From Bacteriovorax sp. (GTDB taxonomy: Bacteria > Bdellovibrionota > Bacteriovoracia > Bacteriovoracales > Bacteriovoracaceae), in assembly GCA_028710485.1 (NCBI GenBank), contig JAQTTZ010000015.1, forward strand, positions 1 through 56,984: a DNA stretch of 56,984 bases, written 5' to 3'. Position 1 is the first letter of the stretch. Each line of letters opens with the position of its first letter. The notes below the pieces were generated by a model that was given only the letters and a program-made list of their open reading frames with translations, had not been told where the DNA came from and did not search any database. Below are positions 1-56,984 of this stretch, in pieces. A program made the translations under genes and the position numbers.

Positions 1-52
1 AGCTATACCCTGCCAAGTCTCAAAGGAAATCTCGTTTAATCAGGGGGGAACA

Positions 53-1378
53 ATGGAATTTGAAAACGTATTAAAAAAGAATCTCGCTGCACTCATTTTA
101 GTAGTGATGTCCGCGCAGGCCTTTTCTTCTGAAAAGACCGATGCTACATGGGAGCAGCTTCTGGCCGCGAACAAACTTCCCGCAGTTGATCAGTCCTATT
201 GTTACACTGATGAACATGGAAAAATGTTCGGAGAAAATCTTGATATTCGCGTTCGTCTGGCCTCTGTTTCCAAGCTACTTACCAGTCTATGGGCCGTCGA
301 AAAATTGGGGATTAATTATAAGTACCGGACAAAACTTTTTATCAAGGGATCTAATCTGCATATTCAAGGCAGTCTGGATCCATTTCTTGGGAATGAAAAA
401 ATGTTTTTTCTGCTCTCTCAATTAAATGATTTAGGTTATTCAAAATTCGATACTATTACTTTTGATAAGATCATCCAAATTAATCCCAGCGTAGCAGTTC
501 ACAGTGATCAGTATCCACTCATTACTCGTGCATCTAACGCTCGCAATTTAAAAATGTATTTTAATACAAATAGCTGGTCTCCAGATCTTAAAGCAGAATA
601 CACTCGAATCGCTAGTCTTGCTCCAAAAGGAAAATTTAGACCAGTTATTCACTTTGAAATTGGAAATGCTCAGTACGTCGATACCAACCCATATGAAAAT
701 AATCACGAAGCAAAAATATTAACTCTTTCTTCTCCTGTACTTTATAAATATTTAAAAGAAATTAATGTTCAATCTAATAATTACGCTGCTCACACTATTT
801 TCCTCCAATTAGGTGGCGCTGTTGAGTTTGAGAAATTTATAAGTGATCGCTATGGTAAAACTTCAAACTCAATCCATTTTTATACGGGCAGTGGCCTGCC
901 ATCAGTGGTGGACGGAATCAGGCGGGATAATTATGCAACTTGTGCCACCACAATTGAATTGATTGCTGCTCTCAAAGAATCAACCGAGAGGCAAGGAAAA
1001 AAACTTGAAGATCTCGTAGCAGTTCCAGGAAGTGATGCTGGAACTTTCAGCAATCGCATTTTCCCCGCTGATTATAAGAATGCTTTCGTCGCAAAGACGG
1101 GAACACTTATGCACACATCAACCCTTGCAGGCGCGATGAGTACCCAAAAAGGATTCAGTTTTTATGGAATTTTTAATCAGAGCACAGATATAGAAGGTTC
1201 AAAAATTGTTCAAAATGGAATGGTAAAATCCGTCATGACAGAAATGGATGGACCACTTGCTTTTAATTATGTGGTTGATCCCTTTCATCCCTATAACGGT
1301 GATAACGTGAAGAACCTTGAGTTCTTTAATCCTTCTACGCCTAGTGAATTTACGACTATTGAAGAAAACCTTTATTAA
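53..1378 (+). CDS. Secreted D-alanyl-D-alanine carboxypeptidase/endopeptidase, peptidase S13 (PBP4) family
   Basis: This is a periplasmic penicillin-binding protein that should trim or cut peptidoglycan peptides. All three active-site motifs of the family are visible in order: SVSK at residues 71-74, SNN at 241-243 followed by the typical run of small residues and LGG, and KTG at 348-350. The N-terminus (residues about 8-25) is a signal peptide. The ATG is preceded by a G-rich ribosome site (GGGGGG, 43-48), which fixes the start. At 441 residues it is close to the usual S13 length. The gene stands alone, converging on the DedA gene. Function is firm at family level; carboxypeptidase versus endopeptidase activity cannot be told from sequence. 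Confidence 0.88.
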   Translation: MEFENVLKKNLAALILVVMSAQAFSSEKTDATWEQLLAANKLPAVDQSYCYTDEHGKMFGENLDIRVRLASVSKLLTSLWAVEKLGINYKYRTKLFIKGSNLHIQGSLDPFLGNEKMFFLLSQLNDLGYSKFDTITFDKIIQINPSVAVHSDQYPLITRASNARNLKMYFNTNSWSPDLKAEYTRIASLAPKGKFRPVIHFEIGNAQYVDTNPYENNHEAKILTLSSPVLYKYLKEINVQSNNYAAHTIFLQLGGAVEFEKFISDRYGKTSNSIHFYTGSGLPSVVDGIRRDNYATCATTIELIAALKESTERQGKKLEDLVAVPGSDAGTFSNRIFPADYKNAFVAKTGTLMHTSTLAGAMSTQKGFSFYGIFNQSTDIEGSKIVQNGMVKSVMTEMDGPLAFNYVVDPFHPYNGDNVKNLEFFNPSTPSEFTTIEENLY

Positions 1379-1383
1379 AAAGT

Positions 1384-2025
1384 TTATCCTCGTTTGCGTT
1401 TTTCCCGGATGTATTCAATCAATCCGGGAACTACGGAAATAACCACAATTGCCAGCATCGCAAATTTAAAATTGCGTTGAATGAATGGAAGATTTCCAAA
1501 GAAATAGCCAAGTGGAATGAAAGAGAAAATCCACAAAGTGGCACCGATCACATTATATGACATAAATTTTTTGTAAGTCATTTTACCAATGCCCGCAACA
1601 AACGGTGCAAAAGTTCTAACGATGGGGATAAAGCGAGCAAGAATAATAGTTTTAGCTCCATATTTTGCGTAGAAATTATGGGCCTTCTCAAGATGTTTTA
1701 TATTTAAAAGTTTATGATTTTCTTTAGCGAAAATTTTAGGGCCCATAAATTTGCCGATAGAATAATTGACGGTGTCACCAAGAATAGCCCCCATCAATAA
1801 TGTTCCACTGATTGACCAAAAATCAAATGAACCGCGAGAGGCAAAGGCTCCAACGGCAAACAAGAGCGAATCTCCAGGGAGAAAAGGCATGACGACAAAA
1901 CCTGTTTCGATAAATAAAATAAGAAAAAGGAATAAATAAGTCCATGAATGATAATTGCTAATTACATAATCCAGATGAACTTCAAAATGAAGTAAATAAT
2001 CAATGATGGTGTGGATGATATCCAT
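1384..2025 (-). CDS. DedA family inner-membrane protein (SNARE-associated/VTT domain)
   Basis: The 213-residue product has four to five hydrophobic segments and the DedA hallmarks: an early FIETGF...[10 protein letters not shown] block (residues about 38-58), a GDTVNYSIG block (about 84-92), and [20 protein letters not shown] (about 131-150) with the conserved arginines. DedA proteins are membrane proteins linked to undecaprenyl-phosphate or phospholipid transport and membrane homeostasis. Length equals that of E. coli DedA-type proteins (about 200-220). It converges on the carboxypeptidase gene with only 5 bases between stops, so transcripts probably overlap. Exact substrate is unknown. Confidence 0.9.
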
Positions 2026-2127
2026 AAATAAAGTTTCCTTAAAAATTAGTCAATTACCAAAACATTTTCTGGTATAATGGACATTAAAACAATGAAAATT
2101 TAAATGCGTTTATAACAGGAGATACTA

Positions 2128-2457
2128 ATGATCAAAAAAAGCTTTATCTTTTTACTATTGGTGGCAACGGCTAATGCAGGCGCTCACTGCCCTACCGCTT
2201 TTAAATTGGAAAATATCTGTATGATGCTCGATCAAAACGTTATCTTTGTTTACGATCAAAAAGAAAAACATAGTGGACCTTATAAAGATTTTAAAGAAAG
2301 CTCTTTTGAAAGTATTAAATCTAACGGGCGGCCATTAAAGTTTTCTAAAATAGCGAGAGGTGTGTATCGAATTGAATCTGCTCAGCCGCTAAAGACAGTC
2401 GATATTGAGATGATGAATGCCAAGAAAAAGATACCTCTGAAATTGACAATAGATTAA
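2128..2457 (+). CDS. Small secreted protein of unknown function
   Basis: The 109-residue product starts with a clear signal peptide (about residues 1-18, ending near ANAGA) and a good AGGAG site 9 bases before the ATG. The mature part holds two cysteines (near residues 21 and 31) that could form a disulfide and a basic, strand-rich tail. I do not recognise the family. It ends just before a hairpin terminator that also serves the opposite gene. Confidence 0.7.
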   Translation: MIKKSFIFLLLVATANAGAHCPTAFKLENICMMLDQNVIFVYDQKEKHSGPYKDFKESSFESIKSNGRPLKFSKIARGVYRIESAQPLKTVDIEMMNAKKKIPLKLTID

Positions 2458-2470
2458 AAGCTTGTGGAAT

Positions 2471-2500
2471 AAAAAAAACCACTCTAAGAGTGGTTTTTTT
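2471..2500. terminator. Bidirectional intrinsic terminator
   Basis: ACCACTC-TAA-GAGTGGT forms a perfect 7-bp stem extended by A:T pairs, with an A run on the left and a T run on the right, so it can end transcripts from both converging genes. Confidence 0.85.
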
Positions 2501-2521
2501 ATTATAATTTTTTTAGAAATC

Positions 2522-2992
2522 TTAGTTATTAGTGAAGCCTGGAATTTCTTTATCACCGTAAAGAGATCCATTAACAATCGTGAATCCATCTGGGTGTCCA
2601 CCATGTGGATCGAAATGAGTCCAATGAATCATTCCTTGACCAACATTTTTATACTCTCCACAAACAGAAAGAGTTGTTCCAACAGTAAGAGGAACGCGAC
2701 CAAAATCAAGATTGCTTACGATCAAAAGTTTAATTTGTCCGCCAACAGTTAATGTATATTTTTGGTGAGGAAGACCCTTGTGATCTTCTGGCATAATTTG
2801 AGTCACGACTCCTGTAACGATCACTTGAGGATTGCTAACACTTGATTTCATCACGACTTTTAATTGATCAATAGTATTGGGAACAACTGATCCTCTTAAG
2901 TTTTTGCAGTCAGGAAGTGCTGACGATGGATTGCCGGCAAAAGCAGAAAGAGATAAAAGCATGAAAAGAGAAGATACAATGAAAGATTTCAT
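2522..2992 (-). CDS. Secreted DUF3465-like protein
   Basis: The 156-residue product has a signal peptide (residues 1-19, cut after AFA). The mature part matches what I recall of the DUF3465 family: a GVVTQIMPEDHKGLPHQKY stretch, a hydrophobic strand, CGEYKN, and the conserved IHWTHFDPHGGHPDG block followed by NGSLYG. The family is a small OB-like secreted domain of unknown function. Histidine and acidic residues in the conserved block suggest metal or ligand binding, which is inference. It ends at the shared terminator at 2471-2500. Confidence 0.75.
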   Translation of the reverse strand: MKSFIVSSLFMLLSLSAFAGNPSSALPDCKNLRGSVVPNTIDQLKVVMKSSVSNPQVIVTGVVTQIMPEDHKGLPHQKYTLTVGGQIKLLIVSNLDFGRVPLTVGTTLSVCGEYKNVGQGMIHWTHFDPHGGHPDGFTIVNGSLYGDKEIPGFTNN

Positions 2993-3160
2993 AAAGCCTC
3001 ACTAATGGTTAGTATAAGTAAAACTAACGGATTTGCTCAAACTCTGTCTACTATTTTATTAATTCCTCACAGAATCTTGTGAAATCTTTTTAACACCAAG
3101 TCAGTTTTTTGCTTTATCAATCCTCCAATAGCCTAGCCAATCACGTGCGTCACTGACAAT

Positions 3161-3898
3161 CTATTGCCTTTTTTTTAAAGCACCCATATGAGAGTATTGC
3201 CATGGTCTAAAGGCAACGAGTATTCCCATGTCTTCCGCTTCTTGCTCGTTTTCGCTAATAAAGCGTGCTTCTTCTTGAATTTCTGCGAGCAGTTTTTCTA
3301 TTTTAACTTTGAATTTACTTAAGGCCTGTGGGGTAAGTCCCGCCAGCGAAAATCGAAGAAAATCCGATTCTCCATTAAAATCATAATTAAGATAATTATT
3401 TTTTGTATAAGTAAACATGGCCTTTCCAACAGCTCCATCTCGTTTAAAACGAAGAGTGCCAACACCCTTGATTTTTACTCGATCCCGGGGATGCAGTTCA
3501 ATCAAATTCAAGCGGTCCAATTGCAAGAGCAGTTTTTTGGATTCGTTGTTGGTGATCTCGTATTCTTTTTCTATTTTTTGAGGTTTTTTTCCATCGTGAA
3601 GAAGAATGTAATAATGAAGCAAGCGTGGATTATCGGCCAAGGACTTTTCTTGTTCGACACTTAAGTTTAAGATATGAGTCTCTTCTTCAAACTGAGCATT
3701 CCTACAAATCTCGGCAAAGCTTAAATCGGAAGCCTTGCATATTTCCTCAAGGCGCTCCAGACTCAGACTCTTGCTGGAGAGAATTCGTTTTACACTCGAT
3801 TCACTTAAATTCAAGGTTTCGGCCAGGTCTCGATAAAGAATATTGCGGGCCTTGAGTGAGCGTTTGAGTGCTCCTAGAAATTGATCTACTTGTGACAT
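3161..3898 (-). CDS. XRE-family helix-turn-helix transcription regulator
   Basis: The first 60 residues form an XRE-type helix-turn-helix: LAETLNLSESSVKRILSSK is the recognition unit. The remaining 185 residues are an uncharacterised mixed domain rich in charged residues and ending with a C-terminal helix. The start is supported by GAGGGA 5 bases upstream. The control region just upstream holds an imperfect palindrome (3916-3937) that is a natural self-operator. Similar long HTH proteins are common in predatory deltaproteobacteria-like genomes; the effector is unknown. Confidence 0.8.
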   Translation of the reverse strand: MSQVDQFLGALKRSLKARNILYRDLAETLNLSESSVKRILSSKSLSLERLEEICKASDLSFAEICRNAQFEEETHILNLSVEQEKSLADNPRLLHYYILLHDGKKPQKIEKEYEITNNESKKLLLQLDRLNLIELHPRDRVKIKGVGTLRFKRDGAVGKAMFTYTKNNYLNYDFNGESDFLRFSLAGLTPQALSKFKVKIEKLLAEIQEEARFISENEQEAEDMGILVAFRPWQYSHMGALKKRQ

Positions 3899-3915
3899 GT
3901 TTCCCTCTTGCTACT

Positions 3916-3937
3916 AAGGTATCATATTATGGTACTT
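3916..3937. promoter_or_regulatory. Candidate operator upstream of the XRE gene
   Basis: The arms AAGGTATCATA and TTATGGTACTT are near-perfect inverted copies. The site lies 18-40 bases upstream of the XRE start and also upstream of the small gene at 4012, and includes TATCAT, a plausible -10 box. Binding by the neighbouring regulator is inference. Confidence 0.35.
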
Positions 3938-4011
3938 TTTAAAAGGGTATTGAATCAAAAGTCTTTTAAGCCGATAGTTTCTTCATTCAACAAACCAACA
4001 AAGGAGAGAAT

Positions 4012-4146
4012 ATGCTCAGTGCTCTAATTAAAAGATTTTTTACAAATAAGGTACATTTTTTCGACATGAAAGAGGAAAAAGAATATTCTTTATACCACGA
4101 ACTTCATAAATATGATGGTCGTCTATCCGCTTTTAGACCATTTTAA
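4012..4146 (+). CDS. Small 44-residue protein, unknown
   Basis: An ATG with a strong AAGGAGAG ribosome site 6 bases upstream opens a 44-codon frame that starts MLSALIKRFF and ends DGRLSAFRPF. It is too short for standard ORF cut-offs. The product is basic at the N-terminus, acidic-lysine rich in the middle and aromatic at the end. The gap to the next gene on the same strand is 14 bases, so the two are probably co-transcribed. No family is recognised. Confidence 0.55.
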   Translation: MLSALIKRFFTNKVHFFDMKEEKEYSLYHELHKYDGRLSAFRPF

Positions 4147-4160
4147 ATATTAGTGAGTCC

Positions 4161-4547
4161 ATGGAAATTAAAAGAAGTTTTAAAGTCAATTCCCAGCTCT
4201 TGCCAAAAGAATTTCCTCGAGATTTTGATGCTCATGTTTATTTTAATGAGTTAACTTTTAAGAAAGCTGAAAATCTTCATGCTTTAATGATTGAAACCTT
4301 TCAAGGACAGAAAGTTTTTGTTGGACAAATGATCAACCAATCCATTGGCCCTCATCCCACCGGGATGTTTGAAGCGAATTTTCCAGTTAAACTTTTTGCT
4401 GATGTTGTTTTATGGTTAATGAAGGAACACGAGGAATTATCAGTACTCATTCATCCTCTAACCGGCAACGATTATATCGATCACTCGGGCCAAGCGTTAT
4501 GGCTTGGGATCACTCTCCCTCTAGATTTTTCAAAATTCACTTTATAG
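4161..4547 (+). CDS. DOPA 4,5-dioxygenase family protein
   Basis: The 128-residue product carries the pattern of the small DOPA dioxygenase family: DAHVYF near the start, IGPHPTGMFEANF in the middle and VLIHPLTGNDYIDHSGQALWLG near the end (written in two parts, about residues 91-112). The conserved histidines (in DAHVYF, GPHP, IHP and DHS) are the expected metal ligands. Family members open catechol-type rings with a non-haem metal; the bacterial substrate is generally unknown. It follows the 44-residue gene at 4012 closely and lies upstream of a cation exporter. Confidence 0.72.
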   Translation: MEIKRSFKVNSQLLPKEFPRDFDAHVYFNELTFKKAENLHALMIETFQGQKVFVGQMINQSIGPHPTGMFEANFPVKLFADVVLWLMKEHEELSVLIHPLTGNDYIDHSGQALWLGITLPLDFSKFTL

Positions 4548-4608
4548 CGTCCACGCCATACTATATGATTGCTTAGGCTCAATTTTACTTCCACGACGGA
4601 CAAGATGT

Positions 4609-5580
4609 ATGCACGAACACCACCATAATTGTACTCATGACCATTCTTTGGAAAAAAATTCGCATTCACATAAACACCATCACCATCACCATCATGGACC
4701 CAAAAATTATAATGTTGCTTTTATTTTTGGAATTACCCTCAATTCACTATTTGTGATCATTGAAGGTTTTTACGGCTACTTCTCCAACTCTCTGGCCTTA
4801 ATGGCCGATGCTGGTCACAATTTAAGTGATGTGGCCGGATTAATTATTGCTTGGGGAGCTATCTGGCTTGCCACTAAAAAACCTACAAGTAATTATACTT
4901 TTGGACTTAGAAAATCATCTATTCTCTCGGCACTTTTCAACGCCATTTTTTTAATGATTGCCGTAGGTATTATTATTTGGGAAGCACTTCACCGCTTATG
5001 GGTCCCAAGTCTTGTTATCGAATATAAAATGGTTATCATTGTGGCGGGTATTGGGATTGTCATTAATTCGATTACCGCCTTATTGTTTTTTAAAGATAAA
5101 GACCACGATTTAAATATTAAAGGCGCCTACCTCCATATGGCAGCTGACGCCCTTATCTCTGCTGGCGTAGTTCTGTCTGGAGTCATCATATCTTATACGT
5201 CATGGAACTGGGTTGATCCTTTGGTCAGTATCGTTATTTCGTTCATCATTATTTATGGGACATGGGATTTACTCAAAAATTCGATGCGCCTATCAATGGA
5301 TGCTGTTCCGCTGGATATAGATCCTCTAGCTGTAAAGAAATACCTCGAAAGCATTGACGATGTTGTGGAAGTTCATGATCTTCATATTTGGGCGATGGGC
5401 TCAACAGAAACGGCCCTCAGTGCACATCTCACCGTAAAAAAGCACTCATTGGAAAATACACAATTGGCCAAAATTTCAACTGACCTTCAAAATAAATTTA
5501 AAATTCACCATCCCACTATACAAGTCGAATTTTATGAAGAGAACTTTCACTGCCATTTAAAACCAGAGGATGTCCTTTGA
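4609..5580 (+). CDS. Cation diffusion facilitator (CzcD/ZitB-like divalent metal exporter)
   Basis: Residues 2-30 are a histidine-rich metal-binding leader with a run of seven histidines. Six transmembrane segments follow (about 35-220). The metal-site motifs of CDF proteins are visible: ALMADAGHNLSD in helix 2 and HMAADALIS in helix 5, giving the HD-HD tetrahedral zinc site. A C-terminal cytoplasmic domain follows with VHDLHIWAMGS. Length (323) is typical. These proteins export zinc, cobalt or cadmium using the proton gradient. The MscS-family channel gene starts 25 bases downstream, so they are probably co-transcribed. Confidence 0.93.
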   Translation: MHEHHHNCTHDHSLEKNSHSHKHHHHHHHGPKNYNVAFIFGITLNSLFVIIEGFYGYFSNSLALMADAGHNLSDVAGLIIAWGAIWLATKKPTSNYTFGLRKSSILSALFNAIFLMIAVGIIIWEALHRLWVPSLVIEYKMVIIVAGIGIVINSITALLFFKDKDHDLNIKGAYLHMAADALISAGVVLSGVIISYTSWNWVDPLVSIVISFIIIYGTWDLLKNSMRLSMDAVPLDIDPLAVKKYLESIDDVVEVHDLHIWAMGSTETALSAHLTVKKHSLENTQLAKISTDLQNKFKIHHPTIQVEFYEENFHCHLKPEDVL

Positions 5581-5605
5581 AAAAAGTCAAAAATGGAGAA
5601 CGTAA

Positions 5606-6661
5606 ATGAAAGACCAATGGATACCACTAGAAAAAATTCAATACCTGATCCAGCTTGAATCTTTTGCCCTCCTTTGGGTTTTGCTCATTATTGCTTTTAT
5701 CTTTTATAAAATTTTACTTAAAAAAATAACAGATAAGCGCCACGCAAATTTGCGCCAAAGATTCGGACGAACTTTAATTTACCTTATCATCACCACGCTT
5801 ATTTCAGTCTTACACTGGGTCATGTTTGAAAATGCTTATCAGGCCAGCAATGAGTATCATCTGGTAAAAATCGCAAGCTATTTAAGTTTATTTGCCCTTA
5901 CTTTTGAAGTGATTAGTTCCATCAAACTAGCGCAAATTTATGTGTATCTTTATTTATTTTTAATGAATATGAGCGTCGGGGTACCCCGCCTGATTGCCAA
6001 TATATTTACCCTCGTTTTTTCACTGGTGATCGTAAGCTGGCTGGCAGCTGATGTCTTTGGCTTTCACCTGGCCGCAGTTCTTGCGACTTCAGCAGTCTTT
6101 TCTTTAGTCCTAGGTCTCGCTCTTCAAGATACCCTCGGAAATTTATTTTCAGGAGTTGCTTTGCAGATTGACCGTCCCTTTAATATTGGAGACTGGATTG
6201 AAATGCATAGCGGATCAGAAAAATGGACAGGACAGGTTCAAGAGATAAGCTGGCGAGCTACAACCCTACTGGGATTTGCTGATGAGTTAATCTTAATTCC
6301 TAACCGTATTATTGCTCAATGCCAATTGCTTAACTTCTCCCACCTTCAGAAACCTGCTCGCTTAAATCAAATGTTTCGTTTTCATTTTGATGTCTCTATC
6401 GACAATGCCCGGAAGGCATTGCTTGAAGGGATAGCTAATGTCCCAGAAATTCTGGAGGATCCGGCACCACGCACACTGATTACGGAAGTAACTGAGTCAT
6501 GGATAACCATTAAAGTATTTTATTCTTTAAAAGACTATGGAACTCGTTACAGAACCGGTGATATTGTTATCTCGCAAATTCTCGACAGGATTCGCTGGCA
6601 TAAATTAACTCTGGCCGGCCCTACTCTTAATCTAGTGAGATCAAAAACAGACGAGATATAG
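5606..6661 (+). CDS. MscS-family mechanosensitive ion channel
   Basis: The 351-residue product has about five transmembrane segments followed by the MscS pore-lining helix and beta domain. The signature is plain: LGLALQDTLGNLFSGVALQIDRPFNIGDWI, seen as consecutive blocks at about residues 170-198, followed by an RATTL and LIPNRI strand pair. MscS channels release solutes on osmotic downshock. GGAG lies 7 bases before the ATG. It sits between a metal exporter and a universal stress protein, a membrane-stress context. Confidence 0.92.
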   Translation: MKDQWIPLEKIQYLIQLESFALLWVLLIIAFIFYKILLKKITDKRHANLRQRFGRTLIYLIITTLISVLHWVMFENAYQASNEYHLVKIASYLSLFALTFEVISSIKLAQIYVYLYLFLMNMSVGVPRLIANIFTLVFSLVIVSWLAADVFGFHLAAVLATSAVFSLVLGLALQDTLGNLFSGVALQIDRPFNIGDWIEMHSGSEKWTGQVQEISWRATTLLGFADELILIPNRIIAQCQLLNFSHLQKPARLNQMFRFHFDVSIDNARKALLEGIANVPEILEDPAPRTLITEVTESWITIKVFYSLKDYGTRYRTGDIVISQILDRIRWHKLTLAGPTLNLVRSKTDEI

Positions 6662-6756
6662 AATATTTATATATATGTATTTGACAGTAAATAATTAAGT
6701 TTCCCAATGAGAAATTATAGGATTTAATTGCAGTAGCTACTCTAGTAGGGGGATTT

Positions 6757-7206
6757 ATGAAAAATATAGTTGTCTGCACTGATCTTAATCAAAACAGTCT
6801 TGATACTTTAAAAACTCTTAATCAAAGTCTAGATTTCAAAGATGCGACTCTCCACTTCATTCATGTTTTTGAAATTCATATGTATAATGCAGATATTGTT
6901 CCCGTTATTTTTCCAACAGAAGTCCAATATCCGGAAATTGAAAAAAGCACACTTGGTATTTTGGACAAACTCGCTAAAGATATTGGAGTAAAAAGTGATC
7001 AAGTTAAGTTAAAATGTTTTTTCTCACATTCTCGTGAAGAAAAAATTAGCAGTTATCTTAAAGAAGTTAACGCCAATATGGTGGTGGTGGCGACTCGAGG
7101 AAAACATGGCATAGAAGGATTTTTCTCAAGTTCGTTGGCTGACTTTCTTTGCAAGTATTCGCCATGTGATGTTTTAGTCATCCGACCTAAGAAGAGTACG
7201 ACCTAG
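6757..7206 (+). CDS. Universal stress protein (UspA family)
   Basis: The 149-residue product is a single Usp domain: VVCTDLNQNSLDTL at the N-terminus, a central FIHVFEIH strand, and the nucleotide-site motif ATRGKHGIEGFFSSSLADF with CDVLVIRP at the end. The GxxGxxGSxx-type loop is close to the ATP-binding version (GKHGIEGFFSSS). Start is supported by a GGGGG site before the ATG. Such proteins bind ATP and act in stress survival; the partner is unknown. Confidence 0.9.
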   Translation: MKNIVVCTDLNQNSLDTLKTLNQSLDFKDATLHFIHVFEIHMYNADIVPVIFPTEVQYPEIEKSTLGILDKLAKDIGVKSDQVKLKCFFSHSREEKISSYLKEVNANMVVVATRGKHGIEGFFSSSLADFLCKYSPCDVLVIRPKKSTT

Positions 7207-7330
7207 TCCGGTAGTCTTGATCTATAGCGGTGCTTAACTGAAAGATTATATAGGCATTCCTTCAAATGAAAGGCCACTCTATGTAGCGCTATACCTCTCT
7301 ATCTTGCCGATTTTCCCTCCCTTATTCCAC

Positions 7331-7347
7331 TGATTTGACCCAAATCA
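7331..7347. promoter_or_regulatory. 17-bp palindrome, candidate operator
   Basis: TGATTTG-ACC-CAAATCA has perfect 7-bp arms. It lies 8-24 bases before the GTG (or 23-39 before the ATG) of the next gene. It resembles an FNR/CRP-type dyad but no regulator can be assigned. Confidence 0.4.
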
Positions 7348-7354
7348 TCTTTAA

Positions 7355-8827
7355 GTGTTAAAATTAAGTATGGGAATTACCGTTATCGACCAGGGTCCTG
7401 AGTTGTATTGGTTCGTGAGCAACGCTCTCCTTCAAGACGAAATACCCCTCAAGCACCTGCAGAGTATTCAAGCAGGCGAGAAAAATATTCTTCTGGAACT
7501 TCCAGAAATTGTTATCATAAATGGCGATGATAAATCCCTAATCCCCGAACAATTTATTAGTAAAATGAGAAACCATGTTTTCGCGAGAAACACACTCTTC
7601 ATTGTAATGACTGCTGATACTTCCATCGAATTTAAAAAGAATCTGCTTATTGCAGGTGCAGGTCAAATACTTTATCGCGGCCGTGGCTATAGCCCATCTC
7701 CTAAATTTTTCTCCGCCCTAATTAAATGGTTCCTCAATAATAAAAATCCAGATGCTCAAATTTTTGACTACAAACCTGTTCCCTTTCCTAGTGAAGCAGA
7801 ATTTACGTCCTATGGACGAGTAGGATGGCTTTCACCAAGTCATTGTATGATAGAGGCCAACATAGATTTGATTCCCGGACAATCTATAGAAATAACAAAT
7901 TCATTGTTTGATGAACTAGACATTAAAAATGTAAAATTAGAATGTGTAGAAAAAAATAAAGTCGGTAGATACTATCAATACACTAATAGTATGCTTTGCA
8001 AAATAACATCGAAGGATCAGATAAGAGATCCCAAAAAAATAGAAGCATGGATTCAAAACAATCTTGATATCTCAAAACACAAACCTATTAAGGTTGTTTA
8101 CTTTGAAAATGATCCCGAATACCGCGATAAAATTAGACAAATGGTGAAAGCTGACAAGCGCTACTGTGCGCGTGGATATGCCAACCTAAAAGAATTTCAA
8201 GAAGTACTTGATTACCAACTTCCTCATCTCGTCTTAATCAACAGGGCATTGATCCAAAAGGATAAGGCCCAATTTGAATCAATGAGGGCCTTTGTTAAAT
8301 CTAATTTTTGTTATTGCGTAACATATGCCAATAGCGAATTATTTGGTGTTGAAGAATTTAAAAAAAATTATGAATTTGCTATGCATTCTCCAACTCCTAT
8401 CGACCTCCCCCTTCTTGAATCCATGATTCAAAAGCTAGAAGAGAAATTGCCGGAAAATTTAAAAACAGACGATAAAAAATTTTATCTAAACAAACACTCG
8501 CCTTACAGCCGAATAAATTTGCATGCTTCGTGCAAGCTCACTGAACTTGCCATAAATGGAGCTGGAGTCGAGTTGCCTTTTGGCATTAGTAATTTTTGCG
8601 CTTGTGAAATTTCCAGTAATTCTTTCGTTGTGGCCAATATGGGACGCACTCAATTCTTTAGATCTTTTATTAATAAGCCCAGTAATGACAGCTCTAAAGG
8701 AACATACCATCGACTAATCTTCATGGGACAAAATGTGAAGGACAACGATCTAGTTAAAGAGACCATTGAGCTCATCACAGAATATGGATACGAGCGATGG
8801 CTCAAAGGTGAAACTCGGCCTATTTAG
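7355..8827 (+). CDS. Protein with two degenerate receiver-like and two PilZ-like segments
   Basis: I do not recognise a named family. The 490-residue protein looks like a duplicated two-domain unit. Residues about 1-135 and 245-370 resemble receiver folds (the second begins IKVVYFENDPEYRDKI and has LPHLVLINRA in place of the phospho-acceptor strand), and neither has the aspartate pattern for phosphorylation. Residues about 150-235 and 385-480 resemble PilZ-like barrels (CKLTELAINGAGVELPFG) without the arginine motif that binds c-di-GMP. It is soluble and lacks a signal peptide. The start is uncertain: GTG at 7355 or ATG at 7370, neither with a clear ribosome site. A regulatory scaffold role is inference. 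Confidence 0.65.
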   Translation: MLKLSMGITVIDQGPELYWFVSNALLQDEIPLKHLQSIQAGEKNILLELPEIVIINGDDKSLIPEQFISKMRNHVFARNTLFIVMTADTSIEFKKNLLIAGAGQILYRGRGYSPSPKFFSALIKWFLNNKNPDAQIFDYKPVPFPSEAEFTSYGRVGWLSPSHCMIEANIDLIPGQSIEITNSLFDELDIKNVKLECVEKNKVGRYYQYTNSMLCKITSKDQIRDPKKIEAWIQNNLDISKHKPIKVVYFENDPEYRDKIRQMVKADKRYCARGYANLKEFQEVLDYQLPHLVLINRALIQKDKAQFESMRAFVKSNFCYCVTYANSELFGVEEFKKNYEFAMHSPTPIDLPLLESMIQKLEEKLPENLKTDDKKFYLNKHSPYSRINLHASCKLTELAINGAGVELPFGISNFCACEISSNSFVVANMGRTQFFRSFINKPSNDSSKGTYHRLIFMGQNVKDNDLVKETIELITEYGYERWLKGETRPI

Positions 8828-9439
8828 TTATCTGTGCAGAGCTGCGTATTTGTCTTCAGCATGTTTCCAATTCACAATATCCCACCAAGCTTGAACAAAT
8901 CCATTTCTTTCATTTTTGTATCTTAGATAGTAAGCATGCTCCCAAACATCCAGTACTAGAAGTGGCTGACCTTTTATCGGACTAGTATCCATTAATGGGT
9001 TATCGTGATTATGACTTTGGATAATTTGTAATTCCTGTTTCTCATCCAAGATAAGCCACACCCAACCAGAAGCGAAAAGATCAACCGCTGATTCACTGAA
9101 TTTTTTTTCAAATCCTTCCATTGTTTTCCATTTTTTTTCGATTCCTGCTCTTAGTGGCCCGATACAATCGCGATAATTTGGAGTCATAGAATTCCAAAAA
9201 AAAGTATGATTATAAAGTCCTCCTCCATTATTTTTAATCACTGGTTCATATTTAGAGATATTTGCAAAAAGTTGCTCTATTGTTTCCACCCCCTCGGTAT
9301 CGGTGTGCCCAATTGCCTCCATAAACTTCTCGTAATATTTTCGGTGATGTTTATTGTAATGAAGATCCATGGTTTGAGCATCAATACATTCGACCAGTGC
9401 ATTTAAGGCATAAGGAAGTTCCGGGAATTGAATTTTCAT
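8828..9439 (-). CDS. Iron/manganese superoxide dismutase
   Basis: The enzyme converts superoxide to oxygen and hydrogen peroxide. With the ATG at 9439 (GAGGAG eight bases upstream) the protein is 203 residues. The four metal ligands are in place: H27 (in LHYNKHH), H78 (in GGGLYNHTFFW), D164 and H168 (in LDVWEHAYYLRYKN). A start six codons further upstream has no better ribosome site and I reject it. The second-sphere position that is glutamine in E. coli Mn-type enzymes (NQD) reads N144-H145-D146 here, so metal preference cannot be read from the usual rule. No signal peptide, so cytoplasmic. Confidence 0.93.
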   Translation of the reverse strand: MKIQFPELPYALNALVECIDAQTMDLHYNKHHRKYYEKFMEAIGHTDTEGVETIEQLFANISKYEPVIKNNGGGLYNHTFFWNSMTPNYRDCIGPLRAGIEKKWKTMEGFEKKFSESAVDLFASGWVWLILDEKQELQIIQSHNHDNPLMDTSPIKGQPLLVLDVWEHAYYLRYKNERNGFVQAWWDIVNWKHAEDKYAALHR

Positions 9440-9641
9440 AAAGACTCCTCTGTTCAAATTTATTGGATGCTGACATTAAAAACTCAATTCGAAAAATAGT
9501 TTTAACCTAACAAACTTATCGAATTGGTACATCATTTTAGATTATCGAAGATATTGATATTTTATATTTTTTTTAGGCAAGGCTTTAGTGCACTTTGATT
9601 AATGAAATTTATTAAAAAATTACCTTCCAGGGGAGTTGTCC

Positions 9642-9818
9642 ATGATAAAAGTAAACAAAATTAAAAATCAGATGAGAACAAGCTCGCAAAAGACTGATGT
9701 AAAAAAAGAAGTTTGTGATTCTAAGATTAAAGAAATGCAAGAACGAGACTTCAAGGCAAGACAGTCAAGAGAAGATGATATTCAAATCGAACAATCTAAA
9801 ATTAGAAAGACTAAATAA
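9642..9818 (+). CDS. Small highly charged protein, unknown
   Basis: A strong AGGGGAG site six bases before the ATG opens a 58-residue frame made almost only of K, R, E, D, Q and S. It should be helical or disordered and is likely cytoplasmic. A TTG two codons earlier is less likely because it touches the ribosome site. No family recognised. It is the first of several small charged proteins in this patch. Confidence 0.5.
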   Translation: MIKVNKIKNQMRTSSQKTDVKKEVCDSKIKEMQERDFKARQSREDDIQIEQSKIRKTK

Positions 9819-9970
9819 GAAAACATCCGATTTCGGACCTTACATATTCTCACATCAGTATTGTTTGTAACTATATTATAATGAAATCCTGACTATCCTC
9901 TACCTATTCAAGCCGCTTGTGTTAGTCTAAATTATACATGTGCAATAACTCCACGAAGGAAGCATTGATT

Positions 9971-10846
9971 ATGAAAAGTGCAAAGAATAAAATCTTTTTC
10001 TCAATTTTTCTTCTTTTTACTTTATCTTTTAATAATTTGGCACTGGCTAAAATTGAAATTGTCCTCGGTAGCACTCCTCTCGATGGAAATCCGAATCTAG
10101 CGCAAAAAGTCCCTGTTAACGAGGCAAGTGAAATTATCATTTCAAGAGACCAATACGTGATCTCTTATAATAAACTTCGCCGTTCTCCAAATTGGACTGC
10201 ATGGAAACTTGAACTAGATCAAATTGGAAATTCTGGTCGCTCTAATAATTTTTTACAAGATATTGATTTAGAAAACTACTTAAACCAGTCTCCTCAGAAT
10301 CTTCATGCGGTCGATCCAACCGAGTACAAGGGAAGCTGTTTTGATCGCGGCCATCAAATTCCATCTGCAGATCGCACTGATTCCAAAGAAAATAATCAGA
10401 CGACTTTTTTCATGAGTAATATGATTCCTCAAACCCCCAACCTCAATCGAGTTAGCTGGGAACACCTTGAGCAATATACGCGTGATTTAGTCCAGAAACA
10501 GGGCAAAAAAGCCTATATCATTGCTGGTCCAATATACGATCAGGATTTTGGACTAATCGGTCCCAACAAAGATATTCCCATTCCCTCAAAAGATTTTAAA
10601 GTAATTATTATTCTTGATGCTAACCAGACTCCAGCTGACATCAATAATGACACCCCGATTATTTCGGTTATCATGCCAAATACGCTACAGGACGGCTCAA
10701 AACCATTGAGCGATATGAATCAACTTTGTAAGCCGCTCTCGCCGGGACCTCTTGATAGAAATGATTGGGTTAAATACAAAACGACCCTGTCGGAAGTGGA
10801 AACATTATCTGGATTTAAAATACTTTCAGTTAAAGCAAAAATATAA
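9971..10846 (+). CDS. Secreted DNA/RNA non-specific endonuclease (NucA/DRGH family)
   Basis: The product should be an exported sugar-non-specific nuclease. A signal peptide spans residues 1-25 from the ATG at 9971, which has AGGA upstream; an earlier frame start would bury it. The active-site block is clear: CFDRGHQIPSADRTD (DRGH at about residues 120-123), then TFFMSNMIPQTPNLNRVSW, where the asparagines complete the magnesium site, and a later IAGPIYD strand. Length (291) fits the family. In a predatory-type genome such enzymes digest host or environmental nucleic acid, which is inference. A strong hairpin terminator follows immediately. Confidence 0.9.
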   Translation: MKSAKNKIFFSIFLLFTLSFNNLALAKIEIVLGSTPLDGNPNLAQKVPVNEASEIIISRDQYVISYNKLRRSPNWTAWKLELDQIGNSGRSNNFLQDIDLENYLNQSPQNLHAVDPTEYKGSCFDRGHQIPSADRTDSKENNQTTFFMSNMIPQTPNLNRVSWEHLEQYTRDLVQKQGKKAYIIAGPIYDQDFGLIGPNKDIPIPSKDFKVIIILDANQTPADINNDTPIISVIMPNTLQDGSKPLSDMNQLCKPLSPGPLDRNDWVKYKTTLSEVETLSGFKILSVKAKI

Positions 10847-10877
10847 AAAAAGGTGATCTGCAAGATCACCTTTTTTA
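10846..10877. terminator. Bidirectional intrinsic terminator
   Basis: AAGGTGATCT-GCA-AGATCACCTT forms a perfect stem flanked by A and T runs. It ends the nuclease gene and the opposing small gene. Confidence 0.88.
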
Positions 10878-10883
10878 AAAAAA

Positions 10884-10997
10884 CTAGCCTTTGCTCTTGG
10901 CCTTTTCTTTTTTCTTGTCTTGCTTTTCTTTGGTAGTCAATTTAGGTTTCCCTTTTTCCTTGCCTTTATCTCTTCCTTTTTCTTGTCCTTTAGCCAT
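10884..10997 (-). CDS. Very small lysine-rich basic protein (37 residues)
   Basis: A near-perfect AAGGGAGG ribosome site stands six bases before the ATG. The 37-residue product begins MAKGQEKGRDKGKEKGK and is over one third lysine, with glycine and acidic residues. It has no hydrophobic core and should be disordered and nucleic-acid or polyanion binding, which is inference. The stop is seven bases from the shared terminator, as expected for a real gene. Confidence 0.6.
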   Translation of the reverse strand: MAKGQEKGRDKGKEKGKPKLTTKEKQDKKKEKAKSKG

Positions 10998-11093
10998 TTG
11001 GGCCTCCCTTAATATTTGTAATAGAACTTATAACTATAATATCACTAAAAATTATATATTTTTCAATAAATCATTAAAAGAATAATATTTTGA

Positions 11094-11237
11094 AGTCCTA
11101 ATCCAAGATCAGCGGCACCGCCAAAAGCGATTTTGAGAGATCTGATTAAGGCCATTGCAATTGGTTTGAAAGCAAGAACAATATCACTATACCGTCACGA
11201 ACTTGGTCCCGAAAAAGCACAATTTAATGATCTATGA
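11094..11237 (+). pseudogene. Possible gene remnant without a start codon
   Basis: Between stops there is a 47-codon open frame with protein-like composition (AAPPKAILRDLIKAIAIG, then LYRHELGPEKAQFNDL at the end) but no ATG or GTG and no ribosome site. It occupies the otherwise empty 335-base stretch 10998-11332. It may be the 3' end of a lost gene or chance. Confidence 0.25.
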
Positions 11238-11332
11238 AATTTATTCGAATTATATATTTATTTTCTTAACTCCGCTGATGGATTCTCTATTTAGCTGAAA
11301 ACTATAATAGTTTTCTTAACAGGGAGTATGAG

Positions 11333-11569
11333 ATGCCAAAATACAACACAGGAAGCGGATCTTCTAGCGATCAACCAAAAAAAGAACAACCTAAAACTGG
11401 TCAGCAGTCGGGTCAGGGGCAATCCCAACCAAACAAAGCTGGCGTTGGACAAACTAAACCAGGCCAATCTGGAGTGAATCAAAAAACTAATACGGGGAAA
11501 GGTAGTTCAAAAATGAGTGGAACAAAATCTGAATCTGCTTATAAAACAAGTAGTGAAGACGAACTTTAA
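11333..11569 (+). CDS. Small disordered Q/G/S/K-rich protein
   Basis: The 78-residue product is low complexity throughout, with repeated QSG, GQSG and KPG-type steps and no hydrophobic segment, so it should be intrinsically disordered. AGGGAG lies eight bases before the ATG and a strong terminator follows 14 bases after the stop, which together support a real, independently transcribed gene. It resembles general stress or desiccation-type hydrophilins in composition only. No family is recognised. Confidence 0.6.
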   Translation: MPKYNTGSGSSSDQPKKEQPKTGQQSGQGQSQPNKAGVGQTKPGQSGVNQKTNTGKGSSKMSGTKSESAYKTSSEDEL

Positions 11570-11582
11570 TAATTCATAAGAG

Positions 11583-11607
11583 AGAGGGCCCGGGCCCTCT
11601 TTTTTTG
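11583..11607 (+). terminator. Intrinsic terminator
   Basis: AGAGGGCCC directly followed by GGGCCCTCT and seven T residues; G/C-rich stem with U tail in the + direction. Confidence 0.88.
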
Positions 11608-11629
11608 TACCAGATTCTTCATTATCTTT

Positions 11630-11875
11630 TTAAGACCTAATTTTTTCATTTTTATAGGAATGATGAATTTTTCTTCTAAGTGTGTGTCTTGCTTTGTTAT
11701 ACTCTTTTCTAGATCGATCTTTAGCATGGCGATATACTTTTCCAATATTAAAAGAAATAAGATCAATATGCTCGCGGAGCTCTTCAAGATCATGCTCGCT
11801 CAATTGACTACGTTTTACTTTTGTTGCTTGCTCTGTCAAACCATCTTCCCATATATTCTGTCCCAAAACTTTCAC
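11630..11875 (-). CDS. Small charged helical protein, unknown
   Basis: The 81-residue frame starts at GTG with an excellent AAGGAGGA site four bases upstream. The product is helical and strongly charged (ELREHIDLISFNIGKVYRHA, then an R/K-rich tail), cytoplasmic, and of no known family. A competing minus-strand frame (11566-11793) overlaps it but has no comparable ribosome site. Confidence 0.5.
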   Translation of the reverse strand: MKVLGQNIWEDGLTEQATKVKRSQLSEHDLEELREHIDLISFNIGKVYRHAKDRSRKEYNKARHTLRRKIHHSYKNEKIRS

Positions 11876-12180
11876 TTATTCCTCCTTTTCAGGCTTGCTA
11901 ATGGCACAAATGTTTCCAAAAAGGCCGGATAAAAAAAAATATAAAATACAAAAAAATTAAACAAAAAAAGTTATGAATTAATCTGGAGCAGGGGGCATAA
12001 ATATGGGGCATAAATGCTCAGACATTTTAATAATTGTCTTTTTAATGCAAACGAAAACTATACAACTTATAAAGAAAAGGTCTTGGTGAGATTAGGGGCG
12101 CTTGGCAAATTCCTTGCAGTATTTAAAGTTAACTCACACGGATAGTGTTTTATAAAAACTTAATGGATTAAGGAGAAACA
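11876..12180. other. Intergenic, no gene seen
   Basis: AT-rich stretch with poly-A tracts. The only structure I see is a tandem GGGGCATAAAT-type duplication near 11991-12015 and the AAGGAG site (12170-12175) of the following small gene. Confidence 0.5.
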
Positions 12181-12312
12181 ATGAACACTTGGACTAAAGC
12201 ATTTATTATTTGCTTAGGATTGTTGGTAATAGCAAGTAGAGCAGATGACACTAAAAATTCTTCATTTTCCCAAGCTAGATTTTCCCTAGCTAGCGAAACT
12301 TACAAGAAGTAA
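12181..12312 (+). CDS. Small exported peptide (43 residues)
   Basis: AAGGAG sits six bases before the ATG. The product begins MNTWTKAFIICLGLLVIASR, a clean signal sequence cut near residue 20, leaving a mature peptide of about 22 residues rich in S, K and N. It lies 25 bases before the Kef-type antiporter gene on the same strand and may share its transcript. Role unknown. Confidence 0.5.
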   Translation: MNTWTKAFIICLGLLVIASRADDTKNSSFSQARFSLASETYKK

Positions 12313-12337
12313 TTATTAATTTGATTACGGGTGGTCT

Positions 12338-14506
12338 ATGCTTCATCTCCCGCCCCTTATACAAGATCTTGCAATCATTCTCATGGCCGCAGGGTTTGTT
12401 ACAATTCTTTTTCGTAAAATAGGTCAACCAGTTGTACTAGGATATATTATCGCAGGTTTTCTCGTCAGTTCTCATGTTTGGTTTTTACCAACAGTCTCAG
12501 ACCTTCCAAATATTCAAGTATGGGCCGAAATTGGAGTCATCTTTTTACTTTTTGCCTTAGGCCTGGAGTTTAGTTTCAAAAAATTAATTCGAGTAGGCGC
12601 AGCTTCATCTATAACTGCGGTTGTTGAAGTTTGTGGAATGGTTATTCTTGGATTTTTAAGTGGTGAATTTTTTGGATGGTCTACTATCGATAGTCTTTTC
12701 CTTGGTGGTATTTTAGCAATCTCTTCTACCACCATAATTATTCGCACTTTGGGGGAAAGTGGCATGAAAGGACGAGGATTTGTCGATTTTGTTTTCGGTA
12801 TTTTAATTATTGAAGACATGGTTGCCGTCTTACTGCTTGTGCTTCTATCAACAGTTGCCGTGACCAATCAATTTAATGGTGAAGAACTTATTTTCTCGAC
12901 ATTAAAACTTTTATTCTTTGTTATACTATGCTTTGTTTCTGGAATATTTATTCTTCCCACTTTACTTAAATATATTCGGAAAATCTTAACCGAAGAAATG
13001 CTCCTCGTTGTTTCTTTGGCGTTGTGTTTTTTGCTGGTGATACTTTCCACTCGTGCAGGCTTCTCCCCTGCTTTGGGGGCATTTATCATGGGCACAATCT
13101 TGGCAGAGACCAGCGAGGTCAAAAAGATAGAGCATTTAATTTTACCTGTTAAGGATTTATTTGCGGCGATCTTTTTTGTCTCGGTAGGTATGTTAATAAA
13201 CCCTAAAATTCTCATAGAGTATGGGTGGCAAATTTTTTTATTGACGTTACTTACAGTATTCGGCAAATTTTTCACCATTTTAATTGGGGCCCTAATTGCG
13301 CGACGAAGTTTGCGCCATTCAATTCAAGCAGGTTTAAGTCTTGCCCAGATTGGTGAGTTTTCATTCATTATTGCGGCACTGGGAATAAATCTAAAAGTAA
13401 CAAGCAATTTTCTTTATCCTATTGCCGTTGGAGTTTCGGTTATAACGACATTTATTACACCGTATTTAATTCGCAATATCGATCCTATATTTGTGTGGAT
13501 TGAAAAATGTTTACCGCTAATCAAGCGTGACACCATAAAGAAAAAAGTTCATCATTCAAATACTATTTTGGAAGAAAAAGAAAAATGGAAAAATAATATA
13601 TTTTCATCTTTGAGTTTCATCATTCTCAACGTGGTTATTATCCTTGCCATATTTTATTCACTTTACTGGACCTATTCGTACTTTAATGAATATATTAGCT
13701 TAGCGATAACTCTATTTATCTCTGCTCCATTTTTTTGGGCATTACTTCTGAGGAAAGCCTTTCCACTCTCTAAGAGTAAGAAAGACCGCATAACATTTGT
13801 TTGCGTAGAATCGATGCGCATAATTATAGTTTGTGCTTTATTTTGCTACTTAGCACTCCAATACTCACTCAGACCACTAATGATAACAATGGCCTTAATT
13901 GTAACCTTTATCCTACTCTTTTTATGTTCTCCTTTTTTAAAAATAATTTATAGCAAATTTGAAAAGCATTTTATTAGAAATTTTTTCGAAAAGGAAAGTT
14001 CAACTCAAGCTCCAACTTTTGGCCCTTGGGATGCTCATATTACTTATTTAGATATTCCTGCTGAATCTGAAGTAGCAGGAAAAACTCTACATGAACTTAA
14101 AATCCGTGAAACATTCGGTGCTTCTATCGCCCTAATTGAAAGAGGCCATCTATTTATAACGGCCCCTGGAAGAGATGAAAAACTTTTCCCAAATGACCGT
14201 GTGGCCGTTATTGGCGATGATGAAATGATCGGCAAACTAACTCATTTTTTAAAATCAACCAAAGTATTCACTCCTAATACCAAAGTTGAAAACTATGCTC
14301 TCCATAAAATTTTAGTAACTGACAAAATGTCCTTTGCTTTTAAGACAATTCGAAAATCAGGTATTCGCGAAAAAACAGACGGGTTAGTTGTCGGAATAGA
14401 GCGCCATGGGGAAAGAATTCTTAATCCTGATTCAATGCTTAAAATTCTGCCAGATGATTTAATATGGATTGTGGGCGATAGCTCAAAAATTGAGACAATG
14501 GATTAA
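12338..14506 (+). CDS. Kef/CPA2-type cation:proton antiporter with two C-terminal RCK_C-like domains
   Basis: Residues about 5-390 form the Na+/H+ exchanger fold with some 12 membrane segments; GYIIAGFLV, FALGLEFSF, the GxxLAxTSE-type block (MGTILAETSE) and SLAQIGEFSFII are characteristic of the Kef branch. Two more membrane segments lie at about 425-525. The C-terminus carries two consecutive TrkA_C (RCK_C) units: about 562-640 (AESEVAGKTLHELKIRETFG) and 645-722. There is no NAD-binding TrkA_N domain between membrane and RCK_C parts. Such carriers export K+ or Na+ against H+. RCK_C domains of Ktr and CpaA carriers bind c-di-AMP in Firmicutes, which matters because the converging operon contains a diadenylate-cyclase-like gene; the link is inference. 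Confidence 0.9.
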   Translation: MLHLPPLIQDLAIILMAAGFVTILFRKIGQPVVLGYIIAGFLVSSHVWFLPTVSDLPNIQVWAEIGVIFLLFALGLEFSFKKLIRVGAASSITAVVEVCGMVILGFLSGEFFGWSTIDSLFLGGILAISSTTIIIRTLGESGMKGRGFVDFVFGILIIEDMVAVLLLVLLSTVAVTNQFNGEELIFSTLKLLFFVILCFVSGIFILPTLLKYIRKILTEEMLLVVSLALCFLLVILSTRAGFSPALGAFIMGTILAETSEVKKIEHLILPVKDLFAAIFFVSVGMLINPKILIEYGWQIFLLTLLTVFGKFFTILIGALIARRSLRHSIQAGLSLAQIGEFSFIIAALGINLKVTSNFLYPIAVGVSVITTFITPYLIRNIDPIFVWIEKCLPLIKRDTIKKKVHHSNTILEEKEKWKNNIFSSLSFIILNVVIILAIFYSLYWTYSYFNEYISLAITLFISAPFFWALLLRKAFPLSKSKKDRITFVCVESMRIIIVCALFCYLALQYSLRPLMITMALIVTFILLFLCSPFLKIIYSKFEKHFIRNFFEKESSTQAPTFGPWDAHITYLDIPAESEVAGKTLHELKIRETFGASIALIERGHLFITAPGRDEKLFPNDRVAVIGDDEMIGKLTHFLKSTKVFTPNTKVENYALHKILVTDKMSFAFKTIRKSGIREKTDGLVVGIERHGERILNPDSMLKILPDDLIWIVGDSSKIETMD

Positions 14507-14514
14507 TAGGAAAG

Positions 14515-14889
14515 TTAGTGATTGCAATAGCGATTCACAATTCCGATGAGATCATCAATTTTAAACGCCTTGCTTAAATAATCCACATGAAAAGGTGTTA
14601 CTTGTTTTCCCAGGTCTTTTTCAGCAGAAAGAATAACAATTGGGATAGAGGCCAATTCAGAATCTTTGTCACTCTTAATTTTTGTTAAAAACTCCAGGCC
14701 ATTCATTGATGGCATCATGAGGTCGCAAAAAATTAATGCTGGTTTTATATCATGGGAAAGTATTTCAAGTGCTGCGCTTCCATCTTTGGCACAAAGAGAT
14801 TTATGCCCTAAAATTTCTAAAACTTTTTTGAGTGCGACTTGTACTTCTGGATCATCATCTATGATTAGAATTTTTTTTGATTTTTTCAT
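14515..14889 (-). CDS. Stand-alone response-regulator receiver (CheY-like)
   Basis: The 124 residues form one receiver domain with all key residues: the acidic cluster DDD (11-13), phospho-acceptor D56 in LIFCDLMMPSMNG, S88 in VILSAEK and K107. No output domain is attached. It is the third gene of an operon: the HPt gene ends two bases before its start. It should accept phosphate from the neighbouring HPt or a distant kinase. Confidence 0.92.
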   Translation of the reverse strand: MKKSKKILIIDDDPEVQVALKKVLEILGHKSLCAKDGSAALEILSHDIKPALIFCDLMMPSMNGLEFLTKIKSDKDSELASIPIVILSAEKDLGKQVTPFHVDYLSKAFKIDDLIGIVNRYCNH

Positions 14890-14891
14890 AA

Positions 14892-15212
14892 CTACTCAGA
14901 CTTAGCTTCATTTAAAAAGGTTTGAAATTCATCAACCACATTTGGAAGCTTTGTAATGTCTCCACTTTTAGCAGTAATTTCCAGACGAAGGCCAATCTCA
15001 CTTAATTGGGAAAAGCCATACAACCCCGCACTCCCTTTGATCTTGTGACCAATCTTTTGAATTTTCTCCAAACGATGTGTGTCTTTAATATCCTGAAGAG
15101 TGTTTTTAATTTCTTTGAGATCTTCAAAGCGTTTATCCAAATAATTTTTTCCTTGTGAGAAAAAATATTTTTCTATTTCATGAATTCTGTTCCCATTGGT
15201 ATCTGCTTTCAT
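14892..15212 (-). CDS. Histidine phosphotransfer (HPt) protein
   Basis: The 106-residue, all-helical product has the HPt site GHKIKGSAGLYGF with phospho-histidine H56. It is a free-standing phosphorelay shuttle. Its ATG overlaps the stop of the upstream DisA_N-type gene (4-base overlap at 15209-15212) and the receiver gene follows after two bases, so translation of all three is coupled. Which kinase feeds it is not visible in this window. Confidence 0.88.
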   Translation of the reverse strand: MKADTNGNRIHEIEKYFFSQGKNYLDKRFEDLKEIKNTLQDIKDTHRLEKIQKIGHKIKGSAGLYGFSQLSEIGLRLEITAKSGDITKLPNVVDEFQTFLNEAKSE

Positions 15213-16435
15213 TTTCCTACCTCAGATTTATCATCAAAACGTTTAAAAGGCCTGCATTCTATAGTAAAACAATTGGCAGAACGTAGAAGTGACTGGCAAA
15301 CTAAACAATTCAGATTAGTGTCTTTATTCCAATCGACGACATTAACTTGCTCCACAATTAATCTTTTTCCACAGTGCTGACAAATAACTTCATACGATGA
15401 ACTTGTGATGTCTTCTTGTTTTTCAGGAAGCATTTTTTTCAAATCATGAGCAGCTTTGTACGATGGATGAATTCTTAGGTTTGCAATATTAACCCCATCG
15501 GAGAAAATTGTAACGGGTCCATCACTCGAAACTGTTATAACTAAAGTATCAGAGAAATCATAAGAAAATCTTTGGGCCGAAGTGTGCCGAGTTCCCTTTA
15601 ATTCAGGTATGAGTCCTCTACTTTTATTTGAATTTTTTAAATGAATACCGGTTCGCGTAAACTTGCCTTCTGGATTTAAAAAAGTTGCTCCATCTATTTG
15701 AGAGAGAAAGTGACAAAAGGTAACAGCGCGAGCTTCATCTAATATCGAAAAATTGAATTCTGAAATATCTTGTCCTGTTGTCTGAATTTCAGAATCTACA
15801 AAAGGTATTTCTTTCAACCACCAAACAATTGTGGCGCCGACTTGAGGTATAGGACTTAACAAGTGAAATGAAAATTCAAGAATACGATTTAAAACTGCGT
15901 GATTTATCTCAGAGGCACAACGTGAAATTTTCCACGCAGCTTCTTTGATAAGAGGTTTTGTAAACCAGTTACGATTTTCTAAAATAATAATACTATTGCC
16001 CTGGAAAAATTTTACAATTCCAGTTGATCCTCTTTGGACGAACAGTCCTCCGGACGGCGGAAAAGCACGAACTAATAAAAGTTCATTTAGTAGAGGCTCT
16101 TTAAAATAAACTAATCCAAAAAATATTTCTTTTTCATACAAAAGAAAACAATCAACTCCATTGGCAAATTTACGTGCCATGCTTATTTGTTCGAAATGCA
16201 CCAGAACGTATTCAACTCCAAATAATTCTGAAGACTCTTCAACAAACATGACTCCCTCTGAAGGAATAATTCCCTCATGCGCCTCGCTTGCTACAATTAA
16301 TGACAACTCGTAAAGAGTTGGATTCGAAGCCAGCCATTTGTGAAGATCAAAACGTATTCCATTAAGTTCTAGTTCTTTTGCTAGAAGTAACTGCATTTCA
16401 TTCTGACGATCAGAACTTGTTGCCAACGTCATCAA
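15209..16435 (-). CDS. DisA_N-domain (diadenylate cyclase-like) protein with N-terminal sensor region and C-terminal zinc ribbon
   Basis: Residues about 180-315 match the diadenylate cyclase (DisA_N) fold: LNRILEFSFHLLSPIPQVGA at the start, the catalytic D248-G249-A250 in QIDGATFL, a GxHL strand, then GTRHTSAQRF with R283-H284-T285 where characterised enzymes have RHR or RHx, and TLVITVSSDGPVTIFSDG. The enzyme would condense two ATP to c-di-AMP. Residues 1-175 are an unrecognised mixed domain, probably sensory. The C-terminus has C352-x2-C355 and C377-x2-C380, a zinc ribbon. It is the first gene of a translationally coupled operon with HPt and receiver genes. The DGA triad argues for activity; the Thr in RHT leaves doubt. 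Confidence 0.75.
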   Translation of the reverse strand: MMTLATSSDRQNEMQLLLAKELELNGIRFDLHKWLASNPTLYELSLIVASEAHEGIIPSEGVMFVEESSELFGVEYVLVHFEQISMARKFANGVDCFLLYEKEIFFGLVYFKEPLLNELLLVRAFPPSGGLFVQRGSTGIVKFFQGNSIIILENRNWFTKPLIKEAAWKISRCASEINHAVLNRILEFSFHLLSPIPQVGATIVWWLKEIPFVDSEIQTTGQDISEFNFSILDEARAVTFCHFLSQIDGATFLNPEGKFTRTGIHLKNSNKSRGLIPELKGTRHTSAQRFSYDFSDTLVITVSSDGPVTIFSDGVNIANLRIHPSYKAAHDLKKMLPEKQEDITSSSYEVICQHCGKRLIVEQVNVVDWNKDTNLNCLVCQSLLRSANCFTIECRPFKRFDDKSEVGK

Positions 16436-16524
16436 GACTCCTATAAAACTTAAGATAATAAATACACGCAGGATAAAATTGTCTCGTATGTATTACTTCT
16501 TTTTTCTAATCAAGAGGTGAAGCA

Positions 16525-16944
16525 ATGGTTGAACTTAAAAAAAGAATTGGTCGCTCCGTTTTCGTAGTAGAAGATGATCTTGAGCTCTCTACTGTGATTG
16601 ACCGTATTCTTATAAGTATCGACCCGACTCTCCATCTCGAATGGGCGACCACTGCCGAAGAAGCGATCGCTACACTGGTAAAAAGATCCAAAGAAAAAAA
16701 CAACAACCCTTATGATCTTATGATCTGTGACATTTTTTTAGAAGGAGCTAGAAATGGTCTAGACCTCTGGAAATTTTGTCACACACATTATCCTTCAATG
16801 AAGGTCGTGGTCATTTCCGGAATAGATCTTGAGAAACTTACCGAACTTCTTGACTCACATGAAGAGGTCCCTCTTTTCTTGAGCAAACCATTTTCAGTTA
16901 GTGATTGTAGTAATCTCTTAGAAAGTTTACTAGTCGTTCCGTAG
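16525..16944 (+). CDS. Stand-alone receiver-domain protein
   Basis: The 139-residue product is one receiver domain: VFVVEDDLEL with the acidic pair, the phospho-acceptor aspartate in LMICDIFLEGARNGLDLW, a serine in VVISGID and K in FLSKPFS. There is no output domain. It is transcribed away from the DisA_N-HPt-receiver operon across an 89-base shared control region, so it may belong to the same relay. AGAGGTG supports the ATG. Confidence 0.88.
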   Translation: MVELKKRIGRSVFVVEDDLELSTVIDRILISIDPTLHLEWATTAEEAIATLVKRSKEKNNNPYDLMICDIFLEGARNGLDLWKFCHTHYPSMKVVVISGIDLEKLTELLDSHEEVPLFLSKPFSVSDCSNLLESLLVVP

Positions 16945-16992
16945 ATTGCATTAATTCTTGAAATAGAAAAAATACATAAATGAAATGTGATG

Positions 16993-17022
16993 CATAACTT
17001 CTACTTATAAAAATAAGTTATG
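16993..17022 (+). terminator. Possible hairpin terminator after the receiver gene
   Basis: CATAACTT and AAGTTATG pair around an inner ACTTAT-AAAA-ATAAGT stem. The stem is A/T-rich and lacks a proper U run, so termination is weak or it is only a folded 3' end. Confidence 0.3.
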
Positions 17023-17052
17023 AATTAAAATCCCGAATCGGCAGATATCGGC

Positions 17053-17080
17053 TTGTCTCCTGACGCCTGGCGTGTATTAT
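17053..17080 (+). promoter_or_regulatory. Promoter with palindrome in the spacer, upstream of the FMN reductase gene
   Basis: A -35-like TTGTCT (17053-17058) and a -10 TATTAT (17075-17080) are 16 bases apart. Within the spacer, ACGCC-T-GGCGT is a perfect dyad, the position expected for a repressor or MerR-type activator site. The reductase ATG is 21 bases past the -10 box. Confidence 0.5.
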
Positions 17081-17101
17081 TTTAATTAACGGAGAATCAA
17101 A

Positions 17102-17611
17102 ATGAAAAAGAAAAAAATCTGCATCGTTTTAGCAAGCACTGGAAAAAATCTCGGTCTTGCAAATGAAATTTCAGATGTCCTAAAAGAAAAAAATTGCGAA
17201 GTTTGTTTTCTAAATATTGTTGAAATGAATCTTCCACTTTATACAAGTTCGGCCGAAACCATTCATTCTGCAGAAGTTCTTATCCAACCATTTAGAGATC
17301 ATATCATCGCGGATGGATTTGTTTTCGTTGCACCTGAATATAACGGTGGCCCTCCACCAACTTTTAATAATTTTCTTGCATGGGTTAGTCGATCAACAAA
17401 AAACTGGCGAGAAACTTTTAATGGTAAATCTGCAATGCTGGCAAGCTTCAGTGCGGGAAGCGGAATTCAAGCAATAATGATCATGCGACTACAATTATCC
17501 CATGTCGGTATGAATGTTATTGGCAGAACAATTCAATCGACTTCTGGAAAAGTTCACAAACTTGAAGAGGTCGTTGATACCTGTGACGCTCTTTTACAAA
17601 CAATTCGCTAA
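17102..17611 (+). CDS. NAD(P)H-dependent FMN reductase (flavodoxin-like fold)
   Basis: The 169-residue protein matches the NADPH-dependent FMN reductase family: a KICIVLASTGKN nucleotide loop at the start, FVFVAPEYNGGPPPTFNNFL carrying the conserved PEYNG motif that binds flavin, and SFSAGSG further on. Members reduce FMN, quinones or azo compounds. GGAG lies 7 bases before the ATG. The promoter region has a dyad suggestive of redox or drug control. It converges on the XRE/RamB-like gene, one base apart. Confidence 0.88.
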   Translation: MKKKKICIVLASTGKNLGLANEISDVLKEKNCEVCFLNIVEMNLPLYTSSAETIHSAEVLIQPFRDHIIADGFVFVAPEYNGGPPPTFNNFLAWVSRSTKNWRETFNGKSAMLASFSAGSGIQAIMIMRLQLSHVGMNVIGRTIQSTSGKVHKLEEVVDTCDALLQTIR

Positions 17612-17612
17612 T

Positions 17613-19073
17613 TTAATTAATGAGCTCAGAAAGAGCTTTCTCTTTCTGATTTTTCTCAATTTTTTTTTGATAAATACAAGCAGGAACCACTCTGTCCTCG
17701 CAGTTTTCTTTTGGGCATCTCTCACAGGTTTGTCCAATCGAAATGCGCGAAAGAATCGGATCATCTAGAAATTTGATAACGCTTTTTAATTCTTCATTTA
17801 CTAAAAAACCAATCGTCAGAGACTGAAATGTATTTTCCTCAGTATTTGATTTTTTTGCGAGTGAAATGGAAAAATACTGTTGTCCATCTTCGACTATAGA
17901 GATCTGGCCTAAAAGACAATTATTATTCAGACCTTTTGAGAGTTGATTTTTTAGTTGCTGTAAACTCTTAATTGCAACCCATCGTCTGCAATAACTCTCA
18001 TTCATTCGCTGTCCATGAGGACTATGAAGTTGCGAGAGATGCAGCTCCTTGTTCATTGTAAAGTGTTCGACTTCGTCAACCTTAGTTGTGATGCCAAGAA
18101 AAAAGAGTTCATTCACTTTAAAATGTGATGGCAAGACTTGAGTTAAGCGGTGAAACATTAACTCTGAACTGACCTGATACTTGTCTATCAGAGAAAGAAA
18201 TAAATTCTGATCAAATTGTGAATTGGAAAAAAAGTTTTTCAGGTCTTTTGAAAACATTTTTTCTTCGAGTAGTATTGCACCTGCTAAATAACTGGCCTTA
18301 TAATCGTCTAAAAGTGCTCCTAGACTTTTCTCTAAGTTACCAAGTCCCAAAAGTCGATGCCCAATTTCTTTTGTTAAGTAAAAAGTTTTTTGACCAGTTT
18401 CAAGTTTTGAGTTCAGAAAAATTTTTGGAAGTTCAGATCGTTTCACTAAAACCTTAGTTTCCTCTAATAAGGAATTTGCAGCTAGAGTGTTTTCATCTAT
18501 TTCGTAGAGATATTGTTTTTTTATCAAAGAAGACATGTCTTCATAGCTAATACTTTCTTGAGTAAAATTCCAATCATTGCGCTTAATTTTGGCCATCTTC
18601 TCAAGTTCGGGAAAGTAATTATCATTGGCTTCAATGAAGGAGCGTAAGGCTGCATTGTAAATATCTTCCAATTTCATATCGAATGAGCGCGAGATTTGAA
18701 GAACTGTTAAAACAAAAGATGCAAATTTTTCAGGAGCATTTCCCATTAGGTCAACGACATCAGACTCACTTAAACCAAAAAGTTCAAGCGGCATTTTACT
18801 GACGAGATCACCTTCTAAAAACTTAAGTAGTGGATGTAGATTGCGTCCTGTTTTAAAAGAAACAAGGTCGCCTAGATCAACACCAAGGCCTAATGCCAGT
18901 GAAGCGAGTTTTTCAACTTTTGGATACTTTTTTCCTTTCTCTATTTCGTTGAGATAAGAAATTGAGAGGTCTGAGAGATCTGCTAATTCCTTCAAGGAAA
19001 AACCACGCCTCATCCGCAATTGGCGGATTTTTAAACCCAAAATAAACCTGAGGACGTTTTTTTTCTTCAACAT
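17613..19073 (-). CDS. XRE-family regulator of the RamB/ScfR type, probable controller of the glyoxylate enzyme
   Basis: Residues about 10-70 are an XRE helix-turn-helix (IRQLRMRRGFSLKELADLSD, ISYLNEIEKGKKYPKVEKL). The long middle has an HRLLGLG-like remnant of the IrrE/peptidase-like region (GHRLLGLGN), and the C-terminus has the short-chain-fatty-acyl regulator cysteine block GQTCERCPKENCEDR. The 486-residue layout matches RamB/ScfR regulators that sense acyl-CoA type signals and control isocitrate lyase or methylcitrate genes in actinobacteria. Here it is divergent from the malate synthase-isocitrate lyase gene, and the shared promoter carries regularly spaced AGCGAA sites. Regulation of that gene is strong inference. 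Confidence 0.85.
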   Translation of the reverse strand: MLKKKNVLRFILGLKIRQLRMRRGFSLKELADLSDLSISYLNEIEKGKKYPKVEKLASLALGLGVDLGDLVSFKTGRNLHPLLKFLEGDLVSKMPLELFGLSESDVVDLMGNAPEKFASFVLTVLQISRSFDMKLEDIYNAALRSFIEANDNYFPELEKMAKIKRNDWNFTQESISYEDMSSLIKKQYLYEIDENTLAANSLLEETKVLVKRSELPKIFLNSKLETGQKTFYLTKEIGHRLLGLGNLEKSLGALLDDYKASYLAGAILLEEKMFSKDLKNFFSNSQFDQNLFLSLIDKYQVSSELMFHRLTQVLPSHFKVNELFFLGITTKVDEVEHFTMNKELHLSQLHSPHGQRMNESYCRRWVAIKSLQQLKNQLSKGLNNNCLLGQISIVEDGQQYFSISLAKKSNTEENTFQSLTIGFLVNEELKSVIKFLDDPILSRISIGQTCERCPKENCEDRVVPACIYQKKIEKNQKEKALSELIN

Positions 19074-19113
19074 AATGAAGTGACTATACGCAAATCTGTT
19101 TTTGATGTCCAGC

Positions 19114-19178
19114 AGCGAAAATCATAATTTAGCGAATTTAAACGGTCAGCGAATTTTCGCTATCTTTTCAGTTTCGCT
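19114..19178. promoter_or_regulatory. Array of AGCGAA half-sites, candidate operator of the RamB-like regulator
   Basis: AGCGAA occurs as direct repeats at 19114, 19131 and 19148, each 17 bases apart, and in inverted form (TTTCGCT) at 19155 and 19172, again 17 bases apart. Sites 19148 and 19155 form a dyad AGCGA-ATTT-TCGCT. The array fills the space between the two divergent genes. Confidence 0.6.
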
Positions 19179-19255
19179 AGTGCTTATCATATCTCGAGCA
19201 ATAAACTTAACGTCTATTGAGTACCTTACAACCCAAAGTACAAGGAGGACCGTCC

Positions 19256-22192
19256 ATGAGCTATCATTCACTAAACGATTCTGTCCAGATTTCTAGTGGT
19301 GCCTTAAGCAATCGCTCTATAAAATTAATCGATATAGGCTTCCTGGATTTACTCACCAAACTTCACCGAAAGATGGAAATAAGGCGAAACCAATTACTGG
19401 CAGTCAGACGCAGACGGCTTGAGTCGTATGATCAAGGGGCCATTCCTCGCACCGAAATTTTAAATGAAAAATCAACTCTGCTAGACTGGAAAGTTGCGCC
19501 CATTCCAAATGATTTATTACTTCGAAGAGTTGAGATCACCGGCCCGGTTAATGACACAAAAATGGTCATCAATATGCTCTCGCGAAATAGCGAAGGCCTT
19601 AGAGCAGATATGGCGATGCTCGATTTTGAAGATTCTATGAAACCTTCTTGGAATAATATTATCGACGGTGTCTATAATGTTATTGGAGCTAGTCTTGGTG
19701 AACTTCACTACCAAAAAGATGATCAATCTAAAATATATAAAGTTGATCCAAAAGATATGGCCGGCCTCATGGTTCGAGTTAGAGGCTTACATCTGCAAGA
19801 AGTGAATATTAAAATTGATGGGCAATACGTATCTGCCGGTCTTTTTGATTTGGCCTTATGCTTTTATCATTCAGCTGCCAATCTTATCAAGGCCCATAAA
19901 ACTCCGAAATATTATGTCCCAAAAATAGAATACCCAATGGAAGCCTGGTGGTGGAATGATCTTTTTTGCCAGCTTCAAACCGAGCTTGGATACTCAATCG
20001 GAACTCTTCGCGCAACTTTTTTAATTGAAACTCTCCCCGCTGCTTTTAATATGGAAGAAATTCTTTATGAACTAAGAGAACATGTTGTCGGAATGAATGT
20101 CGGTAGATGGGATAAAATTTTCTCTGATATTAAAACTCTAAAAAATCATCCTTCCAGAATTAGTCCGGATCGTAGTGAGATAACCATGAAGAAATTCTGG
20201 ATGGAAAACTATGCTAAGAAATTAGTTAATGTTTGTCACCGTCGTGGAGCTTATGCCATTGGAGGAATGTCAGCTTTTACTCCCGGAAAAGATAGCGAAG
20301 TGAGAGCTCTACAAACTAAAAAAGTGATTGAAGATAAATCTAATGAATTTAAATTAGGACATGATGGTTGCTGGGTATCTCATCCCTATTTCATAGGCCC
20401 GGCGATGCAATGTTTCCCAAAATCAAATCAAGTTGATTTTATTGATGAGTCTTTTCCTGCTCATCCGCAACTCCTGATGGAAGGATCTGGACCACGAACA
20501 CTTGGTGGTTTAAAAATCAATATTCAAGTGGCGATTGCCTATTTATATGGACTAGCAAAAGGCTTAGGATGCGTGGCCCATAATAATATGATGGAAGACC
20601 TGGCCACTTTAGAAATTTCAAGGGCACAAGTTTGGCAATGGAATCACTACCAGATCACTCTCGATGAAGGTCTAGTTGTTAATGAGGCCTTAATTAAAGA
20701 TCTTTTCCAAAAAGAGCAAGAACCATTCTTGGTTGAGATTCTCAATAACCTTACCTTGTCTGATAAAGAAAAAATGAATGAGATTCATATTCTCAATAAA
20801 GCAGTTCTCGATGGAATGATTCTTTTTACATCAACTACGCTTGAACCATTTTTAACAACAACCGGCCCCTTGGAAATTTCATTCATCCACACATCTAATG
20901 GGAGAAATAAAATGGAAGAAGCTACTAAACTAGAAACACTTTGGGAAAAAGACAGAAGATGGAAAGGAATTACACGCGATTATTCTCCGGCAGATGTTTT
21001 AAAATTAAGGGGCTCTTACAAATTAGAGCATTCACTTGCAAGACTAGGAGCTGAAAATCTATGGCGCCTTTTAAATGAAGAAAACTATATCAACGCACTT
21101 GGGGCCTTAACTGGTAACCAAGCAGTTCAACAAGTAAGAGCTGGTTTAAAAGCAATCTATCTTTCCGGCTGGCAAGTTGCAGCTGACGCTAATTTGGCAG
21201 GAGAAATGTATCCTGATCAAAGTTTATACCCATCTGATAGCGTTCCTAATGTTGTTAAAAAAATCAATCAGGCACTTGTAAGAGCTGATCAAGTTGAAAG
21301 TGCTGAAGGTAATGTTACCAGAGAATGGCTTGCACCAATCATCGCTGATGCTGAAGCTGGTTTTGGAGGAGCACTAAATGCTTACGAATTGATGAAACAA
21401 ATGATCGCGGCCGGAGCTGCAGGGGTTCACTTTGAAGATCAACTTGCGAGTGAAAAAAAGTGTGGTCACTTAGGCGGAAAAGTTTTAGTTCCAATTTCTG
21501 AGTTTATTAAAAAATTAACAGCGGCAAGACTTGCGGCAGACGTTATGGATGTACCAACTTTAGTTATCGCCCGAACTGATGCCCAAGCAGCAACTCTGCT
21601 AACAAGTGATGTAGACCAAAGAGATCACAAGTTCTTAACTGGGGAGAGAACACCAGAAGGATTTTTTAGAATTAGAAATGGTATGGATATCGCTATCGCT
21701 CGCGGATTAGCTTACGCTCCTTATGCTGATTTAATTTGGTGTGAAACATCAACTCCAGATCTTGAAGAAGCAAGACTATTTGCTGAAAGCATTCATGCTC
21801 AATTTCCAAATAAAATGCTGGCCTATAACTGCTCACCATCTTTTAACTGGAAAAAGAAACTTGATGCTACGACGATCGCAAAATTTCAAAAGGAACTCGG
21901 TGCCATGGGATACAAATTCCAATTTGTAACCTTAGCTGGCTTCCATTCATTGAACTATTCAATGTACTCGCTTGCTTATCAGTATAAAACCCACGGAATG
22001 AGTGCCTACTCTGCTCTTCAAGAAAATGAATTTAGTGCTGAAGCAATCGGCTACACCGCAACTAAGCATCAACGTGAAGTTGGAACAGGTTATTTCGATT
22101 TAGTTTCAAACACTATCGGCCAAGGTCAATCATCGACTCTAGCCTTGAAGGGCTCAACTGAAGAAGAACAATTTTGTGGAGCTATGGCCTAA
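19256..22192 (+). CDS. Bifunctional malate synthase - isocitrate lyase fusion
   Basis: One uninterrupted frame of 978 residues encodes both special enzymes of the glyoxylate cycle. Residues about 1-545 are malate synthase [37 protein letters not shown] and [15 protein letters not shown] with the catalytic acid. Residues about 553-978 are isocitrate lyase: [34 protein letters not shown] with catalytic C736, ARTDAQAA and [12 protein letters not shown]. The AAGGAGG site before ATG 19256 sets the start; a longer frame upstream has none. An internal in-frame ATG at 20912, preceded by GGGAG, marks the domain boundary and could yield free lyase. Isocitrate is split and the glyoxylate joined to acetyl-CoA, so fusion could channel glyoxylate. 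A terminator follows. Confidence 0.93.
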
Positions 22193-22205
22193 TAAAATGA
22201 CTTAA

Positions 22206-22247
22206 AAGGAATCCCTTAAGACTTCGATCTTTTGGGATTCTTTTATT
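22206..22247 (+). terminator. Intrinsic terminator after the fused glyoxylate enzyme
   Basis: GAATCCC (22209-22215) pairs with GGGATTC (22234-22240), with an inner AAGA/TCTT stem and a TTTTATT tail. Confidence 0.75.
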
Positions 22248-22779
22248 AAAAAATTAAAACAAGATAGCCGCAAAATATTCCTAATAAAATTCCTCCAAAA
22301 AGATCACTTAAGTAATGAACTCCCAGATAGAGTCTGGAAAAAGTAACAATCGCAGCCCATACACCAACCCATAAGGCCCAAGGGTGATGAATCAATAAAA
22401 GAGCGGTAAAGAATGCGGTTGTCGATGCAGTATGCAGGGAGGGAAAGGAATCATCTTTTGGTGAATAAACCAAAGACTCCAAATTTGCCATTGCTTGGAA
22501 GGGACGCTTTCTTCTAAAAATCTGTTTAATGATATTACCAATTACCCAAGTCATAAAAGTGCAAATCATGGCCTTTAAAATTAAATACTGCCCAACAATA
22601 ATCTGTATTCCTTTTTGATTGAGGGTCACTAGGACAATTACATAAAACCCCCAAGCGTAACCTCGTGCTGTGTAGGTGGCCATCTTCAGGATAAAAGTGA
22701 TCTCTTTTGTACGCCACTTTGCCACCGCCAAGGTAGCCGCGCGATCGAATTCATTAAGCTTAGATAGTAATCTTATCAT
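22246..22779 (-). CDS. PAP2-family membrane phosphatase
   Basis: The 177-residue membrane protein shows the three phosphatase motifs: KQIFRRKRP, the PSLHT form of PSGH, and SRLYLGVHYLSD. Such enzymes dephosphorylate undecaprenyl pyrophosphate or phosphatidic acid/phosphatidylglycerol phosphate on the outer face of the inner membrane. About five hydrophobic segments are visible. The gene converges on the fused glyoxylate gene and lies just after the ABC efflux operon, but a 60-base gap means co-transcription is uncertain. Confidence 0.88.
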   Translation of the reverse strand: MIRLLSKLNEFDRAATLAVAKWRTKEITFILKMATYTARGYAWGFYVIVLVTLNQKGIQIIVGQYLILKAMICTFMTWVIGNIIKQIFRRKRPFQAMANLESLVYSPKDDSFPSLHTASTTAFFTALLLIHHPWALWVGVWAAIVTFSRLYLGVHYLSDLFGGILLGIFCGYLVLIF

Positions 22780-22839
22780 CTCACTATATTATTCCATTAG
22801 CTGCAGGATGGTCACTTATAATTTGTAGTTGGTACAATC

Positions 22840-23946
22840 CTATCCCAATGTATTTTTAAATTTTTTAAAACTTATCGTAATAAGGACAGCTCCCATAAGA
22901 ATCAAAACAGCAAAATGAGATAGTATTAAACGAGTGTCACCTCCCTTGAGCATAATATTTCTCAAAAGTTCAAGAAAATAGGTTAATGGATTTAGGTAAG
23001 CGATAAACTTCATATAGGGTGGCATATTCTCTATAGGAAATGTCATACCTGATAACTGAATGGCGGGAAAGAGAAAAAGAAAACTGGCCATCATTGATTG
23101 TTGCTGAGTTTTAGTGAGAATGGAAATCAATGTACCAATCGATACAGTGGTGCAGACAAAAATAATGGACGATAAAATTAGAACTAAAAATGATCCCCTC
23201 ATTGGTACATCAAAAACAAACACTGCAACTCCTAAAATAAGAGGAACATTACTCACTCCTAAAACAATATAGGGAAGAGTTTTTCCTAAAATAATTTCCC
23301 ACTTTTTTGTTGGAGCTGAAACTAGCATTTCAAATGTGCCAGTTTCCTTTTCTTTTGAAATAGACATGCTAGTTAAGGTAATAGTTATTAAACAGATTAA
23401 AGTGCTCATTACACCTGGAACCATATAGACGGCAGTCCTAATGGTTGGGTTGTAAAGAATTCTTATATCAAAATGGATAGGAGCAATATTTCTTTTACGA
23501 TTTAAATCTTTTTGGATCACATTGCTGAAAATTGAGTTCATATAATTCTCAATACTTTGTGCTCTAAGAACATTAGAAGCATTTATCAATAATTGAACCT
23601 GCCCGCGACCTCTTGCGATGGAGTCTGTAAGGCCTTCAGGAGGAGCAACTAAAACAGCATCAGCTTCATTCGCGTGAATCTGCCCAAAGGGATCTCTCGT
23701 GCTTACTCGCGCCGGAATAAACCATCCTGACTTAATCGCTCTCTGATAGACGTGCTCAAGAACTGTATCGTTAGTATGAGGAATATATGAAAGCCTAACA
23801 TTTTTTACATCTGAAGAGATTGCCACTCCGAAAAGGGTCATTTGAATTATAGGCGCAACAAAAAGTAAAGCACGCATTTTGGGATCGCGAAGGGTTTGTA
23901 TAAATTCTTTTCGAATAAATCCTAAAAGTGTTTGATTTATTTTCAT
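22840..23946 (-). CDS. ABC-2 type efflux permease (second of pair)
   Basis: The 368-residue protein has one N-terminal membrane segment, a periplasmic domain of about 150 residues and five C-terminal segments, the YbhR/YhhJ layout. SKEKETGTFEMLVSAPTKKW is the conserved ABC-2 coupling-helix region, followed by GKTLPYIVLG. It ends a six-gene operon; its start overlaps the previous permease by four bases. It should pair with the other permease and the two ATPases to move drugs or other hydrophobic molecules. Confidence 0.9.
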   Translation of the reverse strand: MKINQTLLGFIRKEFIQTLRDPKMRALLFVAPIIQMTLFGVAISSDVKNVRLSYIPHTNDTVLEHVYQRAIKSGWFIPARVSTRDPFGQIHANEADAVLVAPPEGLTDSIARGRGQVQLLINASNVLRAQSIENYMNSIFSNVIQKDLNRKRNIAPIHFDIRILYNPTIRTAVYMVPGVMSTLICLITITLTSMSISKEKETGTFEMLVSAPTKKWEIILGKTLPYIVLGVSNVPLILGVAVFVFDVPMRGSFLVLILSSIIFVCTTVSIGTLISILTKTQQQSMMASFLFLFPAIQLSGMTFPIENMPPYMKFIAYLNPLTYFLELLRNIMLKGGDTRLILSHFAVLILMGAVLITISFKKFKNTLG

Positions 23947-25052
23947 GGCTCTAAATCCCTCTTAAATTTTTTTGCAGCGATCGTCACCATCAGAGCACAT
24001 ATCAGCGCTAGTGCTAAAAATGCGTGCCTCAACTCATAGACCCCAGAGCCCTCTAAAAAAACATCCCTGCTAATTTCCATAAACCAACGGACCGGTAAAA
24101 CTGCAGTTAGCACTCTGAAAAATAAAGGCATACTTTCAATAGGAAAAATAAAACCGGATAAAAGTAATGAAGGCAAAAGTCCAGACATCATGGAAAACTG
24201 CATAGAGATCTGCTGTTTTCTGGTCGTTACAGAAATGAGAAGTCCTTGAGCGAGGTAGGTAGTAAGAAATAATAAACAACCACCTAAAAATATAAAATGA
24301 CTTCCTAAAAATGGAACTCCAAAAAAAACACGGGCGATAATATAGATAAAGCCAACTGCTCCTAAACCAAGACCTATATAAGGAGTAAGTTTCCCTAAAA
24401 CAATTTCTACTGGCCGTACGGGAGTTGAAAGCAGAAGTTCCATAGAACCATTCTCATACTCTCTTGCCACCGTAAGAGAAGTAAGCAAGATAGATAAAAT
24501 AGCAACAACCACCACCATCAATCCTGGAACAATGAACCATCGGCTATTGAGTTCAGGGTTATAGAGAAAGCGTGTTTTTAAAACAACATCATTGGGTCTT
24601 TTTTTTCCTGTTATTTTCTCAGCTGCAATATTTTCAATTCTTCCAAAATAACTTGTGACTGAACCTACAGTGGAATTATCGGCTCCATCGATCATAAGTT
24701 GCGCATTTGCTCCTCGTTCTGAAAGTAAATTGTATTCAAAATTTTTCTCTATAATTAAAGCTGCTCGATCTTTTTCTGAATCAATAGAATGAATTGCATC
24801 TTTTTGATTAAAAGAATGATTGACCAGAAAATAATGAGAGCTAGAGAGAGTATCAATCAATTTGCGGGAAGACTGTGTCTTGTCTCCATCGTAAACAGCA
24901 ATCTTGATATTTCTAACATTGAATTCAATTGCCAGTCCAAAAATAGTCACCATCATCACAGGTAATAACAAGGCGAGTGCCAAGGTGAATGGATCTCTCG
25001 TAATATGAAAGACTTCTTTTTTTGCCATTGCGATGGTTCTTGCGAATTTCAT
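23943..25052 (-). CDS. ABC-2 type efflux permease (first of pair)
   Basis: The 369-residue product has the same layout as its downstream partner: an N-terminal membrane segment, a periplasmic domain with ELNSRWFIVPGL at its end, and AREYENGSMELLLSTPVRP as the coupling region before GKLTPYIGLG. The pair corresponds to YbhS and YbhR. Start overlaps the ATPase gene stop (ATGA), so translation is coupled. Confidence 0.9.
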   Translation of the reverse strand: MKFARTIAMAKKEVFHITRDPFTLALALLLPVMMVTIFGLAIEFNVRNIKIAVYDGDKTQSSRKLIDTLSSSHYFLVNHSFNQKDAIHSIDSEKDRAALIIEKNFEYNLLSERGANAQLMIDGADNSTVGSVTSYFGRIENIAAEKITGKKRPNDVVLKTRFLYNPELNSRWFIVPGLMVVVVAILSILLTSLTVAREYENGSMELLLSTPVRPVEIVLGKLTPYIGLGLGAVGFIYIIARVFFGVPFLGSHFIFLGGCLLFLTTYLAQGLLISVTTRKQQISMQFSMMSGLLPSLLLSGFIFPIESMPLFFRVLTAVLPVRWFMEISRDVFLEGSGVYELRHAFLALALICALMVTIAAKKFKRDLEP

Positions 25053-25978
25053 TTATCCTGCCCTTCAACCAGTCGGATAAAAACATCTTCTAGCGTTGGA
25101 TTAATCTCTCTTATATTAAAAAGATCCCCATACAAGGATTTAAACTCATTCCATTTGCTTAAATTTATGGGAGATGCATGATAACGGTGACCATAAGACT
25201 CAAATGATTCAAAATATTTTAGAGCTTTAATCGACTCTAATTCTTGATTGCTGAGGGATTGTTTTGAATCTAACTCATAAAGCGGTTGGGGAAATGTTTT
25301 TGCTTTTAAACCGGCCGGACTGTCTAGGGCAATCAACTCTCCGTTACTCATCAAAGCGATTCGGTCACATTGTTCAACTTCATCCATATAATGTGAAGTT
25401 ACAAAAATTGTTTTTCCTTCTTTGGCCAAAGACTTAATTAAATCCCAAAATTTTTGTCTTGCGGCCGAAGACACCCCTGCCGTAGGTTCATCGAGAAAAA
25501 GTATTTCTGGTTCATGAAGAATAGATGCCGCTAAGGAAACTTGTTGCTTCATTCCTCCTGCCAAATCAGAAACTTTGGTATTGGCAGGTTTGTTGAAAGA
25601 AATAAAATCAAATAATTCTTTTTTTCTTTTCTCATAATACTCACGAGGCAATTTGCGCAGACTGGCAGTAAAGGAAATATTTTCTTCAACCGTAAGATCA
25701 TTATAAAGAGTGAATTTTTGCGACATATAACCAACCTTCGCTTTTATGAGATCGGCATTACCCTCAATATTGAAAGAAATTCCTGCGACTTCAACACTCC
25801 CGGAAGTTGGAATTAAAAGGCCGCAAAGCACTCTGATCGTTGTAGTCTTCCCTGCACCATTGGCACCAAGGAAACCAAAAATCTCTCCCTTTTGAACATT
25901 AAAACTTATATTGTTAACAGCTTTAAAATCATCAAACTGAAGAACTAAATTTTCAACTTTCACCGCTAATGTATTCAT
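25049..25978 (-). CDS. ABC transporter ATP-binding protein (second ATPase)
   Basis: A 309-residue ATPase with Walker A GANGAGKTTT, signature LAGGMKQQVSL, Walker B LFLDEPTAGVS and an H-loop TSHYMDE. A C-terminal extension of about 85 residues is typical of ABC-2 exporters. In E. coli YbhF both ATPases are joined in one chain; here they are two genes whose stop and start overlap by four bases. Confidence 0.92.
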   Translation of the reverse strand: MNTLAVKVENLVLQFDDFKAVNNISFNVQKGEIFGFLGANGAGKTTTIRVLCGLLIPTSGSVEVAGISFNIEGNADLIKAKVGYMSQKFTLYNDLTVEENISFTASLRKLPREYYEKRKKELFDFISFNKPANTKVSDLAGGMKQQVSLAASILHEPEILFLDEPTAGVSSAARQKFWDLIKSLAKEGKTIFVTSHYMDEVEQCDRIALMSNGELIALDSPAGLKAKTFPQPLYELDSKQSLSNQELESIKALKYFESFESYGHRYHASPINLSKWNEFKSLYGDLFNIREINPTLEDVFIRLVEGQDK

Positions 25979-26700
25979 GACTTTGCTCTGGCAATAAAAA
26001 GAGCATCGAAATTTGCGACACTTTCTTTTATAAGAAGTTCTCGTGGCTCTCCTTCAAGTAAAGTTTTACCGGCATCTATGAGATGAACTCTGGAGCAACG
26101 TTCCGCCTCATCAAGATAAGCAGTTGCGATAATAATTAAAATTTTCTTGTCTGCAAGTCGATAAAGAAGATCCCAAAATTCTCTTCGACTAATAGGATCT
26201 ATACCATTGGTTGGTTCATCCAAAAGTAAAACTTCAGGAGATCTAAGAAGAGAACACATTAATCCTAATTTTTTATACATTCCTCCTGATAGCTTGGAAG
26301 CAATTCTATCGACAAATTTATCTAGTCTTGTGATCTCTAAAAGCTCACTCCTCGTTTGTTGATATTGATCTTTTGGGATTGAATACAGATCTCGGAAAAA
26401 TTCTAAATGTTCATCGATCGAAAGATCACCATACAAGCTCTGCTGCTGAGGCATATAGGCCACAACCCCTTTTACTTTTTCAAAAGTAATAGCATTTCCA
26501 TCTCTGGTGTATTGGATGCTTCCAAGATTAGGCCTAAGAAGATTAATCATTAAACGTAAGAGCGTTGTTTTACCGGCCCCTTCAGGACCAATTAATCCAT
26601 GCATATGCCCTGCTTCAAAATTCAAGCTGACATCGTCGAGTGCCTGATTGGCGCCTAGCTTCTTGGAGACATTTAATACTTGTATTCCTATTCCATCCAC
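25975..26700 (-). CDS. ABC transporter ATP-binding protein (first ATPase)
   Basis: A 241-residue ATPase with Walker A GPEGAGKTTLL, signature KLSGGMYKKLGL, Walker B LLLDEPTNGIDP and TAYLDEAERC in the H-loop region, where the usual histidine is replaced by alanine (ATAYLDE). Loss of the switch histidine suggests this half is the less active site of a heterodimer with the second ATPase. Start is GTG with GGAG nine bases upstream, three bases after the adaptor stop. Confidence 0.9.
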   Translation of the reverse strand: MDGIGIQVLNVSKKLGANQALDDVSLNFEAGHMHGLIGPEGAGKTTLLRLMINLLRPNLGSIQYTRDGNAITFEKVKGVVAYMPQQQSLYGDLSIDEHLEFFRDLYSIPKDQYQQTRSELLEITRLDKFVDRIASKLSGGMYKKLGLMCSLLRSPEVLLLDEPTNGIDPISRREFWDLLYRLADKKILIIIATAYLDEAERCSRVHLIDAGKTLLEGEPRELLIKESVANFDALFIARAKS

Positions 26701-26703
26701 GAA

Positions 26704-27459
26704 TTATTTCTCCTCATTAATTTTAACTTCTATAGTCATCCCAGGCTTTAAAATTTCATCCGGATTATTAAATGTAATTTTTATTGCATATACTAAACGA
26801 GTTCTCTCCTCGCGAGTCTGAACATTCTTCGGAGTAAACTCTGCTTCTTCTGCGATCTGGGTGACCGTGCCTATAAATTCCTGCATATTGGATTCGGGTA
26901 AATAGCCTGTTAATTTTTTTCCTATCGAAATTTTGCTAACTAGATTTTGAGGAATATAAATATTGGCATAGATATCATTCTTTAGATTTCCAAGAGTGAG
27001 CAAACGTGTCCCAGGAGTTACCATTTCTCCTATTTCATGATACTTATTAAGAACGATACCATTTAAGGGGGAAGTGATATTGCACCAACTAATTTTTAAA
27101 TCGGAGTCGTCTTTACGATTTCTCATTTGGTCAAATATTTCTTTTGAAAGGGATCCCTGCTTGTATAGTCTTTCAGATCTAAGAAAATCTTGAGTAGCAA
27201 TTTGATTATCAAGCTTGTAGTCTTCACAAGAAAGTGTCATTAACAACTGGTTAGTAGTGACATGATCACCTTCTTTAATATTAAGTGTGGCAATGACTGA
27301 GGTCACTCGCGCAGAAATATCAACTTTGGTTGTTTCGATTGTTCCGGCATAATAAAATGGTCTGCGAAAAAAAATCAACTTAACCGAAACACCAACTACT
27401 AGAAATATTAGAATTATTGCAATTATTTTTTTCATCTTACTTTTTTCAGCATCGGCCAC
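26704..27459 (-). CDS. HlyD/YbhG-type periplasmic adaptor (membrane fusion protein)
   Basis: The 251-residue protein has one N-terminal membrane anchor (residues about 10-28), a biotinyl-lipoyl half-motif (GTIETTKVDISARVTSVI... EGDHV), a short helical hairpin and the second lipoyl half (SPLNGIVLNKYHEIGEMV), then a beta-barrel. The hairpin is short, as in compact adaptors. It joins the inner-membrane ABC exporter to the TolC-type channel encoded just upstream. Confidence 0.88.
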   Translation of the reverse strand: MADAEKSKMKKIIAIILIFLVVGVSVKLIFFRRPFYYAGTIETTKVDISARVTSVIATLNIKEGDHVTTNQLLMTLSCEDYKLDNQIATQDFLRSERLYKQGSLSKEIFDQMRNRKDDSDLKISWCNITSPLNGIVLNKYHEIGEMVTPGTRLLTLGNLKNDIYANIYIPQNLVSKISIGKKLTGYLPESNMQEFIGTVTQIAEEAEFTPKNVQTREERTRLVYAIKITFNNPDEILKPGMTIEVKINEEK

Positions 27460-27479
27460 AATAACTCCTCTGGTTTATT

Positions 27480-28862
27480 TTAATCTTTTGAGCTTAAGTA
27501 CTGAAGCGTTGCAGTTTCCATTAAAATACTACTTTCGATTTGAGCGTGATTAACTTCGGCCTGAAGAAGTTTTAAATTTGAGTCTTGAACATCGAGATAT
27601 CTAATTTTTCCGGCCTTATAAGATTGGTAGGTTAATTGCTCTATCACTTTTGCCTCACGAACATTTCGCTCGCTTAATAATTTTTGAGAATGAAGACTGG
27701 TGATTACATCACGTGCCTTGGAAAAATCCCGAGTGAGATCTGAGAGCCTTTGCATTCTATGATAATCACTTGAGAGGGCCTCACTTAATTTCAGAGCAGA
27801 TCTGCTGCGAATTGCCTCACCTTCATAGAGAGGAAGACTGAAAGTGACTCCTATAGTATTTTGGATAATATTTTTTGGTATCACGGCATCAGGATAAATA
27901 TATTGTGATTTTGCTTGCAGTTGAATTTTTGGCCATAATCCCGATTTTTCACTATCAGAGGCCAATCGAAAAGATTCTGCTTCATGGTTAAACACCTGCA
28001 TCTCAGGGTGATCATTAGTGGGCATAGTAAATTTTTGATAGGACTCAGGCGTTGTCGAAAATTTTTTCAATGTTGATTCTAATGGATCAAGGACCACTCT
28101 GAGTGTTGGAGTATCTACACCATTGGGCATATCAAAAACTAAATCATCCGGAATGGGTTTTGAGGTATCCAGCTCAATACCTACGCCAGTAAGAGCGATG
28201 AGTTCTCTTAGAAAAAGAGCAAGTTGAGTTTGAGCTTGTTTATATTTCAAATGATAATTAATGACTTCTCTTTGAGCTTGAGTTTGATCGAGACGACTAG
28301 AGGCCCCTGCTTGAAACTTAATCTCTATGTCATTTTCTTGTGCCTGCGATATTTTAAGTGACTTGGCAGTTAAAATTAATTCTCTTAAGGCGTATTGTAC
28401 CCGGAAATAAACCTGTCTGATATTAAGTTCAAGTTGTTTTTTCTGAACTAAGTAATTCGCATTTTTTGACTGGCCTAGAAGATCATAACTTTCAGCATTT
28501 TTTGACTCTTTATTATTATCAAAAAGAGTATAAGTTAAAACAGGTCCAATGGCATAGTTGTTATGAGTCCCGAAGGTGATTGAGCCAATTGGCCCTAATG
28601 TTTTACTAGGAACTTCCGTAAGGTAAGCATAGGAAGCTTGAAGAGAAAGATTTGGATAGGCTAAAGCCTTGAGCGATTTTGCCTGATACTGTGAACTCTC
28701 AACAGATGCTGTAATTGATTTTAATATTTCGGAGTGCCCGATAACTTTTATTTCAGCGTCTGTAAGATCTTGCTCAAATAATGGAACACTAGAAAGATCT
28801 TTTGCCTCTACCTGATGGGTTATCACAAATGAGAAAATAAATATTTTATAAAATAATCTCAT
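27480..28862 (-). CDS. TolC-family outer-membrane efflux channel
   Basis: The product is a secreted outer-membrane factor with two repeats rich in long amphipathic helices (residues about 30-230 and 270-455), typical of TolC. The ATG at 28862 has GGAG just upstream, and a TTG three codons earlier contains that ribosome site and is rejected. A signal peptide ends near HQVEA. As first gene of the operon it lies next to a palindrome at 28933-28950 that probably controls the whole cluster. Confidence 0.88.
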   Translation of the reverse strand: MRLFYKIFIFSFVITHQVEAKDLSSVPLFEQDLTDAEIKVIGHSEILKSITASVESSQYQAKSLKALAYPNLSLQASYAYLTEVPSKTLGPIGSITFGTHNNYAIGPVLTYTLFDNNKESKNAESYDLLGQSKNANYLVQKKQLELNIRQVYFRVQYALRELILTAKSLKISQAQENDIEIKFQAGASSRLDQTQAQREVINYHLKYKQAQTQLALFLRELIALTGVGIELDTSKPIPDDLVFDMPNGVDTPTLRVVLDPLESTLKKFSTTPESYQKFTMPTNDHPEMQVFNHEAESFRLASDSEKSGLWPKIQLQAKSQYIYPDAVIPKNIIQNTIGVTFSLPLYEGEAIRSRSALKLSEALSSDYHRMQRLSDLTRDFSKARDVITSLHSQKLLSERNVREAKVIEQLTYQSYKAGKIRYLDVQDSNLKLLQAEVNHAQIESSILMETATLQYLSSKD

Positions 28863-28932
28863 AAGCTCCAACGATTTTAATTATGCCCAATGGACAGCAA
28901 ACAACGCTCTACATTTTCATGGAGCAGAAGTA

Positions 28933-28950
28933 AGATCAAGAACTTGATCT
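28933..28950. promoter_or_regulatory. 18-bp palindrome between efflux operon and NRAMP gene
   Basis: AGATCAAG-AA-CTTGATCT has perfect 8-bp arms. It sits 71 bases upstream of the tolC-like ATG and 122 bases upstream of the divergent metal carrier, a typical repressor position. No regulator gene is adjacent. Confidence 0.5.
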
Positions 28951-29071
28951 ATACTAAAAAATTATAGATATTTTAATCCCTACAATTAAATGCAAGCACG
29001 CATCATGCTCATGCCTATGATGAAGCGTATTTTAAAAAGGTGCTTAAGCTAAAGCTTCTTTGGAATAATTG

Positions 29072-30337
29072 ATGGGTAAAAATAAAAAAATTTCTAAACT
29101 TATTAACAAATTTTGGAAAATTTTAGGCCCTGGCCTGGTGACAGGGGCCAGTGATGACGACCCCTCTGGAATTGCGACCTATTCGCAGGCGGGGGCCCAA
29201 TTTGGGCTTGCAACATTATGGACTGCACTTCTTACCTTTCCACTAATGGCCTCCATCCAAGAAACCTGTGCTCGGATAGGCATGGTTACTTCACAAGGAC
29301 TGACTGGTACTTTAAAAAAAAATTATCCAAAATCAGTTTTGTACCTAATGGTTATTTTCAGCTTTCCTGCAATTATTTTAAATATAGGTGCCGACATCGC
29401 TGGAATGGGGGCCGTATCTAATCTTCTATTTCCATCCATCAGTGCCATTTTTTTTAGTTTCACTTTTACTCTTATTTTATTACTCAGTATGATTTATCTT
29501 CCCTACCAAAAGCTCGCCGCTATATTAAAATATTTATGCATAATTTTATTAGTCTATTTAATAATTCCTTTTTTAGCTAAAGTAGATTTTCTTCGAGTGA
29601 TAAAATACACTTTAATTCCAACGATTCATTTCAATAAAGATTTTCTAAAAATTCTTGTGGCACTACTGGGAACAACCATTTCTCCCTACCTCTTTTTTTG
29701 GCAGGCGACGATGGAAGTGGAAGATATGAAAAAAACACAATTACTCGTTAACAAAAAACTTATTCACAAGATGGAAATTGACGTTGATTTTGGGATGCTA
29801 TTTTCAAATATCGTCATGTTTTTTATTATCCTTACGACTGGTACAGTTCTTTTTAATGGCGGCATTCATCAAATTGATACCGTAGAACAGGCAGCGAAGG
29901 CTTTAGGGCCACTCGCTGGAAAATCGGCCTATTTACTCTTTGCAACCGGTATTATCGGAACTGGTTTTTTGGCCATACCAGTTTTGTGTGGCTCCCTTTC
30001 CTATATTCTTTCAGAAACGTTTGGCTGGGAAGAAGGATTTGACAAAAAATTTCATGAGGCAAAGGCTTTTTATAGTGTAATTGCCATTTCGTTAATCATT
30101 GGGCTGTTGATTAATTATATTGGAATCAGCCCGATTCAAGCTTTAATTTATTCGGCAGTTTTATATGGCGTCACTGCGCCAGTAATCATCGCGATCATTC
30201 TTCATATTGCAAATAATAAAAATATTATGGGTGAGTTTACGAATACAAGATGGTCAAATATTTTAGGAATATCTACCCTTTTACTGATGTCTTTTTCAAC
30301 GATTGTTTTATTTTATTACCAATTCTTTGAAAGATAA
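29072..30337 (+). CDS. NRAMP-family divalent metal transporter, variant metal site
   Basis: The roughly 421-residue protein has 11 membrane segments. Helix 1 carries GASDDDPSGIATYSQAG, where classic NRAMP manganese/iron carriers have DPGN, and helix 6 has TTISPYLFFWQ where the classic motif is MPH. This variant is common in bacterial NRAMP relatives whose substrate is not settled (manganese, iron or magnesium). The ATG at 29072 is chosen over an in-frame TTG one codon earlier. No ribosome site is obvious. It stands alone, divergent from the efflux operon. Confidence 0.82.
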   Translation: MGKNKKISKLINKFWKILGPGLVTGASDDDPSGIATYSQAGAQFGLATLWTALLTFPLMASIQETCARIGMVTSQGLTGTLKKNYPKSVLYLMVIFSFPAIILNIGADIAGMGAVSNLLFPSISAIFFSFTFTLILLLSMIYLPYQKLAAILKYLCIILLVYLIIPFLAKVDFLRVIKYTLIPTIHFNKDFLKILVALLGTTISPYLFFWQATMEVEDMKKTQLLVNKKLIHKMEIDVDFGMLFSNIVMFFIILTTGTVLFNGGIHQIDTVEQAAKALGPLAGKSAYLLFATGIIGTGFLAIPVLCGSLSYILSETFGWEEGFDKKFHEAKAFYSVIAISLIIGLLINYIGISPIQALIYSAVLYGVTAPVIIAIILHIANNKNIMGEFTNTRWSNILGISTLLLMSFSTIVLFYYQFFER

Positions 30338-30360
30338 AAAAACAGGAACCCGAAGGTTCC
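30336..30360 (-). terminator. Intrinsic terminator (minus strand)
   Basis: GGAACC-TTCG-GGTTCC with a stable UUCG-type loop, followed on the minus strand by TGTTTTTTT. It ends the Ala/Lys-rich gene. Confidence 0.82.
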
Positions 30361-30384
30361 CATTATATTGAAAAAAAACAGAAA

Positions 30385-30681
30385 TTATTTCTTTGCAGCT
30401 GGAGCTGTAGTAGTTGCAGCTTTTACGTTTTTAGCTGTAACAACTGGAGCGTCTTTTTTAGCGTCTTTAGCAACAACAGCAGTAGCTTTAACTTCTTTAG
30501 TTTCAGCAACTGCAGCAGCTTTTACTTCTTTAGTTTCAGCAACTGGAGCAGCTTTTACAGTTTTAGCTTCGCAAGCTTTAAGTTCTGCACCTTTTAAGTT
30601 AGCGCAAGCTTTAGAGTTGTTTGTTGCAGAAAAAGAAGCAACTGAAGTTAATGCAAGAGCGATTACGATCATTGATTTCAT
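30385..30681 (-). CDS. Exported Ala/Lys-rich repeat protein
   Basis: The 98-residue product has a signal peptide (MKSMIVIALALTSVASFSA), a short cysteine-containing segment (KACANLKGAELKACEAK, two cysteines 13 apart) and then tandem VAETKEVKA-type repeats ending in an A/K/T-rich tail. GGAG precedes the ATG and a terminator follows, whereas the antisense frame over the same bases has neither. It should be disordered and periplasmic or surface-associated. No family recognised. Confidence 0.68.
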   Translation of the reverse strand: MKSMIVIALALTSVASFSATNNSKACANLKGAELKACEAKTVKAAPVAETKEVKAAAVAETKEVKATAVVAKDAKKDAPVVTAKNVKAATTTAPAAKK

Positions 30682-30893
30682 GGGATCTCCAAGGTTTAAT
30701 ACTTAAAGCAAATTATTTTGCTTATAAAAGTAGAATTTTTAATTTGCCCGAATTTACTCTATTTTCACAAAACGACAATTGTAATCTTTGCTTTATGTAA
30801 AAATTTTATGACGAAATGGTTCTTGTAATGCTCTTGTAATGCAAGCGTCATAATCCATTGGATTCACGGCCATTTTTGCTAAATAATTTAATC

Positions 30894-31421
30894 TTACTCA
30901 ATATCAATCTCACTCAATTGATAGGGCCATTTGATGATGTCGCCATGCGACGCTCTGTCTTTCGCCGTAAAATTAGTCCAAACAAGATACAAAGGACCGG
31001 GATCAATTTTTTTGCCGCTTTTTATAATCGGCGTAAAACCCGTAATACCTTTTTCACCAAAAGCTATATATCCCATATTATTTTTAGCAGACTTTATCAT
31101 CGGTGTGATAACAGCAATGTGGTGATAACTATCTGATGACGTACATATTAATTTTTCTTTTTGTTGCCAAGCTTTTCCATACACAAGATTTAGTAATTCA
31201 TAAAACGCATAACCATCATATGTTCTCTCGTAACCTCTAAATACATTAAATAATTTTACGGTAGTTGCATTGATGTCACCGGACTTAAATTTAAGTTTTC
31301 CCGATTTTATTTTAATTAACGAAACGATTTCTAATGGCCTCCCTTTAAGTTTAAATACTAAATCTTCGCTAAAAGCTTGGGCATTAAAAATGATAAGACT
31401 AATCAGCAGCATTAATTTCAA
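30894..31421 (-). CDS. Secreted protein, weakly like a small molybdopterin-oxidoreductase (SUOX-fold) domain
   Basis: A TTG at 31421 with GGAG six bases upstream gives a 175-residue protein with a clean signal peptide (KLMLLISLIIFNAQAFS). The longer frame upstream would spoil it. The mature part has Y-E-LLN, CTSSDSYHHIAVITPM, an acidic-glycine loop and DPGPLYLVW, in the order seen in small sulfite-oxidase-like domains, but the cofactor cysteine context is weak. It may be a cofactor-free relative. Low-confidence functional call. Confidence 0.55.
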   Translation of the reverse strand: MKLMLLISLIIFNAQAFSEDLVFKLKGRPLEIVSLIKIKSGKLKFKSGDINATTVKLFNVFRGYERTYDGYAFYELLNLVYGKAWQQKEKLICTSSDSYHHIAVITPMIKSAKNNMGYIAFGEKGITGFTPIIKSGKKIDPGPLYLVWTNFTAKDRASHGDIIKWPYQLSEIDIE

Positions 31422-31657
31422 AAGCTCTCCTTGGTTTTTGATCTGGCGGCGTTGGAAATTTGACATCAGAAACATATTCAATAATTAAATAAACTTATTA
31501 AAAAAAAATTATATATGAAAGATAATCTTTTCATCCAAAATATTTAAAAATAAATTTCAAAATATTATGAATTTAAATGACATATTATATTTGATGCCGT
31601 CGCTAGAAAGCTAATGACATTATTATATCGGTCTTTATTTTTCTTTATGGAGGACTT

Positions 31658-32542
31658 ATGAAAAATGGAATTTTAATTAGCGCTCTAACTATGACTTTTT
31701 CTTTTCCCCAGGCCTTCGCTTGCGATATAAATGGAAAATCTGGATTTATGCCAGAAAACAAACTTAATATCTCAAAAGATGACAAAGAAACAAATGGCAT
31801 GACTAAAGAAAAGTTTGAGGCCATCATCAATCGTGTTTATCTTGCTTATTCTCCAATTGTTAAAGCGAAAGGGGCAACTCTTAAAATGGATAATAATTGG
31901 GATGATGGGACTGTCAATGCCTACGCCAATCGCACAGGTTCAACTTGGCATGTAAATATGTTTGGAGGACTCGCTCGTCACCCTCTTGTAACAGATGACG
32001 GATTTCTATTAGTTGTTTGTCACGAAACAGGTCACCATTTAGGTGGAGCACCTAAGTTAGGCAGTGTGTTTGGAAATAATTGGGCATCGAACGAAGGTCA
32101 AGCTGACTATTTCGGATCTTTAAAATGTATGAAACGCGTTCTTTCTGCTGATGATAATCAGGCAATCATGGCAAAAGCGACGATTGACCCCGAAGCAAAA
32201 TCAAAATGTGAAATGGTTTACAAATCAGGTGATGAAATAGCTCTTTGCGAAAGAATTGCAATGGCCGGAAAATCACTAGCTCAACTTTTAGGTGACCTAG
32301 GTGGTAATCCAAACGTCTCTTTCACTACACCAGATAGCTCGGTGGTTAAAAAGACATTTGATGCCCATCCACAAGCTCAATGCCGTATGGACACATACTT
32401 CAGTGGTTCACTTTGCGATAAGGCCTTCTCTCAAGACGTTTCAAACAAAAGTCCTATTGATGGGACCTGTATTAAGAAAGATGGATATGTGGTTGGACCA
32501 CGCCCACTCTGCTGGTACAAACCTACGGCCTCTGAAATTTAG
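31658..32542 (+). CDS. Secreted zinc metallopeptidase (HExxH zincin)
   Basis: The 294-residue protein has a signal peptide (residues 1-21) and a zinc site H122-E-T-G-H126 in VVCHETGHHLGG, with NEGQAD (E146) about 20 residues later as the probable third ligand, the gluzincin pattern. Six to eight cysteines in the mature part suggest disulfides. It lies alone and ends at a strong terminator. A role in degrading host or cell-envelope protein is inference. Confidence 0.82.
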   Translation: MKNGILISALTMTFSFPQAFACDINGKSGFMPENKLNISKDDKETNGMTKEKFEAIINRVYLAYSPIVKAKGATLKMDNNWDDGTVNAYANRTGSTWHVNMFGGLARHPLVTDDGFLLVVCHETGHHLGGAPKLGSVFGNNWASNEGQADYFGSLKCMKRVLSADDNQAIMAKATIDPEAKSKCEMVYKSGDEIALCERIAMAGKSLAQLLGDLGGNPNVSFTTPDSSVVKKTFDAHPQAQCRMDTYFSGSLCDKAFSQDVSNKSPIDGTCIKKDGYVVGPRPLCWYKPTASEI

Positions 32543-32561
32543 TTATTCATTCTTGATTTTA

Positions 32562-32586
32562 GGGGCCGTCTAACGGCCCCTATATT
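32562..32586. terminator. Intrinsic terminator between converging genes
   Basis: GGGGCCGT-CTA-ACGGCCCC perfect stem followed by TATATTTTA on + and by A/T-rich sequence on -, serving the zincin and the deacetylase. Confidence 0.8.
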
Positions 32587-33354
32587 TTATTTCCAGTCCA
32601 CATCATTCATCGTTGAAAAGCTAAATCCGCGGTCTTCTAATTCGGGGATCAACTTGGCCAGTAACTCGGCCGATTGATGTCTCAAATCATGCATTAAAAC
32701 CACTCCGCCTTTCCTTTTACCAGCTTCGTATAAATATCCGCTCATACAATCATCAATTGATATTTTTTTGCTCCAACAGGCCCAGTCTGCAGATTGAAGA
32801 TATTTGCCATCTTTGATTTCCATTTCTCCACCAATATCCCAAAGTATTGGGCCGATGTACTGTTTACCAATTTCATTTTCATTTAAAAAATCAGCAAAAA
32901 TTTTGTTCCAATCTGAGTATGGTGCTCGGAAAAAAAAATGTCTATTATTGGCAAGGTAAGGCATTATCGTCTTATGTGCATCCATCACTTCAGTTTTAAC
33001 GATATCTTTCCATGCTATTGAGTCGAGATTTTTAAGAGGAATGTGGCTCATAGAATGATTTCCAACAATATGGCCTTCATCTACAATTCGCTTCATTAGT
33101 TCAGGGTGAGCTAAAACATTTTTCCCGATAACAAAAAAAGTTGCCTTGATATTGTGCTCTTTCAAAATATCAAGCACCTTATCGGTAACACCAGGTACGG
33201 GACCATCATCAAAGGAAAAAATAATTTCGTTATGCCCGGTATGAATATTTCCGATATTAACTTTCGAAAAATCCTTGTCTACAACTTGGAAATCAATTTG
33301 AGCATTCGCCTGATAAAGGATTGAGAGAAGAACAAAGAATACAATTTTTTTCAT
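32587..33354 (-). CDS. Secreted polysaccharide deacetylase (CE4, NodB domain)
   Basis: With ATG 33354 (GGAG nine bases upstream) the protein is 255 residues with a signal peptide (1-19); the longer frame start lacks a site. NodB motifs are in order: SFDDGPVPG (D49-D50), IVGNHSMSHI (two metal histidines), FRAPYSDWN and, near the end, VVLMHDLRHQS. The enzyme should remove acetyl groups from peptidoglycan, chitin or exopolysaccharide. Peptidoglycan deacetylation is a known trait of predatory bacteria acting on prey walls; that use here is inference. Confidence 0.9.
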   Translation of the reverse strand: MKKIVFFVLLSILYQANAQIDFQVVDKDFSKVNIGNIHTGHNEIIFSFDDGPVPGVTDKVLDILKEHNIKATFFVIGKNVLAHPELMKRIVDEGHIVGNHSMSHIPLKNLDSIAWKDIVKTEVMDAHKTIMPYLANNRHFFFRAPYSDWNKIFADFLNENEIGKQYIGPILWDIGGEMEIKDGKYLQSADWACWSKKISIDDCMSGYLYEAGKRKGGVVLMHDLRHQSAELLAKLIPELEDRGFSFSTMNDVDWK

Positions 33355-33522
33355 AATGAAATCTCCAGTTTTTTGACACTTGTACTTATATAGTGTGTCC
33401 TTATCATTGTGAATAGGTTTAGAAAATATTATATAAGATTTCAATCCTCCTATTGAGAGATGAAATGATTGCTATTCTTTTTTTCTATGTTTAAAATTAT
33501 TCTATTTTACGCGGAGATCCAC

Positions 33523-35673
33523 TTGACCAGAATTTCAATCGTTTTAGGATTATTATTATTCATCCTATCGTCATCATGCTCAAGTAAAAAACTAGTTCCC
33601 GAATCTTTCAAAAAAGCTATCAGCGAATCTATCAAGGAAGAAAAAGATCCTTTCTTATGGCTAGAAGAAATTGAAGGTCAAAAGGCCCTGGCATTTGTTA
33701 AAAATGAAAATGAAAAAACATTCTCAATTTTAAAAAATGACCCCCATTTTAAAAGAATAGAAGTTGATGTCAGAAAGATTGCGATGGCCCGAGATCGAGT
33801 GCCTTGGGCCTATCAATTAGGAAAATCACTTTATAATTTTTGGCAAGATGAAGCTAACATCAGAGGCCTGTGGAGACGCACGAGTTTTAAAAGTTATGAA
33901 AGTAGGAATCCTAAATGGGAAAATGTTTTAGACTTAGATACACTTTCTAAAAAAGAAAATGAAAATTGGGTTTGGAAAGGTGCCAGTTGTTTTCCTCCAA
34001 AATATGAACGATGCCTTGTTTCTCTCTCGAGAGGAGGAAAAGATGCGACGATAGTCCGAGAATTTGATCTCCTCAGAAAGTCCTTTGTAAAAGATGGTTT
34101 TGAAATACCTGAAGCTAAAACCAATGCGGTTTGGGCAGATAGTAACACCCTTTACGTTGGAACTGACTTTGGTTCAGATTCAACAACAGAGTCGGGATAT
34201 CCTCGAATTTTAAAATCCTGGAAACGTGGTCAAAAAATTCGTGAGACAGTAGAATTATTTCATGTTGATAAAAAAGATTTATCTGCCGGAGCCTATGTTG
34301 AATACACAACAAAAAAAAACTATCATTTTTTAGTAAGAGATATTTCTTTTTTTGAAAAACAAGTTTGGTTTTACAATAACGACCAGATGACTCTCTTGCC
34401 TATGCCTAACGACGCTCAGTTCTATGGAGTTCATAAAAATTATATTCTTTATCTTTTGCGCTCTAATTTATCTGTGGGCAATATTGTTTATAAGAGTGGA
34501 AGTGTCGTCGCACTTCCACTCAGTAAAATAAACGATTCTCATAAGGCACTGAGTTTTTTAGAAGTAATCTTTACACCAACAACTAAAAAATTTATCTCGA
34601 ATCTATCGACAACTAAGAATCATATACTTTTAGATATTATCGACAATATTCAAGGTAAAATTTTAAAAGTTACCTTGAAATCTCCACGACACTGGGAGAA
34701 AGAAAATATTCCTCTTGGTCAAAACGGAGTCGCTTCGATAGAGTCAGCACATAATGAAACTGATATATTACTTGCAACCTATACTGATTTCCTTACTTCC
34801 CCATCCTTGGTTTTAGGGAATGCTAGCATAAGTCAAAAAGCTCTTAAGGTTTTAAAAAAAGCACCTTCTCGATTTAATGAAAAAGAATTCATCAGCGAAC
34901 AACGCTTTACTAAAAGTCATGATGGTACAATTATACCTTATTTTATTGTTCACAAAAAATCCTGGAAAAAAAATGGATTAAATCCAACTCTACTTACAGG
35001 CTACGGTGGATTTGAAGTTTCAGAGCGGCCTTATTATCTAAATAGTGTTGGAAAAGTTTGGGCCGAAAAAGGCGGAGTCTATGTTTTGGCCAATATTCGC
35101 GGAGGTGGTGAGTTCGGCGCCACTTGGCACCAAGCTGCAGTTAAAGAAAATCGTCAAAAAGTATTCGAGGATTTTATCGCGATCGCTGAAGATCTGATTA
35201 AGCAAAAAATTACGTCTCCAACTCACTTAGGAATTCAAGGCGGATCCAATGGAGGACTTTTAGTCGGAGGAACTTTTGTTCAAAGACCAGAATTATTTAA
35301 TGCAGTTCTTTGTGAGGTTCCTTTGCTCGATATGCTTCGCTATAATAAACTCTTGGCCGGTGCAAGCTGGATGGATGAATACGGCAATCCAGATGACTCA
35401 AAAATGCGAGAAGTGATCGCAAAATATTCTCCCTACCAAAATGTCTTGCCGAATAAGTCTTACCCTGAAGTTTTTTTTCTTACCAGTACCAAGGATGACC
35501 GCGTTCATCCGGGGCACGCCAGAAAAATGGTGGCGAAAATGAGAAGCCAAGGCCATCTTCTTTTTTATTACGAAAATACAGAAGGTGGACACGGGGGATC
35601 GGCAAATATCGAACAACGAATTTTATGGAACTCACTAGAATACACTTATCTCTGGAGAAAATTAGGAAACTAA
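33523..35673 (+). CDS. Lipoprotein prolyl oligopeptidase (S9A family)
   Basis: The enzyme should cut short peptides, usually after proline. A TTG start at 33523 with GGAG six bases upstream yields a textbook lipoprotein signal, MTRISIVLGLLLFILSSSC, which the longer frame hides. The N-terminal half is the seven-bladed propeller; the C-terminal half is the alpha/beta hydrolase with S575 in GIQGGSNGGLLVGG, D in TKDDRVHPGH and H in EGGHGGS. Length (716) is right for the family. Anchoring in the envelope suggests a periplasmic or surface role. Confidence 0.9.
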   Translation: MTRISIVLGLLLFILSSSCSSKKLVPESFKKAISESIKEEKDPFLWLEEIEGQKALAFVKNENEKTFSILKNDPHFKRIEVDVRKIAMARDRVPWAYQLGKSLYNFWQDEANIRGLWRRTSFKSYESRNPKWENVLDLDTLSKKENENWVWKGASCFPPKYERCLVSLSRGGKDATIVREFDLLRKSFVKDGFEIPEAKTNAVWADSNTLYVGTDFGSDSTTESGYPRILKSWKRGQKIRETVELFHVDKKDLSAGAYVEYTTKKNYHFLVRDISFFEKQVWFYNNDQMTLLPMPNDAQFYGVHKNYILYLLRSNLSVGNIVYKSGSVVALPLSKINDSHKALSFLEVIFTPTTKKFISNLSTTKNHILLDIIDNIQGKILKVTLKSPRHWEKENIPLGQNGVASIESAHNETDILLATYTDFLTSPSLVLGNASISQKALKVLKKAPSRFNEKEFISEQRFTKSHDGTIIPYFIVHKKSWKKNGLNPTLLTGYGGFEVSERPYYLNSVGKVWAEKGGVYVLANIRGGGEFGATWHQAAVKENRQKVFEDFIAIAEDLIKQKITSPTHLGIQGGSNGGLLVGGTFVQRPELFNAVLCEVPLLDMLRYNKLLAGASWMDEYGNPDDSKMREVIAKYSPYQNVLPNKSYPEVFFLTSTKDDRVHPGHARKMVAKMRSQGHLLFYYENTEGGHGGSANIEQRILWNSLEYTYLWRKLGN

Positions 35674-35716
35674 AATAAATGATCTAGATAATACCCTCCT
35701 AATAGAGGGCCTTTAA

Positions 35717-36325
35717 TTAGTTTTTTGTTAAGTAAAGGTAATATTCCAATAGCAAGATAACAGTTAGAGGTATTGTCACTATCAGACCAACTACTAAGCA
35801 AAGCAGACCGACGATATTCAACAAAAACAAGAAGCCGCAAAACATAAAAACATTCCACCATCTTCCATTTACAATTTCTTTTGAACGCTTAAGGGCGTCA
35901 ATCCCATCTTTATTTTCAGTGACCATAGCAATAATAGTAAATACTAGTGCCACTGAAATATAAATTCCTGGGATGATCAGTAAAACATAGCCTAGTAGAG
36001 TTGCAACAGTCATTAAAACAATGGCCACTAGAATGTTTAGAAATCGAGAAAAACTTTGAAATGAAAAAAAATAATCGTTAAAATTGATGTTTTCATTTTT
36101 CATTAATTTATAACAGCAATTAAAAAATCCAATATTCAAAAAAATAGAAAATAAAGAAACATAAGGAATACAATTTAAAATAATAGTAATGAGAGTAAGC
36201 CCTATATAGAGAGAAGGATTTTTCTTTAAAAGATCCCACGCATAGGCCAGCATTTTAGAAAAATTACCGTGGTGATCCTGATGAGATTGCTCTCCAATAG
36301 AATTTGATTCGGATTGAATTTCCAT
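35717..36325 (-). CDS. Integral membrane protein of unknown function (DUF975/YciC-like)
   Basis: The 202-residue protein has four to six membrane segments and a conserved-looking GYVLLIIPGIYISVALVFT helix followed by ALKRSKEIVNGRWW, a pattern shared with YciC/DUF975-type membrane proteins. The first 30 residues are hydrophilic. GAGG supports the ATG. Function unknown. Confidence 0.65.
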   Translation of the reverse strand: MEIQSESNSIGEQSHQDHHGNFSKMLAYAWDLLKKNPSLYIGLTLITIILNCIPYVSLFSIFLNIGFFNCCYKLMKNENINFNDYFFSFQSFSRFLNILVAIVLMTVATLLGYVLLIIPGIYISVALVFTIIAMVTENKDGIDALKRSKEIVNGRWWNVFMFCGFLFLLNIVGLLCLVVGLIVTIPLTVILLLEYYLYLTKN

Positions 36326-36393
36326 AAAACCTCAAAGGGAGACTAAATTAATATTTTCCCTATATTCGGTATATTTTATTGAGATCTTGAGAA

Positions 36394-37494
36394 TTAGATT
36401 GCATTTCTTAACTCATCCATCAAATCTTTCACCGACAAAATCTTGTTGATTCGATAAGCAGTTTGCCCGACGGTATATAAGTTTTTTTCATTCGGGGCCA
36501 ACTTAATTGATGCTAAAAGACCGTTGCAAATGCAAAATGCTTTGTCATTTTCATCTTTTGCCGAACATGCCCCTTTATTTAATAGATAGCCCTTATCGCA
36601 CTTTGGTGTGCGAGCAAAATTAAGTGCATCTTGATAAAATGGACTTTGTTTCAATACTCTAAAAAGCATCCCGCACGGGGATCCTGGTTTATCGGCAAGT
36701 TCAATATCTGTTTCTTGGCACTCAACTAAAAGTTGCTTGTATTCGCTATTGGCGCCGCTTTCGTTTGTTGCTAAAAACCTCGTTCCCATTTGAACGCCTC
36801 CGCAGCCTAAATCTATATAGTGCAAAATATCTTCGTGGGTATAAACTCCACCGGCCGCAATAACAGGAATATTCAAATTCCATTTCTTGCACACTTCAAT
36901 TACTTCTTTCAATAAATTTTCCAGTTTATTAACGGGGTCAGCTGCCTGCTCTTTCTCGCGCCAAGCAATATGTCCACCGGCAAGAGGTCCTTCAACAACT
37001 AGAGCGTCCGGCAACCTTCCGCTTCTCGACCATCTTTTGAAAATAATTTCTGCTGCTCTCCCTGAGGAGACGATAGGAATCAAGGCAACTTCATCAGCGC
37101 GGGGATGAAGCTTTACTATTTCCGGCAGGGCCATTGGCAAACCTGCTCCGCTAATAATAGCATCTACGCCCCCATCCATTGACCCCAATACAGAATCTTC
37201 ATAAGTATTAATGACGGCCACCATAATATTCATTCCGATCGCGCCACCGTTAGATAAATTTTTTGCATCCATCACATCTTGGGCCGCGGCTTCACGGTGT
37301 TTCATTTTACGTCCGTGCCTTTCTGAAACAATTCTATCAAGTGCAGCTGACGATAAAACACCCATGCCGCCTTCGGCAGCAACTGCTCCGGCCAGAGTAT
37401 AACTTGATAAACCAATTCCCATTCCACCTTGAATAATTGGAACTGTAATTCTTGTTTTTCTAATTACAAGCTCTGGTAATTTGGCCATCAACAT
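36394..37494 (-). CDS. Nitronate monooxygenase-like FMN enzyme (NPD/FabK family)
   Basis: The 366-residue barrel has VPIIQGGMGIGLS at the start, GVDAIISGAGLP, VVEGPLAGGH (catalytic histidine region) and IPVIAAGGVY with CGGVQMGTRF near the phosphate site, as in nitronate monooxygenases and FabK-like enoyl reductases. The C-terminal 70 residues hold a cysteine cluster (PCGML, PKCDK, GACSAK, CICNG) that could bind metal or iron-sulfur. GGAG six bases before the ATG fixes the start. It uses FMN; nitronate oxidation versus another reduction cannot be told. Confidence 0.85.
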   Translation of the reverse strand: MLMAKLPELVIRKTRITVPIIQGGMGIGLSSYTLAGAVAAEGGMGVLSSAALDRIVSERHGRKMKHREAAAQDVMDAKNLSNGGAIGMNIMVAVINTYEDSVLGSMDGGVDAIISGAGLPMALPEIVKLHPRADEVALIPIVSSGRAAEIIFKRWSRSGRLPDALVVEGPLAGGHIAWREKEQAADPVNKLENLLKEVIEVCKKWNLNIPVIAAGGVYTHEDILHYIDLGCGGVQMGTRFLATNESGANSEYKQLLVECQETDIELADKPGSPCGMLFRVLKQSPFYQDALNFARTPKCDKGYLLNKGACSAKDENDKAFCICNGLLASIKLAPNEKNLYTVGQTAYRINKILSVKDLMDELRNAI

Positions 37495-37623
37495 AAATTT
37501 CTCCTAATAATATCTAATAAATATCACAGGGGTCGTTTGGAGTATGTTTTGATTTGTATAAGAATTGTAATAAGTCGCTAAAAAAAAGTGCATTAACTAA
37601 ACTGTTTATGTAGTGTAAATATT

Positions 37624-38319
37624 ATGAAAACTGAACTACAAAGACTTATATCCAAACGTGGAATTGCCAGTCGCAAAGAAGCCTATCAAATGATTCTCGA
37701 TGGCAAAGTATTTGTAAATGGACAAATTTGTCTTGAACCAACTAAAGGTTTTGATCCTAGAGTCGTGATTGAAATTTCAGGCCAGAAAATAATTCAAACC
37801 AAAAAATCTTATCTAGTTTTAAATAAACCCAAAGGGCTTGTTGTTACACGCTCAGATGAAAAAGGACGTCCTACAGTTTACGACTGCCTCAAAAACTGGA
37901 AAGGTCCCTTGCTTCAAGCAGTAGGAAGGCTAGATCTTGCCAGTGAAGGATTATTGCTTTTTACCAACGATCATCAGTGGTCAAATTTATTGATGGATCC
38001 CAAAACACATGTAAAAAAAATATATCATGTACAAGTCTCCCCTATTCCAAGTCTTGAATGTCTCGAAAAATTATCTAATGGAATAATAATCGAAGATAAA
38101 AAAACACTCCCAGCTAAATTTGAGTTAATACGCTCTGGCGAAAAAAACTCGTGGATCAGCGTCGAATTGCATGAAGGTCGCAACCGCCAAATTCGCAAGA
38201 TGTTTGAAAGCGAAAAGATAGAAGTCCTTCGCCTTATCCGGGTTCAAATTGGAAAATTGGAATTAGGTGAACTTCCAAAAGGTGAATGGAGAGAACTGAG
38301 TGAAACCGAAATCCTGTAA
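37624..38319 (+). CDS. RNA pseudouridine synthase (RsuA/RluB family)
   Basis: An N-terminal S4 RNA-binding domain (LQRLISKRGIASRKEA) is followed by the catalytic domain with LNKPKGLVVT, the active-site aspartate in GRLDLASEGLLLFTND, KIYHVQV and ELHEGRNRQIRKMFE. The 231-residue length suits RsuA, RluB, RluE or RluF; the S4 domain excludes RluE-like ones. It converts a uridine in 16S or 23S rRNA to pseudouridine. Which base is modified is not determined. It converges on the next gene two bases away. Confidence 0.9.
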   Translation: MKTELQRLISKRGIASRKEAYQMILDGKVFVNGQICLEPTKGFDPRVVIEISGQKIIQTKKSYLVLNKPKGLVVTRSDEKGRPTVYDCLKNWKGPLLQAVGRLDLASEGLLLFTNDHQWSNLLMDPKTHVKKIYHVQVSPIPSLECLEKLSNGIIIEDKKTLPAKFELIRSGEKNSWISVELHEGRNRQIRKMFESEKIEVLRLIRVQIGKLELGELPKGEWRELSETEIL

Positions 38320-38321
38320 TC

Positions 38322-38861
38322 TCATTTGTGTCTAGTCGGGTGAACTCTCACCCACCATATTTTTATTTCCAATTTCATTTTTTGCATCATATGCCAAAAA
38401 GAAGATTGTCTGACTTTCCACAAAATCCCATCCTTCCATTTCTTCCAGCGAGGATACCAACGAGAAAACCATCGAAACTTCATAAGAGCGGGTCTTGTCA
38501 GTTGAAAAAGCCTCGCACATAGGGCGGTCCCAAATATTTTAGTACTTACGAGCATTATTGAACCAACTACAATATGGCCTTTACCAAAAAGGTAAATTGC
38601 CAAAATCTTGACTGGAAATAGTGCCAGAACCGGAACACCAAAAACAAATAATACACTCAAGGGCGGCAGCATCGTAATTTGCCGTTCAAGTCTCGCCCAC
38701 ATTGGCAGTCTGGCAAAGCGGTCAAATAAAGCGGCTAAAGGTTCCCAGCCCCACTCTTCAAACAAAAGAATTAAGGCCAAGGGATATAGAAAAATAAACC
38801 TCCATTTGCTTTTCTGTTTATCAATTTCGTTTTCCTGGATATCAATATTTCTTTTGTCCAT
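38322..38861 (-). CDS. Conserved membrane protein of unknown function
   Basis: The 179-residue product has a hydrophilic start, two hydrophobic segments around LSVLFVFGVPVLALFPVKIL and a tryptophan/arginine-rich helical C-terminus (WFSRWYPRWKKWKDGILW). I recall similar proteins in many proteobacteria but no function. Its start lies nine bases after the stop of the upstream holin-like gene, so the two are likely translated together. Confidence 0.62.
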   Translation of the reverse strand: MDKRNIDIQENEIDKQKSKWRFIFLYPLALILLFEEWGWEPLAALFDRFARLPMWARLERQITMLPPLSVLFVFGVPVLALFPVKILAIYLFGKGHIVVGSIMLVSTKIFGTALCARLFQLTRPALMKFRWFSRWYPRWKKWKDGILWKVRQSSFWHMMQKMKLEIKIWWVRVHPTRHK

Positions 38862-38869
38862 ACTTTAAT

Positions 38870-39205
38870 CTAGAAGAAAAGAAAAAGAATAGATTGAACA
38901 ATCGATATAAAAACGGCAGCTATAATAGCAGCAAGCCATGTTTTAATTTCAAAACCTTTCAAAAAGAAAGCTGTCATTTTTAAGATGATCGCATTGACTA
39001 CAAAAGTAAAAAGTCCAAGAGTTAAAATATTAATTGGCAGAGTAAAAAATAATAATATTGGTCGGAAAAATATATTTAAAATGCCTATGAGTACCGAGGC
39101 AATAAGAGCTGAAGAAAATCCTGAAATAATAAACCCTGGTACAAAGTATGAGGTAAGAAGCAAAACGGCAGAAGTTAAAAACCAGATTAGTAACCAATAA
39201 AACAT
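38870..39205 (-). CDS. Four-helix membrane protein, phage_holin_4_2 (PF04020) family
   Basis: The 111-residue protein has four membrane helices and the family pattern GFSSALIASVLIGILNIFFR, then LPINILTLGLFTFVVNAIILK. These proteins are widespread in bacteria with unproven role despite the holin name. GAGG supports the ATG. First gene of a small operon with the next membrane protein. Confidence 0.85.
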   Translation of the reverse strand: MFYWLLIWFLTSAVLLLTSYFVPGFIISGFSSALIASVLIGILNIFFRPILLFFTLPINILTLGLFTFVVNAIILKMTAFFLKGFEIKTWLAAIIAAVFISIVQSILFLFF

Positions 39206-39279
39206 AGAAACCTCTTTGGTAACATACTAGAACTAACTAGAAATAGTTTTAGCACTTCTGAAACTGTAATCCAATCAGT

Positions 39280-39543
39280 TTAGAGCGACTTCTCATCACC
39301 AACATCGGCCCCCGTCACTGAGAACCACTTAGCTTCTAAACCAGACATTATATAAATAATTGGTGCAATACATGCATTGGGATTTTTTATCGACGTTTTG
39401 GCCTCAGATAAACAACTAACTAAGGCGCGGAATTCGGCCTGGTCATTTATTTTGTGATGTCCAGGAGATAATATTGGATCCAACTCATTGGCCAATATTG
39501 GTAAAGAAAACAACAGAACTGCAAAAAATAATAATTTTCTCAT
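39280..39543 (-). CDS. Small secreted protein with two cysteines, unknown
   Basis: The 87-residue product has a signal peptide (MRKLLFFAVLLFSLPILANE, cut near residue 18) and two cysteines (C44, C58) that could form one disulfide. No ribosome site is visible; its start lies 15 bases after the stop of the phosphoribosyltransferase-hydrolase gene, so translation is probably coupled. Unknown family. Confidence 0.5.
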   Translation of the reverse strand: MRKLLFFAVLLFSLPILANELDPILSPGHHKINDQAEFRALVSCLSEAKTSIKNPNACIAPIIYIMSGLEAKWFSVTGADVGDEKSL

Positions 39544-39558
39544 AATTAGTATCGTTGA

Positions 39559-40887
39559 TCAATGATGATGCAATGGCCGATAGGTTTTACTTGGAACATG
39601 ACCATCAAACCACTCAATGGCCAGTTTTGTAACTTCTGCCAATGCACCTGGTTCTTCAAAAAGATGAGTTGCCCCCGGAACAATTGACAGGCGACAATTT
39701 GGCAAGGATTCAGCTGCCAATTTGTTTAACTCAATCACTTCAAAATCTTCCCCCCCCACAATCAACAAGGTGGGAATATAAATAGAGCTAAGAATTTTTT
39801 TATCAACCATATCCGGTCTTCCTCCGCGACTAATAACTGAATAAACAATATTTTCGTCAGTCATTTTGGCCGCTGCCTCTAGTGCTGCCGCAGCACCTGT
39901 ACTTGCTCCAAAAAAAGCGATCGGTGTTCCTTCCAGATAGTATTTACTTTTCATTAACCATCGTGTTGCCATGACAAGTCTTTTGGAAAGAAGTGGAATA
40001 TTAAATCGATTGCTATAAGCGTCTTCATCCATGGTTAATAAATCAAACAACAAAGTTCCATGACCGGCCTTCGTAAGTTCCAATGCCACATTAATATTGC
40101 GAACACTTTTATGAGAGCTGCCACTTCCATGAGCAAAAATAATCCATGACTTTATTTTATCCGTAGTATTAATATCCCCAGTTAAGGATATACTAGAATC
40201 GCGAATGACGACTTCTTCTGAGTTTATATTAGTTTGATGAGCTTGAAGAGATGAAAATTCACTTAAGAGATCAATGACATCTTCTGTTTCTGTCTGAGTA
40301 AAATCTTCATACCATTCACCGATGGAACTTAGTGCTGGCGGCACCATTATCACTTCAATCATATCGACCTGGCTCCCTAGTTGCGTCATTGCTTCTTGCG
40401 AAGAAACAGGAGAGGCTACAATAATTTTTCCAACTTTTTTCTTTTTCAATAAATGAATCACTACTTCCATCGTAGCTCCGGTAGCGATACCGTCATCCAC
40501 CAAAATAATATCTTTACCAAGCAATGGAATGGAAGGATATTCGCGTCTTAAGCTGGCGCTCGATTTTTGCAGTTCTTTTAGGGCATGATCTTTGAAAGGT
40601 TTAAGATCAGATGTCTCGTAGCCTAATCGTTCTATCAAATCTTCATTGTAATAAATCTCATTGTCTTCACTAACTGCTCCCACTGCTAATTCTGGAAATG
40701 AAGGAGCGCCAATTTTTTTCACTAAAATAATATCCAATGGAACTTGTAATTTTTTGGCCACCTCATAACCCACAGGCACACCTCCTCTGGGAAGAGCGAT
40801 GACAATGGTATTACTTTTGTCCAGAGTTAATTGTGAAATTTTATTTGCTAATAGTATTCCTGCGTTTCTTCTATCGTGAAATAACAT
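39559..40887 (-). CDS. Phosphoribosyltransferase - dienelactone-hydrolase-like fusion protein
   Basis: The first half (about 1-215) is a type I phosphoribosyltransferase: ALPRGGVPVGYEVA, ILVKKIGAPSFPE and the PRPP loop IILVDDGIATGATM. The second half (about 225-440) is an alpha/beta hydrolase: IIFAHGSGSSHKS, the nucleophile elbow FFGASTGAAA, GGEDFEV with the acid and PGATHLFEEPG with the histidine. The ATG at 40887 is chosen because the frame's earlier ATG overlaps its GGAGG ribosome site. Substrates are unknown. A 20-bp palindrome lies just upstream. Confidence 0.85.
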   Translation of the reverse strand: MLFHDRRNAGILLANKISQLTLDKSNTIVIALPRGGVPVGYEVAKKLQVPLDIILVKKIGAPSFPELAVGAVSEDNEIYYNEDLIERLGYETSDLKPFKDHALKELQKSSASLRREYPSIPLLGKDIILVDDGIATGATMEVVIHLLKKKKVGKIIVASPVSSQEAMTQLGSQVDMIEVIMVPPALSSIGEWYEDFTQTETEDVIDLLSEFSSLQAHQTNINSEEVVIRDSSISLTGDINTTDKIKSWIIFAHGSGSSHKSVRNINVALELTKAGHGTLLFDLLTMDEDAYSNRFNIPLLSKRLVMATRWLMKSKYYLEGTPIAFFGASTGAAAALEAAAKMTDENIVYSVISRGGRPDMVDKKILSSIYIPTLLIVGGEDFEVIELNKLAAESLPNCRLSIVPGATHLFEEPGALAEVTKLAIEWFDGHVPSKTYRPLHHH

Positions 40888-40900
40888 AGCACCTCCCATG

Positions 40901-40920
40901 ATTTATTCTTACGAATAAAT
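40901..40920. promoter_or_regulatory. 20-bp palindrome upstream of the fused enzyme
   Basis: ATTTATTC-TTAC-GAATAAAT has perfect 8-bp arms and lies 14 bases upstream of the ATG at 40887, inside the probable leader. It may be an operator or an RNA hairpin. Confidence 0.45.
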
Positions 40921-41066
40921 TGTTTTGATAAGACAATTATCCCCATCGATCTGTCAACTAAGCTCAAAAAAGAGCAACTTCATATGAAGAGCAAACTTAA
41001 TGCCATAAAGTTTTAATAAACTCATAGTAAAAAGATTCATAATAAAAAGATTCAATAACTTTTTAA

Positions 41067-42281
41067 TTACTGCCTATAAGTTTCTAAAAAATTTCCAAAT
41101 TGTCCCAATGCGAATTTAATATCTTCTTTGTGAGGAAGGAAAACAATTCTGACGTGATCTGGTTCAGGCCAATTGAAGGCCGTTCCATGCACTAATAAAA
41201 CTTTTTTATCTTGTAATAAATCTAAGACAAGTTGTTCATCATTTTTTAAATTAAAACGTTTGGAATCTAGTTTCGCGAAGGTATAGAGTGATCCTTTGGG
41301 GGGAACAACACTAACCCCTGGAATACTATTCAATAGTTCACAACACAGATTGCGTTGATTGGTTAAACGTCCATCTGCTGCGACTAGTTCGTTGATACTC
41401 TGGTATCCACCAAGAGCAGTTTGAATGGCATATTGACAGGGAACATTGGCACACAGTCTCATTGAAGATAAAATATCTAATCCTTCGATATAATTTTGCG
41501 ATGATTTTAAATTGCCCGACAACATCATCCAACCAATTCGAAATCCAGCGGCACGATATACCTTAGATAGACCACCAAAAGTCACATTTAAAATATCATT
41601 CGACAAAGATGCCGCCGGAATATGAACGGCTCCATCATATAAAATCTTATCATAAATTTCATCGGAAAAAAGCAGGAGGTTGTGCAATCTACAAAGTTCA
41701 ATCACTTCGAGTAGAAGATCTTTTGAATAAACAGCACCCGTTGGATTATTAGGATTGATTAAAACGATGGCACGAGTGCATTTGCTAATTTTCTTTTTAA
41801 TATCATCTATATCTGGAAACCAATTCGCTTCTTCATCACATCGATAATGAACGGCCTTGCCACTTGATAAATTAACAGCGGCAGTCCAAAGAGGATAATC
41901 GGGAGAAGGTATAAGAACTTCATCATCAGTATTGAGAAGTGCTTGCATCGCCATCACAATAAGCTCAGAAACGCCATTGCCAATATATATATTCTCAACA
42001 TCTACTCCCCTGACTCCATTATTTTGATAGTCGAGAACGATTGCTTTCCGAGCTGAATAGATACCTTTAGATTCACAATACCCTTGGGCCTTTGGAAGAT
42101 TTAAAATAATGTCTCGAACAATTTCTTCAGGAACATTAAATCCAAATGCTCCAGGATTACCAATATTGAGTTTTAAAATTTGATGACCTTCTTCTTCTAA
42201 TCGGCGTGCTTCTCGGTGAACAGCTCCGCGAATATCGTAACAAACGGAATTTAATTTGTTTGATTTCAATATTTCTTTCAT
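41067..42281 (-). CDS. alaA: Alanine transaminase AlaA (glutamate-pyruvate aminotransferase)
   Basis: The 404-residue protein follows E. coli AlaA (405 residues) along its length: LKLNIGNPGAFGFNVPEEIV, AQGYCESKGIYSARKAI, YIGNGVSELIVMAMQALLN, PSPDYPLWTAAV, INPNNPTGAVYSKDLL, DEIYDKILYDG, and the PLP lysine in GLSKVYRAAGFRIGWM. SSMRLCANVPCQ and AFNWPEPDHVRIVFLP follow. It makes alanine from pyruvate and glutamate using pyridoxal phosphate. High similarity over the whole chain makes this one of the surest calls in the window. Monocistronic. Confidence 0.94.
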   Translation of the reverse strand: MKEILKSNKLNSVCYDIRGAVHREARRLEEEGHQILKLNIGNPGAFGFNVPEEIVRDIILNLPKAQGYCESKGIYSARKAIVLDYQNNGVRGVDVENIYIGNGVSELIVMAMQALLNTDDEVLIPSPDYPLWTAAVNLSSGKAVHYRCDEEANWFPDIDDIKKKISKCTRAIVLINPNNPTGAVYSKDLLLEVIELCRLHNLLLFSDEIYDKILYDGAVHIPAASLSNDILNVTFGGLSKVYRAAGFRIGWMMLSGNLKSSQNYIEGLDILSSMRLCANVPCQYAIQTALGGYQSINELVAADGRLTNQRNLCCELLNSIPGVSVVPPKGSLYTFAKLDSKRFNLKNDEQLVLDLLQDKKVLLVHGTAFNWPEPDHVRIVFLPHKEDIKFALGQFGNFLETYRQ

Positions 42282-42457
42282 TGTTGTCCCATTGGAAATT
42301 ATTTAAAGAAACGAGGCAGTGAATGTATCTGCATCCTGGATTGTGAATACACTTGCCCTCATCCTCTGCAAATAATTAAAAATCTATATGTCTCATAATT
42401 ATCTTTTACGGCATGGGCCTTGCTAATTCTTTTGCAAGACTAAAAAAAGGATCAGAC

Positions 42458-43840
42458 ATGAAACCACATTTTATTATTCCATCTCAAGGCCATATTAGTT
42501 TAAATGAATACCGCCAGGTCAAAGGTAATAGTTTAAAATTGGCCAGGACGATAAACCCAAAAGAGATCATTGCTGAGCTAAAAGCTTCGGGATTAAGAGG
42601 AAGAGGTGGTGCAGGTTTTCCAACTGGAGTGAAGTGGGAAACTCTATATGTTGATAAAAGCGAACAAAAATATGTTGTTGTAAATGCAGCGGAGGGAGAG
42701 CCGGGAACCTTTAAGGACAGATTTATTCTGAGAAAAAATCCGTACGCACTTATAGAAGGAGCTCTTATCGCGGCCCATGTTCTTAATACGACAGAAATAT
42801 ATATTGCGATTAAGAATTCCTTTAATCAAGAAAGAGTGAGATTAGAAGACGCGTTGAGAGAATTTAAAGAACAAAATGAATTACAAAATGAATTACAAGG
42901 TGAATTACAAGACATCCATATCCATATAGTTGCGGGCCCTGAAGATTATCTTTTTGGAGAAGAAAAAGCACTTTTGAATGTTATAGAAGGTATTGGTCCA
43001 CTCCCTAGAGAAGCCCACTATCCCCCGTATGAAATTGGTCTTTTTGCAACCCCCAATTCACGCAATCCTGCTTTGGTAAGTAATGTTGAAACCTATGCCC
43101 GCGTTCCAGATATTATTCTTAAAGGTGCTGAAAGTTTTAGAACTCTGGGTACAGTAGAAACACCTGGAGCAATCATCTGTACTTTATTTGGTGATATCAA
43201 GAGACCTGGTGTTTATGAAATTCAACCTGGTCTGACAATTCGAGAATTGATTGATCTCTATGGACTGGGCCCCAAAGAATTTAATGTTAAGGCAATACTA
43301 ACTGGTGTTTCAAATAGAGTCTTAACTAGTCTTAATTTAGATACGAAGATTGGCTTTTCCTCCCTAGCGGAAGTTGGTGGAGGTCTGGGATCAGCAGGCT
43401 TCATGATTTATGATGAATCTCGAAGTATTCCGCGTCTCACCCAGGTCATTGCAAAATTTCTTTATAGAGAATCTTGCAATCAATGTACTGCTTGCAAAAC
43501 AGGTTTAGGTATCGCGTCTAGCGCCCTTGATAATCTTCTGGCCAATAACACCGATAAATTGCTCATTGAAAAAATCATTCTGGGGGTCAAGAGTGCACCT
43601 CAGTCGAATAGATGTTTTTTGCCTGTACAAGGAAGTATTCTGATACCAAGTCTGATAAATAGTTTTAAAGAGGAATTTTCTAAAACATTTCAGAATGAAA
43701 TCCTCCAGTCTGAATATGAGCTTCTTCCAAGGATGATTGATTTTATCGAAGACGAAAACAAATTTATACTCAAGCAGGCTGAATTTAAAAACGAACCTAC
43801 AATAGAAGATTGGAAAACTAGCGAAAGAATTATTTCCTAA
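42458..43840 (+). CDS. NuoF-like NADH-binding flavoprotein, orphan
   Basis: The 460-residue protein has the NuoF features: GLRGRGGAGFPTGVKW (FMN/NADH site), VVNAAEGEPGTFKDR, an SLBB-type region, and the [4Fe-4S] site ESCNQCTACKTG with a fourth cysteine in SNRCFLPVQG. NuoF feeds NADH electrons into complex I; relatives serve NAD-linked hydrogenases and formate dehydrogenases. No nuoE or nuoG is next to it, so partner and role are open. AAGGA eight bases before ATG 42458 sets the start. Near residues 140-155 a GAATTACAA unit is repeated three times, inserting NELQNELQGELQ, a small species-specific expansion. Confidence 0.85.
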   Translation: MKPHFIIPSQGHISLNEYRQVKGNSLKLARTINPKEIIAELKASGLRGRGGAGFPTGVKWETLYVDKSEQKYVVVNAAEGEPGTFKDRFILRKNPYALIEGALIAAHVLNTTEIYIAIKNSFNQERVRLEDALREFKEQNELQNELQGELQDIHIHIVAGPEDYLFGEEKALLNVIEGIGPLPREAHYPPYEIGLFATPNSRNPALVSNVETYARVPDIILKGAESFRTLGTVETPGAIICTLFGDIKRPGVYEIQPGLTIRELIDLYGLGPKEFNVKAILTGVSNRVLTSLNLDTKIGFSSLAEVGGGLGSAGFMIYDESRSIPRLTQVIAKFLYRESCNQCTACKTGLGIASSALDNLLANNTDKLLIEKIILGVKSAPQSNRCFLPVQGSILIPSLINSFKEEFSKTFQNEILQSEYELLPRMIDFIEDENKFILKQAEFKNEPTIEDWKTSERIIS

Positions 43841-43843
43841 ACA

Positions 43844-44554
43844 TTAATTCTCTTTAAAACTTTTCCAAAATGTCTCAATATCTTTATCCATTTGTTTATC
43901 GCAACTGTTTTTACAAGCTTGAACAAGATAGGTTTCATAAGCAGAATTGGTTTTTCTCGTTGACATGACTTTTAGAACTTGCCCGTGCTTGAGTAAAACT
44001 TCATCTTCATTCTGATCAATTAAAATTCCTTTTTGATCAGGCAGATTCTGATAAAGAACAAAAATCGCTTTTTTTGATACTGAGGATTCGCCATTTATTT
44101 CAGTAGCAAAATAATTAGCGATTTTGAAAGAAGTTGAAGTAGACACATACCCTTTATCCACAAACTCTTCACCAATGGTGAAGCTTTTATTATTTCTGTA
44201 TTTTAAATCGACACCTCTAAATAAAATAAGTTCTTGAGGAATGGAAGGTATTTTGGTGAAAATTTTATCAATATTTGCGACAATGATTTTTGCTTTCTCG
44301 GGACTTGTACCAGTCCATTCGTAAGGGCGAGGAAAAATTCGGAGGTAATTATTGATTTCTTTGTAGAAGTTGTCTTCCTTACTGCTATAAGTTTCTAAAT
44401 CCTGAATTTCATCTTCACCGGAACCAAAATAGGTTTCACTTGGGTAGCCAAGTTGATGAGAGAGGTCATCAAAACGATAGGTCTTGTACTCAAAGGCGTA
44501 GAGATCAAAACTAAGGACGATAAATATAAAGATAATCAATGATTTAAATTTCAT
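43844..44554 (-). CDS. Secreted ADP-ribosyltransferase (R-S-E class, arginine-type)
   Basis: The 236-residue protein has a signal peptide (residues 1-20, cut near LYA). The ADP-ribosyltransferase exoenzyme signature is complete: R113 in LILFRGVD, the STS strand S138-T-S140 in GYVSTSTS, and E183-D-E185 in QNEDEVLLKHGQVLKV. The ExE form is the one used by arginine-modifying toxins; a C3-type asparagine/glutamine enzyme would have QxE. The enzyme would transfer ADP-ribose from NAD+ to a protein target. The C-terminus has two cysteines (C194-like region QACKNSC). No immunity or secretion gene adjoins it. Target and secretion route beyond the Sec signal are unknown. Confidence 0.78.
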   Translation of the reverse strand: MKFKSLIIFIFIVLSFDLYAFEYKTYRFDDLSHQLGYPSETYFGSGEDEIQDLETYSSKEDNFYKEINNYLRIFPRPYEWTGTSPEKAKIIVANIDKIFTKIPSIPQELILFRGVDLKYRNNKSFTIGEEFVDKGYVSTSTSFKIANYFATEINGESSVSKKAIFVLYQNLPDQKGILIDQNEDEVLLKHGQVLKVMSTRKTNSAYETYLVQACKNSCDKQMDKDIETFWKSFKEN

Positions 44555-44806
44555 GGGCCAAGTGTAGCACGGGCCCGATTCCAGATGTATAAGCTAAGAA
44601 AATTTTACGCTATAATTCTTCAAGAAATCCCTATGAAATTATTAATTTTTCCATTTAGGATCAGTCGGTCCAATTAACTCTTCGGATAATTCAATATATC
44701 TCATCATAAAATTTTATTTTTTGTTAACAGTTTTTAGTGCCATCTTTATCCAGATGAATAAAAGCAAGCGAGCTTCTACATGAATTAATGAGGAGAAAAC
44801 TGCGGC

Positions 44807-45625
44807 ATGGATTTTCTTAGGAAAACAATAAATTGGCTGAGGTCGCATCGTTTTATCAGCTTGATTGGAACTCTTCTAATTGTAATTTTAATAATATTTG
44901 TGAGAACTATTATCACTCGATCGGAAGGAACATTGTCCGGGCCTATTCACCGTGGGGCCGCCGTCGATGCCGTTTATGGAATTGGAACAGTGACAGCTTT
45001 GCGAAGTTATGCGTTTCGGCCTGGAGTTACTTCGACCATTTATAATCTTTACGTCAAAGAAGGTGACTTTATTCACAAAGGTGACAAGCTCGCCAATATT
45101 GATCATGTGCTCTATCGCGCTCCGTTTGATGGAGTCGTAAACTATTCTCCTTTTAAAGTGGGAGAAAATGTTTTTAGCCAACTCCCGGTGATAGTTCTTA
45201 CAGATCCAGCTAATCGTTATTTAGTTGTATCACTTGAGCAACAGGGAGCACTTCGAGTTCGAGTTGGACAGAAAGCAAAACTCAGCTTTGACTCCATCCG
45301 AAACCAGAATTTCGACGGCGTGATTCAGTCTGTTTATTGGTATAATAGCAACTTCTTTGCAAGGATTGATGTCTCTTCACTTCCGCCCGAAATCCTGCCC
45401 GATATGACAGCGGATGTTGCTATTATTATCCGAGAGCTAGCAAATGCACTATTGGTTCCGGCCTCTGCAGTTGATAATGATTCAGTTTGGGTAAAGCGCT
45501 CCCACCGAATTCCATCAAGAGTCAGCATTAAGCTCGGTGTAGTCGACGGAACTATGGCCGAAGTGCTTTCGGGTGATCTTAAAGAAGGCGATCAAGTCTT
45601 GATTCGCAGGAAGGTTGGAAAATGA
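44807..45625 (+). CDS. Periplasmic adaptor of a MacAB-type ABC exporter
   Basis: The 272-residue protein has one N-terminal membrane anchor, lipoyl half-motifs around VKEGDFIHKGDKLANID and YRAPFDGVVNYSPFKVGE, and a beta-barrel then a membrane-proximal domain (GQKAKLSFDSI, LPPEILPDMTADV). Lacks a long helical hairpin. It heads an operon: the permease ATG overlaps its stop by four bases, and the ATPase follows. Together they form a MacAB/LolCDE-like exporter of envelope or peptide substrates. GAGGAG ten bases before the ATG. Confidence 0.85.
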   Translation: MDFLRKTINWLRSHRFISLIGTLLIVILIIFVRTIITRSEGTLSGPIHRGAAVDAVYGIGTVTALRSYAFRPGVTSTIYNLYVKEGDFIHKGDKLANIDHVLYRAPFDGVVNYSPFKVGENVFSQLPVIVLTDPANRYLVVSLEQQGALRVRVGQKAKLSFDSIRNQNFDGVIQSVYWYNSNFFARIDVSSLPPEILPDMTADVAIIIRELANALLVPASAVDNDSVWVKRSHRIPSRVSIKLGVVDGTMAEVLSGDLKEGDQVLIRRKVGK

Positions 45626-46872
45626 TCTTTCTAGCAATTCGTTATCTTGTAGAGAGAAAGCGGCAAACCATTCTGACATTGCTTGGGGTCTTTTTTGGTA
45701 CGATGGCATTTGTTTCTGTCTCAGGATATTTTCTAGGCTTTCAAGGATATCTGGTTCAACAGCTCGTCAATAATAATGCCCAAGTTCATATCGAAGCTCG
45801 ACAGGATTATCTCACTGACCACGACCTCGATCAGTCCTTTTTCGGAAGTAAAAATCACCATGTCTTTTGGAACCCACCTCCCGCTGGAGTGAAAGGGTAT
45901 CTCTACGTGCAAAGTCCACAGATGTGGTACAAGCGATTAACCGCCGACCCCAGGGTTGCTGCTTACTCTCCTATTTTAACTGCCGCTGCACTTTTTAATA
46001 TCGGAAAAATATCAGTCGCAGCGAACTTAATCGGATGTGATCCAACCAAGCAATCCAAAGTCACAACGATCTCAGACTATATGATCGCTGGAAAATTCGC
46101 CGATATTGGCGTCGGGGGAAATCGTATCATCCTAGGCAATGAGTTGATGAAACGTTTAGGAGCAGGAATACAACAAACGGTGCTGGTATCAGTGGGAACC
46201 AATAGCGCTGTACCGTTTAAGGTCGTGGGTCGCTTCTATACGGGAAGCCGAGGTATTGATTTACAGGCCTATGGTGCTCTTGCTGATGTGCAAAGAGCGA
46301 ATCGAACTCCTAACCAAGTTAATGAGATCGGAGTCAGACTCAAGGATTACAAAGAAGCGGATACACTGTCGCGAACCTGGTCCAAGCTTGCATCAGAGCG
46401 CGTGGAAAGCTGGGGAGATTTAAATCTCAATGTTAAATCTATTTTTTCAATTCAAAACGCACTTCGCTTCTCGATGATCATGACGATTCTTATTGTCGCG
46501 GGTTTTGGAATCTATAATATTCTCAACATGACCGTAAACCAAAAGCGTCAGGATATCGCGATCCTACGTGCTCTGGGATACGACACATTTGATATCATCA
46601 TTTTATTTTTTTCTCAGGGATTAATTGTCGGCGTTTGTGGAACGGTACTTGGTCTGATCTGTGGATATCTGTTCTGTCGATACATTCAGACAATTACCTT
46701 TTTGCAAATGACACCTAGTAACCCTCAGGGCCATCTCCATATCGCACTGACTCCACTCATTTATATTCAGGCCGCAACTTTAGCACTCCTTTCTACTTCG
46801 ATCGCAAGTATTCTTCCTGCTCGTGCCGCAGGAAAACTAACCCCGATTGAAATTATCAGACAGGGAGGCTAA
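45622..46872 (+). CDS. FtsX/MacB-type ABC permease
   Basis: The 416-residue protein has one N-terminal membrane helix (LTLLGVFFGTMAFVSVSGY), a long periplasmic MacB_PCD domain and three C-terminal helices with NILNMTVNQKRQDIAILRAL, the FtsX coupling region. It should pair with the next gene's ATPase. The start overlaps the adaptor stop. Confidence 0.9.
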   Translation: MIFLAIRYLVERKRQTILTLLGVFFGTMAFVSVSGYFLGFQGYLVQQLVNNNAQVHIEARQDYLTDHDLDQSFFGSKNHHVFWNPPPAGVKGYLYVQSPQMWYKRLTADPRVAAYSPILTAAALFNIGKISVAANLIGCDPTKQSKVTTISDYMIAGKFADIGVGGNRIILGNELMKRLGAGIQQTVLVSVGTNSAVPFKVVGRFYTGSRGIDLQAYGALADVQRANRTPNQVNEIGVRLKDYKEADTLSRTWSKLASERVESWGDLNLNVKSIFSIQNALRFSMIMTILIVAGFGIYNILNMTVNQKRQDIAILRALGYDTFDIIILFFSQGLIVGVCGTVLGLICGYLFCRYIQTITFLQMTPSNPQGHLHIALTPLIYIQAATLALLSTSIASILPARAAGKLTPIEIIRQGG

Positions 46873-46878
46873 ACAGAG

Positions 46879-47556
46879 ATGGGTATCGTCGCAAAGAATA
46901 TTAACAAGTCTTTTGGAGCTCCAGCGATACAAGTTCTTAGTGATATCTCATTAGAGATTCGCGACGGCGAATTTATTTCGCTAACTGGTCGCTCAGGGGC
47001 CGGTAAGAGCACACTTCTATACGTCCTCAGTAGCCTTGATAATCCGTCAGATGGAAGTATCGAGATCTCAGGTCAAGATGTAACGAAGATGCCATCAGAG
47101 GAGCTCTACCGCTTTCGAAATCAGAAAATGGGTTTTGTATTTCAATTTCACTACTTGATTGCAGAATTGACGGCCATTCAAAATGTTCTGATGCCAGCAA
47201 TGAAATACAAAGAAGAAAAAAAGCGTCGTTTCCGGGCAGTTGAACTCCTTGAGCAGTTTGGTCTAAAAGATAAAATTGATCGCTATCCAAGGCAACTCTC
47301 GGGAGGTGAGCAGCAACGACTTGCAATCGCACGCTCCTTAATCATGGGGCCACAATATCTTTTTGCCGACGAACCCACAGGGTCATTAGATACGGTTAAC
47401 GCCGAAATCGTTATGAATATTCTTCGTGATTGTAGTTTGAAGCAAGGAATGACTGTCATCATGGTGACTCATGATCCGGATTTCTCGAAAATGGCCCCTC
47501 GGCAAATTCGATTAGCAGATGGAAGAATTGTTAGCGATGAAAAGGAAGTAAAATAA
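46879..47556 (+). CDS. LolD/MacB-type ABC ATPase
   Basis: A 225-residue ATPase with Walker A TGRSGAGKSTLLYV, Q-loop FQFHYLIAELTAIQNVLMPA, signature RQLSGGEQQRLAIARSL, Walker B YLFADEPTGSLD and VTHDP in the H-loop. QQRLAIARSL and PTGSLD place it in the LolD/MacB branch. Third gene of the exporter operon, six bases after the permease stop. Confidence 0.92.
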   Translation: MGIVAKNINKSFGAPAIQVLSDISLEIRDGEFISLTGRSGAGKSTLLYVLSSLDNPSDGSIEISGQDVTKMPSEELYRFRNQKMGFVFQFHYLIAELTAIQNVLMPAMKYKEEKKRRFRAVELLEQFGLKDKIDRYPRQLSGGEQQRLAIARSLIMGPQYLFADEPTGSLDTVNAEIVMNILRDCSLKQGMTVIMVTHDPDFSKMAPRQIRLADGRIVSDEKEVK

Positions 47557-47564
47557 TTTCTCAA

Positions 47565-48305
47565 TTATTTTTCATATACTTTTACCAACTCTAAAACATA
47601 AATCCCCTGGTTTTCAATTCTCCATTTCACATCAAAATCGAGGCAGTGAAAACCAAAAAGCAGGCCTTCATTTTTTGGATCTTCGATCGGGTGAGTACGT
47701 TTTTGAGAAGTAGGGCGAGGATCCCACTGAAGCATTTCAAAAAGTAATTTTTCAAAACCTGGATGTCTTGTCCGAGCAACCTCTTCAATGATCAGTTCGC
47801 TTTCTTTAGAAAAGTAAACAGGATAGCTTGGAATTTTTCCTTCTGCCCAACCGCCGTTGGCTTCAAGAATACAATCAGTGTAAGGAAGATAGGGCTTGAT
47901 ATCCAGAACGGGAGTCTTATCGAGAAAATCAACTCCGCTGAGATGGATTTCAATACCACCTTTGGCCTTCCAATCAATGCGATCCAATCTTACGGCCGAC
48001 ATGCCGATGGGGTTAGGGCGATGAGGAGAGCGAGAAGCGAAAACGCCAATCTTACTAGGAGCATCTACCCTTGGTGGTCGAATAGTTGGTTTCCATTTCA
48101 TTTCGGTGTGCTTGTGAAAAACGAATAATACCCATATATGGGAAAAGTCTTCAAGGTGGCTGAGTGCTAGTTTATAATCAGGAACATCATTCAGTTTTAA
48201 AATTGCACGGGCCTCAGTCACCATTCCGGACTGTCTGGGAACGCCAAATTTCTCTTTGAAACAAGTTGTAATAAGGCCAATAGGTGGATAGTTATTTGGA
48301 GTCAT
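47565..48305 (-). CDS. trmO: tRNA (N6-threonylcarbamoyladenosine) methyltransferase TrmO
   Basis: The 246-residue protein matches the TrmO/YaeB family: PIGLITTCFKEKFGVPRQSG at the start, HLEDFSHIWVLFVFH, RVDAPSKIGVFASRSPHRPNPIGMSAVRLD (in two blocks, about residues 92-121) and LDIKPYLPYTD. The enzyme uses S-adenosylmethionine to methylate t6A37 of certain threonine tRNAs. Length and all conserved blocks agree. It converges on the exporter ATPase, nine bases apart. Confidence 0.92.
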   Translation of the reverse strand: MTPNNYPPIGLITTCFKEKFGVPRQSGMVTEARAILKLNDVPDYKLALSHLEDFSHIWVLFVFHKHTEMKWKPTIRPPRVDAPSKIGVFASRSPHRPNPIGMSAVRLDRIDWKAKGGIEIHLSGVDFLDKTPVLDIKPYLPYTDCILEANGGWAEGKIPSYPVYFSKESELIIEEVARTRHPGFEKLLFEMLQWDPRPTSQKRTHPIEDPKNEGLLFGFHCLDFDVKWRIENQGIYVLELVKVYEK

Positions 48306-48352
48306 AAGCTTATTTTTTCTTTATAAATGCAAATAAGCAATCGAATAAAATT

Positions 48353-48555
48353 TTAGTTAACAGTCACCCAAACATTGCGGATTCCATTTCTTCTGACAAA
48401 CTCATTAAAGATTTGCCCATTGTCTGGATGGACGCGTATACTTCCGTGAGGCCGGAGTACCGAGTTCCCCCCAGCTTCCCCCTAGTCGTTCCATGAATGG
48501 CACTCCATCTCTTTTGCGACATGGTAGTAACATTTCATCTTTCCTTATCTAGGAT
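48353..48555 (-). pseudogene. Frameshifted, 5'-truncated L,D-transpeptidase (YkuD) remnant
   Basis: Two overlapping minus-strand frames complete one another. The upstream frame reads RKRDGVPFMERLGG, SWGELGTPAS; the downstream frame continues HGSIRVHPDNGQIF, NEFVRRNGIRNVWVTVN to a stop at 48353. Joined across a frameshift near 48445-48450 they give the C-terminal catalytic region of an L,D-transpeptidase, with the SHGCIR site reading SHGSIR, so the nucleophile cysteine is also lost. No start or N-terminal part remains upstream, where a stop interrupts by 48556. Confidence 0.6.
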
Positions 48556-49244
48556 CCCAATATCCAACTATTGATGAAGCAGAGATAATGCCAAAAATTA
48601 AGCTACTAAATGACTGAATTGCTGAAAGTTTATAATGATATGTGCCAGGTGATTTTAAAATACAAATTTATAACATTCTAAATATGTATTTTGTTGTCTG
48701 AATAATTTAGTGTCGTAGTTTCTCCAGGGTTAACATTGCCCGCCACTTAATTTCCATTGTTTCAAAGACCACATCTGCCGATTTATTAAGTTTAGAATTC
48801 CATGCTTTAAGAATCTTTGCCTTCAAGATTTCCACGCGGGCCTCTTTCATGCCTCATGAAAAGCACAACCCCGCATTTCAATATTCTCGTCTTCCTTGCA
48901 ATGACCTTCAGGCATTGCCGGATGAGTTTGTTGAAGCAGTAATGAATGGACTTTAAAATGATAAATTTGAAATAAGAAATGATTAGCAAAAGAAAAGCGT
49001 AGTTGTTTTATTTACTCACGCTTTCTTTAATGTTCCTAAAGTGTCCCTTTTGAACACCATTTTGCCTCAAACAAAATGGCTCCATTATTGTGATTGAAAA
49101 TAAAATTATGATCTTATCCTCAAAAAGACAGTTGGCATTTTCCATGCTACATAGAGGTTGAGAAGTGAAAACAAGTCTAATGATCTTTGTGTGACTTGAA
49201 AAAAAATATATTGAATTGGGACGTAAGGATTTAGGTAAGATATT
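48556..49244. other. Gene-poor stretch
   Basis: No gene I can support. A 47-codon minus-strand frame (48707-48850) starts MKEARVEILKAKILKAWNSK but has only a weak ribosome site. A hairpin CCATTTTG-CCTCAAA-CAAAATGG lies at 49057-49079. The motif AAAAAGACAGTTG occurs here (49122) and again at 49266. Confidence 0.4.
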
Positions 49245-49357
49245 GCCACTGCCTAAACCGCAAGGAAAAAGACAGTTGAGGCGGGAGGTTTTTCACCTTG
49301 ACTGGAAGACGATTTGTTCCCAGCTAACAATAAGCCACCCTACGGGGTGGTTTTTTA
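49211..49357 (+). ncRNA. Candidate small RNA transcription unit
   Basis: A TTGAAT (49211) and TAAGAT (49236) pair, 19 bases apart, could be a promoter. About 110 bases of non-coding sequence follow, containing a small AGGT-TTTTC-ACCT hairpin, and end in a strong intrinsic terminator, CCACCC-TACG-GGGTGG plus six T (49334-49356). No reading frame with a ribosome site lies between. No known RNA family recognised. Confidence 0.35.
49334..49357 (+). terminator. Strong intrinsic terminator
   Basis: CCACCC-TACG-GGGTGG followed by TTTTTT, with no protein gene ending nearby on the + strand. Confidence 0.85.
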
Positions 49358-49434
49358 TGGCCTGATAGGGCCTGAAAAATCTTAAGATGCCCCACTGTAA
49401 AACTGGGCGAGACGGTAAACGAAAATCAAAAAAA

Positions 49435-49845
49435 TTAACAGAACTTGAAGAGGCTAAAAATAGCCTCTTCAGAATTAGAAATAATTAAATAAATTATTGA
49501 ATATAAGAGCACCAGGTATGCATTTGGAAAATACTGCCTAAAAATCAGCATATTCCAGGCTATAGAAAGTCCTCGATAATAATTTGTTGTTTTCACGTTT
49601 ACTTCGTTTTCACCATCAAATTTCACTTTATACTTTAATGCCTCAGGAGATTCATTAAATGCTATTGGAAAAAATATCTTTAAATCTTTTTCTGGATTAT
49701 CAAAAAGCTTAGTAATATTACCTCACCAAAGTTGATCATTAAGTTCGTATGCAAAATCTTTCTGCGACTTTTCTTTCTCATTAACAATCGTTGCCAGATT
49801 CCCAAGGCCATCGAGATCATAGTTACTGAGGAAAGTGGATCAGTT
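49435..49845 (-). pseudogene. Decayed gene with RHS-like fragment and in-frame stop
   Basis: One minus-strand frame stays protein-like over about 130 codons: an RHS-style NYDLDGLGNLATIVNEK, then AYELNDQLW, a TGA stop (49723-49725), and on in the same frame with LFDNPEKDLKIFFPIAFNES, KYKVKFDGENEVNVKT and a hydrophobic tail to the stop at 49435. A further in-frame TGA stands upstream. Nothing resembling a start is present. The RHS resemblance rests on one repeat unit and is weak. Confidence 0.4.
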
Positions 49846-49929
49846 GCACGGTATTCTGATTATAGTTTTTACTCTTCATATAATAGGGCCTGAAAAGATC
49901 AGACCCCATTTATTAATTATTAATCGACT

Positions 49930-50901
49930 CTAATTTTTATATGCTTTATACCAAACGGCATTGTCTGCACCTAACACAAATACTGAAATTCTTTTTGATG
50001 AAAATCCATTTGCCCCTGGGCCTGAATTTAAAATCCCACCTTGAGAACTCCAGATAGACCAAGCTCCGCTGCTAAATGTTCTCTGCCAAAGAGCATTGTC
50101 GGTACCGCGTACAAATACATCAAGTCGTCCTTTTCCCCATGATGCCGCATCTGGTGCAGAAGTTAGAATGCCACCAAGAGATTCCCAGATCGACCAAGTC
50201 CCTTCACTAAACCATTTATGCCAAAGAGCATTGTCTGTTCCGCGCACGAATACATCAATGCGTCCTTTGGCCCAAGACACTGCACCAGGATCACTCGTAA
50301 GAATCCCACCAAGAGATTCCCAGCCAGACCATAAACCTCCAGTAGACCATTTATGCCAAAGAGCATTGTCTGTACCTCTTACAAATACATCAAGTCGGTT
50401 GCCAGACCAAGTTGCTGCTGCTGGGCCTGAAGTTAAACCTCCACCTAGTGACTGCCAATTAGACCAAGTACTGCCATCGAAGGATCGTTGCCAAAGAGCA
50501 TTGTCTGTTCCGCGCGCGAAAACATCAATTCTATTGGAACTACGACATGCCACCGCTGGAGATGAAGTAAGGATTCCACCTAAGGAAGTCCAAGGAGTCC
50601 AGGATGTACCTTTCCCTGTTCGAAACCAAAGAGCATTATCTGTTCCTCGAACAAAAACTGATGACTTCAAACCCGAGCGCGAACAAGAGGCCGGATCAGA
50701 AGTTCCAATACCTCCAATACTTGTCCAGTCAGACCAAACAGGTGCATTGAGGGAAGGCAAAGTTGTTTCAAAAGAATCCACTACAGAGTTCGGCTTGTAA
50801 TACAATAAATTGTTTTCGTCGCTCTCAGTACCTGCGAGAGCGACTGAACTTAAATTCAGCATCAAAAGACTTAAAAAAAATAACCTAATTTTAAAACGCA
50901 T
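49930..50901 (-). CDS. Secreted PLL-type beta-propeller lectin
   Basis: With ATG 50901 (GGAGGA six bases upstream) the protein is 323 residues with a signal peptide (MRFKIRLFFLSLLMLNLSS, cut at ALA). The rest is six copies of a 45-residue unit built on WSxWESLGGxLTSxP and RxDVFVRGTDNALWHKW, the blade sequence of the Photorhabdus PLL lectin family, which binds fucose or O-methylated sugars. At DNA level the unit recurs at exactly 135 bases (49951, 50086, 50221, 50356, 50491, 50626), so the array expanded recently or is homogenised. The last copy has diverged (VLGADNAVWYK). Surface glycan binding, perhaps of prey, is inference. Confidence 0.85.
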   Translation of the reverse strand: MRFKIRLFFLSLLMLNLSSVALAGTESDENNLLYYKPNSVVDSFETTLPSLNAPVWSDWTSIGGIGTSDPASCSRSGLKSSVFVRGTDNALWFRTGKGTSWTPWTSLGGILTSSPAVACRSSNRIDVFARGTDNALWQRSFDGSTWSNWQSLGGGLTSGPAAATWSGNRLDVFVRGTDNALWHKWSTGGLWSGWESLGGILTSDPGAVSWAKGRIDVFVRGTDNALWHKWFSEGTWSIWESLGGILTSAPDAASWGKGRLDVFVRGTDNALWQRTFSSGAWSIWSSQGGILNSGPGANGFSSKRISVFVLGADNAVWYKAYKN

Positions 50902-51414
50902 ATCGTTCCTCCATGTTTTAAGTGCTAAATGCACATAATACTTGCAGCAGATTTTATGAGGTTCATTTGTCAAAAAATAATACATTTAACGTATGTATTC
51001 ATAAGAGTTTGCTATTTGAATAGATTTTGCAAAAAATAAAAAATAGAACTTAATATTTATTATATGGATCTCTCCCCCTTCCAGCTTCGCTCAACAATGA
51101 TCTCTTTAACTATCCATTTGTGGCCAACGTTGTACTAATAAAGGAATTTTTATAGTTGCAAAACTTCTTTATTTTTCGAAGGCCAACACTCCACATGAAA
51201 TCTGAAAAAATAATTTTGAATAAATTATGATCAACACAAATCCCTTTTAAGGTAAAACCAGAAAAAATCGCTTCTTAAAAATTGCCGGTTAGGTGCTAAG
51301 CTCTCTATTTGTCATGACGAGTTCTTACACGCTTTTGGATTTTTGTTTTGTGGTCTTGATGAAAATAAAATACCACAAAATTCACATGTACATATGGATA
51401 GCATCTCCCCTTAG
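50902..51414. other. Intergenic, no gene seen
   Basis: About 510 AT-rich bases. A plus-strand frame (51293-51547) runs into the pseudogene below but its first 40 codons have no ribosome site and look random. Nothing else recognised. Confidence 0.5.
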
Positions 51415-51573
51415 TATGATTTCCATTCCTGGTGCTGGCACTTTTATTACCGCCGGACCGATTATTAGTGCCATTTCAGGGGCTGCGCTGGCGGAAATGT
51501 CGGATGTATCACCGGTGTGCTTATCGGTTTTGGTGTTGCAGAAGTAGAGGCAGAAAAAATTCTTGGGCCTTAA
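51415..51573 (+). pseudogene. Frameshifted remnant of a YflT/DUF1269-like stress protein domain
   Basis: ISIPGAGTFITAGPIISAIS and GAAL are read in one frame, then GGNVGCITGVLIGFGVAEVE with AEKILGP and a stop in the next frame. Together they match the glycine/alanine hydrophobic core of general-stress (YflT-like) proteins, PGxGP-AAGP-ISAxSGAA-GxLxGxLxGxGxxExEA. The frameshift is near 51491-51500 and the N-terminal half is missing. Confidence 0.5.
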
Positions 51574-51654
51574 ATTAAGATAAGTTTAGAATGCCCGAGA
51601 CTCTTGCTCATCTCGGGTCCATTAAAGATTAAAATTTATCTGAAGCTTCTTTTT

Positions 51655-52218
51655 TTATTTGATTGTAATCTCAAATTCTGGAATAGTGACTGATCCGTCT
51701 TCATTTCCTTCAAGAATTCTTAGCATACCGTTTGTTCCATTTTCACAAACCAATCCAATTTTATCAGCTGGTCTATAGTCAAAGTGTTTCAATTCACATG
51801 TTGACTTGTATTTACCATCGATAATTTCCTCTTTTAGGCCAAGATCATGGTTAGCATACTCTATACTGATTGGATAATTTTTGCCCTTAACATTTACTTC
51901 TAGATTGACAATAATAGAGGAGAGCTTATTTCCTAAGAAGAGACGCTTTTTTACTTCTGCATCGATAGAAACTTTTGATTTATCAATATTTAGTGATGAG
52001 CTTCTATTATTTCGTGTTTCAAATTCATTAGTGCCGATTCCAAATTTGGTAATGTAGGGAAGACTTAACCAGCTCGATGTTGAGCTGACTTCAACTGATT
52101 CCACTTTAATTTCATGACCGGGAACCTGAATGTTAAAATTCAAAGTTTGATTATCCTTTGCCATTGTTAGTGTTGAACAAAGTGTAGCAAGTAAAAAAAG
52201 AATTGCTCTCATTTTCAT
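51655..52218 (-). CDS. Secreted protein of unknown function
   Basis: ATG 52218 follows GAGG by five bases and opens a 187-residue protein with a signal peptide (MKMRAILFLLATLCSTLTMA). The mature part is beta-rich with repeated short strands, a C-x-L stretch (STCELKHFDYRP) and a second cysteine (GLVCENGTNG) that could pair. The frame extends 24 codons upstream, but that part belongs to the IS21 junction. No family recognised. The truncated IS21 element begins within about 100 bases of its start and may have affected its promoter. Confidence 0.6.
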   Translation of the reverse strand: MKMRAILFLLATLCSTLTMAKDNQTLNFNIQVPGHEIKVESVEVSSTSSWLSLPYITKFGIGTNEFETRNNRSSSLNIDKSKVSIDAEVKKRLFLGNKLSSIIVNLEVNVKGKNYPISIEYANHDLGLKEEIIDGKYKSTCELKHFDYRPADKIGLVCENGTNGMLRILEGNEDGSVTIPEFEITIK

Positions 52219-52248
52219 AATAACCTCGATAAATAGCCATGTCCCGCT

Positions 52249-53628
52249 TTGTGGGAGGATCACTGTTATTGTTTTAAGTTCAATACCCACAATTTAGCAG
52301 GTCTAAAAGGTCTGGCCCCTCCAGACTGGACCACTAAAATTGATTGGGAATATATTCAAAAAGAAATTAAAAGTGGAGTTAGTGCTCAAACTTTATATAA
52401 GGAATTTTCTCGTGTGGAACTCCTTCCTTCATATCAAAATTTTGTTCGCTATTTTCGACTACATAAAAAACTTGAAAAGACTCAAGAGGTTTCACTGCCA
52501 ATCGAACGTATCCCCGGACAAACGATGGAAGTCGATTACTCAGGTGATAAAATGGAAATTTTAAATCCTTCCACTGGAGAAATTTTAATTGCAGAACTTT
52601 TTGTTGCGACTCTCAGCTATAGCGACTACTACTATGCCGAGTTTACCTTCACTCAAAAACTTCCTGTCTTTTTAAACTCTTGTAAAAATGCCTTTGAACA
52701 TATCGGCAGCGTTCCTAAATTTATTGTTAGTGATAATTGCTTAACGGCCGTGACAAAAGCTGAAAAGCACGATGTGTATTTAAATAAAAGCTTTCGTGAT
52801 TTTTGCCATCACTACAATGTAACTGCTGATCCTGCTAGAGTGTTTAGACCTAAAGATAAGCCACATGTTGAAAATTCAATTGGTATTATTCAAGGAGAAT
52901 TCTTCCAACAATATCGTCACACCACTTTCACGTCGCTCTTTGAGTTGAACTCTGTTTTTAAAAAATATCTAATAGAAAAAATGGATTATAAAATATTAAG
53001 TCGAGGTATGAGCCGCAATGAATTGTTAGCGATAGAGCTTCCAGAGATGCGAGATCTTCCACCTGTTCCATTTGAGCTATTTGATTATAAAAAATGTAAA
53101 GTTCACCCTGATTGTCATATTAGGCATCAACGAAATTTTTATTCTGTTCCCTATCGATTTGTTGGAAAAGAAATTGAGGTTAAATTTAATGACAAAATGA
53201 TTTACGCCTATTGCGAGGCTGATGAAATAGCGATTCATTCAATCGCACTGGGAAATGGACACTACATTACCAACAAGGCCCATTACCCAGAAGATAAATT
53301 ATTAGATACAAACTTTCACATTTTATCGTCATTGGAAAAATCAAAAAAAATAGGGCCAAATACGGAATCCTTGATAAAGAAGTTATTTGAAGTACAAAGA
53401 AATCACCCACTCCGAAACTTAACAAAAGTTTTAGGAGTATTAAGTCTAAAAGACCAATTCAGTATTGAGGCCATTGAATATGGAGCAGGAGCATCACTTG
53501 AATCGAATAAGCTTAGTTATAATTATATAAAAAGCTGCGTAAAAAATTATCGTCCATCAAAAGAAAAAACAACATTGTTACCAAGCAGACAGATGGAGTT
53601 TGTTTGCTTGCAAGGGGGATTACTATGA
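52249..53628 (+). CDS. istA: IS21-family transposase IstA, N-terminally truncated
   Basis: The DDE integrase core is intact: MEVDYSGDKMEI (first D), FIVSDNCLTAVTKA (second D) and DKPHVENSIGIIQGEFF (E), followed by the Mu-type C-terminal barrel (HIRHQRNFYSVPYRFVGKEI). The N-terminal helix-turn-helix of about 50-60 residues found in IstA is missing; coding homology begins near WTTKIDWEYIQKEIKSGVS (about 52330) and the first 25 residues of the frame look like unrelated flanking sequence. The last codons overlap istB (ATGA). Probably inactive. Confidence 0.82.
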   Translation: MWEDHCYCFKFNTHNLAGLKGLAPPDWTTKIDWEYIQKEIKSGVSAQTLYKEFSRVELLPSYQNFVRYFRLHKKLEKTQEVSLPIERIPGQTMEVDYSGDKMEILNPSTGEILIAELFVATLSYSDYYYAEFTFTQKLPVFLNSCKNAFEHIGSVPKFIVSDNCLTAVTKAEKHDVYLNKSFRDFCHHYNVTADPARVFRPKDKPHVENSIGIIQGEFFQQYRHTTFTSLFELNSVFKKYLIEKMDYKILSRGMSRNELLAIELPEMRDLPPVPFELFDYKKCKVHPDCHIRHQRNFYSVPYRFVGKEIEVKFNDKMIYAYCEADEIAIHSIALGNGHYITNKAHYPEDKLLDTNFHILSSLEKSKKIGPNTESLIKKLFEVQRNHPLRNLTKVLGVLSLKDQFSIEAIEYGAGASLESNKLSYNYIKSCVKNYRPSKEKTTLLPSRQMEFVCLQGGLL

Positions 53629-54389
53629 CAGATCTAAAAAGTAGCTTTTCAGAGCTAAGACTCGGAGGTATGAAAGAATCAATTGATTATCGTTTAATGG
53701 AAAGTGCTAAGACAGACCTTAGCTACGAAGATTTTTTAAAACTTCTTATTAGTGATGAGAAACTTCACCGCATAAATGCCAAAGCTGAAAAATTAAGAAA
53801 GCGAGCGACGTTCAAAGACGTCGTTTTACTTTCTGATTTTGATGCTGATGTAAAAAGAGGCGTTAGTAAAATCATGATCAAAGAATTGCAGACGTTAAAT
53901 TTTTTGCGAGGATTTGAAAATATTATTTTTGTAGGTGGAACTGGGGTCGGTAAAACTTTTCTGGCCCAAGCAATTGGACATGCAGCTTGCATGTCTGGAA
54001 AAGAATCAAGATTTATTCATGTGAATTATTTGTTTGAGCAATATAAAGCAGCTGAAAGATCTGGAAATACTTTAACTTTTCTAAAAAAAATGTCGGGATT
54101 TGAGGTTTTAATTTTAGACGATATTGGGCTTAGAAAATTTACTCACGAAGAAGCAATACTACTTTATCAAATAATTGATGATCGTTACCAGAAAGGATCG
54201 ACGATTATAACCACGCAAGTAAGGCCACCAGGGCTCCGAGATTTATTTGATGACCAAGTTATGGCGGAAGCGATAATTGACCGTTTAACGTCAAATGCTC
54301 ACGTAATAGAATTAAAAAATGGAGCTGGAGGAAACTACAGAAAAAACCATGCTCCTAAAAAGAAAATAGCCGTTGAAAATGAGAAATAA
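53625..54389 (+). CDS. istB: IS21-family ATP-binding helper protein IstB
   Basis: A 254-residue AAA+ ATPase with Walker A FVGGTGVGKTFLAQAIG, Walker B LILDDIGLRKF and an N-terminal helical region (FSELRLGGMKESIDYRL) of IstB. It loads the IstA transposase on target DNA. The ATG overlaps the istA stop (ATGA) and has GGGGG upstream; the longer frame start is rejected. Full length and intact. Confidence 0.92.
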   Translation: MTDLKSSFSELRLGGMKESIDYRLMESAKTDLSYEDFLKLLISDEKLHRINAKAEKLRKRATFKDVVLLSDFDADVKRGVSKIMIKELQTLNFLRGFENIIFVGGTGVGKTFLAQAIGHAACMSGKESRFIHVNYLFEQYKAAERSGNTLTFLKKMSGFEVLILDDIGLRKFTHEEAILLYQIIDDRYQKGSTIITTQVRPPGLRDLFDDQVMAEAIIDRLTSNAHVIELKNGAGGNYRKNHAPKKKIAVENEK

Positions 54390-54426
54390 TTAAGCTACAA
54401 ATTTATTAGGATTTTGCGTTCGCAAA

Positions 54427-54504
54427 TGGCTGGTCTTGAGTGATATTTACCTGGCTGGTTTTCAGTAATATTTTCCAGCTGGAAACCCTACTGGAAATAT
54501 GACC
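54427..54504. repeat. IS21 right end: three 25-bp repeats
   Basis: Two adjacent 25-bp units (54427-54451 and 54452-54476) share TGGCTGGT and AGT-ATATTT-CC; a third, weaker unit is at 54480-54504 (TGG...AAATATGACC). Multiple terminal repeats of this kind mark IS21 ends. No matching copies are seen left of istA. Confidence 0.6.
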
Positions 54505-54569
54505 TTTAGTTCATTTTATTCTATTGAAAAAAAGTTTTTCTTTTGGCCGTAAAATCTGAGAAGTTTAAA

Positions 54570-55007
54570 ATGAATGCGATATCTTTTATTGAATTACTGA
54601 CGTTATCTTTGTTTTCAGAAAAAAAGAAAACAAAAAAACACTTCCTCATCAAGTTTAATATCTCTTTGAATAAAAAAAACGAAGTAATCGAAATTGATTT
54701 TAATCTAGTTTCAGATGAAGACATAAATGAACTTGTTAATAATTTAAAAAATACTTATAACTCCAATTTAATAGAGAAAATTGGAATTGAACTTATAGAG
54801 TTTTATGACGATGTACATAGAGATAACGGTATTGTCCTTGAAAATCACTATTTTGCTTCGTATGTGAAAAATAAATTAGAAATGTTTCAAGGATCTGTTG
54901 TAGAAGACAATCATACTGCAGGTGGAAGAGCTCCACTACCAGCGTATGTAAAATATAAAGATTTTAAAGATGCGATCATAAAATTTAACCTACCAATTAA
55001 GACTTGA
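54570..55007 (+). CDS. Hypothetical protein (145 residues)
   Basis: ATG 54570 follows GAGAAG by six bases; a TTG nine codons earlier has no site. The product is acidic-lysine rich with a helical core (VSDEDINELVNNLKNTYNSN) and a glycine-rich GGRAPLPAYVKYKDFKD tail. Cytoplasmic, no known family. It lies between two IS elements, so may be part of a cargo or a displaced local gene. A terminator follows. Confidence 0.5.
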   Translation: MNAISFIELLTLSLFSEKKKTKKHFLIKFNISLNKKNEVIEIDFNLVSDEDINELVNNLKNTYNSNLIEKIGIELIEFYDDVHRDNGIVLENHYFASYVKNKLEMFQGSVVEDNHTAGGRAPLPAYVKYKDFKDAIIKFNLPIKT

Positions 55008-55027
55008 AAAAAATGGCACTAAAAAAA

Positions 55028-55056
55028 CCGAATCGAAATTCGGCCTTTTGTTTTTT
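55028..55056 (+). terminator. Intrinsic terminator
   Basis: CCGAAT-CGAA-ATTCGG, then CCTTTTGTTTTTT. It ends the 54570 gene. Confidence 0.8.
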
Positions 55057-55469
55057 ACTTTAAATTTTAGTACCAGAAAAATGGTAATAGCTTGCTCGCA
55101 TTGGTGCGGACACAGTTACAATCAGTGATTGCAAGTTTTAACTGCCATGTTAGGGTCATTTCCTACTGCAAAAAAAAAATTCTTCATTTATAACACGCAC
55201 AGCACCTTCTGTTGGATCAAACCCAGGAGGTGGCGTTGAAGTCGTTGTGTCTGACGGGAGAGTAAATATTGAAAGCCATACTTCACTCCTTAATCCGTCA
55301 CTAGCTTGAATGAAAATAGATTTTCTCATTGGAGAATTATCCAAAATTTGATGTCACCAAATGTGTTGATTATCCGGCCCTGTGTCTACGGCCACGCGTA
55401 ATGAAAAAAGGTTTTGAATCTGATTTAATTTTTTTACTACAGAAAATCAATTCAAACACAAAACCCTTT

Positions 55470-56804
55470 ATGAATAAATTATCTTTCAATTACACATCAA
55501 ATGCCAAGTCCATTTCTTCTTTTGCCGGATTAAAAATTTATGACGATCTGATTCATAGATTTGAAATTAGAAAATTCTTTGGAAATTTCCTTCCCAAAAA
55601 GAAGCGGGCAGTCGGACACTCTAGCTGGAATAAGTTTTATACCCTTATTATGGGATTTATTGCGGGATTTGAATGCCTTGATGATTTTGATTTTCACGGA
55701 CAAGACCCATTATTTTCAAAACTCACGAATTCACCATCATCAACTACACTCGGCAAATTTTTAAAAGTTTTTACTCAAAGAGATGTTGAACAAATTCAAG
55801 AACTGCTACCGAAGCATGCCTTTAAGATGAGAATGAACTTAACTCCAAATCTCAAAAAAATTACTATGAAAATAGATGCTAGCGATCACCTGCAACACGG
55901 TCTAAAGACCGAAGGTGTGACTTTTGGTTATAAAAAATTTCCATGTTTGAGTTCTCAAATGATTTTTGATGATAAGGGATTTTGTTATGGATTTAAACTT
56001 AGAAGTGGAAATACTCATTCCGTTGTTGATGGACCTGAAATGCTCTACAAAGCACTATCAGTGATCCCTAAGGATTGTAAGAAATTACTTCTCGCTGATT
56101 CGGCCTATTCCTCAATGGAAATGTACAATACTTGTTTAAACCAAGATTGCAATTTCATTATCTGTTTAAAAGAAAATACTTGGGCACCAATTCTAAAAAA
56201 TAATCATGGGCATTTGAAGTGGAAAAAAACAACTTTGCAATTTTTCGAATCAAAAAAATGTCAAACAGCTTCAGCGTTGTATTATCCTAAAGGACTTGCT
56301 GGTGGGAAAAAATGTCTTAGAGTCATTTACATTCGCACAAAAAATCTTTCACCAAAAAAAGGTGACAAGCATGCTTACCATTACTATGCAGTTGTTACTG
56401 ATATCGGTGAAAGCGAAATGAACAATGAGAAAATTTTAAAAAATTATCGCAAACGCTCGCAAGTGGAAAACAACATAAAGGATTTAAAAAATGGAATGGA
56501 TTTTCACCATTTCCCAACAGGGAAATTAAAAGCGAATAACGTCTGGGGTGTTGCTGGAATTATTGCTTACAACCTCATGAGATATACTTCGTTCCAAGTT
56601 GCAGGAGAGCGAGGATGCTTCCTCAAAACGACTAGAAGAAAAATTATATTAATCGCTGGTGAAATTATCACACATGCAAGATCAATCGAAATAAGACTAA
56701 TGAACTACATTTACGAGGAGGTATGCAAAATAAAAGCAATGATAAACTTCGTTTCAACGACAGATGCAAATCGCTTGAGGCCACGAGATGGCGTCAAGAC
56801 GTAG
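55470..56804 (+). CDS. IS1380-family (DDE, IS4-like) transposase
   Basis: The protein is a full DDE transposase of the IS1380 type: D in KIDASDHLQHG, D in LLLADSAYSSMEMY, and the YREK-like E in YRKRSQVENNIKDLKNGMDF. The family's conserved N-terminus begins at KLSFNYTSNAKSISSFAG, so ATG 55470 (444 residues) is preferred; in-frame ATGs at 55329 and 55400 are possible and no ribosome site decides. I could not find clear terminal inverted repeats, so the limits of the element are unknown. The frame is intact. Confidence 0.85.
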   Translation: MNKLSFNYTSNAKSISSFAGLKIYDDLIHRFEIRKFFGNFLPKKKRAVGHSSWNKFYTLIMGFIAGFECLDDFDFHGQDPLFSKLTNSPSSTTLGKFLKVFTQRDVEQIQELLPKHAFKMRMNLTPNLKKITMKIDASDHLQHGLKTEGVTFGYKKFPCLSSQMIFDDKGFCYGFKLRSGNTHSVVDGPEMLYKALSVIPKDCKKLLLADSAYSSMEMYNTCLNQDCNFIICLKENTWAPILKNNHGHLKWKKTTLQFFESKKCQTASALYYPKGLAGGKKCLRVIYIRTKNLSPKKGDKHAYHYYAVVTDIGESEMNNEKILKNYRKRSQVENNIKDLKNGMDFHHFPTGKLKANNVWGVAGIIAYNLMRYTSFQVAGERGCFLKTTRRKIILIAGEIITHARSIEIRLMNYIYEEVCKIKAMINFVSTTDANRLRPRDGVKT

Positions 56805-56984
56805 TTCTTTAACATTTCAATAAAGCACAAAGCACGACCGCGAAACCGACAGCTACGCCCCATTTTTGTGAGAATGAAGACCTGTATAAAAAAATATGGT
56901 TTTCACACTGAAGAATAATCTGTCAGTGAAAAAAAAGATGATTAATGGAGGATATAAAATTTGAAAACTGCATAGTGGTCATTT
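56805..56984. other. Window end, no gene seen
   Basis: Non-coding; a GGAGG at 56948-56952 is followed by no usable start with an open frame. Confidence 0.5.

Follow-up and report, generated by a model that had tools for sequence, protein, structure and literature searches.

A three-part module consisting of a DAC-domain protein, a single-domain receiver (RR1) and a stand-alone HPt protein is encoded in the window, i.e. the whole 56,984-nucleotide stretch of Bacteriovorax sp. DNA (contig JAQTTZ010000015.1) analysed here. We put the probability at about one half that this is a phosphorelay-gated accessory enzyme of the DAC family, working beside the housekeeping CdaA that is encoded elsewhere in the same genome. 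The module is recognised by gene content, conservation and co-occurrence, by conserved phospho-residues and by DAC motifs (Table 1). The genes, coordinates and motifs of a preliminary description of the locus were recovered (DGA at 248–250, GTRHTSA at 281–287, CxxC-x21-CxxC), as were the HPt and receiver genes said to adjoin the DAC gene: the DAC frame shares an ATGA (15209–15212) with that of HPt, and 2 bases separate HPt from a second receiver gene, RR2. The lone divergent receiver (RR1) is also present, but lies just outside the range originally described (12338..16435).

Table 1. Features of the DAC locus and its converging neighbour (window coordinates).
Feature	Position	Strand	Basis and remarks
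DACNK-DAC-Cys4 ribbon protein	15209..16432	-	Pfam, motif alignment; 407 aa from ATG, 408 from TTG
Parts of the DAC protein	DACNK 46-161; DAC 198-314; zinc ribbon C352/C355/C377/C380		Residues, numbered from TTG
Stand-alone HPt protein	14892..15212	-	Pfam Hpt, alignment, ATGA overlap
RR2, single-domain receiver	14515..14889	-	Pfam Response_reg, alignment
RR1, divergent single-domain receiver	16525..16944	+	Pfam, alignment
DAC/RR1 divergent intergenic region	16433..16524	.	92 bases
Kef-type carrier, converging	12338..14506	+	Pfam Na_H_Exchanger and two TrkA_C (RCK_C) stretches; outside module

The DAC frame (15209–16435, minus strand) was listed with a TTG start at 16435, while the ATG at 16432, 5 bases past an AGGAG, is the likelier true start. 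Pfam DAC (PF02457, DisA_N) matches the encoded protein with 37 bits, and DACNK (PF21753), N-terminal to it, with 34.1 bits (cut-off 27 in both cases). The two profiles are matched in all seven members of the family found in this study, and are the only Pfam domains found in them at E 0.01. The proposed DAC family membership of the first operon gene is therefore supported by a DisA_N match, and a DACN-type sensor profile is matched as well. The N-terminal region, which had been called novel, is not, because its DACNK match exceeds the cut-off. The DACNK name reportedly stems from a survey of DAC proteins by Galperin in 2023, a work cited by PMC13092281. All seven aligned members, down to 37% identity, share DGA, GTRHTS and the zinc-ribbon cysteines without change, and dN/dS against the nearest relative is 0.08, so that, judged from the sequences, the motifs of this locus are not chance. 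Structure prediction of the whole protein and of the DAC part, from 3-row alignments, gave mean pLDDT values of 32 and 44, too low for use, and a fold search gave no match at E 0.001. Among solved structures searched by sequence, the best DAC chain was at E 0.43 with the protein and E 0.014 with a profile as query.

The active site is both conserved and altered. The Asp of DGA and the Thr of GTRH are kept throughout the family, and PMC10167629 gives these as active-site residues of Listeria CdaA. The RHR motif reads RHT in all seven members, and the protein is therefore filed under DAC-domain proteins, diadenylate cyclase activity being unproven. In three cyclases, changing RHR to AAA abolished activity (PMC3328451, PMC13022847, PMC4568413). 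The His that precedes DGA is absent from the family, the SEE of CdaA is replaced by S[S/E]D, and the four Bacteriovorax members have Ser at position 304, which aligns with CdaA Glu223; the acidic residue at 305 is invariant in all seven. These substitutions would also be expected of a DAC domain that has no cyclase activity and serves as a nucleotide receptor (for ATP, ADP or CdaA-made c-di-AMP) reporting to the receivers, or as their scaffold, particularly as 42 CdaA-type proteins (the best 30 from one search, 11 from another and that of the window's genome, selected for DGA and GTRH/GMRH) carry HDGA, GTRHRAA and SEE without exception. Genomes G000, G009, G014, G310 and G312 encode a CdaA as a potential source of the ligand. 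However, DGA, GTRH and the acidic residue at 305 have stayed invariant, and the module protein is the only DAC found in two genomes, G304 and G013 (93% and 84% complete, respectively); a source of c-di-AMP would therefore be missing there, unless it is absent from the assemblies alone. We regard the receptor or scaffold role as possible but doubtful.

The same residues may be read as a change of chemistry. The altered positions T285, S286, R289, D305, G306 and P307 are invariant in 7/7 members, which fits a new specificity over decay. It is unlikely, but conceivable, that the members form a family of signalling-nucleotide synthases, switched by the phosphorelay via a dedicated stand-alone receiver, whose re-tooled active site (GTRHTS, S[S/E]DGP) yields something else in place of c-di-AMP or in addition to it. 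That the altered site simply changes the product (to another dinucleotide, to a linear molecule, or to one made from another NTP) seems slightly less likely again, as no relative with a known product was found and positive evidence for another product is nil. The invariant change from RHR to RHT directly raises the question of the role of the third residue of this motif.

The DAC protein occurs in 7 of the 368 genomes searched in the phylum: 4/14 of the window's genus and 3/13 of a family in another class. RR1 lies beside the DAC gene, with an HPt gene downstream, at all seven loci, so that the proposed tie of the DAC gene to HPt and receiver genes is upheld and spans two classes. Such a patchy distribution (2 of 181 sampled genera) might also arise if these genes merely move or stay together, with no common mechanism, but DAC and RR1 remain divergent neighbours even at 37% DAC identity, where Kef and most of the other flanking genes have changed, and we consider such hitch-hiking improbable. 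No relatives were found in plasmids, phages or viral contigs, and the identities of DACNK-DAC versus CdaA (44 vs 42% for G312, 37 vs 41% for G310) give no clear sign of block transfer between the classes. The distant DAC loci are rich in two-component genes generally. Two simple searches found no promoter patterns in the DAC/RR1 intergenic region of the window; two loose patterns had one chance-like match each, only in the divergent region of G312.

Residues D69, S98 and K121 of RR1 are invariant in 7/7 sequences. An RR1 profile scored 218–243 bits in the seven DAC genomes and at most 150 in the others, although the same seven RR1s had served to build it and no more than 10 candidates were scored per genome. 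With RR1 of the window as a single query, the DAC genomes gave E 3e-26 or better, and 13 DAC-less genomes in the same search E 4.6e-5 or worse; the RR1 clade has a support of 80/87. H56 and G60 are invariant in the seven aligned HPt proteins. From one class to the other the HPts resemble each other weakly (E 7e-8 to 8e-5), and some genus mates lacking the DAC protein hold better-scoring HPts (G016, 1.8e-9; G010, 3.2e-9). As judged from these comparisons, HPt appears to be kept by position and domain, and not clearly by orthology. RR2 has no clear orthologue in the distant loci. The residues of a His-Asp phosphorelay are present, namely H56 as the putative phosphorylatable His of HPt, and the Asp and Lys expected of receivers (D69 and K121 in RR1, D56 and K107 in RR2). 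Seven loci with RR1-like genes in DAC-less genomes were also inspected. Five of these (G318, G321, G199, G245, G356) have within 3.3 kb a kinase that itself contains REC and HPt domains, indicating that this type of receiver accompanies HPt phosphorelays; at G176 part of a kinase and an HPt lie at a distance of 4.5 kb, and at G173 neither HPt nor kinase was seen in 12 kb. There is no kinase gene between Kef and RR1 in the window, and none of the seven DAC genomes yielded a match to the sensor portion of the G199 kinase.

A variant DAC protein with phosphate-relay partners suggests a switchable messenger enzyme. The core of the phosphorelay-gated module would be a soluble nucleotide cyclase (DACNK, which Pfam describes as a 'probable sensor domain', DAC and zinc ribbon), a dedicated receiver, RR1, and the stand-alone HPt, joined here by RR2. 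A kinase encoded elsewhere would charge HPt, which would pass phosphate to RR1, RR2 serving as intermediate or sink. Phosphorylated RR1 would then bind the DAC protein and switch its nucleotide chemistry, adding a gated nucleotide signal, presumably c-di-AMP, on top of the housekeeping CdaA. In favour of this we counted the above-cut-off DAC and DACNK matches, RR1 and HPt at 7/7 loci, the separation of RR1 scores between DAC and DAC-less genomes, the REC- and HPt-bearing kinases at five RR1-like loci, the retained Asp and Thr, the dN/dS of 0.08 and the CdaA of the same genome; against it, RHT in 7/7, Ser304 in four, the weak HPt similarity, the want of a clear distant RR2 orthologue, the two-component-rich distant loci, G173 and G176, the circularity of the RR1 profile, the clade support of 80/87 and the want of a known kinase for the window. 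A DAC protein with the same receiver in 7/7 loci, together with an HPt, would tie c-di-AMP-type to two-component signalling, in a relative of predatory bacteria, and the module is a small, testable system. The regulation of diadenylate cyclases remains poorly understood, according to PMC8573169.

The converging gene was confirmed to be of Kef type with two RCK_C domains, and had been proposed to form, with the DAC protein and the phosphorelay, a single c-di-AMP/K+ circuit. The survey of related genomes, which bore out RR1 and HPt, did not bear out this part, as Kef is a neighbour in only 3/7 DAC loci. Its TrkA_C domains are of interest because RCK proteins elsewhere bind c-di-AMP (PMC12453120, with CpaA_RCK among the cited titles), and within the genus each of the four genomes with the DAC protein has a Kef match at some location. 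However, full-length matches also occur in five DAC-less genus mates, the association within the genus is not significant (4/4 vs 5/10, Fisher p 0.22), no Kef match was found at E 0.001 in the three distant DAC genomes (G304, G310, G312), and Kef in G015 has endonuclease and LysR neighbours of the same type but no module. Kef adjacency in 3/7 loci, its DAC-less carriers and the lack of a match in the distant three led us to place it outside the module, and the single circuit is very improbable.

Among titles listed as matches for DAC, c-di-AMP, receivers and Bdellovibrio/Bacteriovorax, none describes this arrangement, though Galperin 2023 may mention it; the terms DACNK and DACNV found no papers. 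The anti-phage DAC of DS-2 (NF053872) is matched weakly in its DAC region (14.4 bits against a cut-off of 630). A defence role was rejected: in PADLOC neither HPt, RR1, the DAC protein nor the G304 homologue of the latter had a match, and RR2 had two weak ones (E 0.0007 and 0.0016). The c-di-AMP-binding RCK_C transporters KtrA and CpaA resemble the Kef neighbour in its TrkA_C domains, but the DAC-Kef neighbourhood is not conserved. DisA is defined by a C-terminal helix-hairpin-helix DNA-binding domain, whereas the window protein ends in the Cys4 ribbon and no helix-hairpin-helix was found in the seven members at E 0.01. CdaA (DacA) shares with it the DAC family, DGA and GTRH, but in the module proteins GTRHR is replaced by GTRHT and SEE by S[S/E]D, and DGA is not preceded by H. 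The window protein also lacks strongly hydrophobic N-terminal helices, its hydropathy maximum (19 residues) being 1.39 compared with 2.35 in the CdaA of the same genome; five of the seven members stay under 1.6, and the other two peak at 1.69 and 1.74 near residues 56–60, inside DACNK. The closest likeness in architecture is the Pfam combination of DACNK and DAC, to which the module members, as compared within this phylum, add RHT, the C-terminal zinc ribbon and a constant RR1 and HPt. On the signalling side, hybrid kinase-REC-HPt proteins with a single-domain receiver are the nearest parallel, as RR1-like receivers lie near HPt domains in 5/7 loci, but the window has its HPt encoded on its own, with a DAC protein as the neighbour.

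The window encodes an accessory DAC-family protein (DAC protein) whose motif is altered and which belongs to a conserved unit that also comprises a receiver (RR1) and an HPt. Its ORF matches the Pfam DAC profile (PF02457) at residues 198–314, counted from the TTG at 16435 (37 bits, cut-off 27), which bears out the DisA_N assignment of the preliminary description. The N-terminal region, described there as novel, belongs to a known family, as residues 46–161 match DACNK (PF21753; 34.1 bits, cut-off 27). A Cys4 ribbon (C352, C355, C377, C380) lies downstream of the DAC domain, and C389 is a fifth invariant cysteine. AlphaFold2 models built from 3-sequence alignments had a mean pLDDT of 32 (whole protein) or 44 (DAC part), and a fold search with them gave nothing beyond noise; the fold assignment comes from the profile matches. 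The gene spacing agrees with the proposed coupling of the DAC, HPt and receiver genes: the first two overlap by 4 bases and only 2 bases separate HPt from the second receiver, RR2. The DAC/HPt overlap recurs at locus L001 and in genome G014, and is replaced by a gap of 21 bases at locus L002 and 46 bases in genome G304.

Positions of the genes discussed, in the window and in two loci of genomes lacking the DAC protein
Sequence	Position (nt)	Strand	Feature
Window	5606–9457		MscS channel, universal stress protein, 490-aa protein, superoxide dismutase
Window	12338–14506	+	Kef-type carrier (Kef), two TrkA_C (RCK_C) stretches
Window	14515–14889	-	RR2, single-domain receiver
Window	14892–15212	-	HPt
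Window	15209–16432	-	DAC protein
Window	16525–16944	+	RR1, single-domain receiver
Window	17613–19073		HTH/IrrE/ScfR-type regulator
Window	19217–22192		Malate synthase + isocitrate lyase fusion, 991 aa
L082 (G356)	4053–6443		Hybrid kinase
L082 (G356)	6475–9570		RR1-like receivers
L084 (G015)	8691–10016		MgtE/CBS gene

The DACNK profile matches 7 of 368 searched genomes of the phylum, and a profile made from the seven full DAC proteins recovers the identical set. Four are among the 14 genomes of the window's genus (G000, the window's own; G009, with L001; G013, with L002; and G014) and three among the 13 of a family in another class (G304, G310, G312). Identity to the window protein is 90% (L001), 79% (L002), 71% (G014), 46% (G304), 44% (G312) and 37% (G310). 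No relatives were found in the plasmids, phages and viral contigs searched, and a pattern scan of an 84,980-species collection, which reaches close relatives only, found two. Between the classes, DACNK-DAC vs CdaA identities are 44 vs 42% for G312 and 37 vs 41% for G310, a comparison that does not discriminate between transfer and common descent followed by many losses.

The divergent neighbour of the DAC gene is RR1 at all seven loci. A search of 20 genomes with the window RR1 gave E values of 3e-26 or better in all seven DAC genomes, always at the DAC locus, and 4.6e-5 at best in the 13 DAC-less genomes. RR1 is a member of a widespread receiver type, since its profile (E 1e-9) detects broad-type receivers in 99/368 genomes. 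The DAC-linked receivers score 218–243 bits and the next best 150 bits, with a profile built from those very seven and at most 10 candidates scored per genome; in a 20-row tree they group together with moderate support (80/87). Downstream of the DAC gene there is, at every locus, a Pfam Hpt protein. It is directly the next gene in five cases (window, L001, L002, G014, G304), and is preceded by one OmpR-type regulator in G310 and by two receivers in G312. In the three distant genomes this HPt is the genome's best HPt match, though with weak scores, and it is outscored by HPts from some genus mates without the DAC protein. The distant DAC loci also contain additional receivers, kinases or NtrC-type regulators.

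At five (L078, L079, L080, L081, L082) of the seven RR1-like loci examined in genomes without the DAC protein, the receiver has a hybrid kinase (HisKA, HATPase, REC and HPt domains) nearby, at 32 bases in G356, 0.2 kb in G199, 1.6 kb in G318, 1.7 kb in G245 and 3.3 kb in G321. G176 has a HATPase-REC fragment as well as an HPt gene, 4.5 kb away, and in G173 no HPt or kinase was seen among the ORFs of a 12-kb stretch, all but one read by eye. By analogy, RR1 would take phosphate from an HPt, at the DAC locus a separate gene. Phosphorylation gating of the DAC protein is the likeliest mechanism. A search with the sensor region of the G199 kinase finds, besides its source, matches in G318, G321 and G320 (in G320 the match and the RR1-like receiver are on different contigs), and none in five DAC-less genus mates or in the seven DAC genomes, which may hold hybrid kinases of other kinds. 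The G356 kinase has an ETR1_N (ethylene-receptor-like) N-terminal domain and stands beside four RR1-like receivers within about 3 kb.

The preliminary description had joined Kef to this phosphorelay in one c-di-AMP circuit. The neighbourhood survey upholds the RR1 and HPt part, and separates the carrier from it: Kef adjoins only three of the seven loci (window, L001, L002), occurs at full length (48–64%) in five DAC-less genus mates (G004, G005, G006, G010, G015), and has no match in the distant G304, G310 and G312. The G014 locus is without Kef, the best match (43%) lying at the end of another contig. Among the other DAC-less genus mates, G012 has Kef pieces, G008 a weak match only, and G007, G011 and G016 none. 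Within the genus Kef is present in 4/4 genomes with the DAC protein vs 5/10 without (Fisher p 0.22; 0.25 counting G012). Control of Kef by the DAC protein is unlikely. In G015, endonuclease and LysR genes flank Kef on one side, the same kind as near Kef in the window or L001; on the other, where the module could stand, there is an MgtE/CBS gene and no DAC module. Elsewhere in the window, the HTH/IrrE/ScfR-type regulator adjoins the malate synthase/isocitrate lyase fusion. The 490-aa protein to the left of the locus has no Pfam match and, from sequence reading, it recurs with the MscS channel and universal stress protein beside the G014 DAC locus (L012).

All seven DAC proteins keep D248-G249-A250-T251 and G281-T282-R283-H284. 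T285 is equally constant, at a position where the compared cyclases have Arg, and the seven further share S286, R289, S303 and D305, with Ser or Glu at position 304. The comparison comprised 42 CdaA-type proteins, picked by DGA plus GTRH or GMRH (the best 30 of one search, 11 of another, and the window genome's own); all carry HDGA, GTRHRAA and SEE, and hhalign sets the DAC protein motifs opposite the corresponding ones. The invariant motifs and a dN/dS of 0.08 against L001 (0.07 against L002 and 0.14 against G014, both near synonymous saturation) speak for a retained function, whatever its nature. Replacing RHR by AAA is reported to kill the activity of M. tuberculosis DisA (PMC3328451), Mycoplasma bovis CdaM (PMC13022847) and Bacillus thuringiensis CdaS (PMC4568413), in each case by changing the whole motif and not the third residue alone, and the Gly of DGA is dispensable in M. 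tuberculosis DisA (PMC3328451). Activity of the DAC protein is therefore possible, though unproven, and the odds of c-di-AMP being its product are, at best, about even. The odds of these readings overlap and need not total one; a protein making another product, for example, could also be gated by a phosphorelay. A CdaA-type match also occurs in G000, G009, G014, G310 and G312, and none was found in the G304 and G013 assemblies (93 and 84% complete); G304 (L014) yielded no DAC besides its DACNK-DAC protein. In a reported docking to the active site of Listeria CdaA (PMC10167629), Asp171, Thr202 and Glu223 were kept flexible. Counterparts of Asp171 and Thr202 are present in the DAC protein, while the position of Glu223, as read from the alignment, is occupied by Ser in the Bacteriovorax proteins and by Glu in those of the distant genomes.
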